Below are positions 1 through 64,000 of a DNA stretch of 64,000 bases, piece after piece. The notes beneath the pieces were generated by a model. That model did not search any database, was not told the origin of the DNA, and saw only the letters and a list, made by a program, of their open reading frames with translations. The translations under genes were made by a program, and so were the position numbers. Each line of letters begins with the position of its first letter. Positions within the stretch are counted from its first letter, which is position 1. Source of the stretch: Aquabacterium sp. NJ1 (GTDB taxonomy: Bacteria > Pseudomonadota > Gammaproteobacteria > Burkholderiales > Burkholderiaceae_C); contig NZ_JRKM01000001.1 of the NCBI RefSeq assembly GCF_000768065.1, positions 1,488,001 through 1,552,000 of the forward strand. Reading direction: 5' to 3'.

Positions 1-3000
1 TGACCCATGGCGGCCTGCAGAACCTGGCCAGCTGGCAGCAGCAGTATTTCACCGTGGGCCCTGGTGACCGCGTCCTGCAATTCGCCTCCTTCAGCTTTGA
101 TGCCTGCACCTGGGAATGGGTCATGGCCCTGTGCCATGGCGCCAGCTTGTACCTGGCCACGAGCGAGGCACTCATGCCCGGCGACGCGCTGTACCGCACC
201 CTGGTCGAGCAGCGCATCACCCACGCCACCTTGCCCCCGGTTGCACTCAGCGCCATGGCCGACCAGGCCCACGCGGCCACGACCCAGGGCGCACCCTTGC
301 TGCCCGAGCTGCAAACCCTGATCGTGGCGGGTGAAGCCTGCCCCGCCAGCGTGCTGGCCACCTGGGCCCGAGGCCGGCGCTTCGTCAATGCCTACGGCCC
401 GACCGAAACCACCATCTGCGCAAGCGCCCATGAATGCCATGCCGACACACCCGATGGCCTCGTGCCCATCGGGCGCCCCATCGCCGGCACCCACATCCAC
501 GTGCTCAACCAGCATGGCCAGCCACAAGCCATCGGAGTCACCGGCGAGCTGTACATCGGCGGCTCGGGCGTGGCGCGTGCCTACCTCCGGCGCCCCGAGC
601 TGGATGCCGAACGCTTCGTGCCCGATCCCTTTGCCGCGCATCCGGGTGAGCGCCTGTACCGTACCGGTGACCTCGCCTGCTGGCGCCAGGATGGGTCGCT
701 GATTTACCTGGGCCGCAACGACCACCAGATCAAGCTGCGCGGCCTGCGGATCGAGTTGGGCGAGATCGAAGCCTGCCTGCGTCAGCACCCCGATGTGCGC
801 GACGCGGTGGTGTTGCCCCAAGCGGCATCCGCAGCGTCAGGCGATGGCAGCGCGCAACCGGATCTGCGCCTGGTCGCGTTCGTCGTGCCCAGGGCGCAGG
901 CCGACGCAGCCGCAACGCCGCAAGGGCTGCAACAGGATCTGTACCAAAGCCTGCGCCAGGCCTTGCCCACCCACATGCTGCCGAGTGGCATCCTCACCGT
1001 TCCCAGCCTGCCGCTGACCCCCAATGGCAAGGTGGACCGCGCGGCCCTGCTCGAAGCCAGCCAGCAAGCCCATCAAGCCGCCCCTGCCCGCACACCAGAA
1101 GACAGCCCCCGCAACGAGCTGGAGCGCGCGCTGTGCCTGATTTGGCAAGACACCCTGGGCCTGGATACCCCATGCGGCCGCCATGCAGACTTCTTCGCCC
1201 TGGGTGGCCACTCGCTGGCTGCGGCCCGGCTGATGAGCCGGGTCAGCGCGCTGGGCGTCCACCTGCCGCTCGCCCAGCTGTTCCTGAACCCGACGCCCGC
1301 TTTGCTCGCGGCAAGCGCCAGCGCACACACGCAGCCTGCGCATGAGGCCTCCCCCACATTGGCCTTGCGCGCACAAGGCCACAAGCCCGCCCTGTTCCTG
1401 CTGCCTGATCTGGCCGGTTCGGGCTTGCCTTACGTGGCACTCAGCCGCCTCATCGACACGGACCGGCCGGTTCATGCCCTCACGCTGCCCCGCCATGAAC
1501 AATCGGGCCAAGCAGCCTTCAGCTCGCTGACCCAACTGGCCGAGCTGCACGCACAAGCCATCCAGCAGGTACAAGCACACGGCCCCTATCACCTGGCGGG
1601 TTGGTCCGCGGGTGGGGTGCTGGCCTACGCCACGGCGGCACGCCTCGTGGCGCTGGGCGAGACGGTTGCCTACCTCGGTCTCATCGACGCGCCCTGCCCG
1701 GCCCCTTCTCCCACCACCACGCCAGGCGCCACGGCCGCCACACCACGCGAGGTGCTCCTGGCCTACCTGGCCAGCACCATCGACCTGGAAGCCCCCACGC
1801 ACCGCGCCCAACTGCAACGCTGGTCTGACACCCACGCCACGCCCCGCATCGAGCAAATCATCGACGAAGCCCATCGCGCCCGGCTGCTGCCAGCAGAACT
1901 CGATGCCCAAGCCATCGGCCCTCTGCTGGCCCAGGCCAGCACGCTCGCCCACCTCGTGCAGCACAGCCCCTTGCCGCCGCTGGCCATGGCGGGCCCGCTG
2001 CACTACTACGCCGCGTCAGGAGGTGAAGCACAACAGGTTCAGGCCTGGCGCCGCACCCTGGCGGGCCAGCTCATCGTGCACCCCATCGAGGCAGACCACT
2101 GGTCCATCCTGCGCGCGCCTGCAGTCGACACGCTGGCCCAGCACATCAACCAGGCCCTTCAGCAGGCCACGCCAGCCGCGGCGCCCACAAGCCCGCGCCT
2201 CGCCTCGCTCATCTCCGCGCCACAAGGCGCCAACAGCTCAGCCGTGGTGGCCATCCAGGCCGGCTCCTCAGCCGAGGCCACCGTGGTCTGCATCCCCGGT
2301 GCCGGTGCCCACGTCACCTGCTTCGTGCCCTTGACGCAGGCACTGGGCCCGCATATCCCCGTGCTGGGCCTGCAGCCTCGTGGCCTGGACGGCCAGGCCG
2401 CGCCCTTTGACACCGTGGAAGAAGCCGCAAGGCACCACGTGCAGGCGCTGCTGGCGCTGGGCCTGCCTCGCCCCATCACCCTGGTCGGCCACTCCTTTGG
2501 TGGCTGGATCGCGTTCGAGGTGGCCCGGCAACTGCGCGAAGCCGGCCGCCCCATCGGCCAACTCGTCCTGCTCGACAGCACGCCGCCCTCCATCCAGGGC
2601 GCGGCCGGCCGCCAGTTCGACCGGCTGAACGCCCTCATCGAACTCACACGCCTGCTCGCCCAGCAAGCTGGCCAGGCACTCCCGCTGCGCCGCGAGGCAC
2701 TCGCCGCCATGGGCCCCGAAGAACAAGTTGCCGCGCTGCACCGCGCGATGATCCAGGCCGGCCTGCTGGGCCCGGCCAGCCAGACCAGCAGCGTGGTCCA
2801 TCTGGTGCGCGTGTTCCACGCCAACCTCAACACGCGCTACATGCCGCTGGCCGAGCTGGACGTCGACACCCTCATCGTCTGCGCCCAGGACACCCCATCC
2901 GGCCAGGACCGCGCCACGCCCTGGCTGCGATTCGTCCCGCGGGCCCGCGTCCAGCCCATACCGGGCAACCACGTGAGCATGCTGCAGCAACCCCACATTG

Positions 3001-3116
3001 ATATAGTCGCTGCGAAGCTTGGGCAACACCAGGCGCCGGACACCCCACGCAGCAAGCACCACGCACACGGCCCTGCATCGGCCCAGGCGCCCAGCTTGCA
3101 GCGCAGCCAAACCTGA
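1..3116 (+). CDS. Nonribosomal peptide synthetase, C-terminal part (A-PCP-TE-TE)
   Basis: The reading frame is open from the left edge, so this is the 3' end of a larger NRPS gene. Visible in order: the second half of an adenylation domain ([10 protein letters not shown] near 80, YGPTE at 393, YRTGD and NGKVDR), a carrier domain with phosphopantetheine motif LGGHSL (Ser codon 1212), a thioesterase with GWSAGG (Ser codon 1605), and a second thioesterase with GHSFGG (Ser codon 2493). The adenylation domain selects and loads the last amino acid, and the thioesterases release or cyclise the product. Residues lining the A-domain pocket read D-A-W-T-I-A-A-I-C-K when aligned by eye to gramicidin synthetase GrsA, a phenylalanine-type code. 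The condensation domain lies upstream and is not seen. A TetR gene follows after 13 bases. Confidence 0.93.
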
Positions 3117-3129
3117 GGCAGTGAGGACC

Positions 3130-3906
3130 ATGAACCAGCGAAACTCCGCCCCCAATGTGACCCGCCCCTGGCGCGGCGAATCCGCAGACGACCGTCGCCA
3201 GCAGCGCCGCGAAAAGCTGCTGGAGGCCGCGCTGGACGCCTTCACCCAACACGGCATCGCCAAGACCACCATGCGCGACATCTGCGCCGGGGCACGCCTG
3301 ACCGAGCGCTACTTCTACGAATCCTTCAGCAGCACCGAACACGCCTTCGACCAGGTCTACGCCTTGCTCAAGACCGAGCTCGTCAAACGCGTCAGCACCG
3401 CCTTGTTCGCCGCCCCCAAGGACATCGAAAGCCTGGCCCGCGAAGGCCTGCGCGCCTTCTACACCTTCATCCAGGAAGACCCCCGCCGCGGCAAGATCAT
3501 GCTGATCGACGCCGTCAGCGCCAACCAGCTCAGCCTCGAACGCTCACGCGGCGCCTTGAAGGAATACGTCGTGCTGATGGAGCAACTGGCCGAAGACATG
3601 GTGCCCGCCAACGTGCGCAAGAGGCTGGATGTCGAATGGCTGGCCAGCGGCCTGCTGAGCCTGGCCATACAAGTGGGCGCCATGTGGATTGCCGACGGCA
3701 TGCGCCGCCCGGTGGACGAGGTGCTCGACTACAACCTGTATGCCTGGCGCGGCCTGCAAAGCTGGATGACGCAAGCCAGCGCCAGCGCCGCGCAGGCGGG
3801 CAGCAAGAGCCCACGGCTCAGCAGCGTGCCGTCAACTGCACCAACAGCCTCACCCTCACCTCGCTCAGGCAGCGCTGCCGGGCCAAAGCCCACGGGCAAG
3901 CCCTGA
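3130..3906 (+). CDS. TetR/AcrR family transcriptional regulator
   Basis: A 258-residue protein with an N-terminal TetR DNA-binding domain (about residues 25-75). Its core reads LLEAALDAFTQHGIAKTTMRDICAGARLTERYFYESF in pieces: an AALDAF helix, the ITKTT-like turn and the recognition helix ending in YFYESF. The ATG at 3130 follows GTGAGGACC and sits 13 bases after the NRPS stop. An in-frame upstream start would overlap the NRPS end and add a low-complexity leader, so it is not used. The C-terminal half is the ligand and dimer domain, and the last 30 residues are a Ser/Pro-rich tail. Its place between the NRPS and a permease suggests local control of peptide synthesis or export (inference). The ligand is unknown. 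Confidence 0.85.
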   Translation: MNQRNSAPNVTRPWRGESADDRRQQRREKLLEAALDAFTQHGIAKTTMRDICAGARLTERYFYESFSSTEHAFDQVYALLKTELVKRVSTALFAAPKDIESLAREGLRAFYTFIQEDPRRGKIMLIDAVSANQLSLERSRGALKEYVVLMEQLAEDMVPANVRKRLDVEWLASGLLSLAIQVGAMWIADGMRRPVDEVLDYNLYAWRGLQSWMTQASASAAQAGSKSPRLSSVPSTAPTASPSPRSGSAAGPKPTGKP

Positions 3907-3921
3907 GCCAAACACCAGCAC

Positions 3922-5085
3922 ATGGGCCTGCTCCAACTTGCCATCCGCAACGCCTTTCGGCACAGGCTCCGAACCCTGCTGACCGTGCTGGGCCTGGCCG
4001 TGGCCACCATGGCCTGCGGCCTGATCAACACGGTGATCGAAGCCTGGTACGCCAGCGCGGATGCCAGCTCCAGCACCCGCCTGATCACGCGCTCGGCCGT
4101 CTCCTTCACCCACCCGCTGCCGCTCACCCAGGCTCAGCAGATACGCAGCGTGCCCGGCGTTGCTTCGCTCACCTGGCTCACCTGGTTTGGCGGCATCCAC
4201 GGCAACAACCGCCAGCCCTTCACCAAGCTGGCCGTGGACGCTGACAGCTACTTCAGCGTCTACCCCGAATACCAGCTTGCCGACGCCCAACTGCGCGCCT
4301 TCCAGCAAGACAAACAAGGCGCCGTCATCGGCCCCAAACTCGCCGCCACCCTGGGCCTCAAGATCGGTGACACCCTGCCCATCCGCGGCGACAAATACCC
4401 TGGCGCCTGGGCCTTCACCATCCGGGGCATCTACCAGCCGCGCGACCACAAGGCCGACGACGCACTCATGCTCGTGCATTGGGACCTGCTCGCCGGCACG
4501 CTCCGGGCCCGGCTGGGCAGCAACACACCCGATCTCATCGGCGTCTACGTCGTGGGCATCGACGACGCGGGCCTCGCACCGGCCGTGTCAGCACGCATCG
4601 ACGCCCTCTTCCAGGATTCGGCCGCCGCCACCAAGACCCAAAGCGAGCGCTCGTACCAACTGTCCATCGTGGCCATGAGCCGCAACGTGCTGCTGTGGTT
4701 GCGCATCGTCAGCATGGGCCTCATCGTGATCAGCCTGCTGGTGCTGGCCAACGCCATCACCATGTCGGCCACAGAACGCCTGCGCGAATACGCCACGCTC
4801 AAGGCCCTGGGCTTCTCGCCGGCTTACGTGGCCACCCTGCTGTTGAGCGAAAGCATGGTGATCGCAGGCCTGGCCGTGCTGGCGGGCATCGCCCTCACCT
4901 ACCCGGCGTCGGCCTTGTTCGTGTCTTCCGTGGGCAGCCTGGTTGATGGCTACACGGTGTCGCCGGGCACCTTGCGCATGCAAGCCAGTTTCGCGCTGCT
5001 TGTGGGCCTGCTCGCAGCCGTGGTGCCAGCGTGGCGGATGTCTCGCGTCAACGTGGCCCAAGCGCTCAGCGGGCTGGCAACTTGA
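3922..5085 (+). CDS. FtsX/MacB-type ABC transporter permease
   Basis: A 387-residue integral membrane protein of the FtsX/LolCE/MacB permease fold. It has one N-terminal transmembrane helix (residues about 15-40, RTLLTVLGLAVATMACGLI), a long periplasmic domain, and three C-terminal helices (around VSMGLIVISLLVLANAI, MVIAGLAVLAGIALTY and ALLVGLLAAVVPAW). Such permeases pair with an ABC ATPase and move lipoproteins, peptides or drugs mechanically. No ATPase or membrane-fusion partner lies in the window, so the partner is probably encoded upstream of the NRPS or elsewhere. It starts 15 bases after the TetR stop, so co-transcription with the NRPS block is likely. Export of the NRPS product is an inference. 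Confidence 0.82.
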   Translation: MGLLQLAIRNAFRHRLRTLLTVLGLAVATMACGLINTVIEAWYASADASSSTRLITRSAVSFTHPLPLTQAQQIRSVPGVASLTWLTWFGGIHGNNRQPFTKLAVDADSYFSVYPEYQLADAQLRAFQQDKQGAVIGPKLAATLGLKIGDTLPIRGDKYPGAWAFTIRGIYQPRDHKADDALMLVHWDLLAGTLRARLGSNTPDLIGVYVVGIDDAGLAPAVSARIDALFQDSAAATKTQSERSYQLSIVAMSRNVLLWLRIVSMGLIVISLLVLANAITMSATERLREYATLKALGFSPAYVATLLLSESMVIAGLAVLAGIALTYPASALFVSSVGSLVDGYTVSPGTLRMQASFALLVGLLAAVVPAWRMSRVNVAQALSGLAT

Positions 5086-5099
5086 GCCCGCCGCAGCCC

Positions 5100-6128
5100 T
5101 CAAAGCGCCACGCACTGCACAGCCAGCCACGCCATCGCGGTCAAAGCGACCAGCGAAGCCGTCACCACCAGTGAGAGCCGAGGGCCGGCCGCCGCGACAT
5201 GCCGAAGGTTGACGCTCAGGCCCAGCGCCGCCATGGCAATCAGAGTCAACCAACGACTCAGGGCTTGCGCCCCATCAGCCCAGGCCGGCGCGATGCCCCC
5301 GGTGGCGCTCACAGATGCCAGCACCAGAAACGCCACGATGAAGCCCGGCAGCACATCGCCCCACCGGCGTGCAGGCAGCGAACTGGGCTGGTGGCCGCCA
5401 GATCGTCTGGCATGCAGCATCGCCAAGGTCAGCACCACGGGGCCCAACATCAGCACGCGAATCAGCTTCACCATCGTGCCCAGTTGCACCGCCATCGGCC
5501 CCATGGGCGCGGCGGCGGCGAGCACCTGCGGCACGGCATAGACGGTCAAGCCGGCCAGGATGCCACTCGCCGCAGGCCCCAGGCGCAGCGCAGCGGCCAA
5601 GTGCGGCATGCCCATGACAACGGCGATGCCCAGCACCGCGGTGAAGGCCGCAGAGGTGGCCACATCCTCATGGTCAGCCTTGATGACCGGGGCCACCGCC
5701 GCAATGGCAGAGTTGCCGCAAATGGCGTTGCCGCACGCGATCAAGGTCGCCATGCCATGAGGCACCCGCATCAAACGCGCCATCACATACGTGGTGCAGA
5801 TGGAAGCCACCACGGTGATCACGATCGCCGCCAGCAAGCCGGCACCCATCGTCTTCAGAACGTGGACATGAATCGTGCAGCCCATCAGCACAACAGCCCA
5901 CTCCAGCAGCCTGGACGCGGCGAAGTGCGTGCCGCTCAAGCAGCGCTGAGGCAGCCCCCAGGCCGTCCGAACCGTTGCGCCGATCAGGATGGCGAGGACC
6001 AGCGGCTCGATGACAGAGCGCCCGAATGCCACTTCCAGCACGTGGGCTGCAGCAGCCGATACCAGTGCGACGAGTGCACTCAGGATCAAGCCCGCTACGA
6101 GTTCGGAGGGGTTTTTCGTGTTTGCCAT
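5100..6128 (-). CDS. yeiH: YeiH family (UPF0324) membrane transporter
   Basis: A hydrophobic protein of about 342 residues with roughly ten transmembrane segments. Features of the UPF0324/YeiH (PSE) family, annotated as putative sulfate exporters, are visible, including VLAILIGATVRTAWGLP near the N-terminus and CGNAICGNSAIAAVAPVI in the middle. I chose the ATG at 6128 (MANTKNPSEL). A longer start would place 12 extra polar residues into the regulator promoter. The gene is divergent from a LysR regulator of YeiE type, which is the classic yeiE-yeiH arrangement. It is convergent with the permease gene, leaving 14 bases between stops. The substrate is not established for most members. Confidence 0.82.
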   Translation of the reverse strand: MANTKNPSELVAGLILSALVALVSAAAAHVLEVAFGRSVIEPLVLAILIGATVRTAWGLPQRCLSGTHFAASRLLEWAVVLMGCTIHVHVLKTMGAGLLAAIVITVVASICTTYVMARLMRVPHGMATLIACGNAICGNSAIAAVAPVIKADHEDVATSAAFTAVLGIAVVMGMPHLAAALRLGPAASGILAGLTVYAVPQVLAAAAPMGPMAVQLGTMVKLIRVLMLGPVVLTLAMLHARRSGGHQPSSLPARRWGDVLPGFIVAFLVLASVSATGGIAPAWADGAQALSRWLTLIAMAALGLSVNLRHVAAAGPRLSLVVTASLVALTAMAWLAVQCVAL

Positions 6129-6204
6129 GCCCACACGATGCCGCCCGGCGTTCAATTCGTCCAATCGATTGTTTTCAGCAAATCAATCAGATATCCTGAT
6201 CGAT
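6129..6204. promoter_or_regulatory. Divergent promoter region with inverted repeats
   Basis: The 76 bases between the transporter and LysR starts contain two overlapping inverted repeats. GATTG at 6167-6171 pairs with CAATC at 6184-6188, and TCAG at 6187-6190 pairs with CTGA at 6196-6199 around ATATC. LysR proteins usually bind such dyads between themselves and their target. The promoter role is inferred from position. Confidence 0.5.
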
Positions 6205-7095
6205 ATGACACTGGATCAATTGCGCGTTTTCGTGGCGGTGGCCGAAGAGATGAACATGAGGCGGGCCTCGGAGCGCGTCCACCTCTCTCAGCCTGCAGTC
6301 AGTGCGGCCATCTCTGCTCTGGAAGAGCGATATGCATTGCCCCTGTTTGACCGCGTTGGGCGCGGCCTTTTGCTGACCGAGGCCGGGCAGTTGCTGCTCC
6401 CCGAAGCCCGCGCCATCCTGGCAAGGGTTCAGCATGCGCGTGCCATGTTGACCGAGCTGGCGGGCCTGGAGCGCGGTGAGGTCCGCATTGCCGCGAGCCA
6501 GACGGTCGCCACGTATTGGCTACCACCCCGCATGGCCCGGTTCGCCACCCTGGTGCCCAAGGTGAGATTGACACTGCAGGTGGGCAACACCCAATGCGCC
6601 GTCGATCAGGTGCTCAACGCGGAGGCGGATCTGGCTTTCATCGAGGGGCTGGTGGACGCCCCCAACCTGGAGGTGGCGCCCGTTGGGGCCGACCAGATCG
6701 GCCTCTTCGCGGCGGTGGGGCACCCTCTGACCCGCAGGCGGCCGCGCTTGCGTGACTTGATGAATGCGCGCTGGGTCATGCGGGAACAAGGATCTGGCAC
6801 CCGCGTTCACCTCGAAGAGGCCTTATCCGCCGCTGGTTGCGACATCGCCGCCCTGAATGTGGCCCTGGAACTGCCATCCAACGGCGCCGTGCTGGAGGCG
6901 CTGCCTGGCAGCGATCTGATTGCCGCCACCTCAGAACTGGCCGCGACGGCGCGCATTCAAGCGGGCCATCTTGCGCGCGTGCGTTGGCCCGTTCCGGCAC
7001 GACACTTCTACATGCTCACCCACAGGCAACGCACCCTGGGCAAAGCCGCTGCCGCCTTTGTCAATGCGACCAGAGACGGGGCCTCGCTGGCTTGA
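6205..7095 (+). CDS. yeiE: LysR family regulator (YeiE-like)
   Basis: A 296-residue LysR-type regulator. The N-terminal winged helix-turn-helix reads LDQLRVFVAVAEEMNMRRAS then HLSQPAVSAAISALEE, and it is followed by the effector-binding domain. The ATG at 6205 gives the canonical MTLDQLRVF start. The longer in-frame extension would run through the neighbour's promoter and coding region. Divergent placement next to a YeiH-type transporter matches the yeiE/yeiH pair of enterobacteria. There YeiE responds to sulfur or iron related signals, though the ligand here cannot be told. The C-terminal domain (RVRWPVPARHFYMLTHRQR) is typical of the CysB/YeiE branch. Confidence 0.85.
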   Translation: MTLDQLRVFVAVAEEMNMRRASERVHLSQPAVSAAISALEERYALPLFDRVGRGLLLTEAGQLLLPEARAILARVQHARAMLTELAGLERGEVRIAASQTVATYWLPPRMARFATLVPKVRLTLQVGNTQCAVDQVLNAEADLAFIEGLVDAPNLEVAPVGADQIGLFAAVGHPLTRRRPRLRDLMNARWVMREQGSGTRVHLEEALSAAGCDIAALNVALELPSNGAVLEALPGSDLIAATSELAATARIQAGHLARVRWPVPARHFYMLTHRQRTLGKAAAAFVNATRDGASLA

Positions 7096-7297
7096 TGAGC
7101 CTGAGGTCGTCGTTCTTCAGGTTGACGGCGCTGACATCCACTCGGCAGATACGGCTGTGAAGGCGTTGGCTGGCTGATTGCTGCCCCCAAGTTTTGATGT
7201 CAGTTTCGGCGCCTGCCTGAAGTTGACATTCGTGAGCCCCCATCCGCATCACCATCGGTCAGTTGTGCAGAGGTTTCACGAAAAAGTCCTGACGCGA

Positions 7298-8320
7298 TCA
7301 ATTCATTTTGATCCGTGCGGCAGAGGGTGCATGCCCGAACCATCGCTTGAACGCCTGCGAGAAACTCGACAGATCGCTGAAACCCATGCGAGCCGCGATG
7401 TCGCTCAGCGACAGGGACTCATCAGCCAGCAATTCCTGCGCTTGGCGCCCCCGGACTTCAGCCACCAAAGCCCGGAACGACGTGCCTTCGTCTTGAAGCC
7501 GCCGCTTCAAAGTTCGGTCACTGATGCACATCGCCTGTGAGGCTTGGGGCAAGGTCGGTATCGCGTTCAGGGGTACCACGGCCAGGTACTGACGCACCCA
7601 TTCCTGCGTGCTCAAGCGCGCGCGTCGGCGCTCCAGCAAATCGAGGCAGGCTCGCTCACACATGGCCACGGTGATGGGGTTGGCTTGCGGCAAACGAAGG
7701 TCCAGCAGCTTGCGGTCAAACGACAGGCTGTTGGCCTTTCCGCCAAACGCCAATTGCACGCCCGTCTCGCGCTGGATCGTGCTCAGCACCGAAGCGTCGG
7801 GCCGATGCGCGTGCTTGAGCGTGAAACTCGACAACGCGAACGCCGGCCCCAGCGTCTCCCGCATCAATCGGGACGCGGCGGCCATGTCTCGTTCCAGCAG
7901 GAATTGCCGGACATCGGGCTCCACGTCCGGTTCGGCGAAGCGCACCGAGCAGACATCGTCATCGAGCTTGCTGGAAATGTCGCAGAAGGCGAACGTCAGC
8001 GGAATGAAGCGCAAGGCCAGCGTCAGCGCGTCAAGCGCCGTGGCGCTGCTGATCAGGCCGAGCCCCCAGAAGCCGTAAGAGGCGAAGTTGTAGCAAAGGC
8101 CAACCTCCAGCCCGAGCCCAGCTTGCTTCTGTCCCTTCACCAGGCGCTCGACCACGGCCAGTTCCTGGCGGGCGTCCAGTTCCACGCTGGAATCCACCAG
8201 ATCGGCCTCCTTGAGCCCGGTGCGCGCCAGCAGTCGGCCGGCATCCATGCCACGCCGCTGGCCGAATTCGACCAACAACTTGACGCTCGCCGCACTGCGC
8301 TTGTAGCTCCAGAAACTCAT
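7298..8320 (-). CDS. AraC family regulator (arabinose-binding-like N-domain)
   Basis: A 340-residue AraC/XylS protein. The first 190 residues form the 'arabinose-binding domain of AraC type' seen in OruR/ArgR-like regulators (RLLARTGLKEADLVD, then GFWGLGLISSATALDAL). The last 100 residues carry two helix-turn-helix motifs: SDRTLKRRLQDEGTSFRAL, and SDIAARMGFSDLSSFSQAF followed by KRWFG. It diverges from the Baeyer-Villiger fusion gene and so is its likely activator (inference). It is clearly paralogous to the AraC protein at 32562-33611, with the same MS(F/L)W start and the same TLKRRLQ(D/K)EGTSFR segment. Confidence 0.88.
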   Translation of the reverse strand: MSFWSYKRSAASVKLLVEFGQRRGMDAGRLLARTGLKEADLVDSSVELDARQELAVVERLVKGQKQAGLGLEVGLCYNFASYGFWGLGLISSATALDALTLALRFIPLTFAFCDISSKLDDDVCSVRFAEPDVEPDVRQFLLERDMAAASRLMRETLGPAFALSSFTLKHAHRPDASVLSTIQRETGVQLAFGGKANSLSFDRKLLDLRLPQANPITVAMCERACLDLLERRRARLSTQEWVRQYLAVVPLNAIPTLPQASQAMCISDRTLKRRLQDEGTSFRALVAEVRGRQAQELLADESLSLSDIAARMGFSDLSSFSQAFKRWFGHAPSAARIKMN

Positions 8321-8453
8321 GCCAACCTGTAAATGAGGGGGTGGCCTAAATCATAAAGCGTTTGACCTATCTCAACATTCACGAAGCATTCGATTCAAAC
8401 CATCATGCGGGCCATTGCCTCAACAAACTGCCGCACTGGCGGGTTTTCATCGC
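8321..8453. promoter_or_regulatory. Divergent promoter region, AraC gene / BVMO operon
   Basis: This 133-base spacer separates the divergent AraC regulator and the monooxygenase-esterase operon. It is A/T-richer than its flanks (AAATCATAAAGCG, ACATTCACGAAGCATTCG) and must hold both promoters. I see no clear perfect dyad or sigma-70 boxes. Confidence 0.4.
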
Positions 8454-10946
8454 ATGCAAAGTATCGGCTTGGAACAGAACAAACCCCTGGACGCCCTCAT
8501 CATCGGTACGGGCTTCGCCGGGGTCGGTATGGCCATCGCCCTCAAGAAGGCGGGGCTCGGGGCGTTCCTCATTCTGGAAAAGCAGCAGGAGGTGGGCGGC
8601 GTGTGGCGCGACAACGCCTACCCCGGCGCCGCGTGCGATGTGCCGTCCCATCTCTACTCCTTTTCGTTCGAGCCCAATCCCAACTGGTCTCGCGTCTTCG
8701 CCCCGCAAGCGGAAATCCACCAGTATCTGAAGCACTGTGCCGACAAGTATGGCTTGCGCCCCTTCATCCAGTTCGGCCAGGAAGTGGCGCAAGCGAGCTA
8801 TGACGAAGCGCTCGCGCTCTGGACCGTGACCACCCGGGCCGGCCTGGTCTTCTTCACTCGTGTGCTGGTCACGGCCACCGGCCAGCTCAGTCGGCCGGTC
8901 TACCCCAAACTGCCGGGCATAGAGACATTCCGGGGGCAGGCCTTTCATTCGGCGCATTGGGATCATGAGCAAGCCCTGGATGGCAAGCGCGTGGCCGTGG
9001 TGGGAACGGGTGCATCGGCCATCCAGTTCGTGCCCGCGATTGCAGGCAAGGTCAAGGAGATGACCGTCTTTCAGCGGTCGGCGCCGTACATCCTGCCTCG
9101 TCCAGATGGCCCCTATGCGGGTTGGCGCAGAGCACTGTTCGCGGCACAGCCCTGGACGATGAAGCTCCACAGGGCCCGGATCTACACGCAGTATGAAGGC
9201 CGCGCTGTCGGCTTCACCAGAGTCAGGTCGTTGATGGACCTGGTGGTGGGGCTGCCTTTCAAGGCCTTGCTGCGCCGGCAGGTTGCGGACCCTCAACTCC
9301 GGGCTCGCCTGACGCCGGACTACCCCATTGGCTGCAAGCGCATCCTGCTGTCCAATGACTACCTCGCGACCTTGGCCAAGCCTCACGTCAAGGTGGTGAG
9401 CGATGGCATCCGGCGCATCACGCCTGAGGGCATCGAGACCAGCGATGGCCGCCAGCATGCCGTGGACGCGATCATCTACGGCACCGGCTTCGCGGCAACA
9501 GAGTTCCTTGCGCCGATGAAGATCACCGGACGCGGCGGGCGTGACCTCAACGATGCCTGGCAGCAAGGGGCCCAGGCCTACCTGGGCATCACCGTGCCGG
9601 CGTTCCCCAACTTCTTCATGCTGTACGGCCCGAATACGAACCTGGGCCACAGTTCCATCATCTACATGCTCGAAAGCCAGATCGCGCACGTGGTGAAGTG
9701 CCTGAAAGCCGCCAGGAAGCTCAAGGCTGAGGCCATCGAGGTGGACCCTTCGCGCTACACCGAATTCGGCCGCATGGTGCAAAGGCGACTCGCCTCCACC
9801 GTGTGGCAAGGCTGCAAGAGCTGGTATGTCGATGCCAACGGGCACAACAGCACGAACTGGCCGGGCTTCACCTTTGGCTACCGCTGGCTGACCAGATATG
9901 CTTCGCTGAACGCCTACCTCTTCTCCACGCCTGTTCAGGCTTCGGCGAACGTGACGAAGATCGCAGAGCCGATCGGCGCGATGGAGACGCTGAACGCTGC
10001 GGCCTTGAGGGTGATGCTCAAGAGCACCTTCAAGCTCGCCATCCGCCCCCCGGTTGATGTCGCCATCCAGCGAATCGTCGTCGAGACTTTGTCTCGCCTC
10101 ATGCCCAGTGAGGGCCGCACACACGTTCGACTGAAAGACATGGACGGCGTGAAGGTGGAAGTGGTTTCCCCCATGAGCCACCCGAGGTCAGGCAAGGTGA
10201 TGCTTTATCTGCATGGCGGTGGCTTCTGTGTGGGCAGTCCGCGCACCCACCGCACCCTCACCACCAGGCTGGCTGCGGCAACCGGCATGACCGTTTGCGT
10301 GCCGGATTACCGCCTCGCGCCTGAGCACCCGCATCCTGCGGCTTTGGATGACGCCTTGGCCTGCTACCGAGCCTTGCTGAAGCAAGGGCTGTCGGCCCAG
10401 GACATCGTCCTCTGCGGCGATTCGGCAGGGGGCGCGCTTGTGCTCATGTTGGCCTTGAAACTGAGAGACGAGGGCGGCGCTTTGCCCGCGGGATTGATGC
10501 TCCTGTCCCCCTTCCTCGACGGCACGCTGAGTGGGCCCACCATGACGACCGCCATGCGAGTCGATCCCATGCTGAATATTTCATGGCTGAGACAGGCACT
10601 GCGATGGCATGCCGCTGCTTCGGACTCGTCGGATGCGAACATCCTTGGCCTCGATCTGTCAGGGCTGCCGCCGATGCTGATCCAGGTCGGGGACCAGGAA
10701 GTGCTGGGCTCTGATTCAGCCAGGCTGAATGAACAGGCGCTCCGCTGCGGTGTCGCCAGCCGGCTTGAGGTGTACAGCGGTCGTTGGCATGTGTTCCAAC
10801 TGCAGGCCGCATTCCTGGCTTCGGCCCGACACGCGATCAACCAGCTAGCCTTGTTTGCCCAAGCGAGCGTGAGCACGCCAACGGCCATGGCCTTGGAGCC
10901 AAGCACGCCCGTCAACGAGCCCTCGCTCTCGATTCAGGAAAACTGA
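8454..10946 (+). CDS. Fused Baeyer-Villiger monooxygenase / HSL-type esterase
   Basis: A protein of about 830 residues made of two enzymes. Residues 1-500 are a type I flavin monooxygenase: first Rossmann motif GTGFAG (residues 18-23), the BVMO fingerprint FRGQAFHSAHWD (159-170), and a second dinucleotide motif GTGASA. Residues 560-810 are a hormone-sensitive-lipase-type alpha/beta hydrolase: oxyanion motif HGGG starting at His587, nucleophile elbow GDSAGG with Ser657, Asp in VGDQEVL, and His779. The first half would insert oxygen into a ketone to give an ester or lactone using NADPH, and the second half could hydrolyse that product. The ATG at 8454 is preferred. An in-frame TTG at 8415 would add 13 residues. 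The next gene starts 2 bases after the stop. Confidence 0.9.
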   Translation: MQSIGLEQNKPLDALIIGTGFAGVGMAIALKKAGLGAFLILEKQQEVGGVWRDNAYPGAACDVPSHLYSFSFEPNPNWSRVFAPQAEIHQYLKHCADKYGLRPFIQFGQEVAQASYDEALALWTVTTRAGLVFFTRVLVTATGQLSRPVYPKLPGIETFRGQAFHSAHWDHEQALDGKRVAVVGTGASAIQFVPAIAGKVKEMTVFQRSAPYILPRPDGPYAGWRRALFAAQPWTMKLHRARIYTQYEGRAVGFTRVRSLMDLVVGLPFKALLRRQVADPQLRARLTPDYPIGCKRILLSNDYLATLAKPHVKVVSDGIRRITPEGIETSDGRQHAVDAIIYGTGFAATEFLAPMKITGRGGRDLNDAWQQGAQAYLGITVPAFPNFFMLYGPNTNLGHSSIIYMLESQIAHVVKCLKAARKLKAEAIEVDPSRYTEFGRMVQRRLASTVWQGCKSWYVDANGHNSTNWPGFTFGYRWLTRYASLNAYLFSTPVQASANVTKIAEPIGAMETLNAAALRVMLKSTFKLAIRPPVDVAIQRIVVETLSRLMPSEGRTHVRLKDMDGVKVEVVSPMSHPRSGKVMLYLHGGGFCVGSPRTHRTLTTRLAAATGMTVCVPDYRLAPEHPHPAALDDALACYRALLKQGLSAQDIVLCGDSAGGALVLMLALKLRDEGGALPAGLMLLSPFLDGTLSGPTMTTAMRVDPMLNISWLRQALRWHAAASDSSDANILGLDLSGLPPMLIQVGDQEVLGSDSARLNEQALRCGVASRLEVYSGRWHVFQLQAAFLASARHAINQLALFAQASVSTPTAMALEPSTPVNEPSLSIQEN

Positions 10947-10948
10947 AG

Positions 10949-11914
10949 ATGAACCGCCGCTATCCCGACACTTCGCATGTGCGCCTGCGTGAAATCAAAT
11001 CGACTTTCACAGCTGAAGGCGCGCTGTGCGCCGCCACCCTCTACGTGCCTGCAGACGCCAGCCCTGACCAAGCGTTGCCTGCCATCTTGATGGTCGGAGG
11101 TTGGGGCAGCGTCCAGCGCGCCCTGACCTCCTCTTTCACCCACAGCTTCGTCGAGGCCGGGTTCGCCGTGATGGAGTTCGACTACCCAGGCTGGGGCGAG
11201 AGCGGCGGGTTTCCGAGACAAGGCATCAACCCCTGGCGCCGCACGCGCGTGGCCGACACCGCGCTGGCCCACCTCAAGGCCCAGCCCATGGTGGCCGCAC
11301 ATCGGATCACATTATGGGGAACCTCCTTTGGTGGCGGCCACGTGGTGGATCTGGCTTCCCAGCATCCCGAAATAAAGAGCGCGATCATCCAGGTCCCCAT
11401 GCTCGATGGCCTGGCCACGACCCTCGCGACGCCACCGCTGCGCTTGTTGAAGATGGCGACCCTCGGCCTGCTGGACTTGCTCAAGCCGGGCAGGCCCATC
11501 TACATCCCCACTTTGGCGAAACCAGGCGAGTTCGGAACCATGGACCGCGACGAAGCCTGGCAAGCCATGGAAATCGCCTTGGATGCCTGGAAGGACCGTG
11601 CCTACGACAATCGCGTTGCCGCGAGATCGGTCCACACCATGCCGTTCTATCGGCCCTGGCTGCGGCTGAAGGATGTCAAGATTCCCATGCTGATGATCGG
11701 TGCGACGGGCGACACGGTTGCGCCCTTCGTCTCTGACAAGGTGCGTCGAGTCGGGAACCCCAATGTGCAGGTGATTGAGGTCGATGCGAACCACTTCGAT
11801 CCTTACTTCGACCCTCTGTTTCCGCAGATGCTGGCGCATCAGCTGGCGTTCTTGAAACAGGTTGAAGTCAGTGAGGAAAAGCCTCTGGCTGCACGAATCC
11901 AGCGCACCGGCTGA
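10949..11914 (+). CDS. Alpha/beta hydrolase
   Basis: A 321-residue alpha/beta-hydrolase of the dienelactone hydrolase/acyl-peptidase-like type. The strand-turn MVGGWGS, the nucleophile elbow GTSFGG with Ser126, a late Asp in IGATGDTVAP and His in DANHFDPYF complete a plausible catalytic triad. It starts 2 bases after the fusion gene stop (TGAAGATG), so the two are translationally coupled. It may act on the product released by the fusion enzyme, such as a lactone or hydroxy-ester (inference). The substrate cannot be deduced from sequence. Confidence 0.82.
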   Translation: MNRRYPDTSHVRLREIKSTFTAEGALCAATLYVPADASPDQALPAILMVGGWGSVQRALTSSFTHSFVEAGFAVMEFDYPGWGESGGFPRQGINPWRRTRVADTALAHLKAQPMVAAHRITLWGTSFGGGHVVDLASQHPEIKSAIIQVPMLDGLATTLATPPLRLLKMATLGLLDLLKPGRPIYIPTLAKPGEFGTMDRDEAWQAMEIALDAWKDRAYDNRVAARSVHTMPFYRPWLRLKDVKIPMLMIGATGDTVAPFVSDKVRRVGNPNVQVIEVDANHFDPYFDPLFPQMLAHQLAFLKQVEVSEEKPLAARIQRTG

Positions 11915-12298
11915 ATTGAGCATGGGGCATGCGCTTTGAGCGCATCGGCTCATCGCGATGATCGGACCGATTTGAGGCCGGAAGCTGACTCTCTCCACCA
12001 GTGGGCTGACCGGCAGCACCCGCTGCACAGCGACCATGTGCTGATCATCCCTGTGGATCATCGCGTCGAGGTTCATCCGATTGCTGGCCCAACTCGATGA
12101 AGCTGGTGAGCGTCGTGTTCTAGTTCCTGGTGGAGGTAGCAAGGTTATGCGCCCCAAGCCCAAACGAAACTGCAGGGGTGCAAATCAAGCCCGATTGGCC
12201 GCCTTGGATGGGCATTTTCTGTTGGTTCATGGAGTGGACGTAGAGCACCAACATTGCCAAATAAACTTGGCGGCTCTGTATAGCCCGACCAGTGGAAA
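11915..12298. other. Non-coding stretch, no recognised gene
   Basis: About 380 bases between the hydrolase and a small membrane protein gene. Short minus-strand open frames exist; one (near 11930-12110) has an AraC-cupin-like fragment VLPVSPLVERV but no continuous domain. It may be a decayed regulator. This also marks the drop from the high-GC catabolic block to the lower-GC island. Confidence 0.4.
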
Positions 12299-12511
12299 CT
12301 AGAGGTAGCCCACCATCACGGCGCAACCGACTCCGAGCCACAAAAGACAAACGGCGACATAGGCTGGGGCGACTGGCCACTTGGCCATGGTCAGCAATGC
12401 CGGCACATCGAATACCGCCCCAGGCACTGCGACGACCAGGCCCAAGGCTGTGGAGATAAAGAAAGCAGCCACCAGATTGCCGATAACGCAATGCAGCCTT
12501 TCTGAGCTCAT
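12299..12511 (-). CDS. Small two-helix membrane protein, unknown
   Basis: A 70-residue hypothetical protein starting at the ATG at 12511. Two hydrophobic segments are visible, NLVAAFFISTALGLVVAVPG and PAYVAVCLLWLGVGCAVMVG, with little else. No family is recognised. It may be a real small membrane protein or a remnant. Confidence 0.4.
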   Translation of the reverse strand: MSSERLHCVIGNLVAAFFISTALGLVVAVPGAVFDVPALLTMAKWPVAPAYVAVCLLWLGVGCAVMVGYL

Positions 12512-12596
12512 GGTGTTGATTCTGAGCACCAGATCGACGTTTAACAATCCCCACCAAGAGGGCTTGCCTTGCGCTTGCGTGGATCTGGCCAGGTCA

Positions 12597-13344
12597 TCAC
12601 AAGAGCTTGTCGCTACCCTTGCGCTGGGCAAGGACGGTGTTGGTTCGCAATGCGTCAGCTTGGTCGAAAACCTCTGGGGGTTGGAGCTTGAGCAACGACC
12701 TGGCGTCTCCTTCTGAGCCGGTAAGCCATTGATCCCAGTCGTCAGGATCGACATGCACCAGAGATCGTTTGTCCTGCGCATCTTGCGGCAAGGCTGGATC
12801 AGGTTTGTGTAGGCGAGCAAGTAGTGGATGTCCGTCGCAATTGCGGGTAATCATTGTGTAGCTGGGTACCACCTGACCTGTGTCTGGATCGGTCCATTCG
12901 TCCCACAAGCCTGCAATCATCCATGGCTCACCGTCGGCGCGCTTGAGCTGCCACCAGATGTTCTTCCCTGTCTCCCAGTTCGGCTCTTGGTACCACCGGC
13001 ACGGGATAAGGCAGCGCCTTTGAGAACGTCGGCTTCTTTTTTATGCCCTCGATGCGGGCATTGTTCGTTGAGCGAGGCCGAGGCGCTAGTGGCTTCTTGC
13101 CTGGCACAGCCTTGGGCTGGATGTAGTCGACGCGACCAAGTTGGCCAGGGCGAATCAGGCCCCACTGGCCAACCACTCCGTGTAGCACCTTGCCCTCTAG
13201 CTTTAGAAACAGGCCCGTGCCAAAAGGGCCCACAGGCTTGACTGCATAGGACGGGCCTAGCCCAGGTAACCATAGCTCACGCAAGTGCTTGCGCACAAAC
13301 CGCTCCAGGTCTTCCTTAGGGACTTCGTCATGCAGGTTGCACAT
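12597..13344 (-). pseudogene. SRAP (YedK/HMCES) DNA-crosslink peptidase, frameshifted
   Basis: SRAP proteins shield abasic sites in single-stranded DNA by a crosslink through the N-terminal Cys2. Here MCNLH at the ATG at 13344 supplies Cys2. RSTNNARIEG follows in the same frame up to TFSKAL near 13020. The rest of the protein (CLIPCRWYQEP, then AGLWDEWTD and the His-Pro region) continues in a different minus-strand frame to the stop at 12597. The break lies at about 13011-13020, where a few residues usual between FSKA and RCLIP seem lost. So this is an inactivated gene or a sequencing error. The Cys2, Asn and His ligand motifs are otherwise intact. Confidence 0.82.
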
Positions 13345-13485
13345 TGGTTTACCCCAGTCGCTTAGCCATCTCTTTGATGACGTTGAAAATGATGGTGGGC
13401 CCCAAACTTTCGCAAGTTTTGAATGTGCAAACAAACGCGACCACCTCTTGAGGATGACGTCAGAATTCAATATGGAGACAGCACG

Positions 13486-16400
13486 ATGGGAACTAATCCT
13501 GAGACCAGCGCATCCAGTCGACCAGCCCTGCTCTTCCGGGTTCGGACAAGTGGTGCGCACGAGCGTTCAACCGCCTATTTAGACTTGGCACTTTTCCACT
13601 TCGACAACGCTCGTTTTGAGCGCTCTAGAGCGTGGCTAGGCCGCGCTATGCGCAGCCTAGCCACCGCTCACGCGCAATATGCAGCTGCGTGCCTCAATGG
13701 GTTGCTTGCATACGCCCAGCAACACGGTGCAATGGGAGTTTGTATTCTCAGAAGTGAACTTAACGCTGGGTTGGATAAAACCGGCTGGACAGACTCGATG
13801 CGCTTGGCGCCTCCCTCGTCAGATTGGCCGCCCGCCGAGCGCGCATGGACCATGCGGTACTTTGCCAGGCTTGTCAGATATCGTTGCCAGGATAGGCACG
13901 CGTATGTCTCTGCCATTTGGTCAGTTCAGGCGTCCGCCGAAGCTGAACAATTTACTCACCAAATGCTACTTGACCAACTCTCGACGCTCCAGCTCTTTTC
14001 CAAAGACAGCGAGCTTGAAGATGTCTTGCCGGTGGTACTTGAGGTAGGAAAGTTGGCTGCAGCGGCAAGGCAACCGCACATCATGGAAGAGATGCTTGAG
14101 CTTGCGCAGAAGATTGCTCCGTCAGACATCGTTGTAGCTGCAAAGTCGTTCCTGATACGAGCAGATGCAAGTTCTTCCCGGTGGTCTCGCCTAAGCCTTT
14201 GGAATTTGCTCTTGCGAACCTCCGAGCGGGAATCCAATGAGCTTGCACCAACTCTGGAAGCCCAAGAGTTCGGTCTTCCGTCTGGCACATGCATTGACGA
14301 AGTTACTGCCGCTATTACAAAGGTAGGCGAATTAGCTGGCGAGTGGCACGGAGAGATTTTGGTCGAGTTGTTACTCAGGAGTTCTTACGTATTCATGCTC
14401 ACGGGAGCTGCTGACGAGGCTTTCGGAGCTTGCGACTCAGCGGTCGCAGTTTGCCGTAGAGATGGAATGCTTCACCTGTTGCCCCAAGCTCTGACGATGT
14501 CCGCCCTTGCCAAGGTCTCGACCCTCGACCTTGTTACTGCCGAGGCCTATGTTTCTCAAGTCGTCACGTCAATCCATCGCATTGGCAGCCACAGCGTCGC
14601 CTTGGCATGCTGCCTCATCCTAGTGCGGTGGGGTCGATACTCACTCATTCGCCGTTCTAGCTACCCAGAGGCAAGCGCCTCATTTGCGCTTGCCCACAAG
14701 GTGGCTACCCAGTTTGGCCTGAAAATTTTGGCCGCCCAGGCCCTTATGGACATGGCATCGGTGGATGACTCTATTGGATACCGCCATCTCAGTGCCTCTC
14801 GCGTACGCTTGGCAACTAGTACCTTCTTGAGGGCGCACTGGCAATCTGAGCAGCCAGACGACGCCGTTTTTAACCGAGTGACTTTTGCTCTGAACGAAAG
14901 TGCGCTGGCTTACACCCTTGAATTGAACCCAGACGGTGTTGACCTCGTATGCGCGGACATGCGGCGCTTGCTCAAGAGACCCGCGCCGAAGCTGCCAAGG
15001 TCGAGCGAACACGCAGAGGCCAGAAGGGCCCGAGCGGCCTGGCTGCGTCATGCCAGGTACCGGTTGCAAATATTCGGGATGATGGGCCTTCTAGCTAAGG
15101 CACTGCTGAAGGCTCGCGAGGGTGACAGGAATGGTGTTCATGCAATCTATAAGTTAGCTGCGCCTCGCGTCGCTCGGCTGCCGGAAGATGACCGCCACTT
15201 CTTCATGGCCCAGTTTGCTCGTGAGCGCAACGATATTGACACTGCATTCGAAGCCACTCAGGCGTGGGCGAAGCTCAATCTTTCCAGGGGGATACTGGCT
15301 GAAATCCGCAGCTTCTTGGAGTCCTCAGGAGGGGAACTCCCTCAAGCAGAACTGCGCGTCCAAGCCGCTCAGGTTCTCTTTCAGAACATGCAAGGGCTCA
15401 ATACTGTTCGAAAATTTCAGGCCGCCGAAGACGTTCTGAAAAAAATCGAAGGTCTGATGGGAAAGGAGTGGTTTGATACCTTGCCGAAACTTCGACTGCA
15501 AGGGCGCCTAGAGACAGCCAAGTTGAAGCTAGGGTTGCGTCGCCCAAAGGAAGCGCTTGAAGTTGCGCAAGCATTCATTCAGCTCTATGAAGAAATCGAA
15601 GCGCAGGTCTCCGACGATGCTCGAATGCTGGCGGTCACAGGCGAACACGGGCTTTCCGACGCTTACGTGATAGCGGCAGCAGCTTTCATTGAGCTTGGAC
15701 GCGTTAACGAAGCCTGGCAAGTCGGAGAGTGTGGTCGCGGCCGCGCACTCAAGCATCTTCTCGCCCAGTCTGAAAGACCTGAGGCTTCAGAAACCGCAAG
15801 CAAAGAGGGGCGCCATGTCCCGGACGTGCAGGCAGCCATAGATGCTTCTCGCACATACCGTCTATCCCAGGAACCTGCAAGGCACTCTGATAATGCCGAC
15901 GGCATTTTTAGCGGCAGCCATGTCAACGTCGGTACTTCGTGGGCCGCCCAATCTGGTTTGCGAGAAGCCGCCGTTGCCCGACAGCAGCGATTTTTAGAGG
16001 AAGCAGAAATCGCGTCGACTGCGCGCCGGTGTCCACATAACACAACCATCCTCGCGTTCTCGCTCGTGGAAGACATCTTCTTGTCTTGGTCTGTGGATTC
16101 AACCGGTCTGAGATCGTCCCATCGTATGTCGCTTGAGAGCCGAGAGGTTGCTCAGCTCGTGGCAGGGTACCTCCGAGCATGCACAGAATTGCGGGGTACG
16201 GAAAGCTTCGGCACTCGGCTTAGCAAGCTCTTGTTAGAGCCTCATGCGGCCTCACTACCGGTTGGCCGGGATGTCGTCATTGCCCCGTACGGAGACCTCT
16301 TCCGACTACCGATTCACGCTTTGCCATTTGACGATGGCAAGCCATTTGGTATGTCTAGGGCGGTCAGCTACGTACCTGCCGCCTCTATTGTCGGGCGCCC

Positions 16401-17067
16401 GTATCGCCAAAGCAGAAAGCACTCTGCGCCTGTTGTGGTGGGGCGCCCGGACTCTCCAGGAGATGCAATCCATCGCGAGCTTGTAGAGGTTGGCTCAACT
16501 CTCGGCTGCGAACCAGTGATTTCGTCCGGACTGCAGAAGGCTGAGCTTTTAGAGCTCGTCAGCCTTGGGTCACCGATACACATTGCTGCTCATGGCCACT
16601 TTGACCCTGAACAGCCATGGCTCTCAACTTTGAACTTGGTAGGGGCAGACGACCTGGTAAGCGCCGGGGAGTTGGCTCAGTTGAAGCTGCATGCTGAGCT
16701 GGTGACGCTGGGCGCTTGCTCGACCGGCGCGGCGGACCGAATGCGCAATGATGTAACTGGATTCGCCCGGGCATTCCTTGCCGCCGGTGTAGGCACGTGT
16801 GTATTGAGCCTATGGGAAGTCGATAGCAGTGCCACTCACATGCTCATGGCAACTTTCTATCAGGGCATAGCGCAAGGCAAGTCCCCTGCGCTGGCTCTTC
16901 AAACGGCCCAAGCAGCCTTGGTCGACATGGGCGATGCTGGGGGCATTCGCGGCCGCGTCCGTGCACTGACTGATGGCACCCATGACGATGTCAATCCAAG
17001 CTTGGACTGGTCACACCCCTACTTCTGGGCGGGCTTTGTTGCGATCGGCCCGCGAGCCTCAAGCTAA
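13486..17067 (+). CDS. Large CHAT-domain (caspase-like) protease with helical-repeat N-terminus
   Basis: A 1193-residue protein. The last 330 residues form a CHAT domain, the caspase-HetF-associated TPR peptidase fold. The His-Cys dyad is visible: HIAAHG with His1036 and LGACSTG with Cys1078, followed by the usual GFARAFLAAG and VLSLWEVDS motifs. The first 800 residues look all-helical and alanine/leucine rich, like degenerate TPR repeats, and carry the sensing role in known members. The ATG at 13486 has GGAGA 10 bases upstream, so I prefer it to the ATG at 13423. Codon use is visibly less GC-rich than in the core genes, suggesting acquisition. CHAT proteases act in Craspase and in gasdermin defence. 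The substrate here is unknown, and no gasdermin-like or CRISPR gene is adjacent. Confidence 0.88.
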   Translation: MGTNPETSASSRPALLFRVRTSGAHERSTAYLDLALFHFDNARFERSRAWLGRAMRSLATAHAQYAAACLNGLLAYAQQHGAMGVCILRSELNAGLDKTGWTDSMRLAPPSSDWPPAERAWTMRYFARLVRYRCQDRHAYVSAIWSVQASAEAEQFTHQMLLDQLSTLQLFSKDSELEDVLPVVLEVGKLAAAARQPHIMEEMLELAQKIAPSDIVVAAKSFLIRADASSSRWSRLSLWNLLLRTSERESNELAPTLEAQEFGLPSGTCIDEVTAAITKVGELAGEWHGEILVELLLRSSYVFMLTGAADEAFGACDSAVAVCRRDGMLHLLPQALTMSALAKVSTLDLVTAEAYVSQVVTSIHRIGSHSVALACCLILVRWGRYSLIRRSSYPEASASFALAHKVATQFGLKILAAQALMDMASVDDSIGYRHLSASRVRLATSTFLRAHWQSEQPDDAVFNRVTFALNESALAYTLELNPDGVDLVCADMRRLLKRPAPKLPRSSEHAEARRARAAWLRHARYRLQIFGMMGLLAKALLKAREGDRNGVHAIYKLAAPRVARLPEDDRHFFMAQFARERNDIDTAFEATQAWAKLNLSRGILAEIRSFLESSGGELPQAELRVQAAQVLFQNMQGLNTVRKFQAAEDVLKKIEGLMGKEWFDTLPKLRLQGRLETAKLKLGLRRPKEALEVAQAFIQLYEEIEAQVSDDARMLAVTGEHGLSDAYVIAAAAFIELGRVNEAWQVGECGRGRALKHLLAQSERPEASETASKEGRHVPDVQAAIDASRTYRLSQEPARHSDNADGIFSGSHVNVGTSWAAQSGLREAAVARQQRFLEEAEIASTARRCPHNTTILAFSLVEDIFLSWSVDSTGLRSSHRMSLESREVAQLVAGYLRACTELRGTESFGTRLSKLLLEPHAASLPVGRDVVIAPYGDLFRLPIHALPFDDGKPFGMSRAVSYVPAASIVGRPYRQSRKHSAPVVVGRPDSPGDAIHRELVEVGSTLGCEPVISSGLQKAELLELVSLGSPIHIAAHGHFDPEQPWLSTLNLVGADDLVSAGELAQLKLHAELVTLGACSTGAADRMRNDVTGFARAFLAAGVGTCVLSLWEVDSSATHMLMATFYQGIAQGKSPALALQTAQAALVDMGDAGGIRGRVRALTDGTHDDVNPSLDWSHPYFWAGFVAIGPRASS

Positions 17068-17099
17068 AAGGCACACGCCTTTCGGTCGTGCGCCCCAAC

Positions 17100-18053
17100 T
17101 TATCTTGGCTGACGCTGAGCCGAAGCCACATCTAACGCCGGCTGCTTTGACAGCTCCACGAGCCAAGCATCGACCGCCTCCAACCATGAGCCACGCATAC
17201 GGCTGTGCAGAGTCTCGTCCTGACGTAGCGGCTCGCTATAGGCCAGAGCTGTGTCTGCCCAGTACTGCCATGCTGCCCGCTTAGAAGAGTCTTGCCCCAG
17301 ATGGTGTTGCGGATGATGCGGCAGGTCTCCTGCCCACCAGCACAGACGGATCAGTGTTTTGGAAAACACGCTCAAGATGAACAGGCTTGTCGAAATGAAG
17401 GTCCACTTTTCAGGAACGATGGGTGATGCATGCCTCCACTGGCAGAGCGCGACAACTCGCTCACGCCCCCCAGCTTGAGGATTGACGTTCCAATAGTGAC
17501 GGGTCACCAGTTCGCCATATGCTCCAATGTTGCCGCCGACGAGAAGCAGGAGCACCGCGCCAAGGAAGCCAGGCATCAGGGTGAGAGCACCTGCAATCGA
17601 TGCCAAGCCACCCCAGAACGCCCAAGCCCCAAGCATGCGTATCGGTGGACCTGAGAAGAAGTTCGCCTGAAGCCGCCTCCAAGATGTTCGAACATGCCAC
17701 CAGGGATTCAGCGGGATTAGGAGGGCCAGCATCCGCAAGGCGATGACACTCCGCCCAGGCCGAAACCCCTCCTCGTACAGCTCGGTCGCCTCTTCATCAT
17801 GAAACAGTTGAGCCAGTTTCCAGAATGCGTGGTGTTTTTGGTGGATCTCCCGATATCGCTTGAGTGGAATGGACAGGGAAACGATTCCTATCAGGTCACC
17901 CAGCAGATTGTCGAGCCACGGAATCCCATAGATTTTGCCGTGGGATGCGTGGTGAATCAAAACGCTGCTGCCCTTGGTTTTAATGTGGGCCATGAGCGCG
18001 AAGGCAGTCAAGAGAGTCGCGATTGCCGGCGGATTAACTTCGATGAGGGCCAT
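17100..18053 (-). CDS. Fatty-acid-desaturase-like membrane protein
   Basis: A 317-residue membrane protein starting at the ATG at 18053, preceded by ACAGGAGAC. Histidine clusters match the di-iron membrane desaturase/hydroxylase pattern: HHASH (34-38), HQKHH (71-75) and a late HHPQHH. Hydrophobic helices lie at about residues 8-24 and 170-205. Such enzymes desaturate or hydroxylate acyl chains or sterol-like lipids at the inner membrane. It is convergent with the CHAT gene, with 32 bases between stops, and lies 16 bases after a small membrane protein gene in the same direction. Neither its lipid substrate nor its electron donor is evident here. Confidence 0.72.
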   Translation of the reverse strand: MALIEVNPPAIATLLTAFALMAHIKTKGSSVLIHHASHGKIYGIPWLDNLLGDLIGIVSLSIPLKRYREIHQKHHAFWKLAQLFHDEEATELYEEGFRPGRSVIALRMLALLIPLNPWWHVRTSWRRLQANFFSGPPIRMLGAWAFWGGLASIAGALTLMPGFLGAVLLLLVGGNIGAYGELVTRHYWNVNPQAGGRERVVALCQWRHASPIVPEKWTFISTSLFILSVFSKTLIRLCWWAGDLPHHPQHHLGQDSSKRAAWQYWADTALAYSEPLRQDETLHSRMRGSWLEAVDAWLVELSKQPALDVASAQRQPR

Positions 18054-18069
18054 GTTCAGTCTCCTGTAG

Positions 18070-18297
18070 TTAAGCCAGAACGGAAGTGGCGTTGAACAAC
18101 GTCTGGCAACTCCAGACACTAAGTGCGCTTGCAAGTACCACCACAAACAGGTAGCAGAGCAAGTGCTGAGTGACACCCATCGGCTTGCGAGGCGGCTCCT
18201 TGCTGTGTGTCAGCCCGGTGAGCCAGGTCCAGAAGCGTTGGGTGAACCGTGGCAGCTTTGCCAGGGCGTCGCGGTTGTCGATCGGATTGGGTCGCAT
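18070..18297 (-). CDS. Small single-pass membrane protein upstream of the desaturase-like gene
   Basis: A 75-residue hypothetical protein with a polar N-terminus (about 43 residues, KLPRFTQRFWTWLTG) and one hydrophobic helix (LLCYLFVVVLASALSVWSC). No family is recognised. It lies 16 bases before the desaturase-like start, so the two probably form an operon. It could be an accessory subunit (inference). Confidence 0.5.
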   Translation of the reverse strand: MRPNPIDNRDALAKLPRFTQRFWTWLTGLTHSKEPPRKPMGVTQHLLCYLFVVVLASALSVWSCQTLFNATSVLA

Positions 18298-18469
18298 GGG
18301 GTAATCTCAGATTGGGTGGTTGAGGATTGCCTGGCCAGGTGACTCAATGATCATCAGCGGAGTGCCTCGATAGGACAGCCTATAGGCGAGGCTTCTTCGC
18401 ATATCCCGCGCTAGTTCAAACACCCTCAGCTATCATGAAAGCCGCCGAGCTAGCCTCCACAGACTTAGC
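18298..18469. promoter_or_regulatory. Divergent promoter region, desaturase operon / HTH-metalloprotease operon
   Basis: The 172-base spacer between the small membrane protein gene and the HTH-metalloprotease operon must hold promoters for both directions. I see no strong dyad. A short ATG frame at 18435 ends at once. Confidence 0.4.
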
Positions 18470-19294
18470 ATGCCGCGTCAATCCACACGCCTACACGTGC
18501 CGCACCTGCGCTACAAGCTTGATGTCTTGTGTGCGCAGCTTCGAAGAAACCAGGATTCCCTGGCGACCGAACTGTGCGTCTCGCCAAATACGCTGAGCGA
18601 GTACATCAACGGAGTCGCCTCTAAGCCCAGCAAGCCGCCAGAGTCGATGCCGGCCGCCAAAGTTGATCTGCTTGCCAAGTTGCTTCAGAGGTCGGGTCGA
18701 CAGGGGATTTCTTCCCAGCAGGCCGTGGACGCGTTGCGGTCGGCGGACAAGGATGTGTTCGCATCGCTCTTTCAACCGCGGCGTGCCGGGAACCTAGCGG
18801 AACTCCTCGCCGGACGGAGCAGTGAGTTGGTCATCACTACTTACGTCGTCCCGCTGCAAATGCGTCGTGCGTTGGCGGATCAGGACGCAGATGACAGGCC
18901 CGTCCCGAGTGGACCCGTTCGCCTCAATCACGCGGTGAGCGGAGTTAAGTTCCGGATCTTCACTGAACCGGGCGCTCGCCTGTTTTGCGCCTGTTCGTAC
19001 GGAGAGCATTTGATCCAGGTGATTCCTGGATCACGCCATTCTGGCTCTGTAACGAAGGCCTGGGAGTTGGTGCCCCAACCACCTGCTGACCACATTCAGT
19101 TCTTGCCTTCGGAGGGGCGGCACCGTTTCATCTTCATTCAGGCGTCAGCCCCAACTCTCCAAGCGCGAGCCTTGGAGCATGGACTCAAGGAGTCGTTGCA
19201 GGGCCACGAGATTGAGGCACTCGCCAGTCAGCTTGCCGATCTGCCTCTCGACAATGCGTGGAAATGGGGCGAAGTCGTGATCGAAGTGGAGTGA
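18470..19294 (+). CDS. Putative helix-turn-helix protein, first gene of twin-metalloprotease operon
   Basis: A 274-residue protein not assigned to a named family. Residues 12-48 look like a Cro/XRE-type helix-turn-helix (RYKLDVLCAQLRRNQDSLA, then CVSPNTLSEYING). After a linker and a helix (DLLAKLLQRSG), residues 95-274 are a mixed alpha/beta region with repeated beta-like stretches (VKFRIFTEPGARLFCACSYG and HRFIFIQA). That region could be a sensor domain. The stop lies 3 bases before the GTG of the next gene, so translation is coupled. By position it may be the operon's regulator or its sensor (inference). Confidence 0.62.
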   Translation: MPRQSTRLHVPHLRYKLDVLCAQLRRNQDSLATELCVSPNTLSEYINGVASKPSKPPESMPAAKVDLLAKLLQRSGRQGISSQQAVDALRSADKDVFASLFQPRRAGNLAELLAGRSSELVITTYVVPLQMRRALADQDADDRPVPSGPVRLNHAVSGVKFRIFTEPGARLFCACSYGEHLIQVIPGSRHSGSVTKAWELVPQPPADHIQFLPSEGRHRFIFIQASAPTLQARALEHGLKESLQGHEIEALASQLADLPLDNAWKWGEVVIEVE

Positions 19295-19297
19295 TGC

Positions 19298-20434
19298 GTG
19301 GCAGGCAAGTCTTCGGCAGGCGCTATCGTTGACGTGCAGGCCGCGCTACGCGGTGTCCTTGAAGAAATGATCCGTTTGGAAGGACTGCAAGCGAAGCCGG
19401 AAAGGAGCGCTGTGCAGTCACAACTCGATGTTCAGGCCTTGCTGCAGGCATGGCAGGAAGGAGATGTCGCGGCCTTAGGCCCGCACGGGGGGCAACTGAT
19501 CGCCTCATTGCACTCGAGCCCCGCGATTCGTAGTGCCCTGAGTTCTCTGCAGGCCCAGTCTTTCCCGCTCTTCGACGGTACGGGAAAGGTTGGGCGTTAC
19601 CTTGGAATGATCTCGCGGGCGCTCAAGCAGGATGGTGTTGATTTACCTTCCGGCATCCTGTTCGCCGAGTACCCCACGCACCGATTCAATGCCTGTGTCG
19701 TCTCCACGGCCCAGGGCAATCTGTGCCTGATAAACACGGGACTGATCAAGTTGCTGTATCACGTCAGCGTAGCGGCCAACTACGCTTACGACGAGGATGG
19801 GCGCCTGGGTGCTGTCGACAGCGCCCCGGTCAAGGTGGCTACTGCGCTTGTCCTCTCGGGCGTCGCACAGTATCTCGGTACAGGGGTGCACGTCCACGTC
19901 CAGGCCACCGGCCACGTGCTACCTCCCGAAGGTCTCTATGATGCGACTGCGCTAGCCTACGCGATGCGGTTGTTTGTTCTCGCGCACGAGATCGGGCATG
20001 TCGTGCTGGTGCACACCGAGGTCGAAGATGCACAGACGCGGGTGTGCGCGCTGGCGGAAACATCGGTGATCTGCCGCGAGCAACGGGATGAGTTTGCCGC
20101 CGATCGGTTCGCCCAGGACGTGCTGCTAAACATCGATCAGCATGGGTTCTTCGCCGAGCCTGTCGCGGCGGGCGGCCTTGCATTCCTAATGGTCCATGCA
20201 ATCGTTCTGCGTGTCTCGGCACAGCTCGGCCATGCCACCCCGATCAGGCCAGGAGATGAAGAGAGCCACCCACCAACGATGGAGCGAATTAAGGCACTGG
20301 ATGTCCATCTCGATACAACTTATGGTGAAGGCAACCGCGAGGCGCTAGGGCTGTGTGTCGTCCTTCAACGCATCCTGATTGCGATCGAACACTTCGAGAT
20401 CGTGGCCATCGGCGATGGCGTCGAGTTGCGATAG
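19298..20434 (+). CDS. HExxH metallopeptidase-like protein 1
   Basis: A 378-residue protein beginning at GTG 19298, three bases after the preceding stop. The zinc-binding motif HEIGH is at residues 230-234 inside a hydrophobic helix (AMRLFVLAHEIGHVVLVH). A downstream DEFAADRFA helix offers the third ligand, Glu265, the layout of gluzincin peptidases such as M48. The N-terminal 150 residues are helical and unrecognised. No signal peptide or transmembrane helix is seen, so it is probably cytoplasmic. It is followed after 8 bases by a second, only distantly similar metallopeptidase. Substrate unknown. Confidence 0.72.
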   Translation: MAGKSSAGAIVDVQAALRGVLEEMIRLEGLQAKPERSAVQSQLDVQALLQAWQEGDVAALGPHGGQLIASLHSSPAIRSALSSLQAQSFPLFDGTGKVGRYLGMISRALKQDGVDLPSGILFAEYPTHRFNACVVSTAQGNLCLINTGLIKLLYHVSVAANYAYDEDGRLGAVDSAPVKVATALVLSGVAQYLGTGVHVHVQATGHVLPPEGLYDATALAYAMRLFVLAHEIGHVVLVHTEVEDAQTRVCALAETSVICREQRDEFAADRFAQDVLLNIDQHGFFAEPVAAGGLAFLMVHAIVLRVSAQLGHATPIRPGDEESHPPTMERIKALDVHLDTTYGEGNREALGLCVVLQRILIAIEHFEIVAIGDGVELR

Positions 20435-20442
20435 CACCGCGC

Positions 20443-21507
20443 ATGATCTCGGATGACCTAGGTCCCAAGCACGCGAACCGGTTGTTTCGGACACCGGTGG
20501 GCACCGCCTCTGCGCGTCGGCTCCGAGCCGTTGACCTGAAGGCGTTCACTCCAAATACCGAGAGCGAGGTCGATCACTTCCTGGTGGCTTTCTGCGAGGG
20601 CTGGAGGCAGCGGGGGCACGAAGGCGCCCTTCCCGAGCGTCGTGGCGCACGAAAGGCGATGGATGAACAGGATCGTAACTTTCTGTGGCTGTGGGACCTC
20701 GCGCGAAAGGAGATCGGGCGGAAGAGGCGCGACCCATCTGTGGCCATCGCACCGCTACTGTCCCTAGGCAATCCCGTGATCATCCCCGGCCCGAGGCCAT
20801 TGATCGTCATGGCAGAAGGGCTCTGGTCGCTGATCATGAAGGTCGCGCTCGGAATTTTGGTCTGGGCTGATGGTCCCTCCGGTTATGAGGACGCGGGGCT
20901 CACGTTTGTGCGCCATGCATGCGAGGAGTGGCGCACCAACGATCCGGAGCGAGGGCCGCCCGGTAGAGCGGTAATCTCGCTGTCAACGCTCGACCAGGAC
21001 ATCACGACGTTCGCAGTGGGCCTGGCTCACGGATTCTTCACCTGGGCCTATTTGCATGAGCTGGGCCACTTTCGGCTTGGGCACCTCCCCAGTGCCGTGG
21101 TCGCTCGGGCTGCGCTGGCCGGTGATGATAGTCAGGGACAAGACCCGAAGGGCGAGGTGCGCGCGTACATGCACGCGGAAGAACTTCAGGCTGACGCCTT
21201 CGCAGCGGATGCGTATCTCCGCTTGATGCCCCTGGAGCTCACGGTGCGCGGGCGGATGGAGTTCGGCCAGCAGATCGATCACGCGCCCTTGATTGGTATG
21301 GAGGTCATCAATCTGGCAATGCGACTTGCAGGCCGCAGCGGCGACCTCACGTCCAGCACCCATCCGGCGCCCTTGACGAGGCGATCTGCGATGGCTGATT
21401 CGTTCGAACCAAGGTTCACGCTAGCGGGCAGAAGCTTCTACGCGGCCTGGACCGCCAGGCTGATTGAAGCGGGCGAGGCACTTGGCGTCCCTCGCCACCT
21501 GGTGTGA
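20443..21507 (+). CDS. HExxH metallopeptidase-like protein 2
   Basis: A 354-residue protein from the ATG at 20443. The zinc motif HELGH is at residues 205-209 (TWAYLHELGHFRLGH) and a second helix, EELQADAFAADAYL, holds the probable third ligand at Glu246/247. The order resembles the preceding protein: variable N-domain, HExxH helix, E-x-x-A-D helix, then a helical tail with HP near the end. Overall sequence identity by eye is low, so these are two diverged partners rather than a recent duplication. An earlier in-frame start would overlap the upstream gene. No export signal is seen. Both proteases could process each other or the HTH protein (inference). Confidence 0.72.
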   Translation: MISDDLGPKHANRLFRTPVGTASARRLRAVDLKAFTPNTESEVDHFLVAFCEGWRQRGHEGALPERRGARKAMDEQDRNFLWLWDLARKEIGRKRRDPSVAIAPLLSLGNPVIIPGPRPLIVMAEGLWSLIMKVALGILVWADGPSGYEDAGLTFVRHACEEWRTNDPERGPPGRAVISLSTLDQDITTFAVGLAHGFFTWAYLHELGHFRLGHLPSAVVARAALAGDDSQGQDPKGEVRAYMHAEELQADAFAADAYLRLMPLELTVRGRMEFGQQIDHAPLIGMEVINLAMRLAGRSGDLTSSTHPAPLTRRSAMADSFEPRFTLAGRSFYAAWTARLIEAGEALGVPRHLV

Positions 21508-21933
21508 TCGGCACGCGCAGCAAATGAAGTTGGTTCGTGATCCGAGTCCTGTTCGACTGAGCAACAACGAATTGCAGCTCTCAGCTGCCTCCAAAGCGGC
21601 AAAAACAACTGACTGACAATGGCATGCTCACGCAGCCAGGTACATCAAGCGAAAAAGTCGAAGTGCTTCCTTGACGAGGAATTCGCGAAGAGCTATGAAA
21701 ACGGGTGCGAACGTGCAGAGCGTATTGGCGCCGAAGTTGACAGCGCTACAGAGTGAAAGTTCACAGCGACTGGCAACTTCTGCGATAGAACGAAAGCCAC
21801 CATTTATTGCTATAGCGGTAGCAGGTGCCTGTGTCCAAAGTCAAGGTGAGATGGGGTGACATGGACGACCGCTTTCGCTGCGAACGAGCCGCTCATCGCC
21901 ATGGGCCGAAGGACCGCAACGGGTCGTCAGCGG
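21508..21933. other. Gene-free stretch after the metalloprotease operon
   Basis: About 425 bases, noticeably A/T-richer than the flanks, with no recognised gene. Open frames here are short and lack family features. It leads into the mobile-element scar at 22.2 kb. Confidence 0.4.
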
Positions 21934-22137
21934 TCATTTCGCCGATTTTGGTGGAGCATTCCCTTCTCGGTGCGTACGATCTCCGAGTGCGTTTGTGCGG
22001 GCAATGCGATGCTCGCAATCAAGTCTTCGGTACTCTTGCCGAATGCCGCGTATAGCTCCGGTCAGTGGTGCGAAATACAGCTGGGTGGCCTCTTTGGCCG
22101 CTAGCTGAATGTGAGTCCAAATGGACGACACGAGCAT
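21934..22137 (-). CDS. Possible small conserved hypothetical protein or remnant
   Basis: A 67-residue open frame from an ATG at 22137. SSIWTHIQLAAKEATQLYFA followed by PLTGAIRGI gives an amphipathic pattern like short proteins often seen beside mobile elements, but I cannot name the family. The lack of clear expression signals keeps this low. Confidence 0.28.
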   Translation of the reverse strand: MLVSSIWTHIQLAAKEATQLYFAPLTGAIRGIRQEYRRLDCEHRIARTNALGDRTHREGNAPPKSAK

Positions 22138-22230
22138 TCCTGTGGACTGAGACAGGTTCACGCTACGCCCAGGGTATTGATGTGTCAATGCCCCGATTTT
22201 CCGCGACGTACGTCAATTCGGCAGCAAGCT

Positions 22231-22350
22231 AGGGAAATCCGAAAAGTTCAAGAATGAATGAACAACTGGTTCCAAAATGAATGAGCAAAGCGCCGCTAAG
22301 TGAATGAATCACATGGCGGCCAAGTTCAAGAATGAACGACGCTCAACAGT
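22231..22350. repeat. IS-end-like repeat cluster, left copy
   Basis: CTAGGGAAA begins at 22229. It is followed by GTTCAAGAATGAATGAACAA (22246-22265), a looser copy GGTTCCAAAATGAATGAGCA near 22268, TGAATGAATCA, and GTTCAAGAATGAACG at 22324-22338. The same CTAGGGAAA prefix, full 20-mer and 15-mer recur at 48829-48883. Several short repeats in one orientation resemble the ends of insertion sequences with multiple terminal repeats. No transposase is present. The truncated flavoprotein gene ends just beyond. Confidence 0.65.
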
Positions 22351-22375
22351 ACTTGGCCCACATGTCGGTTCTCAC

Positions 22376-22660
22376 TCAGTTGTCGATGTGCAGGCCATCG
22401 GCAATCGCCACCTGCCCACCCATGCTGTAGCGCCCGCCGCCCACGGCCACCTTGCCGGGCCAGGCCGCCAAGGCCTTGGCCACATCAGCGGCCGTATGCG
22501 GTGAAGCAATGCGGGCCACGCGCACGCTGTAGAGTTGGGTGACGTTGCTGACCAGCAAGGACTCTGCAGCCAGCAACGGCGGCAGCCCGGGCGCTGCCAT
22601 CAGGCCTGCAGCCGCCAGCGATTGGGCGAGGACGCGCCGGCGGGGGAGTGATGTGGTCAT
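22376..22660 (-). pseudogene. Truncated FAD-linked oxidase (signal peptide and start of FAD domain)
   Basis: The frame codes for 94 residues: a Tat-like leader (SLPRRRVLAQSLAAAGLMA), then AADVAKALAAWPGKVAVGGG and RYSMGG, which is the beginning of a BBE/ALO-type FAD-binding domain. Family members run to about 450 residues, so more than three quarters is missing. The frame stops 26 bases beyond the repeat cluster, which probably marks the deletion or insertion junction. It cannot bind FAD as it stands. Confidence 0.72.
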
Positions 22661-22790
22661 GGAACGGGCCCTGCGGTTTGGATTTGTTTGATGTGTTGCG
22701 CAGGTTAGCGGAGGTGGAGGGCTGCCTGGAGCAAGGACGACGCCGATGCCTGGCCAAGGGGACAGGCAAGGTCGCAGCTATGGCACCGCA

Positions 22791-22976
22791 TCAATCATCG
22801 GCTAACAGCTTGCCCGCCTTGGCCCATGCATGCTTCGGTACCTCCTGGATAAGGACATCAACGCTTTCTGGCGGGCATCGAAGGATCTCAACAGCGATGC
22901 GCGTGACCTCCTGTACGAACTCACGCTTCTGGTCTGACGTACGGCCTGGGTGCATTTCCAATCGCAGGATGGGCAT
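22791..22976 (-). CDS. 4-oxalocrotonate tautomerase family protein
   Basis: A 61-residue protein starting MPILRLEMHPGRTSDQKREF. Pro2 becomes the catalytic N-terminal proline after Met removal, as in 4-oxalocrotonate tautomerase and YwhB-like enzymes. The helix EFVQEVTRIAVEIL and the strand VDVLIQEVPKHAWAKAG fit the short tautomerase fold. The ATG at 22976 is required to place Pro at position 2; upstream in-frame starts would bury it. Divergent from a LysR gene. Probably tautomerises a keto-enol acid of unknown identity. Confidence 0.82.
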   Translation of the reverse strand: MPILRLEMHPGRTSDQKREFVQEVTRIAVEILRCPPESVDVLIQEVPKHAWAKAGKLLADD

Positions 22977-23082
22977 AGGTTTCTCCGGTTTCATGCAGGG
23001 CGACATGCCCGCGTGGAGCCAGTGTTCCGCAATGCATGGCCGCGATAAAGATGCCATGATTCACGACATTCCAAACCTATAG

Positions 23083-23988
23083 GTGTTGAATGTGGACAAG
23101 CTCGCATCCATGGAGGCTTTCATTCGCGTGGTTGAATGCGGCAGCTTTGCAGGGGCGGCCGAAATAAGCGGCGTATCGGCAACCATGGTTGCCAAACAGA
23201 TCCGATCCATTGAAGAGCGGCTCGGCGCCCGCCTGTTGCACCGTACGACTCGCCGACATCAGTTGACTGAAATCGGACGTCTCTACCTTGAGCGGTGTCG
23301 TGCTGCGTTGGCCAGTGTCGAGTTGGCGGAATCCACTGCACTTGAATTGCAGAATTCCCCAAGAGGCCGGCTACGCATCGTTGCACCCGTTGGATACGGT
23401 GGGCGCACCCTCGCGCCGAAACTTGCTGGCTGGCTTGGCATGCACCCCAATGTCAGCGTTGATCTGACATTGGATGATCGACCAGAAGAGCAAGTCATCA
23501 AAGGGCACGAACTGGCGATTGTCATTGGTGACCTGCGCGAATCCACGCTGGTCGCTCGCCCCTTGCGCCCGTATCGTCGCATATTGGCTGCGGCGCCATC
23601 CTATCTGTCGGCACATGGCGCGCCTCAGCATCCAAGCGACCTTGCGCATCACGCATGTTTGGGCATTGGCTATTGGCGGCATCATGACCGATGGCATTTG
23701 CACGGACCTGGTAATCAGACCTGTGTCGTCAACGTGTGCGGTCGCTTTAGCGCCAACCAGGGTAGTGCGTTGGTGAGGGCCGCCGCGCATGGTGCGGGCA
23801 TCGTGCTCCAACCGCAAGACGCGCTCGAAGAAGAGATCGCTGCGGGTCGCCTGACTCCGGTGCTTCCTGCTTGGTCGTTCATGCCGACACCAGTTAACCT
23901 TGTTTACGCCCAGGATCGGCGCCCAACCGCGAAGCTACGCAGTGCGATTGATTTCCTGATCAGGCAATTGGGCGAATCGCACGTTTGA
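23083..23988 (+). CDS. LysR family transcriptional regulator
   Basis: A 301-residue LysR regulator starting at GTG 23083 (MLNVDKLASMEAFIRVVECG). The winged HTH continues SFAGAAEISGVSATMVAKQI and RSIEERLGARLLHRTTRR, followed by the LTEIG linker helix. The effector domain belongs to the large LysR group of aromatic/stress regulators (RLRIVAPVGYGGRTLAP). An ATG at 23110 is a possible alternative start. It diverges from the tautomerase gene with a 106-base spacer and probably controls it. Confidence 0.88.
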   Translation: MLNVDKLASMEAFIRVVECGSFAGAAEISGVSATMVAKQIRSIEERLGARLLHRTTRRHQLTEIGRLYLERCRAALASVELAESTALELQNSPRGRLRIVAPVGYGGRTLAPKLAGWLGMHPNVSVDLTLDDRPEEQVIKGHELAIVIGDLRESTLVARPLRPYRRILAAAPSYLSAHGAPQHPSDLAHHACLGIGYWRHHDRWHLHGPGNQTCVVNVCGRFSANQGSALVRAAAHGAGIVLQPQDALEEEIAAGRLTPVLPAWSFMPTPVNLVYAQDRRPTAKLRSAIDFLIRQLGESHV

Positions 23989-24050
23989 TACAAGGTTGGC
24001 CCCCTTGGTGGGCAACCGTCGTGCAATGGAATCGAAGAGGGAGCACAAAC

Positions 24051-24311
24051 ATGGAAGACGAGAACTTCGAAGCCGAATATGCAGCAGAGGAAGCAGATCG
24101 CCAACGCAAGGCTGAGCCTCCACCTGCACTGGGTCGCACCGAATTTCTCAGTTGGCGCTCACCGCGCGAGGCACAAAAGGGCCCGACCCTTCTCGACAAT
24201 CCACTCTGGCACTGGCTTGTGAGAACTCGCCACCCCGCGTACAGCGCCAACAATGCATTTGCTCAGCAGCTTCAGCAGAGCGTCGGCTGGGCGTGCCGTG
24301 CGCGACCTTGA
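24051..24311 (+). CDS. Short hypothetical protein, possibly truncated
   Basis: An 86-residue frame from the ATG at 24051, with GGGAG 7 bases upstream. It has an acidic start (MEDENFEAEYAAEEADRQRK) followed by FLSWRSPREAQKGPTLLDNP and LWHWLVRTRHPAYSANNAF. The middle looks like a conserved globular segment, while the last 18 residues look random, as if a frameshift or deletion cut the gene. No family named with confidence. Confidence 0.42.
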   Translation: MEDENFEAEYAAEEADRQRKAEPPPALGRTEFLSWRSPREAQKGPTLLDNPLWHWLVRTRHPAYSANNAFAQQLQQSVGWACRARP

Positions 24312-24722
24312 CCGCATCGCGATCATGGAGGTGGCTGGCCAAGTACCGTGTGGTTGACCGGTTCTGCGGGTTCTGCTGACATTCAGGCCGTGAGGCGACA
24401 GAGCGCTGCGCCCTGACTCGATCCTGTGGCCGCTGCTCCTGCAAGGTCTGCGCACGCAGTCATCTCGTTCCTGACGGTCGTAAGCCATGACGGCCGAAGC
24501 CAAGTGTGATGGGGGATCCCATCCGGTGCACCCATGGCTTCACTCAAGAACTTACACCACCTCCTGGGACATCACCATATCATTGGGTGCGGAACAGATG
24601 GTGCATCAGCCATTAAGCGTTCCTTCAGAATCGCACGGCAACAATGCCAAGCAGCAGGACAGCAGAGGCCGCATACAGATGAACGAACTGTCATGTGCCA
24701 ACCCTCTTCATTGGAGCCTTCC
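24312..24722. other. Gene-free stretch before the PepSY operon
   Basis: About 410 bases without a supported gene. The promoter of the PepSY operon is expected near its right end, where the composition is A/T-richer (ACATCACCATATCATTGGG). I see no clear promoter boxes. Confidence 0.4.
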
Positions 24723-25148
24723 ATGAAATGCCTAAGCTCATTACGTCATGGCTTGTTGGTTCTATCGCTGGGTCTGGCCGTCCTGCCCACGTGGGCCAGC
24801 GATGATTGCGATGCGCCGGTGAGTCGCTGGCAGTCCCGCGAAGCTTTGGCGCGGTGGGCATCCGCACAGGGCTGGCAGATCAAGCGGCTGAAGATTGATG
24901 ACGGCTGCTATGAAGTTCTCGGCACGGATGCTCAAGGCCGCAGGTTCAAAGCCAAGATCGATCCGGAAACCTTGAAGGTGTTGAAGATGAAGCAAGCCGA
25001 CCACCAACGTGCCCGGGAACGCGACCGCGACCGCGACCGCGATGGCGCGGGTGCTGCGAATCACCACCGACCGCCGCAGCCGGATGGCGCCGCCGTGCCA
25101 GCGACTTCGCCTGCATCAGGAGCCGCGCCGCGCGGCCTGGTTGAGTAA
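24723..25148 (+). CDS. Secreted PepSY-domain protein
   Basis: A 141-residue protein from the ATG at 24723. It has a signal peptide (HGLLVLSLGLAVLPTWA, cleavage after WAS) followed by a short PepSY domain: SREALARWASAQGWQIKRLK, then YEVLGTDAQGRRFKAKIDPE. PepSY domains in this family sit in the periplasm and are often encoded with flavin or heme redox proteins. Residues about 98-106 are RERDRDRDRD, from a GCGACC repeat. The proline/alanine-rich tail is low complexity. First gene of a four-gene redox operon. Confidence 0.8.
   Translation: MKCLSSLRHGLLVLSLGLAVLPTWASDDCDAPVSRWQSREALARWASAQGWQIKRLKIDDGCYEVLGTDAQGRRFKAKIDPETLKVLKMKQADHQRARERDRDRDRDGAGAANHHRPPQPDGAAVPATSPASGAAPRGLVE
25021..25043 (+). 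repeat. GCGACC tandem repeat inside the PepSY gene
   Basis: Three perfect GCGACC units and a partial fourth encode the RD repeat. Length change by one unit keeps the frame, so any variation would alter only the RD tract length. Confidence 0.7.
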
Positions 25149-25172
25149 TCCCCTACCCACAGGAGCATCGCC

Positions 25173-25649
25173 ATGTTCAAACCTCTTATGACCCTTTTGG
25201 CCACCGCCTGCGCGCTGGCCCTTCCCGCCGTGGCGCAAAGCCGTCCGCTCACGCTGACCGCCCAGCTCAAGAACTACGGCGGCGATGGTGCCTACCTGGC
25301 GGCGTACCTGACCGATGCCAAAGGTGCCTATGTACGCACGCTGTGGGTGGCCGGCGGCAAGGCCAAGTACTACCGGCACCTGTCTGACTGGAACCGCCTT
25401 TCTGGCGGGGACAGCAAACGCCTGAACGGCGTGACCGGCGCCAGTGTGGGGGCGGGACGCACGCTCAAGGTCACCGCTGATCTTGCGGATGCGCTGATTG
25501 ACGCGGGCTACGAAATTCGCCTCGACGCTGCCGCAGAAGACATGCGAGACAGCCCATCGGAAGTCCGCATCCCGCTGTCCACCGCCAACGCCGGCAAGCC
25601 GCAGGCCGGCAAGCAGTACATCCAGTCCGTGATGTTCCAACTCAAATGA
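25173..25649 (+). CDS. DUF2271 periplasmic protein
   Basis: A 158-residue secreted protein with a signal peptide (TLLATACALALPAVAQS) and a DUF2271 domain: LTAQLKNYGGDGAYLAAYLT, then YVRTLWVAGGKAKYYRHLSD and TGASVGAGRTL. DUF2271 proteins are regularly encoded with PepSY reductases and ApbE, as here, and are thought to be periplasmic redox or flavinylated partners. It starts 24 bases after the PepSY gene and ends 10 bases before the reductase gene. Confidence 0.82.
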   Translation: MFKPLMTLLATACALALPAVAQSRPLTLTAQLKNYGGDGAYLAAYLTDAKGAYVRTLWVAGGKAKYYRHLSDWNRLSGGDSKRLNGVTGASVGAGRTLKVTADLADALIDAGYEIRLDAAAEDMRDSPSEVRIPLSTANAGKPQAGKQYIQSVMFQLK

Positions 25650-25659
25650 TCGGGCGCGA

Positions 25660-27864
25660 ATGAGCTGGAAAGCAGTTCACCGCTGGCTGGGACTGACCCT
25701 GGGGACCCTGACCGTGGTGCTGGGCATCACCGGCGCCGTTCTGGCGCTCGACCCGGTGCTGCAGGCCTGGAAGGCACCGTCCGCGCCGGGCGGTTTGTCC
25801 GTGGCCACCCTGGTGGAGCGCGTGACGGGCAACGTCCCGGGCGCGGAAGAAATTCGCCGCCTGCCTTCGGGCGCCATCGTGGTGTTCAGCTTTGCGGGCG
25901 ACCAGCCGCAGGCGTCTTACATAGACCCCGCCGATGGCCGGGTGCTGGGTGCGTACCAACCGTCGGCTCTACCGCGCTGGGTGAAGAACCTGCACCGCTC
26001 GCTGCTGTTGGGCGACGTCGGGCGCTGGGGCGCGGCAGGCATTGCGCTGACCATGGGCACGCTGTGCGTCTCTGCCCTGGTGCTTTTGCTGCGGCGCATG
26101 GGCGGCTGGCGGCGGCTGGCGGCACGGGTGCGTGGCTCGCTGGCGCAGCGCATCCATGTGGTCACAGGCCGAGTGGTGCTCGTCGTCCTGTGCCTGACGT
26201 CGCTTACCGCGCTGACCATGAGTGCGTCGACCCTGGGCCTCGTGACACTAGACAGCACCGAGCCTGAGGTGCTCTCTGTGGCCTCCGGCAGGCCTGCCCT
26301 GCTCGGCGCACAGCTGGCCTCGTTGAAGAACTTTGCAGTGAAGGATCTGCGAAAGTTGACTTTCCCCGGCACCGCTGACCCAGAGGACACCTGGAAGGTC
26401 GCGACGGACCAGGGGCAAGGGTGGATTGATCAGTACTCGGGCCAGATGCTGGCGTGGCAAGACGCCACCGTTGCGCAGCGCGTTTACGACTGGGCCGTGG
26501 TGCTGCACACCGGTGAGGCCGCCTGGCTCTGGGCTGTGGTGCTCGGGCTTGCGGGCGCCAGCGTGCTGGTGTTCTGGCTGTCGGGCATGGTCATTTGGTG
26601 GCAAGCACGCGGCCAGACGCCAAAGATCATGGGCAACACGCCGCTCGCACAGGCCGACGTGCTCATCTTTGTGGCCAGCGAAGGGGGCAGTACCTGGGGC
26701 TTTGCCCAAACGCTGCATGACGCACTGAGCCAAGGCGGCCACCGCGTTCACGCCAGCGCACTGGAGAACTTCAGAACCACGGCCGCCACGCGGCAGGTGT
26801 TTGTGCTTGCCGCAACCTACGGCGAAGGCCAGGCCCCGGCACACGCCAGTCAGGCCTTGGCGCACATCGCCAAGCTGGATGCCAGCGCGGTGCCGGTGAC
26901 GGTGTTGGGCTTTGGTGACCGGCAGTTCCCGGCCTTCTGCGCCTTTGCTGTGGCGCTCGACCAGACGCTGCGCGCGAGGGGCTGGCCCGCGCTGCTGCCG
27001 CTGGAGTGCATCCACCAACAATCGGGCCAGCAGTTTGCGCGCTGGGGCGTTGCCCTGGCACAGGCCTTGGGTGAGCCTGTGGTGCTGGAGCATGTGCCGC
27101 GTGTGCCGCCCACGGCAGCGCTCACGCTCATGGCGCGCCAGGACTATCCCGATGCCTACGGGGGGGCCACGGCGATCCTGCGCTTTGCCTGGCCCGTGCA
27201 GGGTCTGGGAGACCGCCTGCGCGGGCACGGTTTGGCGCGGTTTGCGGCAGGCGACCTCGCGGGCATCGTGCCGCCGGGCTCCGCGGTGCCGCGCTACTAC
27301 TCGCTGGCATCTGGCTGGGAAGATGGGTTTCTGGAAATCTGTGTGCGTCAAATGCCCGGCGGCTTGTGCTCAACGCATTTGTTGGGCCTCAGGGTGGGCG
27401 ACAGCATCACCGCCTTTATCAGGTCCAACCCTGGCTTTGCGCTGCCGCGAACACGGCGGCCTGTTCTGCTCATCGGGGCGGGCACGGGCATTGCGCCACT
27501 AGCCGGCTTCATCCGCCGCAACGACAGGCGCAGCCCGATGCACCTGTACTTTGGCGGGCGCGACCCGGCGCGGGACTTTTACTTTGCTGCCGATCTCCAA
27601 CGCTGGCTCGGCGAAGGGCGTCTGGCGACGATCCAGACGGTGTTCTCCCGCGTGCCCAACGGCGGCGGCTATGTCCAGGATGCCCTGCGTCGAGACGCCG
27701 AGCGCGTGCGCGGCCTGCTGGCGCAGGGCGCCATCGTGCGCGTCTGCGGAAGCCGCGTCATGGCACAGGGCGTGGCCGAGGCGCTGGACGTCATGCTGGC
27801 GCCGCTGCAGCTGAGCGTAGCGGCGCTCAAAGCCCAGGAACGTTATGCCGAAGATGTCTTCTGA
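25660..27864 (+). CDS. PepSY-TM / flavodoxin / FAD-NAD(P)H reductase fusion
   Basis: A 734-residue membrane flavoprotein. Residues 1-320 carry four transmembrane helices (WLGLTLGTLTVVLGITGAVL; GIALTMGTLCVSALVLLLRR; VLVVLCLTSLTALTMSASTL; VVLGLAGASVLVFWLSGMVI) with PepSY segments between. About residues 330-480 are a flavodoxin-like FMN domain (VLIFVASEGGSTWGFA). The rest is a sulfite-reductase-type FAD/NAD(P)H domain (RYYSLASGW, LLIGAGTGIAPLAGF, LYFGGRDPARDFYF). It would pass electrons from NADPH across the membrane to a periplasmic acceptor such as ferric iron or a flavinylated protein. The gene overlaps apbE by 20 bases. Confidence 0.85.
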   Translation: MSWKAVHRWLGLTLGTLTVVLGITGAVLALDPVLQAWKAPSAPGGLSVATLVERVTGNVPGAEEIRRLPSGAIVVFSFAGDQPQASYIDPADGRVLGAYQPSALPRWVKNLHRSLLLGDVGRWGAAGIALTMGTLCVSALVLLLRRMGGWRRLAARVRGSLAQRIHVVTGRVVLVVLCLTSLTALTMSASTLGLVTLDSTEPEVLSVASGRPALLGAQLASLKNFAVKDLRKLTFPGTADPEDTWKVATDQGQGWIDQYSGQMLAWQDATVAQRVYDWAVVLHTGEAAWLWAVVLGLAGASVLVFWLSGMVIWWQARGQTPKIMGNTPLAQADVLIFVASEGGSTWGFAQTLHDALSQGGHRVHASALENFRTTAATRQVFVLAATYGEGQAPAHASQALAHIAKLDASAVPVTVLGFGDRQFPAFCAFAVALDQTLRARGWPALLPLECIHQQSGQQFARWGVALAQALGEPVVLEHVPRVPPTAALTLMARQDYPDAYGGATAILRFAWPVQGLGDRLRGHGLARFAAGDLAGIVPPGSAVPRYYSLASGWEDGFLEICVRQMPGGLCSTHLLGLRVGDSITAFIRSNPGFALPRTRRPVLLIGAGTGIAPLAGFIRRNDRRSPMHLYFGGRDPARDFYFAADLQRWLGEGRLATIQTVFSRVPNGGGYVQDALRRDAERVRGLLAQGAIVRVCGSRVMAQGVAEALDVMLAPLQLSVAALKAQERYAEDVF

Positions 27865-28846
27865 ACCTGCCGCCGCTGACGGGCACACCACCCTGCACGG
27901 CCCGACCATGGGTACGCGTTGGTCCGTCAGTCTCGACGCCAACAGCGCCGTGGACCTGAGCGCCTTGCATCAAGACCTGGCTGCAGCGGTGGAGCAGGTG
28001 GACCAGCAGATGTCACCCTGGAAGCCGAGCAGCGACCTCGTGCGACTGAACCGGGCACCCGAGGGCGAGTGGGTGGACTTGCCCGCCGAAATGTTGGAGG
28101 TGCTGGACTGTGCGCTCGAAGTCAATCGTCAGAGCGCAGGCGCATTCGATCCGTGCGTAGGGGCGCTGGTCGACGCTTGGGGATTTGGTGCGGTGCGCGA
28201 TGTACCCGATCCGCAAGCGATTCGCCTCGCGCGCGAAGGCATGCCGCTTGCCGTGCACGAATGCCTTGAACTGGACAGACCCGCAGGCCGTGCGCGCAAG
28301 CGTTCGCCCTTGCAACTCGACCTGTGCGGCATCGCCAAGGGATATGCGGTAGACCGCATGGCCCATGTGCTGCAAGGGCACGGGGTGCGGCATGCGCTGG
28401 CAGCGCTGGATGGCGAACTGCGCGCCGTGGGCGCTCAGGCCAGCGGCAAGCCCTGGGCCGTGGCGCTCGAGCGCCCCGAGGCTGGGCGCCGCGCGGTGCA
28501 CGGGGTCATCGAGCTGGAGAACCTTGCCGTGGCGACCTCGGGCGACTACCGACGCTTTCTGAACGTGGGGGATGCGCGCCTCGCGCACACCATGGACCCG
28601 CGCCGCCGCGCGCCCGTGCACAACGCCGTGGCCTCGGTCACCGTGCTGGCGCGTACCTGCATGCAAGCGGACGCCTGGGCCACGGCCTTGCTGGTGGCCG
28701 GTGTCGAAGAAGGTCTGGCCATGGCACAAGGTATGAAGATGGATGTGCTGTATCTCTTGCGTGGTGCTGGGCGGCTGACTGAAGTGGGGCTGGGGCGGTT
28801 CGGCCTGTCTGCAGATCGGGCAGGTCTTGCCTGCGGTCAAGGTTGA
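27845..28846 (+). CDS. apbE: FAD:protein FMN transferase (ApbE)
   Basis: A 333-residue ApbE protein with the family landmarks HGPTMGTRWSV near the N-terminus, QMSPWKPSSDLVRLNRA, LDLCGIAKGYAVDRM, and the late LAVATSGDYRRFLNVGDAR and HTMDPRR motifs. ApbE attaches FMN covalently to threonine in partner proteins in the periplasm. A clear signal peptide is not visible here: the start MPKMSSEPAAADGH is polar, so export or an upstream start is uncertain. It overlaps the reductase gene by 20 bases and probably flavinylates a partner of this operon. Confidence 0.85.
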   Translation: MPKMSSEPAAADGHTTLHGPTMGTRWSVSLDANSAVDLSALHQDLAAAVEQVDQQMSPWKPSSDLVRLNRAPEGEWVDLPAEMLEVLDCALEVNRQSAGAFDPCVGALVDAWGFGAVRDVPDPQAIRLAREGMPLAVHECLELDRPAGRARKRSPLQLDLCGIAKGYAVDRMAHVLQGHGVRHALAALDGELRAVGAQASGKPWAVALERPEAGRRAVHGVIELENLAVATSGDYRRFLNVGDARLAHTMDPRRRAPVHNAVASVTVLARTCMQADAWATALLVAGVEEGLAMAQGMKMDVLYLLRGAGRLTEVGLGRFGLSADRAGLACGQG

Positions 28847-29094
28847 CGCAGCCAAGTTGGCCACCGCCAGCAACAGTGGCGTTCTGATCGTGCTGGTGAA
28901 AGCACGGCCCGTCAGTAAACCTGTACAGGGCCATTCTTGCTGGCCGTTAGTTCCGACGATGTCCGAGTGACCGGTGTCAGCCCCCTGCGGCCTCCCAGGC
29001 TGCCTGCCGCGAAGGTCGCTCACAACTGTTCGGCTGGCGATCTCGGCCCACTGATTCGACATCCAATTGAAAAGAGCCAGCCCCTGACAAGTCG

Positions 29095-30108
29095 TCAGCC
29101 ACCCGCGGTCAGTGCGAGCAGCACGTCGGCATACCAGGCGCAGTTCAGCCCCGGCGATTCGTCTCGCACTTGGTCTCGGTCGCACATGTCCATGCGGGTC
29201 GAATGCACGCCGAGCAGGTGCCAGCTCGCGGTAGAGGCCCCCTGATGGCCGACGGTGCGCCGCCGCACGACCGGTGAGCCACTGCTGCCACGGTGGGTGC
29301 GCGCATCGGTCAGGAAACAGCCCTGTCGCTGGAAGCGCACGCCGTAGGCCGAGGCCAGGGTGGCACTTCGCGCCACGGCCAAATGGTGCACCGTGTCGTG
29401 AAAGCCGAGGGGGAAGCCTGCGATCGCCAACGCATCGCCGACCACGATCTCTTCTCCACGGGCGTCCAGATGGGTTTCGTCGAACGCCATCAGCACAGCC
29501 TCTGCGGGCAGACTGGTGGCGGGGATCGCCATCACCGCCACATCGACGGCGTCACCACTGTCCACCGCCTCGCGCCATTGGCTGAGGCCAGCTTGGTACA
29601 AGGGCAGCGAGAGCACGGTATGGCGGGTCAGATCCTGCGCGTGCGTGTGCAATCCGATCTCGATGCGATCTGGAAAGTGCGAACGGTCGGCATCGGCAAA
29701 GACGTGCCGATTGCTCACCAGGAACAACTGGTCTGCGCGCCGATAGAAGAAGCCGCTGGCGCGGTTCTGAACCACCGATCCCACGAACGTGGTGATCTGC
29801 GTGGTGGTGAGCAGCAGCGCATCGGCTGCGCCCGTCCACGCGGTGCGATCGCCCGGGCTTTGCCTGCGCTGCAGGAGCGCACGGTTGCGGGCCACCTCAC
29901 GCTCGAAAGTCATCAACACCACATCGGACATGTCCGAATGCAACATCACGGTGCGCGCGGCCTCGGCGTGGGCGTCGAACGACACCATCAGCTTGGCGAG
30001 CGCGGGCGCGGACAGCGTCTCGATGACGGCTGGCAACAGGGCGTCGAGCGCGACCAGGCTGCCCTTCAGTTCGCAGATGCGTTCCGTGGCTTGTTGCAGG
30101 TTTTTCAA
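29095..30108 (-). CDS. Trypsin-like serine protease with helical N-domain
   Basis: A 337-residue protein. The first 105 residues are helical (RICELKGSLVALDALLPAVI). The rest is a chymotrypsin-fold domain with its triad: His in LVSNRHVFAD, Asp in DAVDVAVMAIP, Ser in HRGSSGSPVV. No signal peptide is seen, so it is probably cytoplasmic, unlike DegP/HtrA, and it lacks a PDZ domain. Cytoplasmic trypsin-like peptidases are common as effectors in bacterial conflict systems, but no obvious partner lies next to it. The closest upstream gene in the same direction is a cold-shock gene, separated by a terminator, so the protease probably has its own promoter. Confidence 0.78.
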   Translation of the reverse strand: MKNLQQATERICELKGSLVALDALLPAVIETLSAPALAKLMVSFDAHAEAARTVMLHSDMSDVVLMTFEREVARNRALLQRRQSPGDRTAWTGAADALLLTTTQITTFVGSVVQNRASGFFYRRADQLFLVSNRHVFADADRSHFPDRIEIGLHTHAQDLTRHTVLSLPLYQAGLSQWREAVDSGDAVDVAVMAIPATSLPAEAVLMAFDETHLDARGEEIVVGDALAIAGFPLGFHDTVHHLAVARSATLASAYGVRFQRQGCFLTDARTHRGSSGSPVVRRRTVGHQGASTASWHLLGVHSTRMDMCDRDQVRDESPGLNCAWYADVLLALTAGG

Positions 30109-30126
30109 ATGGACTCCCGTGTGCCG

Positions 30127-30157
30127 AAAAGAAAAAAGCGCGGACTGGCCGCGCTTT
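30127..30157 (-). terminator. Rho-independent terminator of the cold-shock gene
   Basis: Stem AAAGCGCGG (30135-30143) pairs perfectly with CCGCGCTTT (30149-30157). On the minus strand it is followed by a T-rich run (TTTTTTCTTTT, 30137-30127). It ends the cold-shock transcript just before the protease start. Confidence 0.85.
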
Positions 30158-30203
30158 CATCGTTGGGTGTCAGGACCTGCCTGAGCCCATGGTTTCGCAG
30201 GGA

Positions 30204-30416
30204 TCAACCCAGGCTACGGATGTTCGATGCCTGTGGGCCTTTTTGCCCTTGGGTCACTTCAAACTCGACCCGCTGGTTCTCGTTGAGGGTCTTGAAGCCG
30301 CCGCCCTGGATTTCTTTGAAGTGGGCAAAGAGATCCTTGCTGCCGTCATCGGGGGCGATGAAGCCAAAGCCCTTGCCTTCGTTGAACCACTTCACGGTAC
30401 CGGTTTGAGTCGTCAT
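30204..30416 (-). CDS. CspA-family cold-shock protein
   Basis: A 70-residue cold-shock domain protein with RNP1 KGFGFI and RNP2 DLFAHF motifs, starting [20 protein letters not shown]. It binds single-stranded RNA and DNA and melts mRNA structure. Its ATG at 30416 has AAAAGGAAAATTCAAC upstream, a good Shine-Dalgarno sequence. The A/T-rich region upstream is probably a long 5' leader, as usual for csp genes. Which paralogue (cspA, cspD or other) cannot be said. Confidence 0.93.
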
Positions 30417-31509
30417 GTTGAATTTTCCTTTTGAGTTACCGAGCGCGAGATTGCGCCCAGCGAAGAAACGCCAAGAAAATCTTCAAGGGGGGTTCGACTC
30501 TGGGGCCGGCAGAACACCGGCACGAGCGGAGAGACCTAAGAGCGGACGGTCTTGTGCAAATCAGCAAACGCATCGTACCCCCAAATGCCGTGCGCGTGCA
30601 TCTATATTTCTGACGCGGCGGATTCATGCACACACGTCGCCCGTTTGCCAACCCGCCGTCAGGTCGTGCATGCGGCCGCGCCCCTGTGCCTGTTCGGAAA
30701 GCCCAGCAAAAAGCCGTTCGCTGTCAGAGCGACCAGCATTGCTGCCGTTTCGCTTTCCTTCGCAGCACTTGACTTATGCACGCGATCGCGAACCGAGGGC
30801 CATGCATCAGGTATTTTCGTGGGCCGTGTTGCTACCCATCCGGGGCACTGAATCCTCATCCGCTGAGGTGACAGCAAGCGAATGACCGATCAGGCTCGCA
30901 GAGCCGTCTGCCATGGTGGCAAGTACGACATGCCGCTATCAGCCTGACGCTGCCCCTACCAGGTGAGCGGCAGCTCTGCAGCGGGTGCTGCCGGTCGGAT
31001 TGACGCCCAAATCGACAGCAATGTGCACAGACTTGCCTGTCGGTCTGTCCCACTCCGCCGGGCTCGCCAGGACTTGTGCGGCGCGTCCTGACGAGGCTGG
31101 GCGAGAAGTTCCTGATCAATTCGACATGTGAACTTGCCTGCGACTCGATGAACCCACCGCACCTCAAACTGCTGTCGCATTTGCGCGCCCTGTATCGACA
31201 TTTCATCCCCCTGCCGTTGGAGCAGCAATGGCTGCGGATATGGCCTTGAAAACGGGATAGGCCCCATTTGCCATCGGTGCCGCAATGGCTCCTTGAGTTG
31301 GGGCGCAGATCTGTGCTCCACGGGCATCCTGCATCACAGACTTTGAGCCTAGACGCCGTTTGCACTAGGGTTGTCTCTAGTGCCTTAACGAGCTATTTTT
31401 AAGCGACTGCGCAGGCTGGCCGCCAAATCAACGCTGATGGCCGGAGGTGCATTGGACGCCCAAGTAGCGATCCATAGAATTTTTGCACCCGAAACCATAT
31501 TGACCAGTC
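30417..31509. other. Gene-poor region with the cold-shock leader
   Basis: About 1.1 kb without a supported gene. The first 150 bases are probably the cold-shock leader, with a GCCGG/CCGGC hairpin at 30505-30521. Frames of 100-170 codons exist on both strands from 30850 to 31360, but none shows family features or a good start. The right end (about 31380-31500, A/T-rich) should hold the promoter of the next gene. Confidence 0.4.
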
Positions 31510-32559
31510 ATGAAAGCAAAAATACGTTTGCTGGCCTCAGCATCCCTGGCCGTTGCTGCCCACGGCCCCTGTGAGGCAGGGGTTGTTCGAAAGTTGTGTG
31601 TTTATGACTTGTTGGGGGCAAGTGGCAGCGTTTTTGGCATGGCCAAAGACTACGCAGTTGAATCGCAGAAGCTCGGAGAGAGCCTCGAAATCAAAGCCTA
31701 TACCGATGAGCGAGTTGCATCGGAGGATTTCAAGACGGGTCAATGTGACGCCGTTATCCTGACTGGTTTTCGAGCACGACAATTCAATTCTGTCAGTGGC
31801 ACCTTGGACTCGCTGGGCTCAGCCACCATCATCAAAGACGGCAAGATCGATATGCCGTCCAGCTACGAAGTGCTGCACAAGGCTATCGCCATCTTTGCCG
31901 CGCCACAAGCAGCCAAGCTGATGACAGAGGGCGCGTTCGAAGTTGGCGGCGTTATCCCCCTGGGGGCTGCCTATCCCGTCGTGAATGACCGAAAGCTGAG
32001 CACGGTCGAAGCACTGGCTGGCAAGCGCATTGCCGCATTTGATCATGACAAGGCTCAGGCCACGATGACCCAGAGAATCGGCGCTCAACCAATCTCAGCC
32101 GACATTACAAACTTTGCAACCAAATTCAATAACGGCGCAGTGGACTTGATCGCTGCCCCTGGATTGGCATACAAACCTTTAGAGCTTTACAAGGGCATCG
32201 GCACCAAGGGCGGAATCAATCGATTCCCTATTCTCATGTTGACGAGTCAGCTCATTATTCGCTCGGACCGCTTCGGTGAGGGCTTTGGCACAAAGTCGAG
32301 AAAGTTCTGGCTGGAGCAGTACGACCGTGCCATGCAAATCGTGGAACAAAACGATGCTTCGATACCGAAGAGTACCTGGATTGAAATGAGCCCAGAAAAT
32401 GGGCGCAAGTACACCCTGATGTTCAGAGATGCGCGCTTGGAGCTTGGGAAAACGGGGGTGTACGACAAAAGGGGCTTGAAGATGCTCAAGAAGATACGAT
32501 GCGGGATCGCCCCTTCCGACCTGGAGTGCTCAACGGACTCTGAGGACACCTGGAAGTGA
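31510..32559 (+). CDS. Putative periplasmic solute-binding protein (DUF6091-like)
   Basis: A 349-residue exported protein. It has a signal peptide (IRLLASASLAVAAHGPCEA), then a periplasmic-binding-like fold: CVYDLLGASGSVFGMAKDYA, an aspartate-rich segment QCDAVILTGFRARQFN, and VEALAGKRIAAFDHDKAQAT. The pattern matches the 'putative solute-binding protein' family related to TRAP/DctP proteins and found beside hydrocarbon catabolic genes. No TRAP membrane subunits are adjacent. It converges with the AraC gene, with 2 bases between stops. It may bind the substrate of the catabolic cluster (inference). Confidence 0.62.
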   Translation: MKAKIRLLASASLAVAAHGPCEAGVVRKLCVYDLLGASGSVFGMAKDYAVESQKLGESLEIKAYTDERVASEDFKTGQCDAVILTGFRARQFNSVSGTLDSLGSATIIKDGKIDMPSSYEVLHKAIAIFAAPQAAKLMTEGAFEVGGVIPLGAAYPVVNDRKLSTVEALAGKRIAAFDHDKAQATMTQRIGAQPISADITNFATKFNNGAVDLIAAPGLAYKPLELYKGIGTKGGINRFPILMLTSQLIIRSDRFGEGFGTKSRKFWLEQYDRAMQIVEQNDASIPKSTWIEMSPENGRKYTLMFRDARLELGKTGVYDKRGLKMLKKIRCGIAPSDLECSTDSEDTWK

Positions 32560-32561
32560 AT

Positions 32562-33611
32562 TCAACCACACGACCGTGATACCGAACTGCCTCGCCTTCT
32601 TCGATATTCAGCGGGGGACACGCCGAACCATCGCTTGAAGGCTTGAGAGAAGGTTGACAGGTCGGCGTATCCCAGCCTTTCAGCAACGTCAGTGAGTGTC
32701 AAGCTGGTGTTGTCAACGAGTTCAGAGGCAATCGTCGCCCGACCACTGGCCACCAATGTACGAAAAGAGGTGCCTTCTTTTTGAAGTCGGCGCTTCAGCG
32801 TGCGCTCGCTGGTGTTCGTCAGTTTGGCCAGCGACTCAAGCGTAGGTAGTCGCGGCACCGTCGATCCGCCAATGTAGGCCTCCACGAACTTCATGGTGCT
32901 CATGCGCGATTGACGCTTCAAGACGAGTTGCTGGCACGCGTGCTCGCACATCGCGACCGTGACGGGATTGGCCTTCGGCAACTTGAAATCAAGAAACTTG
33001 CTGTCGAAGGACAGATAGTAGCGATCCGCGTCGAAGCAAGGCTCTGCACCACAGATCCGCCCCACCTTGTCATGCCTCACATAGGCCCGGCCTTTGCCGG
33101 CTTGCAGGCAAAACTCGTTCAGATGGAAGGACTCGCCTCCGATTTCCTTCAGCAGGCATGCTGCGGCACCCATGTCCCGTTCGACCACAAAGCGGCGAAT
33201 GCCGGTGGGCAAATCCGGTGGACTGAATGTCAACTGGGCCTGCCCTCCCTCATGTACCTGTTCGATGATGCTGTATGCGAAGCTCAGTTGTATGAACCTG
33301 AGCGCCAAGTTCACGGCGTCGCCGAGCGTGGCGCTGGATACCACACCGTAACCCCACATTCCGAAGGCGGAGAAGTTGCAGGTCAGTCCCAGCTCCAGGC
33401 CGAGTCCAGGACGATATCGCATTGCGCGAAGCAAGTTCTCAATGACCCTCAATTCCTGGGCGGCCGACAACTCTGCTGACGGGTTACTCAGCAGGTCTGC
33501 GGTCAATTCAGTCTTGTCGAGAAGCGCTTCCGCGCCGACGCCCCGCTGTTCCCCAAAGTCAAGCAAGAGTCTGATGCTGCTAGGGTCGCGTGCAAAATCC
33601 CACAAGCTCAT
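32562..33611 (-). CDS. AraC family regulator, paralogue of the BVMO-operon regulator
   Basis: A 349-residue AraC protein from the ATG at 33611 (MSLWDFARDPSSIRLLLDFG). It has the AraC-type ligand domain (residues 1-200; MWGYGVVSSATLGDAVNLAL) and two helix-turn-helix motifs (NTSERTLKRRLQKEGTSFRT and TDVAERLGYADLSTFSQAFK). It is very like the protein at 7298-8320. It is divergent from nothing and is encoded in the same direction as the catabolic operon, near its 3' end. A likely regulator of that operon (inference). Confidence 0.86.
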   Translation of the reverse strand: MSLWDFARDPSSIRLLLDFGEQRGVGAEALLDKTELTADLLSNPSAELSAAQELRVIENLLRAMRYRPGLGLELGLTCNFSAFGMWGYGVVSSATLGDAVNLALRFIQLSFAYSIIEQVHEGGQAQLTFSPPDLPTGIRRFVVERDMGAAACLLKEIGGESFHLNEFCLQAGKGRAYVRHDKVGRICGAEPCFDADRYYLSFDSKFLDFKLPKANPVTVAMCEHACQQLVLKRQSRMSTMKFVEAYIGGSTVPRLPTLESLAKLTNTSERTLKRRLQKEGTSFRTLVASGRATIASELVDNTSLTLTDVAERLGYADLSTFSQAFKRWFGVSPAEYRRRRGSSVSRSCG

Positions 33612-33677
33612 GGCACATCTCCGCAACGGTAGTCGGTTCCTGCCATCTTACGAGGGCCCGACTTCATTCGCATTCTT

Positions 33678-34700
33678 TCAAATCTTCAAAAGATTCAAAG
33701 ACTTGGTGGCCTTGATGCCCCACCTACGCATGGCTCGATAGACGCAACTTGGATCTGAATAGCCTAGCTCAAAGGCGAGCTTTGAATGAACATGTACGCC
33801 GTGGTCCGTCAACAGCTTCGCCAACTCTGCACGAACCTGATCGAGCACTTCTGCATAGGATGTATTGGCCCCGGCCAAGCGCCTCTGGAGGGTTCTCTCC
33901 GACATGCACATGCGTTTGGCAATGTGTGCACGCGTGATATTACCGTGTGGCAGCTCCTCGTGGATGGCTGCTTGAACGCTGGCAATGACGCCGGAGCTTG
34001 TCCGTGTTCGAAAAACCGCATCCAGAACTGGATCCAACAGCTTGCGAAGTAGCGGGGCAGCGGTCGGCAGCGGTGCGTCCACATCTCCGGGCTCCAACAA
34101 GATCGATGTGGTCGACGCGCCCGCACAGATGTTCGGGCCGAACACGCTTTTGAATAGCTCAAACTCTTGTATCGATCGGCGATTGAGGCTTGTTAGTTTC
34201 GGCCGGATGTGATGACCTGCAATGCAACTCAAAGCGCTCAGGATGATTGCAAGCGTGAATTCCGCTCTTGCCGGACTACACCGGTCCATCCCACCGATGT
34301 AGCCAACGCTGAGCAAGTAGAGCCCATCGCTCTGTCGCTGCCAGCGGATGAACTCGCCAATCGAAAGCGCCTGCCGATTGATGAATGTCTCTTTGACCGC
34401 GCTGCCCAAAGAGTCTGCTGCCAGCGCTCGATGAAAAAGCAGCCCAAGCAAGACGGTCGGATGTACGCCACGGGCGGTCAGCAGTGCGATTTGCGATTTG
34501 CCGCTCACTCTCTCGGCTTCTGTCCAAAGTTGATTAAGCAATGCGGAGGCGAGCGGTGCATCATCGCGCTCGATTGCTTGATTGAGCTTCTCGCGTTTGG
34601 AAGTCAACAGGCTCCCTGCGCCGTACGATTCAAGGCCCATCAACTGGCACTCAATGAAGCGATTCGGAATCGTGAGGTTCATGGCCATATATGAAGTCAA
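33678..34700 (-). CDS. AraC family regulator, diverged
   Basis: A 340-residue AraC-type protein. The N-terminal 230 residues contain a ligand-binding domain (ESYGAGSLLTSKREKLNQAI; GEFIRWQRQSDGLYLLSVGY). The C-terminal 100 residues have one clear helix-turn-helix (AKRMCMSERTLQRRLAGANT). The second HTH is degenerate (FELGYSDPSCVYRAMRRWG instead of F-x-x-x-S-x-F). It lies 66 bases upstream of the other AraC gene in the same direction. Two adjacent AraC genes beside one catabolic operon suggest layered control. Confidence 0.8.
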   Translation of the reverse strand: MTSYMAMNLTIPNRFIECQLMGLESYGAGSLLTSKREKLNQAIERDDAPLASALLNQLWTEAERVSGKSQIALLTARGVHPTVLLGLLFHRALAADSLGSAVKETFINRQALSIGEFIRWQRQSDGLYLLSVGYIGGMDRCSPARAEFTLAIILSALSCIAGHHIRPKLTSLNRRSIQEFELFKSVFGPNICAGASTTSILLEPGDVDAPLPTAAPLLRKLLDPVLDAVFRTRTSSGVIASVQAAIHEELPHGNITRAHIAKRMCMSERTLQRRLAGANTSYAEVLDQVRAELAKLLTDHGVHVHSKLAFELGYSDPSCVYRAMRRWGIKATKSLNLLKI

Positions 34701-34932
34701 TTAAGCAGACTCGGAAAGGTTCTGCCGCGGCGTGCGCCGCGACGAACGAGCGGCTTGAATGATTCCCTCCATGGAAGACGCAGACCAGCCCCGAAGAGGA
34801 CAAAGGTTTTAGTCGATAGGCCAGGTACGGCGGATTGAGGGAAATTCCGATAGGCTGGAAAAGCGCTTTGCGGGGGGCCCCAGACCCTCGTAGCCCCCCC
34901 TCAAGCAGCAGGACTCACCCGTGATGGACCGC

Positions 34933-36546
34933 CTAAGCCAACGAAACGTCTTTGTGCGCCAAGACTTTCGCCAGCTGCGTGGCCAGTCTGTTGACCATCC
35001 CGTAGATGGACAGTTGCGGGTTGGCGCCAATGCTGGTCGGGAAGATTGAGCCATCGTGCACCGACAAATTCTCAATCTGCCAGTGCACGCCGTCTGGCCG
35101 GACCACACCCAGGGTGGCATCCCCGCTGAGCCGGCAGCCACCCATGATGTGCGCGCTCCCGACGGTCACCAGGTACTTCTTCATGTCGAGCTCCTTGATG
35201 CCGGCTCGGGCTTCTGCCCAGCTCTTGTAGTAGGGCGCTTGCTCATGTAGCGGCATGACCTGGGTGGCACCCGCTGCAAACTGGACTTCCGCCATGGCCA
35301 ATAGTGCCCGCTTCAAGCCGCCCATCACATAGTCTGAGAGGTCATAGTTGAGCAGCGGCGACCCATCCAGGTTGACATGCACGGTACCGCCTTGCGAATC
35401 AGGATGGAACCCGTCGCGCATCAATGCCAACAGCAACTGCGTGTTGGGGTAGTTGAGTAGACGCTCTGCCAGCGACTTTCCATGCCCGCCGAGCAGTGCG
35501 GAACTCAGGCCTGGGTGCATGGGCGTTGCCTCCAGCTTGAATCCGATCGGCCCATCAAAGGGCGCATCATGGACAAAGTGATCGGAGTAGATCGACTGAG
35601 GTGCGCCTCTCCATGCCTCGATCCTGTCCTTGTAAACGCCCGCCGACATGGAAACCGGATGCAGGAAAGTCCTGGTACCCAACAGTCCATGTGGATCTGG
35701 CGCGTCGGACCGCTTTAGCAGTGCCGGCGAATTGATGGCGCCTCCGGCAAGCACATAGTGCTTTGCCTTGACGTGCATGACATGGTCAGAAACCGTCTGT
35801 CCATTGACTCTCACGGCAACGCATCCAAGTGATTCGACCTTGTCGCCTTTGAACACGAACTTGTGAACCCTCGTTTGACAAAAGAGTCTCGCGCCTGCCT
35901 CAAGCGAGGAAGGAATGGTCGTGACCAACATCGACTGCTTCGCATTCGTTGGGCACCCCATGCCGCAAGATCCCAAGTTCCAGCAGCCTTTCACATTTCG
36001 AGGGATGACCTCCGCGCTGACACCAATTTGCTTCGCGCCCGCCCTGAGCAGTTCGTTATTGGCATTGGGCGTGCCTTCATCCCAACGATGAACGTTGAGC
36101 CTGCGCTCTGCTTGGGCAAACCAGGGCGCCAGTTCGGCCGATGAGTAGGTCGGCAGATTGAAATGTTCTTGCCAATAGCCCAGTGTCGAATCCGGGGTTC
36201 TGAAGGAGCTTGTCCAGTTGATGACGGTCGTGCCTCCGACGCAGCGACCTTGCAATAGCGTGATCGCCCCGTCCATGGTTTTACGACCGGCGCCCTCCTG
36301 GTACAGCTGGCTATAGGCCTCGGACTCCTTTTGATTGAAGTCCGAACTGGTTCGTAGCGGGCCTTCCTCAATGAGGACAACATCCAGTCCTGCTTTGGTC
36401 AGTAGCTCGGCCGTGATACCGGCCCCCGCGCCTGAGCCGATGATGGCCACATCGCAGCTGACGGCATCCGGCAGCCCGGTCTCACCGTTGGTGACTTTCC
36501 AACCTTTGGAGAGGCCTTCGCGAAAAGGATCAGGAAGTTTGCTCAT
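34933..36546 (-). CDS. GMC-type alcohol oxidoreductase (large subunit)
   Basis: A 537-residue GMC flavoprotein from the ATG at 36546. The FAD-binding GSGAGAGI motif is at residues 31-38 and GRCVGGTTVINW is typical of long-chain alcohol oxidases. Near the C-terminus GSAHIMGGCRL contains the catalytic His. Such enzymes oxidise primary alcohols to aldehydes using FAD and pass electrons to a quinone or cytochrome. The ATG overlaps the stop of the small-subunit gene (ATGA). In the pathway it would convert the hydroxylated product to aldehyde. No cytochrome subunit is present. Confidence 0.86.
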   Translation of the reverse strand: MSKLPDPFREGLSKGWKVTNGETGLPDAVSCDVAIIGSGAGAGITAELLTKAGLDVVLIEEGPLRTSSDFNQKESEAYSQLYQEGAGRKTMDGAITLLQGRCVGGTTVINWTSSFRTPDSTLGYWQEHFNLPTYSSAELAPWFAQAERRLNVHRWDEGTPNANNELLRAGAKQIGVSAEVIPRNVKGCWNLGSCGMGCPTNAKQSMLVTTIPSSLEAGARLFCQTRVHKFVFKGDKVESLGCVAVRVNGQTVSDHVMHVKAKHYVLAGGAINSPALLKRSDAPDPHGLLGTRTFLHPVSMSAGVYKDRIEAWRGAPQSIYSDHFVHDAPFDGPIGFKLEATPMHPGLSSALLGGHGKSLAERLLNYPNTQLLLALMRDGFHPDSQGGTVHVNLDGSPLLNYDLSDYVMGGLKRALLAMAEVQFAAGATQVMPLHEQAPYYKSWAEARAGIKELDMKKYLVTVGSAHIMGGCRLSGDATLGVVRPDGVHWQIENLSVHDGSIFPTSIGANPQLSIYGMVNRLATQLAKVLAHKDVSLA

Positions 36547-37082
36547 AGTTGTACGGGCCCCGGATAGCCGGCGCGCTGCCAATTGTTGGAGTTGGAGAAG
36601 AACGTCAGACAGATGATTCCGCGCAACGTCTGGTAAGTGAGGCGAGTCGAGGGAAGGGCGTTGTAACGCATGTACTCGAGCGATTTGTAGACCTCCTCGT
36701 CAGACGCATCCTTCCAGGCACCGGCTGCGCCTGTCAGTGCCCAACGGGTGGGGGCATTGCCCAACAGGCCTAACAGTGCGTTGATCTCGACTTGGATCGC
36801 AGTAGGCAGGCCGTTGATGAATGCCTCCAAGTTGACAAGGTGCTCCCGGAGTAGCGCCTCACGCTCGACAGGCAGCTTGGGCAGAACGGGACCGACCACA
36901 GCCACCGTGAGTCCATAAAAGACGTCTCGCCCTGACGCTGTCAGCTTGCCGCCCGCCATGCCGCGGCGCCAATAGACCAGGCCACCGAGTGCCCCGCCGA
37001 TGACGCCTATCGCGCCGACAGACTTCAGGAACCACCGGCGGGAGGTGCTCGGTGGCGAATTTGAAAGATCAATGTCTGGCAT
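36543..37082 (-). CDS. Tat-exported small subunit, gluconate 2-dehydrogenase subunit 3-like
   Basis: A 179-residue protein with a twin-arginine leader (TSRRWFLKSVGAIGVIGGAL) and a helical domain like subunit 3 of membrane gluconate 2-dehydrogenase: LLREHLVNLEAFINGLPTAI, then RWALTGAAGAWKDASDEEVY. These small subunits are exported together with their GMC partner, which lacks its own signal. The 4-base overlap with the GMC gene supports a two-subunit complex in the periplasm. Confidence 0.8.
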   Translation of the reverse strand: MPDIDLSNSPPSTSRRWFLKSVGAIGVIGGALGGLVYWRRGMAGGKLTASGRDVFYGLTVAVVGPVLPKLPVEREALLREHLVNLEAFINGLPTAIQVEINALLGLLGNAPTRWALTGAAGAWKDASDEEVYKSLEYMRYNALPSTRLTYQTLRGIICLTFFSNSNNWQRAGYPGPVQL

Positions 37083-37200
37083 ATCTGTATTCCTGAAAAG
37101 TGCGCATAACCATCCAAGTACGCTCGCGGCGGAGCAAGGCTCTTCTCGTCGACTGTTATGGACTCAAGTCACAAGGAGGGCCTAAAAGCGCCGCACCAGA

Positions 37201-38391
37201 TCAACGGGGCTCTCGCTCCAAGACCATCGCGATGCCCTGTCCGCCGCCAATGCACATGGTTACCAGTGCATAGCGCCCTTCAATGCGCGCAAGTTCGTAG
37301 ACCGCCTTGGTCACCAGGATCGCGCCCGTGGCAGAAATGGGGTGTCCCAGCGAGAGGCCCGAGCCGTTCGGGTTCACCTTGTCTGCAGGGAGTTCGAGCA
37401 GTTTCGCTACGGCGCATGCCTGCGCCGCGAAGGCATCATTCGACTCAATGAGATCCAGAGCTTCGATACCGATACCCGCGCGCTCGAGTGCCAGCCTGCT
37501 CGCGCTCACGGGCCCTACACCCATGATTTGCGGGTCAACGCCTGAGTGTGCAAAGGAAACGATTCTTGCAAGCGGCGAGGCACCCTGCTTGCGAACCCAG
37601 TCTTCGGAAGCCAGGACGACCGCAGCCGCGCCATCGTTCAATGTCGACGCGTTACCCGCGGTCACTGTTCCACCATCCCGTCGGAATGCGGGGCGCATTG
37701 CGGCGAGCTGTTCCATGGTGGACCCGGGCCTGACGCCCTCGTCCGTATCAAAGACCACTTCCCCCTTTTTCGCCTTCAGCGTGATCGGGACAATCTGCTC
37801 TTTGAAGTAGCCCTTGGCGATGGCGTTAGCCGCTCGGCGTTGGGACTCCAGTGCGTACTCGTCTTGCTGCTGACGAGTGATATCGAACATGTGAGCGATG
37901 TTCTCCGCCGTCTCGCCCATGTGGATGTTGCTCAATGGATCATGCAGCACACCAAGCATGAAGTCGATGGCCCCAACATCCCCCATCCGTGCTCCCCAAC
38001 GGACAGAAGGGAGCAGGTACGCGGACTTGCTCATCGACTCAGCGCCACCTGCAACGGCCACCTCCACATCGCCGGACTGAATTTGCAGCGATGCCGAAAT
38101 GATCGCTTGCACGCCCGAGCCGCAGAGTCGGTTGACGTTGAAAGCGGGTGTGGAGTAGGGAATGCCTGCTCGTATGGCGGCAACCCTGCTGAGATAAGCA
38201 TCCTGGGGACAAGATGGCATCACGTTGCCAAAGACAACGTGGCCCACCTCTTCCGGCTTGACCGAGCTGCGCCCCAGTGCGGCAACGACAGCCGTGGTAG
38301 CAAGATCTGCAGGGGACACGTCTTTCAGCGTCCCCCCGAATGTGCCGATTGCGGTGCGGGCAGCTGCGAGAATATAGACAGAGCGTTTCAT
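37201..38391 (-). CDS. Acetyl-CoA acetyltransferase (thiolase)
   Basis: A 396-residue thiolase from the ATG at 38391 (MKRSVYILAAARTAIGTFGG). The acyl-carrier Cys lies in NRLCGSGVQAI, the His in GHPISATGA, and the second Cys in TMCIGGGQGIA. It cleaves 3-oxoacyl-CoA to a shortened acyl-CoA and acetyl-CoA, or forms acetoacetyl-CoA. The upstream in-frame start adds a non-homologous leader and is not used. It sits 172 bases after the hydroxylase gene and fits the beta-oxidation end of the pathway. Confidence 0.93.
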   Translation of the reverse strand: MKRSVYILAAARTAIGTFGGTLKDVSPADLATTAVVAALGRSSVKPEEVGHVVFGNVMPSCPQDAYLSRVAAIRAGIPYSTPAFNVNRLCGSGVQAIISASLQIQSGDVEVAVAGGAESMSKSAYLLPSVRWGARMGDVGAIDFMLGVLHDPLSNIHMGETAENIAHMFDITRQQQDEYALESQRRAANAIAKGYFKEQIVPITLKAKKGEVVFDTDEGVRPGSTMEQLAAMRPAFRRDGGTVTAGNASTLNDGAAAVVLASEDWVRKQGASPLARIVSFAHSGVDPQIMGVGPVSASRLALERAGIGIEALDLIESNDAFAAQACAVAKLLELPADKVNPNGSGLSLGHPISATGAILVTKAVYELARIEGRYALVTMCIGGGQGIAMVLEREPR

Positions 38392-38563
38392 AGCGTAGGA
38401 CTTGAATGGCTCGGCTGACAAATCACGAGAATGCATGACCGGTCGGCCGAGCAAGGTCAGTTATGGAGTGAAGCGTGCAACTCTCGTCAGCACGCATGGA
38501 CCGCGCGTCCGCGAGGCCGCCGCGCCATGACAGGCGTCAAGGGCAGCGACACCTCGCCATGCG

Positions 38564-39784
38564 TCAGGCTGTTGCTGTTTTCTCCGCTGCCGATGCAGCT
38601 GCCTTCTTGTACATGGACAGCTTGAGTGCGGCCTTGAACGCGGGGATACCGCTCTTCTCGTTGGCCTGGGCCGCCAGGATCCGCTCCTCGTCAGACGCGT
38701 ACTTGCGATCCCACTCAAGGACCTTTGGAATCATCAACTTGTGCCAAAGGGGCGGGATCATCGCTGCAATGATGGTCGTGAGATAACCGCCGATCATCAT
38801 GGGCGCCTCCGGCATAGGCCGCAGGTCCTGGTAGGGAACCTCGCCTTGTGCATGGTGATGAGAGTGGCGTGTCAGGTTAAACATCGACCAGGAGCTGATG
38901 CGGCGGTTGGTGTTCCACGAATGGCGTGGTTGAACCGGGACGTCGGGGTTCCGAACCATGCCGTAGTGTTCGAGATAGTTCACGATCTCAAGCAGGGCTT
39001 TGGCGCCCAGCGCACAAGTCACGAACACCGCGGTGGCAACAGCCCCCCCCATGGCCCATGCGGCTGCGACGAGCAGCGAGCTCATGAATACACCACGTAG
39101 CACGGCGTTGCGGGGCGAGAAAACAGCATGCCCTTCTCGGCGCAGACGCTTGGCTTCAATGGTCCAGGCGCTGTGGTGACCCTTGATGGTTGATGCCAGG
39201 ATGTGGGTGTAGACGCTTCGACCGCGAGGTGCCGTAGCAGGATCAGCGGTTGTCGAGACATAGCGGTGATGACCGTAGACATGCTCGATGGAGAAGTTGG
39301 TGTCGAAGCTGTAAGCCAAAATCCAACGACCGATGAGCATCGAGATTGGATCCCAAGTCCTGTGGGTCAGTTCATGCGCCGGAATCGTGCCAATGATGCC
39401 AATCATCAAGATGGTCAAAACGATGCCAGAGGCGTGATGTAGCCATGTGGTCGCTGCCCTCGCTGCGAGGATGTCGTAGCCGGTTTGGGCATGGACCCAC
39501 GCGCCAAATCCCAAGGGATCACCGGGGCAAACGCTCCACACCATCGCGAACACGATGGCGGCTACCAGAGGAAGCGACAGCCAGAGCTGAAAGGTCAAGA
39601 TGCCGGGAAATCCAAATGAAGGCGTCGAGGTGTCATCCCCGAGCACTGCGTCGCCAACGACGTAATAGACGACGATGGCCAGCAAGCCTACGGTCGTCCA
39701 ATGACCGCCAGCCAGAATGGATGCGAACGCGCCGATAGCGACGCCATGAAACAGAAAATATTTGAGGTAGTGAAGGAGCTTCAT
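38564..39784 (-). CDS. AlkB/XylM-type membrane terminal hydroxylase
   Basis: A 406-residue integral membrane di-iron monooxygenase. The eight-His pattern is complete: HELTH (137-141), EHVYGHH (167-173), NYLEHYG (269-275) and RHSHHHA (306-312). Hydrophobic helices occur at about residues 10-50 and 60-85, among others. It hydroxylates a terminal methyl group using O2 and two electrons. The boxes deviate from those of n-alkane AlkB (HELTHRTWD; EHVYGHHRYVST), and the partner gene codes for an XylA-type reductase, not rubredoxin. An aromatic or terpenoid methyl substrate is therefore as likely as an n-alkane. Starts 26 bases after the reductase stop. Confidence 0.88.
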   Translation of the reverse strand: MKLLHYLKYFLFHGVAIGAFASILAGGHWTTVGLLAIVVYYVVGDAVLGDDTSTPSFGFPGILTFQLWLSLPLVAAIVFAMVWSVCPGDPLGFGAWVHAQTGYDILAARAATTWLHHASGIVLTILMIGIIGTIPAHELTHRTWDPISMLIGRWILAYSFDTNFSIEHVYGHHRYVSTTADPATAPRGRSVYTHILASTIKGHHSAWTIEAKRLRREGHAVFSPRNAVLRGVFMSSLLVAAAWAMGGAVATAVFVTCALGAKALLEIVNYLEHYGMVRNPDVPVQPRHSWNTNRRISSWSMFNLTRHSHHHAQGEVPYQDLRPMPEAPMMIGGYLTTIIAAMIPPLWHKLMIPKVLEWDRKYASDEERILAAQANEKSGIPAFKAALKLSMYKKAAASAAEKTATA

Positions 39785-39810
39785 AGCTATTTCCTAGTTG
39801 GAAGATGGAT

Positions 39811-40842
39811 TTAGACAGGCACTGCTTCGACGTGCTCGGTCGCGAATCGATCGATGCGGATGTCTTGCGGCGTGATGCCACATGCGGCCAGTGCGGCCAA
39901 CACGCTGTCGACCATGGGGGGCGGGCCGCAGAGATAGGCCTCGCATTGCGGTACGCAATAGGCTCCCACCACGTCCGCCAACATGCCGCGGACGCCTTGC
40001 CAGTCAGACCCCTCCGGCTCGGCGGATAGCACCGTGACGTGCTTGAAGTGCCCGGACCAACGGTTGGCGATTCGCGCAAGCTCCTGGCGGCAGTAGATGT
40101 CCCTCTGGGTGCGCGCTCCGAACAAGACTGTCACGGAGCGATTCGGCTGAGACTCAATGGATTGCTCCAACATCGCGAGAATCGGCGCGAGTCCGCTGCC
40201 ACCTGCCACCATGAGCAAGGGACGGTCTGATTCGCGCAACCAGAAATCCCCATGAGGACCGTCTACTGCGATGCTGCGCCCAACCAGGTTGCGCTCATGC
40301 ACGAAGCCGGAGAACCGTCCGCCAGGCAGCTTCCTGACGAAGAACGAGATTTGACCGTCGGGAGAGACAGGGCTTGCAAATGAGTAGCTACGTCTGACAC
40401 CAGGCAGGTCAGCTAGCTCCAACGTCGCGAACTGCCCAGGTCGGAAGTGGAGCGGTTGTGCGAGCTGAATCCGCAAGCGCGCGATGTCATGCGTTAGCTG
40501 TGCCTGCTCAACAACAGTGCCAGACACAGATTGCGCCTTCGCTGCGTTCTCGACGTCGACCTCAACAGATACATCGCCAACAGGCACGCTCTGACAGGCA
40601 AGGATGACACCATCCTTGATCTCCTCTTCAGACAGCACATAGCCGAACTGCGTCAGTCGCTTGACCTTTCCATCGACCAGGCGGCATTTGCACTTGGCGC
40701 AACCGCCGACCCGGCAGCTGTGAGGAAATTCAATGCCCTCTCGCAATGCCGCGAGCAAGATGGTGTCTTTCGGCTTCACCGAAATGGGCTTGCCATTGAT
40801 CCGGGCGGTGGCGGGTTTTTTGCCAAAGAATAAGGAAAACAT
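39811..40842 (-). CDS. XylA-like NAD(P)H reductase with plant-type [2Fe-2S] domain
   Basis: A 343-residue electron-transfer protein. The N-terminal ferredoxin domain has cluster cysteines 43, 48, 51 and 83 (SCRVGGCAKCKC and ACQS). Then come the FAD domain (RRSYSFASP; GGRFSGFVH) and the NAD(P)H domain (MVAGGSGLAPILAML; CGPPPMVDSV). This is the layout of xylene monooxygenase reductase XylA and of p-cymene monooxygenase reductase. It would feed electrons directly to the hydroxylase encoded 26 bases downstream. It follows the aldehyde dehydrogenase gene after 52 bases. Confidence 0.88.
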   Translation of the reverse strand: MFSLFFGKKPATARINGKPISVKPKDTILLAALREGIEFPHSCRVGGCAKCKCRLVDGKVKRLTQFGYVLSEEEIKDGVILACQSVPVGDVSVEVDVENAAKAQSVSGTVVEQAQLTHDIARLRIQLAQPLHFRPGQFATLELADLPGVRRSYSFASPVSPDGQISFFVRKLPGGRFSGFVHERNLVGRSIAVDGPHGDFWLRESDRPLLMVAGGSGLAPILAMLEQSIESQPNRSVTVLFGARTQRDIYCRQELARIANRWSGHFKHVTVLSAEPEGSDWQGVRGMLADVVGAYCVPQCEAYLCGPPPMVDSVLAALAACGITPQDIRIDRFATEHVEAVPV

Positions 40843-40894
40843 ACATCAACTCCTCGCGGGGTACTGCTCCCGCATTCAAGTCGCTCACTCAGAC

Positions 40895-42325
40895 TTAAGT
40901 CAGCTTTTTCAGCAAACCGAGCACATGCTGAAACGTTGGCCCATACGGCGGGCGCAATAAAAAAGTGCCGTTGAAGCGCGGCTGATGAAAGATCGGTTTG
41001 AGGTGACTGAACCGATCAAAGCCCCACTGGCCGTGGTATGCGCCCATGCCGCTTGCGCCCACGCCTCCGAATGGCTGGTCTTCTTGCACCAAATGCCAAA
41101 GGCAGTCGTTGATCGTGACGCCACCAGCCGTCGTGCCTTCCAACACGCGTTGTCGGCTTTCGCTCGACTTGCCGAACCAGTAGAGCGCCAGAGGGTGATC
41201 CTGAGCGTTGATGTAGGAGATGGCGTCGTTGAGTTCCTCGTACTCAACGATGGGCAAGATCGGCCCAAAGATCTCCTCTTGCATCAGCGTCATGTCCATC
41301 GTTGGATTCAGCACCAACGTCGGGGGGATCTTGCGCGTCTCGCTGCCGAATGTTTCACCGGCGGGATTGACGTGAATGACTGCTGCGCCTTTGCTGCGGG
41401 CGTCATCGATCATTCCGTTGAGACGATCCCGATGCCTGTCACTGATGATCGATGTGTAGTCAGCGTTGTACTTCAGTGACGGGAACATGCCTGACGTTGC
41501 GCTTTGAATGGCGTCAGCGACCCTTTTTGCACTGCCTTTCGGAACGAGAAGGTAGTCGGGCGCGATGCAAGTCTGTCCTGCATTCATGAATTTGCCATAC
41601 GCAATTCGAGGCGCTGCGACATCGAGGTCACAAGTGGCATCGACGATTGCGGGAGACTTGCCACCGAGCTCCAATGTGACGGGCGTCAGGTTGGCTGCTG
41701 CCGCCTTTGCAACCAGTCGCCCCACCTTGGTTGAGCCAGTGAAGACAAGGTGATCCCACTTCTGGGCCACGAAGTGGGATGCGGTGTCTGCGCCACCGTT
41801 GATGACGAACAACTCCGAAGGGGCAAAGTAGTCGTTGACGAGCTTGGCCAAAAGATGTGAGAAGTTCGGCGTCAGTTCGGACGGCTTCATGAGCACCCGA
41901 TTGCCCGCAGCAAGCGCTGCCAACGCGGGACACAAGGCGAGCTGCAGCGGATAGTTCCAAGGAGAGACGATCCCCACAACACCCAGAGGCTGCGGCATGA
42001 GCCTGTTGGAAGCGGGGAGGAAGTGAAGCCCTGTGTGCACCCGCCGCGGCCTCATCCATTGACCGAGGTGAGACAGTGCATGCCGAATGCCAGCCCGCAC
42101 GACAAACAGTTCGGCCAGTTTGGTTTCGTGAGCGCTGCGCCCTTGAAAGTCGGCGCTGATGGCATCGACGATGGCTGCTTCGTTGTCCTCAACGAGCTTA
42201 AGCAGTCGCATCAGACGCCGCTCACGAACAGAAAGGCTTGGAAGCCCATCTTGCTGGAAGCTCGTTCTCTGTGTCTGCAAGGCATCCAGGATGTCGGCAC
42301 CTGAGTTTTCATACATCGCGTTCAT
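40895..42325 (-). CDS. Aldehyde dehydrogenase, coniferyl-aldehyde dehydrogenase type
   Basis: A 476-residue aldehyde dehydrogenase with GVVGIVSPWNYPLQL near the middle, the general-base Glu in TLELGGKSP, and the catalytic Cys in NAGQTCIAPDYLL. The short length and NYPLQLAL motif fit the coniferyl aldehyde dehydrogenase/class 3 branch. It would oxidise the aldehyde from the alcohol oxidoreductase to a carboxylic acid with NAD(P)+. It starts 10 bases after the acyl-CoA ligase stop. Confidence 0.9.
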   Translation of the reverse strand: MNAMYENSGADILDALQTQRTSFQQDGLPSLSVRERRLMRLLKLVEDNEAAIVDAISADFQGRSAHETKLAELFVVRAGIRHALSHLGQWMRPRRVHTGLHFLPASNRLMPQPLGVVGIVSPWNYPLQLALCPALAALAAGNRVLMKPSELTPNFSHLLAKLVNDYFAPSELFVINGGADTASHFVAQKWDHLVFTGSTKVGRLVAKAAAANLTPVTLELGGKSPAIVDATCDLDVAAPRIAYGKFMNAGQTCIAPDYLLVPKGSAKRVADAIQSATSGMFPSLKYNADYTSIISDRHRDRLNGMIDDARSKGAAVIHVNPAGETFGSETRKIPPTLVLNPTMDMTLMQEEIFGPILPIVEYEELNDAISYINAQDHPLALYWFGKSSESRQRVLEGTTAGGVTINDCLWHLVQEDQPFGGVGASGMGAYHGQWGFDRFSHLKPIFHQPRFNGTFLLRPPYGPTFQHVLGLLKKLT

Positions 42326-42335
42326 CGCTATGTCC

Positions 42336-43961
42336 TTATTGATTTGCAGAGCTGAAGTGACCGCTGTACTGGTCGCGCAATTTGTGCTTCAAATACTTGC
42401 CAGTGCCTCCGACTGGCAGTGACTCGACGAACTCGACAGCGTCAGGAACTTGCCAACGCGGCAGACGTTCTTTGAGGCAATCGAGGACGTCCTGCGCTTC
42501 CAGCACGACGCCTGCCTTCTTCACGACGAGCAGAAGCGGGCGCTCATCCCATCGTGGATGGGGCACGCCAATACAGGCCGCCGCGGCAACGCCGTTAACA
42601 TGCAAGGCCAGGTTCTCGATATCGATGGAACTGATCCATTCGCCGCCCGACTTGATGACGTCCTTGACCCGGTCCGTGATCTGCATGAAGCCGTCACCGT
42701 CTATCGAGGCGATGTCGCCCGTTCTGAACCAGCCATCCGGAGAGACGTCCTCGGCTTGATTCCAATAGCGGCCAACGACCCAAGGCCCCCTCACGAGCAG
42801 CTCTCCAGTCGACACGCCATCAAACGGAACGTCCTTGCCTTCGGGGCTTTCCAGCCGCAGTTCAACGCCAAACACAGGGCGGCCTTGCTTGGTACGCACA
42901 GCTCTTTGTTCGCTTTCGGTTAGCGACAGCTGCGACCGAGTGAGCGTGTTCACTGTGCCCAGCGGTGAGAGCTCCGTCATGCCCCATGCGTGAATCGTGT
43001 CGATGCCATGTGCATCCCTGAAGCGATCCATCATGGATGGTGGGCAAGCCGCACCGCCAATCACGGTTCGCTTCAGCGTCGTGAAGCGCAAGTTGTTTTG
43101 GTCGACATGGTTCAGAAGCATCTGCCATACGGTCGGGACACCAGCGGCCAGCTCCACTTCTTCGGCCTCAATGAGTTCGTAAACGGACTTCCCGTCAAGT
43201 GCAGGTCCTGGCAATACCAACTTGACGCCCGTGAGCGCTGCGGCATAGGGGAGCCCCCATGCATTCACGTGGAACATCGGCACGACGGGCAGTACACAGC
43301 CCTTCGCCGAAAGACCCAGGGAGTCAGGCAGTGCTACCGCATAGGCATGCAGTACCGTCGAGAGGTGGCTATACAAGACACCCTTTGGATGCCCCGTCGT
43401 GCCACTCGTATAGCAAAGGCTGCATGGCTGATGGGCTTCCAGATCAGGCCACCTGTAATCCGTGGTGGGATGAGACTGGAGGATCGACTCATACGTCGTT
43501 TCGCCAGGCCGCACATCGGCCAACTCCACCCAATGCTCGACGGCGGGGCAACTCAGACGGATGGCATTGATCAGTTGCGAGAAGCTCGACTCATAGCAAA
43601 CGATGCGATCCTGGGCATCGTTGATGATCCATGCCAGTTGCTCTGGGGGCAGCCGCGGATTGAGGGTGTGCAAGATGCGGCCCGATGCCGAGACACCGAA
43701 GTACAGCTCGACATGCCTGTAGCCATTCCACGCCAATGTGGCCACCCTGGCGCCCATTTGCAGGCCTGCCGCGTTCAACCAGGACGCGATGCGTGAAGCC
43801 CTTGCAGCGACGTCAGACCAGCAGGTACGGTGGATATCGCCTTCAACGCGACGGCTGACGATTTCTGCTTTCGGGTGATTGCGAGCCGCGTGCCGCAACA
43901 GCGAAGCCACTGTCAGCGATTGGGGCTGCATATGACCCAGGATGGGGTTCTGGCTAGACAT
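42336..43961 (-). CDS. AMP-forming acyl-CoA ligase
   Basis: A 541-residue ANL-family ligase from the ATG at 43961 ([16 protein letters not shown]). The P-loop-like motif is [16 protein letters not shown], and the adenylate motifs [12 protein letters not shown] and [15 protein letters not shown] and the C-terminal catalytic Lys in [12 protein letters not shown] are all present. It activates a carboxylic acid (medium-chain or aryl-alkyl) with ATP and CoA. It is the first gene of the operon, and its promoter lies in the spacer with three inverted repeats. It supplies acyl-CoA for beta-oxidation and for the thiolase downstream. Confidence 0.9.
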
Positions 43962-44522
43962 AACGAGGTAGGAGTCGTGGGCTTGATGTACGTGAAGAAC
44001 GTGGGACGGATGGTCACCTGACATGGCTCAGTCACCAATAAGCGGTAAGGCCTGCGTCTTTAGTTTTCAGGCCAACGGCGAGCCTTCAAGGGAAAACACC
44101 CCCCGCGTTCTACGGCCCCCTGGGGCGCTGCCAGCACAGGGACGGGCGTTGTCCGGTCAACCGCGCTGGTCTTCTGTGATTGGTGCTGCTGATGTCAGCA
44201 GCAATAACCCCGTGTCTCCGGAGACGGAGACACATATTGATCGAACCTGTTGGTCAATCACATGCGTGCGGAATACACGCACATTCATGTAAAACAAGGT
44301 GCCCGCGAGGTGTCAGGCAAGCAGCCCCTGACATCGGAGTGATGCATAAAGACCAAGTAGGCCCAATTTTTTCGCGAAACGCGCCTCTTCGTGGATCAAT
44401 AAAGGGCCGCCCCTTGTCGATCACAAATGATAATTTTTCATCAATGATGTTCGGCAGCGAGAATACGCAGGTCGTGCCGGAGTGCATAAGTGCAATCTGC
44501 CTGCGGCGACCTTGGATCGACC
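43962..44522. promoter_or_regulatory. Divergent control region with three inverted repeats
   Basis: This 560-base spacer separates the catabolic operon and the diguanylate cyclase gene. It contains three dyads: TGCTGCTGA-TG-TCAGCAGCA (44184-44203, perfect), GTGTCTCC-N6-GGAGACAC (44212-44233, perfect) and TGCGTG-N7-CACGCA (44263-44281). No other gene is seen. These are good candidates for operator sites; the binding protein is unknown. Confidence 0.6.
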
Positions 44523-45626
44523 ATGTACCGACGGGATATCGCTGATCAGGAAAATCAGGGCGTCGAGCCTGAAGAGGCGTCGCATGATCGCGTCCTGGAT
44601 CTCATCAATATATACGCACTGACGATTTCAGCCCTGTTTTGGGGCTATGGACTCATATGCCCCATACGGCCGACGCAGGTCCTGTTCATCAGCATGGCCT
44701 GGGGTAGCCTGCATTTGATTTTGCTGCTGCCCAAAGTGCGCAATCTCAGAAGCGTGCGCGCTCATGCCACCTTGCTTGTAACCCATGCCCACATTGCATG
44801 GGCAGCAATATTCGCCTTCCCATCAGGCTCCGGCATCCAATTCGCCTACTTTGCCACGATAGCCTATTCTTATATAGCCTTTTCTGAGCCTGGTCGGGAT
44901 AAGTGCAACGCTCACGCTGCCCTCGGTCTCTTCTTGTTCTTGTCAGTTGAGTTTGTCGGGATGGTGCCCGTCGCCACGCTTTCAAAAGAGGAGGTTTACT
45001 TTTCCGGGATTGTCAGGCTTTTTGCGTTGCCGGCAATTCTCGTATCGGTCCCCTATGTTTTTAACCGGTACACGCAGATTATTCAAAGGCAAACGGATGA
45101 GCTAAAAATTCTCGCGCACACGGACCCTTTAACAGGCGCCCTAAACAGGCGCATGCTGATGCAGCAAGCCGAGCTTCTTCGCGGCATATCATCAAGAACT
45201 GGTTGCTATTTTTCCATCCTGATTCTGGACGTTGACCACTTCAAATCCATCAATGACACCCATGGGCACCAGGCAGGGGACGACGTTCTACGGGGCATCG
45301 TACGGTTGCTCCATGCGGCTTTGCGGGAAGTAGATGTGGTTGGTCGGTATGGGGGGGAAGAGTTCTTGGTCGCGACATCACATGAGACGGAGTTGGATGG
45401 ACTCGCGATTGCTGAAAAAGTGAGAGCCTTGGTCGGCGATTCTGTTTACTCTGGCAAATTCACCCACGGACTCCGATGCACCATCAGCGTCGGCGTCTGC
45501 ACTGTAGGCAAAGTTGGCGGAACGTTGCCACAACTCATCGCCTGCGCGGACAAGGCGCTTTACGCTGCAAAGCACGGGGGACGAAACCGCTGCGTTCTTG
45601 GCTCGACAAGCGGTATACAGGTGTGA
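44523..45626 (+). CDS. Membrane diguanylate cyclase (GGDEF)
   Basis: A 367-residue protein from the ATG at 44523 (a GTG at 44490 is possible). Six hydrophobic segments occur in the first 200 residues, including LINIYALTISALFWGYGLIC and GIVRLFALPAILVSVPYVF. The GGDEF domain follows, with active-site GGEEF and an RxxD inhibitory site (REVD) five residues before it. DVDHFKSINDTHGHQAGDD is the usual metal-binding segment. It should make cyclic di-GMP with product inhibition. Divergent from the catabolic operon; it may couple substrate sensing to biofilm or attachment (inference). Confidence 0.9.
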   Translation: MYRRDIADQENQGVEPEEASHDRVLDLINIYALTISALFWGYGLICPIRPTQVLFISMAWGSLHLILLLPKVRNLRSVRAHATLLVTHAHIAWAAIFAFPSGSGIQFAYFATIAYSYIAFSEPGRDKCNAHAALGLFLFLSVEFVGMVPVATLSKEEVYFSGIVRLFALPAILVSVPYVFNRYTQIIQRQTDELKILAHTDPLTGALNRRMLMQQAELLRGISSRTGCYFSILILDVDHFKSINDTHGHQAGDDVLRGIVRLLHAALREVDVVGRYGGEEFLVATSHETELDGLAIAEKVRALVGDSVYSGKFTHGLRCTISVGVCTVGKVGGTLPQLIACADKALYAAKHGGRNRCVLGSTSGIQV

Positions 45627-45659
45627 AGCCTGCACAGCCCCCTTCCCTGGTCCCGGTTC

Positions 45660-46091
45660 CTACTCAAGTATCAGAACGACCTTCACCGTGCCATCAACCG
45701 AGGCCTTCTCCACATAGCCGATGGCGTCGGGCGTTGCGGCGATGTACTTCTTGACCTCGGCGGAGGTTGCCACCTCCCTGGGTGGCGTGGCCTTGCCCGA
45801 GAAAGTCAGTCGAGCCCAGGTGGCCTTTACTTGGGCTTGAGATCTGCTGGTCGATTTGGCATAGAACTGCTCCCGTAAAGGGCTGGACTCAGGGAGATCG
45901 ACCGGAAGGGCAGACTGTCCCGATGGAAGCAGCTGGCTCTTGCCCAGATAGATCGCGGCGACTTGCTCCGCCGTCATGGCGACCACAGGACTCTTCACAT
46001 TAACGACCACAGCCACCTGGGAAAATGAATTTGAGGCCATGCAGATGGCACCAAGAAATGCGACGCGCTTTAAAGTACGACCGAACGGCAT
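45660..46091 (-). CDS. Small PstS-like periplasmic protein
   Basis: A 143-residue exported protein: signal peptide KRVAFLGAICMASNSFSQ, then VNVKSPVVAMTAEQVAAIYL, SSPLREQFYAKSTSRSQAQV and PDAIGYVEKASVDGTVKVV. This is the short 'phosphate ABC transporter substrate-binding' family often encoded next to porins. It has one domain rather than two, so true phosphate transport is doubtful. The porin gene stop lies only 11 bases before its ATG at 46091, so they are co-transcribed. Confidence 0.78.
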   Translation of the reverse strand: MPFGRTLKRVAFLGAICMASNSFSQVAVVVNVKSPVVAMTAEQVAAIYLGKSQLLPSGQSALPVDLPESSPLREQFYAKSTSRSQAQVKATWARLTFSGKATPPREVATSAEVKKYIAATPDAIGYVEKASVDGTVKVVLILE

Positions 46092-46101
46092 TTGAGAATC
46101 C

Positions 46102-47421
46102 TTAATAAACAAAGTCCATCGAGAGGGTCAACACGTTGATGACCCTGTTTCCCGACAGGAACGCCATGCCCGTCACATTCGTGGGATCAGGGTTCAGAAA
46201 CAAGCCGTTCGAATCTTTTGGCTTCTTGATCTGGTCGAATTGCGCCTTCAAAGCCAATCCGGTTGCAAGGTCCCAACGAGCCCCCAAGGTCGTGGTGCGC
46301 TGACTTTGTCTTTGAGAATTGAGCAGGGCATCGACGCCTCCGGAAAGTTGTTGGACAGCGTCATTGAGCCCCGCCGAGGCCGTCGCAATGATCTGGATGG
46401 GGTTGACCTCTTGCTGAGAGCTCTTCAGCCTCGACCAGCCAACATATGGCGTGAAGGCCCTCACACGGTAGCCAAGGGCTGCATACCACCCGGTTGTTTT
46501 GGCGATGTAGCTTGCGGTTTTGCGTTTTGTGTATTCGAAGCTGCCTACCCAGTTATCTTCCTCATACGACAAACCCACGCCAGAGAACGTGGCCCGAACG
46601 GAATCAGGCTCAACAACACCAAGGGCACCGTCGATTTGGTCCAGCGTCGACGGACTCAGCGACTGCAGACCTGTACGCAAGGTGGCGTCATTTGAGGCAG
46701 CCACAACCTGGTCCGCCAAGGGAGACTTGACCGTCATGCGAGACTGAACATGCCCGGCTCGCACGGTGAGCCCGCTACCGATATCAGCCACAAGGTTCAA
46801 CCCCACCAGCTTCTTCAGGATCACACGATTGGGCGGAATGATGGCGGCGGCAGTGAAGTCGGCTGCGGCGCTTCCACTCCAGAGCGTCGTGGTGATGCTC
46901 GCGGGGCCCACTGCAAGTTGATATGAGGTATCGACCCCTTCAAACTGGCTGACGGGAACTTGACCATAGACATCCAAAGGCGGGCGAACAGTGAGCATGG
47001 CGTAGCCCACATCCCGCGAGTCCGAGACCATAAAGAACGGCGCGCCCATACGGCCTGCGCGAACGACCCAATTCGGGGTAGCCTGCCACTTCGCGAACAG
47101 CCACTGCGTGTCAGGGATATATTGCCCCTCGGCGTCGTACTTCATCAGCACTTGCGCCGTAGCAGAAACGCTCGAAGAAAAACTGTATGCGCCCTGCAGC
47201 GCAACCTTACTGTCCGGATTCAGGCTGGCGTGACGAGTTGCCCCCCCGCCTTGGCCGGGGTAGTTGAACATCGCGTCATCGACCGTCGTGCGGGATACGG
47301 CGACCGTCCCGAAGCCCGACAACCTGAAATTCCCATCGGGCACGCGTTGATCGGCGTGCGCCCAGTTCGAGGAAAGTGCGAGTACGAGAGCGGTAGCTAT
47401 ACGGCTCAACTTCTTGTGCAT
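46102..47421 (-). CDS. Outer-membrane porin
   Basis: A 439-residue outer-membrane beta-barrel protein from the ATG at 47421 (MHKKLSRIATALVLALSSNW), with a signal peptide cleaved after AHA. Regular alternating strands run to the end and the last residue is aromatic (LSMDFVY), the C-terminal signature for BAM insertion. The longer in-frame extension is low-complexity and unlikely. It is of the Burkholderiales gram-negative porin type, probably for uptake of a hydrophobic or anionic substrate. It precedes the small PstS-like gene with an 11-base gap. Confidence 0.82.
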   Translation of the reverse strand: MHKKLSRIATALVLALSSNWAHADQRVPDGNFRLSGFGTVAVSRTTVDDAMFNYPGQGGGATRHASLNPDSKVALQGAYSFSSSVSATAQVLMKYDAEGQYIPDTQWLFAKWQATPNWVVRAGRMGAPFFMVSDSRDVGYAMLTVRPPLDVYGQVPVSQFEGVDTSYQLAVGPASITTTLWSGSAAADFTAAAIIPPNRVILKKLVGLNLVADIGSGLTVRAGHVQSRMTVKSPLADQVVAASNDATLRTGLQSLSPSTLDQIDGALGVVEPDSVRATFSGVGLSYEEDNWVGSFEYTKRKTASYIAKTTGWYAALGYRVRAFTPYVGWSRLKSSQQEVNPIQIIATASAGLNDAVQQLSGGVDALLNSQRQSQRTTTLGARWDLATGLALKAQFDQIKKPKDSNGLFLNPDPTNVTGMAFLSGNRVINVLTLSMDFVY

Positions 47422-48963
47422 CAATGTCTCCAAGATTGCCTCTATGCCAGAAGATGGAGCGGGGATGCCGCGACCGATGAGGTTGCGGTCATTCAGTCCT
47501 GCACAACCGGACCCACCGAAGATCTTGGCCTGTGGCCACGACCGAGAGGACCGGCCGAAAAAGCCCGCTCCAGAAAACCCGATACGGCGGAGTACGACCA
47601 AACCGGGAAACGAAGATGATTTATCCCGGCTCCGCCAATCAGCAACGCAATAGAAGCCAAAGTCATTACCTGACGAGACAGTCGCCTTTTGGATACGGCA
47701 GCACACCAGCCTGACTCGGGGTCGCAAGGGCCAGCAAGAGAAGGCAACGGCGACTTCGCGCAGTCGGGACTGCAGACGGGGTGGGCGGGCTGCGCGAGTA
47801 CGGCAGCTTTCGGCGCAAGCGCGTGGGCAAAGCTGTGTTGACTCGACGAAGCGCTTCATGCTCGCGCCTGATGGGGCACCGGGGTTGAAAGCCAATCCAG
47901 TCCGCGATCACTTCTCAGACTTGCGCGTACCTCGAACCGGTGGCGTGGACCCTATTGCGCGTTGACGAGCCTGTACGGCCACGCGCCAGCATGGTGGGGT
48001 GCGCGGCAATCAAAATACTCATCGAGATGAGCGGACCCTTGGCTTAGAGGTGCTATGCCTGTTGACTGCCGCGCATCTGCATGATCTTTTAGCCGACTCC
48101 AAGTTGCAACAACCTTTGGAGCCAAGTGTTTGATCGTCGAGCCAACTTTTGTGCCCGTTATTCATGCACAACAAACCTTCCTCGACCTCGGCCCACACAC
48201 GCGGTACCTCGCCGCCGGTGCGTGTACCTTCGGGTGTGTCGCCAAGGCTTGACCGACGGCTTGAGGGCGACGAAGTCGAGGCCATGCATGTCGCTAATTG
48301 GGTCGGTAGCTGTCGCTCGTTGAGCCTCTGCCAAAAGACCGCACCCAGCCTGTAGCCGAGATTGATCTAGTTGCTGAGACCTGCTTGAGGCTGAGGTGAG
48401 AGGTTCACGGCCAAAAACCCCAACGACAGGGGGACAAATGCATCCGACGTTGCCAACAATCGGAGCTCGCGCGACCGCTTAGCACCTAGCATCGGTCGTT
48501 CGAACGTCGTCAGCCGATGGAGTGATCCAAAGCACCTTGCTCGCTCGCGGCGTTAGTAAAGGTCCGTCCAAAGTGAAACCTGCAGCGCTTCTCAGCGCGA
48601 AGCGATGTCTCTGGCTTGTGGGGCGGCAACACCAGGCCCCAGGAAGGGGAGCGCTCATCCCGCAGCGCTCACCACCATCACACACTCTCCGAATTCACTA
48701 GCCGAGAGCGGCGAGCCAAGTAGGCCGTTTCAGCAGTTTCACACTATGAACGCCGTATGCGTGCCATAAGGGCGTAATTTTTTATGTCGTACCAATAGCC
48801 TGCTCCGCCCTTCAAAAGCAGAGTGTCCCTAGGGAAACGCCAGAAAGTTCAAGAATGAATGAACAAAAGTTCAAGAATGAACGGCGTTCGACACAAGTAC
48901 CTGTGAAGGTTGATGCAGCCTCCAGCCCCCAAAAAACCTCAAAACCACCGGAACTTTTCGGTC
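47422..48963. other. Gene-poor region between the porin and rpoH
   Basis: About 1.5 kb with no gene I can support. Frames up to 88 codons on both strands lack family features. Towards its right end lie the IS-end-like repeats at 48829-48883. The loss of coding structure and the repeats suggest a decayed mobile-element border next to the conserved core. Confidence 0.45.
48829..48883. repeat. IS-end-like repeat cluster, right copy
   Basis: CTAGGGAAA at 48829 is followed by GTTCAAGAATGAATGAACAA at 48847-48866 and GTTCAAGAATGAACG at 48869-48883. Prefix, 20-mer and 15-mer are identical to those at 22229-22338 and in the same orientation, but here the two repeats are almost adjacent. The distance between the 20-mers is 26,601 bases. 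No transposase lies beside it. Confidence 0.7.
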
Positions 48964-48990
48964 TTAGCACTCTCTGAGCAAGAGTGCTAA
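48964..48990 (+). promoter_or_regulatory. CIRCE element (HrcA operator) upstream of rpoH
   Basis: A perfect CIRCE: TTAGCACTC (48964-48972), nine-base spacer (48973-48981), GAGTGCTAA (48982-48990). HrcA binds this operator and represses heat-shock genes. It lies 33 bases before the chosen rpoH start, so HrcA would control sigma-32 directly. Confidence 0.95.
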
Positions 48991-49023
48991 TATGTTCTGA
49001 GAAGGATGCACGAAAGGACCACC

Positions 49024-49950
49024 ATGACCTTGACCACTGCCATCGCTACCCGTGACCCCTGGAGTGTGGTGCCCTCGCTGGGCAACCTGGACGCCTATAT
49101 CCGTTCGGTGCAGGCCATCCCCATGCTGGAGGCCTCGGAGGAGCAGGCGCTGGCCCGGCGTCTGCGTGACCAGCAGGATCTGCAGGCGGCCTCGCGCCTG
49201 GTGCTGTCCCACCTGCGCCTGGTGGTGTCCATCTCGCGCCAGTACATGGGCTACGGCCTGCCGCAGGGCGATCTGATCCAGGAAGGCAACGTTGGCCTGA
49301 TGAAAGCCGTCAAGCGCTTCGACCCCGATCAGGGCGTGCGCCTGGTGAGCTACGCCATGCACTGGATCAAGGCCGAAATCCACGAATACATCCTCAAGAA
49401 CTGGCGCATGGTCAAGGTCGCCACGACCAAGGCCCAGCGCAAGCTGTTCTTCAACCTGCGCTCGATGAAGCACCAGTTCAAGGGCGAAGACGGCAACGAC
49501 CACGTGGGCCGTGCCGGCCTGAGCGAAGCGGAAATCCACCGCGTTGCCCAGGAGCTGGATGTGCGCCCCGAGGATGTCATCGAGATGGAAACGCGCATGG
49601 CCGGTGGCGATGTGGCCCTGGAAGCCCCTTCTGACGAGGAGCACGAAGGCGTTGTGTCCCCTCTGACCTACCTGGCCGACGAGGTGCACGAGCCCACCCG
49701 CGTGATCGAATCGCACCGCCGTGACTGGCTGGCCAGCGATGGCATCAGCATGGCGCTGGACCAGCTGGACGAACGCAGTCGCCGCATCGTGGAAGAACGC
49801 TGGCTCAAGGTCAATGACGACGGCTCCGGCGGCATGACCCTGCACGACCTGGCCGCGGTCTACGGCGTCAGCGCCGAACGCATCCGCCAGATCGAAGTGG
49901 CCGCCATGAAGAAGATGCGCAAGGCCCTGAGCGAGACGGTTGACGCCTGA
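49024..49950 (+). CDS. rpoH: Heat-shock sigma factor RpoH (sigma-32)
   Basis: A 308-residue sigma-70-family factor. Region 2 contains LVVSISRQYMGYGLPQGDLI and LVSYAMHWIKAEIHEYILKN. It is followed by the RpoH box QRKLFFNLRSMK, diagnostic of sigma-32, and region 4 at the end (LHDLAAVYGVSAERIRQIEV). It directs RNA polymerase to heat-shock promoters. I prefer the ATG at 49024, which has GGACCACC upstream; an ATG at 49006 would add six residues but has its AAGG too close. The CIRCE operator just upstream places it under HrcA. Convergent with the HAD gene. Confidence 0.95.
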   Translation: MTLTTAIATRDPWSVVPSLGNLDAYIRSVQAIPMLEASEEQALARRLRDQQDLQAASRLVLSHLRLVVSISRQYMGYGLPQGDLIQEGNVGLMKAVKRFDPDQGVRLVSYAMHWIKAEIHEYILKNWRMVKVATTKAQRKLFFNLRSMKHQFKGEDGNDHVGRAGLSEAEIHRVAQELDVRPEDVIEMETRMAGGDVALEAPSDEEHEGVVSPLTYLADEVHEPTRVIESHRRDWLASDGISMALDQLDERSRRIVEERWLKVNDDGSGGMTLHDLAAVYGVSAERIRQIEVAAMKKMRKALSETVDA

Positions 49951-49978
49951 TCAAGGCCTCACAGGCCCGGTCTGGGGT

Positions 49979-50623
49979 TCACAACCAGCCCAGCTCCGCC
50001 AGTTCGGCGCGGCACTGTGCCGCATCCTGAAATTGAACGGCCCGCCACCCCAGTGAGCGGGCCGTTTTGATGTTGTGCACGTTATCGTCAATGAAGACGG
50101 TGCGCTCGGGCGCCACGCCGAATTTGTCCGCTGCCGTATGGAAGATGTCGGCATTGGGTTTGATCTGGCTGACATCACACGAGAAAACGCCGGAAATGAA
50201 TCGATCCAGGAAGGCGTGCTCGCGCTGCAGGAACTCGGCGTAGGGCCGCGGCATGTTCGACAGGAAGTACAGCGGCATGCCGGATTCGGCCAGCTCATGC
50301 AGCCAGGCCACGGTGTCGGCCATGGGTGCCAGGTGCGGCGGGATGGCGGCCATCAGACTGTGCACGTCCTGCGCTGCCAGGCCGGTGCGCTCGGCGATCC
50401 GGTCCCGGGTTTGATCCCAGGTGAGCGCACCACGGTCGAACTCGGACCAGTCACTGCCCGGCACGAAGGACTGGAACACGTCGGCAGCCAGGCCCAGCGC
50501 CTGTTCGTCATCACGTGCCAGGTGGGGCAGCACCGACTGGATCAGGCGGGTCGGCTGCCAGTTGAACAGCACCCCACCGAAATCAAACACCACGGCTTGC
50601 GGTGGGACTTTGTCTTGCGCCAT
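49979..50623 (-). CDS. HAD-superfamily hydrolase
   Basis: A 214-residue HAD phosphatase-like protein from the ATG at 50623. Motif I is VVFDFGGVLFNW, motif II YFLSNMPRPYAEF, and the C-terminal motif FIDDNVHNIKTARSLGW supplies Lys and Asp. It is close to the YihX/GPP type that acts on sugar phosphates such as glucose-1-phosphate. It lies 48 bases after pgi in the same direction, in keeping with a sugar-phosphate role (inference). A TTG at 50638 is a weaker start. Confidence 0.86.
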   Translation of the reverse strand: MAQDKVPPQAVVFDFGGVLFNWQPTRLIQSVLPHLARDDEQALGLAADVFQSFVPGSDWSEFDRGALTWDQTRDRIAERTGLAAQDVHSLMAAIPPHLAPMADTVAWLHELAESGMPLYFLSNMPRPYAEFLQREHAFLDRFISGVFSCDVSQIKPNADIFHTAADKFGVAPERTVFIDDNVHNIKTARSLGWRAVQFQDAAQCRAELAELGWL

Positions 50624-50671
50624 GGCGGGATCTTTCAAAGGCTGAAGCGAGAGGGCTGGGAGAGGCGCCAG

Positions 50672-52312
50672 TCAGCGCAAGCGCGCGATCATGGCTGCTG
50701 TCGCGGCATCCAGCCCGGCCGTGTCGCCCGAGCACAGACGCGGCAGCAAGTCCTTGCACAAGGCCTTGCCCAGCTCCACGCCCCACTGGTCGAATGAGTT
50801 GATGCCCCACAGGGCGCCGCTCACAAAGGTGCGGTGCTCGTACAGGACCACCAGGGCGCCCAGCGAACGGGGCGTCACCTCGTCCATCAACAGCGTCAGG
50901 CTCGGGCGGTTGCCCGGGAAGGTGCGGTGTTTGGCGATGGCTTCGGCGGGCATGTCAGGCGCCGCCGTGGGCACGGCCTCACCCAAGGCTTCCTCGGCTG
51001 TCTTGCCCCACATCAGCGCCTGCGCCTGGGCCAGGCCATTGGCCAGCAGCATGTGGTGCTGCTGGTCCAGCAAGGCGCGCAAGGCCGGCGTCATGCTGCC
51101 CGGTGCGCGGTAACTGGGCTGACGCACCAGCAGGAACTCGACCGGGACGACGTCGGTGCCCTGGTGCAGCATCTGGAAAAAGGCGTGCTGGCCGTTCGTG
51201 CCGGCCTCGCCCCACAGCACGTCGCTGGTGCCAAACGGCAGCGGCGCGCCCTGGGCGTCCACCCGCTTGCCATTGCTCTCCATCACCAGTTGCTGCAGGT
51301 AGGCCGGCAGGCGGCGCAGGCCATGGTGGTAAGGCACCACGCAGCGGCTGCTGTAGCCCTTGAAGTTGCGATACCAGACGTCCATCAGGCCCAGCAGCAC
51401 CGGCAGGTTGTGCGCGAGCGAGGTCTGGGCAAAGTGCTCGTCCATGGCGTGGCCGCCGGCCAGCATCGCGTGGAAGTTGCTGCTGCCCAGCGCCAGCGCA
51501 ATGGGCAGGCCGATGGCCGACCACATGGAAAAACGCCCGCCCACCCAGTCCCAGAAACCAAAAGTCTGGGTGATGCCAAACGCCGCAGCCGCTTCGACAT
51601 TGGTGGTGGTGGCCACGAAATGGCGGGCGATATCGGTGCCGCCGTGATCGGCGAACCACTGGCGTGCCGCCACGGCATTGGCCATGGTTTCCTGCGTCGT
51701 GAACGTCTTGGAGGCGATCACGAACAGCGTGTGCTCAGGGCGCACTTTGCGCAGCACGCTGGCCAGGTCCTGCCCATCCGCGTTGGACACAAAATGGAAA
51801 TTCAGCCCCGGGTGCACGAAAGCGTCCAGCGCCGGCACCACCATTTGCGGGCCCAGGTCCGAGCCGCCGATGCCAATGTTGACCACATCCGTGATCTGCC
51901 CCGGCGCCGTGCCACCAGCCGTCGTGCGCACGTTCTCGACAAAGGCCAGCATGCGGTCCAGCACGTCGTGCACCTGCTGGCTGTGGGGGCCCTGCCCACG
52001 CGGGGCGCGCAGGGCCGTGTGCAGCACCGCGCGGCCTTCGGTGGTGTTCATTACCTCGCCCGCCATCATGGCGTCACGCCGGGCTTCCAGGCCGCATTCG
52101 CGCGCCAGATCCAGCAGGTGCCGCAAGGTGGCGACGTCCCAGTGCACGCGAGACAGGTCACCGAACACCTCCGGCGCCTGAATGCCCAGGCGCTGGACGC
52201 GGTCAGGGTTGTCGGCGAACACCTGGCGCAGGTCCAGATCACGCCCATGGGCCTCGAAATGGCCGCTCAGGGCCGACCAGGCCACTGTCTGATCACAACG
52301 CGGGAAAGCCAT
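50672..52312 (-). CDS. pgi: Glucose-6-phosphate isomerase
   Basis: A 546-residue phosphoglucose isomerase. Signature segments include NIGIGGSDLGPQMV, VSNADGQDLASVL, and the C-terminal INSFDQWGVELGKALCKDLL with catalytic Lys. VIASKTFTTQETMAN binds substrate. It interconverts glucose-6-phosphate and fructose-6-phosphate in the cytoplasm. The ATG at 52312 lies 11 bases after the tal stop, so tal and pgi are co-transcribed. Confidence 0.96.
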   Translation of the reverse strand: MAFPRCDQTVAWSALSGHFEAHGRDLDLRQVFADNPDRVQRLGIQAPEVFGDLSRVHWDVATLRHLLDLARECGLEARRDAMMAGEVMNTTEGRAVLHTALRAPRGQGPHSQQVHDVLDRMLAFVENVRTTAGGTAPGQITDVVNIGIGGSDLGPQMVVPALDAFVHPGLNFHFVSNADGQDLASVLRKVRPEHTLFVIASKTFTTQETMANAVAARQWFADHGGTDIARHFVATTTNVEAAAAFGITQTFGFWDWVGGRFSMWSAIGLPIALALGSSNFHAMLAGGHAMDEHFAQTSLAHNLPVLLGLMDVWYRNFKGYSSRCVVPYHHGLRRLPAYLQQLVMESNGKRVDAQGAPLPFGTSDVLWGEAGTNGQHAFFQMLHQGTDVVPVEFLLVRQPSYRAPGSMTPALRALLDQQHHMLLANGLAQAQALMWGKTAEEALGEAVPTAAPDMPAEAIAKHRTFPGNRPSLTLLMDEVTPRSLGALVVLYEHRTFVSGALWGINSFDQWGVELGKALCKDLLPRLCSGDTAGLDAATAAMIARLR

Positions 52313-52323
52313 GGCGCCTGGCG

Positions 52324-53280
52324 TCAACGTTGCGCCTCGATGAGGGCGTCCAGCTTGCCGGCATCCACCGCGAACAGGCGGATGCCCTCAGCCAGCTTCT
52401 CGGTGGCCATGGCGTCCTCGTTGAGGGCATAGCGGAAGGCGGCTTCGCTCAACGGCGCTTCGGGCGCCACCACGCTGGTGGCCGGCACCAGGCGACGCAC
52501 CACGGGCTGGGCTTCCCCATCGGCAGCCTGCAACTGGACCAGCAGATCGGGGCTGATGGTCAGCAGGTCACAACCGGCCAATGCCAGGATCTGCCCCACA
52601 TTGCGGAAGCTCGCGCCCATGACTTCGGTGCGCACACCGTGCTGCTTGTAGTACTCGTAGATGCGCGCCACAGACTTCACGCCGGGGTCATTCACACCGG
52701 CGTTGGCCGCCTCGTCCCACTGGGCGCCGGCTGTCTTCTTGTACCAGTCGTAGATGCGGCCCACAAAAGGCGAGATCAGCTGCACCTTGGCATCGCCACA
52801 AGCACGGGCCTGCGCGAACGCGAACAACAGCGTCAGGTTGCAGCGGATGCCTTCCTGCTCCAGCGCCCGGGCGGCCTGAATGCCCTCCCAGGTGGCCGCG
52901 ACCTTGATCAGCACGCGGTTGCGCGGGATACCGGCGGCCTCATACAGGCCGATGATGCGGCGCGCGCGCTCGATGGTGGCAGGCGTATCAAAGCTCAGGC
53001 GGGCATCCACCTCGGTGGAGACACGACCGGGCACCACCTTGAGGATTTCCAGGCCAAAACGAACCAGCACGTGGTCCACGATGGTGGCCAGCGACTCGCC
53101 ACGGTGTGCCGCCACGGTATCGGCCAGCAAGGGCGCGTAATCAGGCTTCTGGACCGCCTTGAGGATCAGCGAAGGGTTGGTGGTCGCATCCTGCGGGGTG
53201 AACTGGGCCAGTTGCTTGAAGTCGCCGGTGTCGGCCACCACGGTGGTGCAGGCCTTGAGCTGATCGAGTTGCGAAGTCAT
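52324..53280 (-). CDS. tal: Transaldolase
   Basis: A 318-residue class I transaldolase from the ATG at 53280 ([20 protein letters not shown]). TTNPSLIL near residue 35, the Schiff-base Lys in [13 protein letters not shown], and [14 protein letters not shown] are visible. It transfers dihydroxyacetone units between sedoheptulose-7-phosphate and glyceraldehyde-3-phosphate in the non-oxidative pentose phosphate pathway. Divergent from zwf over 199 bases, and followed by pgi. Confidence 0.96.
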
Positions 53281-53479
53281 GTTGGTGTCGAATCTGCAAA
53301 ACGGATTCGGTTGGTTTCTTGTAGGCGTGACAAAAATACACCGGCGAAACCCATGCTGAATAATCAGACTGCCGCCGTGGAATTGCCTTATTGTTGCCTT
53401 TATTCTGAGTCCAATTTGATGACAAAGTTCAGGCTTCCCCCCAAGCGAATAGCCGGCCTGACCATTTTTTGCAACTCGC
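53281..53479. promoter_or_regulatory. Divergent promoter region tal / zwf
   Basis: This 199-base A/T-richer spacer must contain promoters for both tal-pgi and zwf. A TGTA/TACA pair near 53321-53342 is not the HexR consensus. No operator is assigned. Confidence 0.4.
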
Positions 53480-54946
53480 ATGTCTTTTGACCTCGTATTT
53501 TTCGGCGGCACCGGCGACCTGACGTGGCGCAAGCTCATGCCTTCGCTGTTCCAGGCCTGGCGACACGGCAAATTGCCCGCCGAAGGCCGCATCCTGGCCG
53601 TGGCCCGCGATGACCGCGACGACGACAGCTACCGCAACTGGCTGCACGAGCGCCTGCAGGCTGCCGACAGCGCCAAACGCCCCACGGAAGACGAGTACCG
53701 GCAATTCGCCGCGCTGATCCATTACCTGCGCATGGACCTGTCGCAGCCGGCCGATTACCAGCGCCTCAAAGCCTGGCTGGAAACCCGCCGCACGGACAAC
53801 ACCGTCATCTACCTGGCCACCAGCCCTCACCTGTTTCCCACCATCTGCGGGCAACTGGGCGCTTGTGGCCTGAACCACGATGGCATCCGCGTGGTGCTGG
53901 AAAAGCCGCTGGGCCACGATCTGGCCAGCGCCCAGCAGATCAACCAGGCGGTGCGCGCCGTGTTCACCGAACGCCAGGCCCTGCGCATCGACCACTACCT
54001 GGGCAAGCCCTCGGTGCAGAACCTCATGGCCCTGCGCTTTGGCAATGTGCTGTTCGAACCCCTGTGGCGCCGCGAGAGCATCGCCAACATCCAGATCACC
54101 CTGGCTGAGAGCCTCGGCGTGGGCACGCGCGGTGACTTCTACGACCGCACCGGCGCGCTGCGCGACATGATCCAGAACCACGCGCTGCAGCTGCTGACCA
54201 TGATCGCCATGGAGCCCCCCTCCAGTGCCGATGCCGACGCCATCCGCGACGAAAAGCTCAAGGTGCTGCGCTCGCTCAAGCCCTTTGACGGCGCCTCGGT
54301 GGCGCGTGACGTGGTGCGCGGCCAGTACCGCGGCGGCACGGTCAATGGCCAACTGGCCAAAGGTTATCTGGACGAGGACAAGGTGCCCGCCGACAGCCGC
54401 ACCGAAACCTTCGTGGCCCTGCGCTGCGAGGTACAGAACTGGCGCTGGGCCGGTGTGCCCTTCTACCTGCGCACGGGCAAGCGCATGGCCGACCGGCATG
54501 CCGACATCGTCGTGAACTTCCGCCCTACCCCGCACCCGATCTTTCCGGGCGCGCACAACGCCAACAAGCTGGTGATCAAGCTGCAACCGGACGACGGGCT
54601 GGAGTTGCACCTGCTGGCGGCCAAGGGCTCGGTGTCGTCCGCCGGTGCGGGTGCCATGCCGGAGATCTTGTCACCCGTGTCACTGGACCTGGATTTTGAC
54701 AAGGCCTTCCCGACCGACCGCGTGGGCGCTTACGAGCGCATGTTGCTGGACGCGCTCGCCGGCCGGCTCAACCTGTTCGTGCGCTCGGACGAACAGGAGC
54801 AAGCCTGGCGATGGGTGGAACCGATTCTGGACAACTGGGCCCACGACAGCAGCACCGTGCGCGGCTACACGGCCGGCACCTGGGGGCCACCGGCCGCCAG
54901 CGCCCTGGTGGCGCGTGATGGTTTTGCCTGGCCGGAAGAAGCCTGA
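53480..54946 (+). CDS. zwf: Glucose-6-phosphate 1-dehydrogenase
   Basis: A 488-residue G6PDH. The N-terminal nucleotide motif [15 protein letters not shown] and active-site [13 protein letters not shown], with its catalytic His and Lys, are intact, as is EKPLGHDL. It oxidises glucose-6-phosphate to 6-phosphogluconolactone with NADP+, feeding the pentose phosphate or Entner-Doudoroff route. Position beside tal and pgi groups the hexose-phosphate node. No pgl or edd/eda lies next to it in the window. Confidence 0.96.
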
Positions 54947-54976
54947 TCAGGCCTGACGAGCTTGGCGTCGGCCCGA

Positions 54977-55264
54977 TCAGGCCGATTGCAGCAAGCCGTC
55001 CACGCCATACAGGCGGGCCAGTTCCGTCAAGCGTTGCGGCAGGGACTGCACCGCAAACGCACGCCCCTTGGCACGTGCCATGCGCTGGCATTCCAGCAGC
55101 ACGGCCAGCGCACTGGAGTCAAAGCGCTGCAAGGCGGAGCCGTCCACCGTCAGCATGGCCGCATCCACATTGCCGGCGGCCGCGGCCTTGTCCAGCGTCT
55201 GCTTGAACAGGCTCAGCACATGCGGCACCTCAGCGTGCGTGATGACGGCAGGCAGCAGCAACAT
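54977..55264 (-). CDS. mlaB: MlaB, STAS-domain subunit of the Mla lipid transporter
   Basis: A 95-residue STAS-domain protein: VDAAMLTVDGSALQRFDSSA with the FDSSAL loop, then LAVLLECQRMARAKGRAFAV. In the Mla complex it binds MlaF and stabilises the ABC transporter. It is the last gene of the operon, 5 bases after mlaC. Convergent with zwf. Confidence 0.88.
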   Translation of the reverse strand: MLLLPAVITHAEVPHVLSLFKQTLDKAAAAGNVDAAMLTVDGSALQRFDSSALAVLLECQRMARAKGRAFAVQSLPQRLTELARLYGVDGLLQSA

Positions 55265-55269
55265 GGCGA

Positions 55270-55965
55270 TCAGCCCGCCACTTTCTTGGCGGCCAGCTGC
55301 TTGTTGCGCTCGACCAGCTTGGCGATCAGGCCATCGATGCCCGTGGCGTTGACTTCCTGGGCAAAGCTGCTCTGGTAGGTTTGCACCAGCCAGGCGCCCA
55401 GCACGTTCACGTCGTAGATCTTCCAGCTGTCACCGGCCTTCTCCAGGCGGTAATCGAGCTGGATCGGGTCACCCTTGCCACGCACCACGGTGCGCACCAC
55501 GACATCGGTGTCTTCCGAGCGATTGCGCATGGGCTTGTACTCGACCGTCTGATCCTTGATCTGAGCGACGGCACCCGCATAGGTGTAGACCAGCAGGGTC
55601 TTGAACTCTTCCTGCAGGCGCTTTTGCTGCTCAGGCGTGGCCTGGCGCCAGCCACGGCCCACGGCCGAGGCGGTCATGCGCTGGAAGTTCACATTGGGCA
55701 TGATCTTGGTGTCCACCACCTGGATCACCTTGCGGATGTCACCCGACTGGATGGCCTTGTCGGCCTTGACCGTGGCGAACACCTCGGCCGTGATGGTCTT
55801 GACGAAGGCATCAGGCGTTTGGGCGGCAGCGGCCGCGGCAGCAGGCGCTGCAGGTGCAGCCGTTTCGGCGGCGGCCGTCGCACTGGACAGGGCGGCCAGC
55901 GACAGCGCGGCAGAAGCCAGCAAACGGCTGGTGCAAGACAGCTTGTACAAATTGGCGGATTGCAT
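55270..55965 (-). CDS. mlaC: MlaC, periplasmic phospholipid-binding protein
   Basis: A 231-residue exported Tgt2/MlaC protein from the ATG at 55965, with AAAGGATC 6 bases upstream. A signal peptide and a poly-Ala/Pro stretch (AAAETAAPAAPAAAA) precede the lipid-binding domain: GRGWRQATPEQQKRLQEEFK, then LLVYTYAGAVAQIKDQTVEY. It ferries phospholipid between MlaA at the outer membrane and the MlaFEDB complex. Confidence 0.93.
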   Translation of the reverse strand: MQSANLYKLSCTSRLLASAALSLAALSSATAAAETAAPAAPAAAAAAAQTPDAFVKTITAEVFATVKADKAIQSGDIRKVIQVVDTKIMPNVNFQRMTASAVGRGWRQATPEQQKRLQEEFKTLLVYTYAGAVAQIKDQTVEYKPMRNRSEDTDVVVRTVVRGKGDPIQLDYRLEKAGDSWKIYDVNVLGAWLVQTYQSSFAQEVNATGIDGLIAKLVERNKQLAAKKVAG

Positions 55966-56055
55966 TGAGATCCTTTCGGAGATCATCCTGATCCTCTAAC
56001 GCGGCAGGCCGCCATCAGGTGGACCAGGATGAATGTAGCGTTGTGTGAACCCCGC

Positions 56056-56940
56056 TCAGGGAAACATGGCCCAGGGGTTCTCTTTTCCCGCATCGGCCAC
56101 CGACATCGGGGCCTCAAGGGCACTGATGGGGGCCGAAGCACTGTCGGATGAGGCCCCAGATGCGGCACCGGAGGCCGGCACCGCAGGTGGCTCTGGCAGA
56201 TCCTGACGCGGGGGCTCGGGGGGCTCCTCATCTTCAGGCGGGTCCCCGTTGTAAATCAGATTCTGCCTGCGCTGCAAATAGGCATCACGGATGAAGGCGT
56301 ATTTGTCCAGCGCCACATCGTCGATCAGGTTACCCGCATCCAGCAAACTGGCCCGTGTGTGCACCACCTGGGTCACGCGCAACACATTGGCTTCCCGCGG
56401 ATAGGTGGCCAGGGTGGAGGCAGAGAAATACATGTCGCCCGGGATGCCCACCGAGTCTCTCAGGGTGGAGGGGCCCAGAAGCGGCCACACGATATAGGCA
56501 CCCGGCTTGACGCCCCACACCCCCAGCGTCTGACCGAAGTCTTCATTGGGCTTGTCGAGTTGCATGGGGGTGGCGATGTCGATCAACCCACCCAGGCCGA
56601 AAGTGGAGTTCACCGTGACGCGGATCACGCCGAGCGTGCCGTCCTTGAAGCGCCCCTGCAGGAACAGGTTGGCGGTCGACCAGACGTCCTTGATGTTGCT
56701 CAGGAAGTTGGCAAACGCCGTGCGCACCGGCTCGGGCGTGGCCGCCTTGTAGCCTTCCGCCATGGGCTTGAGTACGCTCGAATCCAGCGTCTCGTTGAAG
56801 GCAAACACCTTGCGGTTCCAGGACTCCAGCGGGTCGGGGTTCTGCCGCGTGGCACAACCTTGCAGAGCCCCCAGCAGCACGGCGCCAGCCAGCACGGCGG
56901 CCAGGCGGCCTGCCGAGCGGCGTGACGAGCGACGCATCAT
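56056..56940 (-). CDS. mlaA: MlaA (VacJ) outer-membrane lipoprotein
   Basis: A 294-residue lipoprotein. The signal peptide ends in lipobox LQGC (Cys near residue 29). The MlaA domain follows: DPLESWNRKVFAFNETLDSS, TFGLGGLIDIATPM, GKPN-like KPNEDFGQTLGVWGV, and GPYIVWPLLGPS-like GAYIVWPLLGPS. It removes mislocalised phospholipid from the outer leaflet. The C-terminal 60 residues are Pro/Ala/Ser-rich and probably disordered. The ATG overlaps the mlaD stop by 4 bases. Confidence 0.93.
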   Translation of the reverse strand: MMRRSSRRSAGRLAAVLAGAVLLGALQGCATRQNPDPLESWNRKVFAFNETLDSSVLKPMAEGYKAATPEPVRTAFANFLSNIKDVWSTANLFLQGRFKDGTLGVIRVTVNSTFGLGGLIDIATPMQLDKPNEDFGQTLGVWGVKPGAYIVWPLLGPSTLRDSVGIPGDMYFSASTLATYPREANVLRVTQVVHTRASLLDAGNLIDDVALDKYAFIRDAYLQRRQNLIYNGDPPEDEEPPEPPRQDLPEPPAVPASGAASGASSDSASAPISALEAPMSVADAGKENPWAMFP

Positions 56941-57419
56941 TTCTGCCCCTCCTTGCCGCCGCTCCCTTCAGCGGCCTTGCTGTAGAGGAACTGGCTGATC
57001 AGATTTTCGAGGACGATGGCCGACTGGGTGCTCTTGATCGTGTCGCCAGCGACCAGATTGGTCTCACCGTAGCCAGGCTCCAGACCGATGTATTGCTCGC
57101 CCAGCAAACCAGCGGTCAGGATCTTCGCTGAAGTGTCTTTCGGAAAAGTCACGCCCTTGTTGAGCGCCAACTCGACCTGGGCCTGGTAGGTCTTGGTGTC
57201 GAACGTGATGGACTGCACGCGGCCCACGACCACGCCGGCGCTCTTGACCGCAGCCTGGCGCTTGAGGCCACCGATGTTGTCAAAGCGGGCCACCACGGTG
57301 TAGCCACTGTCAAACGACAAGGTCAGCAGGTTGCCGGCCTTGAGGGCGAGAAACAGGATGGCAGCCGCGCCAATCAGCACGAACAGGCCCACCCACACAT
57401 CATGTTTTGATTTTTGCAT
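56937..57419 (-). CDS. mlaD: MlaD, MCE-domain substrate-binding subunit
   Basis: A 160-residue protein with an N-terminal transmembrane helix (VWVGLFVLIGAAAILFLAL) and one MCE domain: GYTVVARFDNIGGLKRQAAV, then SAGVVVGRVQSI and LLGEQYIGLEPG. MlaD forms a hexameric ring on the permease and carries lipid across the periplasmic face. It lies 27 bases after mlaE. Confidence 0.93.
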   Translation of the reverse strand: MQKSKHDVWVGLFVLIGAAAILFLALKAGNLLTLSFDSGYTVVARFDNIGGLKRQAAVKSAGVVVGRVQSITFDTKTYQAQVELALNKGVTFPKDTSAKILTAGLLGEQYIGLEPGYGETNLVAGDTIKSTQSAIVLENLISQFLYSKAAEGSGGKEGQK

Positions 57420-57446
57420 CTTGTTTTTCCTTGCAACCCTGCTCGA

Positions 57447-58232
57447 TCAGATCGAGAACATCATGGCTGTCAGCACAAAGTCCAGCGCCAGCACGGCCAG
57501 CGAGGCCATCACCACGGTACGTGTGGTGGCCAGCGACACCCCTTCGGGCGTGGGCTGGCATTCATAGCCTTGCAGCAGCGCGACAAAAGTCACGGTCAGG
57601 CCAAACACCACGCTCTTGATCATGCCGTTGCCCACATCGGCCCAGACTTCCACGCCGTTTTGCATCTGCGACCAGAAGGCGCCTTGGTCGACGCCGATCA
57701 TGACCACACCCACGAGCCAGCCACCCAGGATACCGACTGCCGAGAAAACCGCGCCGAGCAGGGGCATCGCGATCACGCCCCCCCAGAAACGAGGGGCCAG
57801 CACACGCTGGATCGGGTCAACGGCCATCATCTCCATGGCGGTGAGTTGCTCGCCGGCTTTCATCAGGCCGATACCGGCCGTCAGGGCGGTGCCTGCACGC
57901 CCGGCAAACAGCAAGGCCGAGACGACGGGCCCGAGTTCACGAACCAGCGACAGCGCCACCATCAGGCCCAGGGCTTCGCTGGAGCCGTAACGCTGCAGGA
58001 TGTAGTAGCCCTGCAAGCCCAGCACAAAGCCCACGAACAGGCCGGACACCACGATGATGGCCAGCGAGTAATTGCCCAGGAAAAAGATTTGTTCGGACAG
58101 CAGGCGCGGGCGACGCAAGGTGGCACCCAGCGTGGACAGCAGGCGCAGGAACAGGCGCGCGCTGTAGCCCATGTCGACCAGCTTCATGCGGGTGGCCTGC
58201 CCCACCACAACGGGATTGAGCCACTTGATCAT
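57447..58232 (-). CDS. mlaE: MlaE, permease subunit
   Basis: A 261-residue permease of the MlaE/YrbE family. Visible are [40 protein letters not shown] and [20 protein letters not shown], with four or five membrane helices. It forms the dimeric channel of the Mla ABC transporter in the inner membrane. The ATG overlaps the mlaF stop by 4 bases. Confidence 0.94.
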
Positions 58233-59056
58233 CCGCGCACCCCGAAATCATGACCCGCATCAACGGCGGGGTAGTGGAAACGCACCGGGCCATCAGGCGT
58301 GGCGTGCACGAACTGCTTGACCAGCGGGTCTTCGCTGACGCGCATTTCGGCCGGCGTGCCTTGCGCCACGATGCGGCCATTGGCCAGCAGCACCACGTGG
58401 TCGGCGATCAGGAAGGTTTCTTCGACATCGTGCGACACCACGATGCTGGTCAGCCCCATGGTGTCGTTCAGCTCGCGAATCAGGCGTGCGGCGATGCCCA
58501 TGGAGATCGGGTCCAGGCCCGCGAAGGGCTCGTCGTACAGCATCAGCTCGGGGTCCAGCGCCATGGCACGGGCCAGCGCCACACGGCGCGACATGCCACC
58601 CGACACCTCGCTGGGCATCAGGTCACGTGCACCACGCAGGCCCACGGCGTTGAGCTTCATCAGCACCAGATCACGCAGGATGGACTCGGGTAACTGTGTG
58701 TGTTCGCGCAGCGGGAAGGCCACGTTCTCGAACACGGACAAGTCGGTGAACAGGGCGCCGAACTGGAACAGCATGCCCATGCGGCGACGCACGGCTTGCA
58801 GGCCCGCGGCATCCAGCGTGGCGATGTCCTGGCCGTTGACCAGCACCTGCCCTGAAGAGGGCTTGACCTGCCGACCGATCAGGCGCAGCACGGTGGTCTT
58901 GCCACCACCCGATGTGCCCATCAGCGCAACGACGCGGCCACGCGGCACCACCAGACTGATGTTCTCCAGGATCACCCGGTCGCCGTAGCCGAAAGTCACG
59001 GAGCGCAACTCGACGGCGGTTTCTGGCAAGGGCGTGGACACGTCCGAATCTGGCAT
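58229..59056 (-). CDS. mlaF: MlaF, ABC ATPase
   Basis: A 275-residue ATPase: Walker [10 protein letters not shown], signature [13 protein letters not shown], Walker [13 protein letters not shown], and switch His in IVVSHDVEE. It powers lipid movement by MlaE. First gene of mlaF-E-D-A-C-B, where mlaA is inside the operon, as in other betaproteobacteria. A terminator of the upstream gltBD operon lies just before it. Confidence 0.94.
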
Positions 59057-59080
59057 CTGAAAGGCAGTGGTGTGGATGGA

Positions 59081-59111
59081 AAAAGAAAAAGGGCCGGCAT
59101 AGTACCGGCCC
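59081..59111 (-). terminator. Rho-independent terminator after gltD
   Basis: On the minus strand the stem GGGCCGG (59111-59105) pairs with CCGGCCC (59097-59091) and is followed by TTTTTCTTTT (59090-59081). It separates gltBD transcription from the mla operon. Confidence 0.85.
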
Positions 59112-59193
59112 CTCCGATGATAGGGTATCCACGCTCCGCCTGCTGGCCACCCCGATGGGTGGGCACAACAGGCAAAAGGCCAATAAGCCGTGC

Positions 59194-60657
59194 TTATCGG
59201 GGCAAGGTGGTCGAGCCCATCAGGAAGGCATCCACCTCACGGGCAGCCTGGCGGCCTTCGCGGATGGCCCAGACCACCAGCGACTGGCCGCGGCGCACGT
59301 CGCCAGCAGCGAAGACCTTGGCCACGTTGGTGCGGTAGCCGCCGATGTCGGTGGAAGCCTTGGCGTTGCCGCGGGCATCCTTCTCGACACCGAAGCCGGT
59401 CAGCATGGTTTCCACCGGGTTGGTGAAACCCATGGCCAGCAGCACCAGATCGGCCTTGAGCGTCTGCTCGGAGCCAGGCACTTCGACGAACTTGCCGTCC
59501 TTGAACTCGACGCGCACGGTCTTGACCGCGGTGACCTTGCCATTTTCGCCGATGAATTCCTTCGTGGCGATGGCGAACTCGCGCTCGCAACCCTCTTCGT
59601 GGCTCGAAGACGTGCGCAGCTTGATCGGCCAGTAAGGCCAGGTCAGCTCCTTGTTCTCCTGCTCGGGCGGCTGAGGCATCAGCTCGAACTGGATCACGCT
59701 CCTGGCGCCATGGCGGTTGGAGGTGCCCACGCAGTCGGAGCCGGTGTCGCCACCGCCGATCACGATCACGTTCTTGCCCGTGGCCATGATCTGGTCCTTG
59801 ACCTTGCCGCCGGCGTTCACGCGGTTCTGCTGGGGCAGGAACTCCATCGCGAAGTGGATGCCAGCCAGGTCACGACCGGGCACAGGCAGGTCACGCGATT
59901 GCTCGGAGCCGCCAGCCAGGATCACCGCATCGAACTCCTTGTTGAGTTGTTCGGGGGTGACGGTGTCCTTGGCCCAGTTGGTGACCTTGGAACCCTTGGG
60001 CATGTCGCCGACGATGGTGTTGGTCTTGAAGACCACGCCTTCGGCTTCCATCTGCTTGACGCGCTTGTCGATGTGCGACTTGTCGAACTTGAAGTCGGGG
60101 ATGCCGAAGCGCAGCAGGCCACCGATGGTGTCGTTCTTCTCGAACACGGTCACAGCGTGGCCGGCGCGCGCCAGTTGCTGGGCCGCGGCCATGCCGGCAG
60201 GGCCGGAGCCCACGACAGCGACCTTCTTGCCGGTCTTGACGGCAGCGGGCTGGGGCTTGATCCAGCCCTCTTGCCAGGCGCGGTCCACGATGGCGTGCTC
60301 GATGGACTTGATGCCCACCGGGTCGTTGTTGATGTTCAGCACGCAAGCGGCTTCACAAGGTGCCGGGCAGACACGGCCGGTGAAGTCGGGGAAGTTGTTG
60401 GTCGAGTGCAGGACCTCGATCGCGTTCTTCCAGTCGTTGCGGTACACCAGATCGTTGAAGTCCGGAATGATGTTGTTGACCGGGCAGCCGTTGTTGCAAA
60501 ACGGTGTGCCGCAGTCCATGCAACGCGCGCCCTGGACCTTCGCCTGTTCGGTGCTCAGACCGATGACGAATTCCTTGTAGTTCTTGACGCGCTTTTCAAC
60601 GGGCTCGTAGCCCTCTTCCAGACGTTCGAATTCCAGAAAGCCAGTGACTTTTCCCAT
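59194..60657 (-). CDS. gltD: Glutamate synthase small subunit
   Basis: A 487-residue GltD. The N-terminal Fe-S motif [17 protein letters not shown], a second cluster around [16 protein letters not shown] motif [17 protein letters not shown], and NADPH motif [15 protein letters not shown] are visible. It passes electrons from NADPH to GltB for conversion of glutamine and 2-oxoglutarate to glutamate. It follows gltB after 24 bases. Confidence 0.96.
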
Positions 60658-60681
60658 TTCAATTCACTCCACGTCGTCGGT

Positions 60682-64000
<3,319 letters not shown>

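What the first reader, a model, noticed from the sequence alone, without database searches (positions are those of the whole stretch)
18470..21507. Compact operon of an HTH-like protein and two different HExxH metalloproteases
Three genes spaced 3 and 8 bases apart encode an XRE-like protein with an unknown C-domain and two proteins that each carry HExxH plus a downstream E-x-x-A-D-type helix (HEIGH/DEFAADRF and HELGH/EELQADAF). The two proteases look diverged, not freshly duplicated. Single HTH plus HExxH pairs (ImmA/ImmR type) are known: the protease cleaves the repressor to trigger mobile-element or defence genes. A twin-protease version with a non-ImmA architecture is not one I recognise. 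This is the best candidate for an undescribed regulatory or defence module.
Basis: partly seen in the sequence, partly recalled or inferred. Interest (0 to 1): 0.78.

Follow-up and report, generated by a model that had tools for sequence, protein, structure and literature searches.

The report
Regulator operon with two metalloproteases
A bacterial chromosome carries, on a stretch of foreign-looking DNA, three tightly packed genes for a DNA-binding protein and two different, apparently intact metal-dependent proteases; it may be a protease-controlled switch of a familiar type with an unusual second protease, but no second copy of the trio was found.

Summary
Three intact genes lie 3 and 8 nt apart: an Xre-like HTH protein (18470-19294), MP1 (19298-20434) and MP2 (20443-21507). 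MP1 just passes the Pfam M48 cut-off; MP2 passes none; neither passes the M78 (ImmA/IrrE) cut-off. Both keep their catalytic motifs and are distantly alike. The operon lies on a lower-G+C segment that ends in a truncated resident oxidase gene at 22380/22381.

The predicted conserved triplet was not found. HTH and MP2 have no credible relative in anything searched. MP1 has distant relatives, but no relative of this HTH protein or of MP2 lies beside those examined. Search sensitivity was limited, and structure models were too poor to use.

Best guess: an HTH repressor whose operon opens when a protease cleaves it (as in CapH/CapP), with the second protease as effector or amplifier. This is inferred, not shown. 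New variant of a known kind; moderate interest, lowered by lack of recurrence.

The parts
18470..19294 (+). Xre-like HTH protein, 274 aa, C-terminal part of unknown family
   Evidence: ORF; HTH_3 E 7e-4 at res. 26-54, below cut-off; no match in 149 other family genomes or plasmids; AF2 model mean pLDDT 45.2
18545..18631 (+). HTH motif region (res. 26-54)
19298..20434 (+). MP1, M48-like metallopeptidase, 378 aa, GTG start
   Evidence: Pfam M48 20.7 bits against cut-off 20.3; PADLOC peptidase_U41 3e-9
19985..19999 (+). MP1 HEIGH zinc motif
20090..20104 (+). MP1 EFAAD (predicted third ligand Glu265)
   Evidence: E265 and D269 invariant in the four-sequence set A4
20267..20287 (+). MP1 HPPTMER, counterpart of the HP...R motif of M48 peptidases
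   Evidence: H324, P325, P326 and R330 invariant in A4
20443..21507 (+). MP2, second metallopeptidase-like protein, 354 aa
   Evidence: no Pfam or NCBIfam family at E <= 1; PADLOC capP 1.1e-3; relation to MP1
21055..21069 (+). MP2 HELGH zinc motif
21181..21195 (+). MP2 ELQAD (predicted third ligand Glu247)
21361..21384 (+). MP2 HPAPLTRR, counterpart of the HP...R motif
22381..22660 (-). truncated N-terminal end of a resident oxidase-like gene; the break at 22380/22381 is taken as the right edge of the foreign segment
   Evidence: blastn matches to three copies in two same-genus genomes all start at 22381; the rest of the gene was not found in the own genome beyond 24-30% identical paralogues

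Best explanation
One transcription unit, probably acquired by horizontal transfer, encodes an Xre-like DNA-binding protein and two M48-like zinc proteases that both keep their catalytic motifs. Most likely the HTH protein represses its own operon; a stress or invasion signal activates one protease (MP1 or MP2), which cleaves the HTH protein and so opens the operon, as ImmA does to ImmR and CapP to CapH; the second protease then acts on another target (effector) or amplifies the response. Shown: gene order, intact motifs, distant kinship of the proteases, foreign-like composition of the segment. Inferred: co-transcription, repression, cleavage, signal, division of labour and cytosolic location.
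For: Operon-like spacing of 3 and 8 nt. HExxH, ExxAD and HP...R present in both proteases and in the 6 own-genome M48 proteins read (invariant columns). MP1 matches PADLOC peptidase_U41 (3e-9), capP (7.5e-5) and Lit (6.5e-4); MP2 matches capP (1.1e-3). In the PDB the only protease found with the MP1-set profiles is CapP (7t5t_A), weakly: E 0.36 with A2, 0.035 with A4. HTH plus metalloprotease pairs in which the protease cleaves the HTH repressor are established (passages: PMC10233336; PMC10904395; PMC2701414).
Against: No recurrence of the trio in anything searched. Of six MP1-like neighbourhoods none holds a relative of this HTH protein or of MP2. The proteases do not pass the M78 cut-off, the family of ImmA/IrrE in Pfam. 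The HTH match is below its cut-off. The one operator-like palindrome, 18429-18442, is no better than chance (119 of 500 shuffles have one as good), and no sigma-70-like promoter was found in 17000-22700. No further gene follows in the operon that a repressor would guard.
Confidence: 0.35

Rival explanations
1. The HTH protein is an ordinary regulator that is not cut; MP1 and MP2 are effectors that degrade a host or phage protein when the operon is expressed (Lit-like abortive infection or a protein quality-control role).
For: MP1 aligns with PADLOC Lit (6.5e-4) and peptidase_U41 (3e-9). Five of six fetched neighbourhoods hold one MP1-like motif gene, and none of the six holds a relative of this HTH protein at E 0.01, so MP1-like proteins can work without it.
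Against: NCBIfam Lit gives 12.4 bits against a cut-off of 274; no evidence on a target; 0 of 7 other window proteins scanned matched PADLOC at 1e-5.
Confidence: 0.3
2. Toxin-antitoxin-like unit: the HTH protein is the antitoxin that holds one or both proteases inactive, and its loss frees a growth-stopping protease.
For: Small compact operon with the HTH gene first; Xre plus Zn-protease pairs were listed as putative toxin-antitoxin systems (PMC2701414, passages); in the three-gene system PD-lambda-2 the Xre-peptidase component alone was toxic (PMC9519451, passages).
Against: The families differ (COG2856 corresponds to M78 by recall; M78 not met here); the S. mutans ImmA had only a minor effect on E. 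coli growth (PMC10233336, passages); proteases of 354-378 aa are large for such toxins (general knowledge).
Confidence: 0.15
3. No joint function: three genes of different origin fell together on an acquired segment.
For: The trio was found once only; MP1-like genes occur without the other two; the segment ends in a truncated resident gene and contains stretches without clear ORFs.
Against: All three frames are intact, on one strand, 3 and 8 nt apart, with GC3 of 0.67, 0.68 and 0.73; MP1 and MP2 are distantly alike.
Confidence: 0.2

Closest known systems
ImmR/ImmA, DdrO/IrrE (PprI) and CapH/CapP modules
   Same: HTH gene next to an HExxH protease gene; likely repressor cleavage
   Different: Those have one IrrE-like (M78) protease; here two proteases with an M48-type HP...R motif and a long N-terminal part, neither passing the M78 cut-off
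M48 metallopeptidases (HtpX, BepA, Oma1 type)
   Same: HExxH, ExxAD and HP...R; MP1 just over the Pfam cut-off
   Different: Known bacterial ones are mostly membrane or periplasmic (recalled; BepA periplasmic in PMC8423444, abstract start); here the HExxH of MP1 seems to lie further from the edge-strand part, and there is an HTH gene in the operon; MP2 reaches no family cut-off
PADLOC peptidase_U41 and Lit (phage exclusion peptidase)
   Same: MP1 matches over the catalytic part, 3e-9 and 6.5e-4
   Different: Match is partial (res. 208-334 and 226-364); no target evidence; Lit is a single-gene effector (recalled)
PD-lambda-2 (three genes with an Xre-peptidase fusion)
   Same: Three-component unit with Xre and peptidase domains (PMC9519451, passages)
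   Different: There the peptidase is fused to the HTH and another component is HigB-like; here two separate proteases

Membership tests
ImmA/IrrE (Pfam M78, PF06114) | passes the family cut-off of 22 bits | tested here: not met
   MP1 18.1 bits, MP2 no match; 0 matches at E <= 0.001 in own genome
ImmA/IrrE-type regulatory module | HTH gene adjacent to HExxH protease gene | tested here: met
   the HTH match itself is below the Pfam cut-off
ImmA/IrrE-type regulatory module | protease cleaves the HTH repressor | not testable with these tools
   needs an assay
Peptidase M48 (PF01435) | passes the family cut-off of 20.3 bits | tested here: inconclusive
   MP1 20.7 bits and 20.3 in the genome search, at the limit; MP2 not met and not listed at E <= 1 in the genome
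Peptidase M48 (PF01435) | HExxH, ExxAD and HP...R in order | tested here: met
   MP1 and MP2, as in the 6 own-genome M48 proteins read; one search lists 8 places over the cut-off, MP1 being one and one more not read
Peptidase M48 (PF01435) | profile-level similarity to M48 | tested here: inconclusive
   hhalign A4 against A3: 36.8% over 23 columns only; A3 against MP2: 17.3% over 35 columns; alignments shallow
CapH/CapP of CBASS | CBASS genes next to the pair | tested here: not met
   none among the 12 window proteins scanned with PADLOC, which include the CHAT, desaturase and LysR neighbours; other window genes were not scanned
CapH/CapP of CBASS | protease similar to CapP | tested here: inconclusive
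   7.5e-5 (MP1) and 1.1e-3 (MP2), over 53 and 64 residues
Lit | passes NCBIfam PRK09672 cut-off of 274 bits | tested here: not met
   MP1 12.4 bits

The most novel reading that the evidence does not exclude
A repressor with a two-step proteolytic relay: one M48-like protease senses a trigger and activates, or removes a brake on, the second, which cuts the HTH repressor or a cell target, giving a threshold switch that single-protease modules lack; the HTH protein's unassigned C-terminal part would be the substrate or sensor.
Probability: 0.1. Interest if true: 0.65.

Novelty: new variant of a known kind. Interest (0 to 1): 0.4.

Why it matters
If the repressor-cleavage reading is right, proteolytic control of mobile or defence genes would not be limited to the M78 (ImmA/IrrE) family, and a pair of proteases in one switch would allow a relay.

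Tried and rejected
Homologues: MP2 had own-genome hits only, plus two weak matches that I judged chance: G1035 (E 9.8e-4; contains a stop, covers res. 48-126 only and not the HExxH part) and G564 (E 6.8e-4; starts after the HE pair, no motif). Scans of genome contigs and viral contigs gave nothing; they need a short near-exact peptide, and the scan with A2 returned no relative at all, so their silence is weak evidence. Single-sequence genome searches also miss distant relatives: one search did not report G695, which holds an MP1-like gene (L015) known. The G490 match (E 4.4e-4) was not followed up. The genome sets overlap and must not be summed.

My first wording, that MP1-like genes stand without any HTH gene, was wrong and is mended: in L020 a DeoR-type regulator gene starts 121 nt after the MP1-like gene, and in L024 (Rhizobium plasmid) an Xre-M78 fusion gene lies about 0.7 kb after a short MP1-like gene that lacks the HExxH part, with a DUF6932 gene between. 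Neither regulator matches the HTH protein of the window.

Structures: single-sequence AlphaFold2 models of MP2 (mean pLDDT 36.5) and HTH (45.2) are unusable, so no fold search was run.

Operator search: palindrome 18429-18442 judged chance; promoter scan empty. Rejected: that the upstream TPR-CHAT gene belongs to the operon; an opposite-strand desaturase gene lies between.

Papers: ten searches of the held library listed no paper that by title or abstract start describes an HTH plus two-metalloprotease operon; only open-licence papers are held and only the listed ones were looked at. I saw passages of six papers, none in full.

Full report
What is there. Three genes on the + strand follow each other with gaps of 3 and 8 nt: an HTH protein (18470-19294), MP1 (19298-20434, GTG start) and MP2 (20443-21507). 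All are intact, with GC3 of 0.67, 0.68 and 0.73. The HTH protein has a weak Xre-type match (HTH_3, 20.0 bits, cut-off 23); its remaining part matches nothing in Pfam, NCBIfam, PADLOC or PHROGs at a useful level.

The proteases. MP1 scores 20.7 bits on Pfam M48 (cut-off 20.3) and 18.1 on M78 (cut-off 22). MP2 reaches no Pfam or NCBIfam family even at E 1. In PADLOC, MP1 matches peptidase_U41 (3e-9), capP (7.5e-5) and Lit (6.5e-4); MP2 matches capP (1.1e-3). Both match PHROG 1914, a family of unknown function (2.5e-5 and 2.4e-3). I compared motifs with six M48 proteins of the same genome; one search lists eight places over the cut-off, of which MP1 is one and one more was not read. All six, and MP1 and MP2, carry HExxH, then ExxAD, then HP...R. 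In the alignment of the six, H-E-x-x-H, E, A, D, H, P and R are among the invariant columns. In BepA the HExxH motif, a downstream Glu ligand and a regulatory His form the active site (PMC8423444, passages); that this His lies in the HP motif is recalled. MP1 and MP2 are 22% identical over 136 columns (E 0.007), and the profile of three MP1-like proteins finds MP2 at 59% probability over 73 columns. Against this, profile comparison with the six M48 proteins is weak, so M48 membership is likely for MP1 and only suggested by motifs for MP2. The highest hydropathy stretches (19-residue means of 1.86 at res. 289 of MP1 and 1.82 at res. 121 of MP2) lie within the proteins and not at the N-terminus; a membrane segment cannot be fully excluded.

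Surroundings. G+C is 0.61-0.71 up to 12 kb, 0.55-0.62 between 12 and 25 kb and 0.65-0.68 from 25 to 30 kb. At 22380/22381 a resident oxidase-like gene is cut: 7 of 42 genus genomes including the own have its N-terminal part, and three copies in two of them align with the window from 22381 on; the rest of the gene was not found in the own genome beyond distant paralogues. In one of these genomes a full copy of the oxidase gene lies about 1.5 kb from a SIR2-HerA gene pair, so the site may be one where foreign genes land; this is one case. Upstream, on the + strand but separated by an opposite-strand desaturase gene, lies a TPR-CHAT protein (CHAT 9.5e-48).

Does it recur? MP2: of 61 near relatives only the own genome; of 399 of the order, own plus one match judged chance; of 225 of the phylum, own plus one match judged chance. 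HTH: of 150 family genomes only the own. MP1: of 369 class genomes only the own; of 150 genomes in the order of G695, one distant relative, G1189, while G695 itself was missed. With the PADLOC model peptidase_U41, 12 of 398 phylum genomes including the own; the 11 other loci of about 3 kb each show a single ORF of at least 100 aa with a filtered HExxH pattern. With profile A2, 2 of 200 including the own; the other was not followed up. Plasmids and phages: no match to MP1 or MP2, none to HTH in plasmids, none to the DNA in plasmids. Of six larger neighbourhoods of MP1-like proteins, five hold one MP1-like motif gene, one (L024) holds only a short match without the motif, and none has a match to HTH or MP2 at E 0.01; in L020 a second motif ORF is an antisense overlap. 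Two of the six do have some regulator nearby: a DeoR-type gene after the MP1-like gene in L020, and an Xre-M78 fusion gene near the shortened MP1-like gene in L024. The L024 case is a hint that MP1-like genes can keep company with HTH-protease genes, but it is one case and a different family. So the trio is rare or restricted; I cannot say it is unique, since not all public genomes were searched and sensitivity was limited.

How it most likely works. HTH-protease operons of the ImmR/ImmA, DdrO/IrrE and CapH/CapP type work by cleavage of the HTH repressor, in the last case stimulated by ssDNA (PMC10233336 and PMC10904395, passages). The gene order here fits that scheme, and I take repressor cleavage by one of the two proteases as the best single explanation (0.35). 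What the second protease does is open: effector, amplifier or partner. No step of the mechanism was tested here.

Verdict. The claim of a conserved undescribed module is not supported by recurrence. New variant of a known kind, interest 0.4.

Noticed in passing
window 13423-17067 (+): 1214-aa TPR-CHAT protein with His and Cys motifs (IHIAAHGHFD, LVTLGACSTG; catalytic role recalled); weak similarity to Csx29 (32.9 bits, cut-off 300), so not that family.
   Followed up: partly
window 29095-30108 (-): Trypsin-like protein with an extra N-terminal part; matches PADLOC candidate PDC-S45 at 4.6e-20.
   Followed up: partly
window 22381-22660 (-): Resident oxidase-like gene truncated after about 93 codons at the edge of the foreign segment.
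   Followed up: yes
L036 2443-5366: A same-genus genome carries a SIR2-HerA pair (4.2e-54, 6e-168) near a full copy of that oxidase gene, followed by an RtcR-type gene.
   Followed up: partly
L024 4980-7743: Rhizobium plasmid: short MP1-like gene without HExxH, a DUF6932 gene, then an Xre-M78 fusion gene (HTH_3 6.6e-11, M78 1.2e-5).
   Followed up: partly
window 30-49 kb: Second low-G+C stretch (0.54-0.61) between higher-G+C regions.
   Followed up: no
L015 5553-8368: MP1-like gene directly after a gene that fuses an AAA kinase-like part (AAA_18 1.9e-11) with adenylosuccinate synthetase (4.3e-53).
   Followed up: partly
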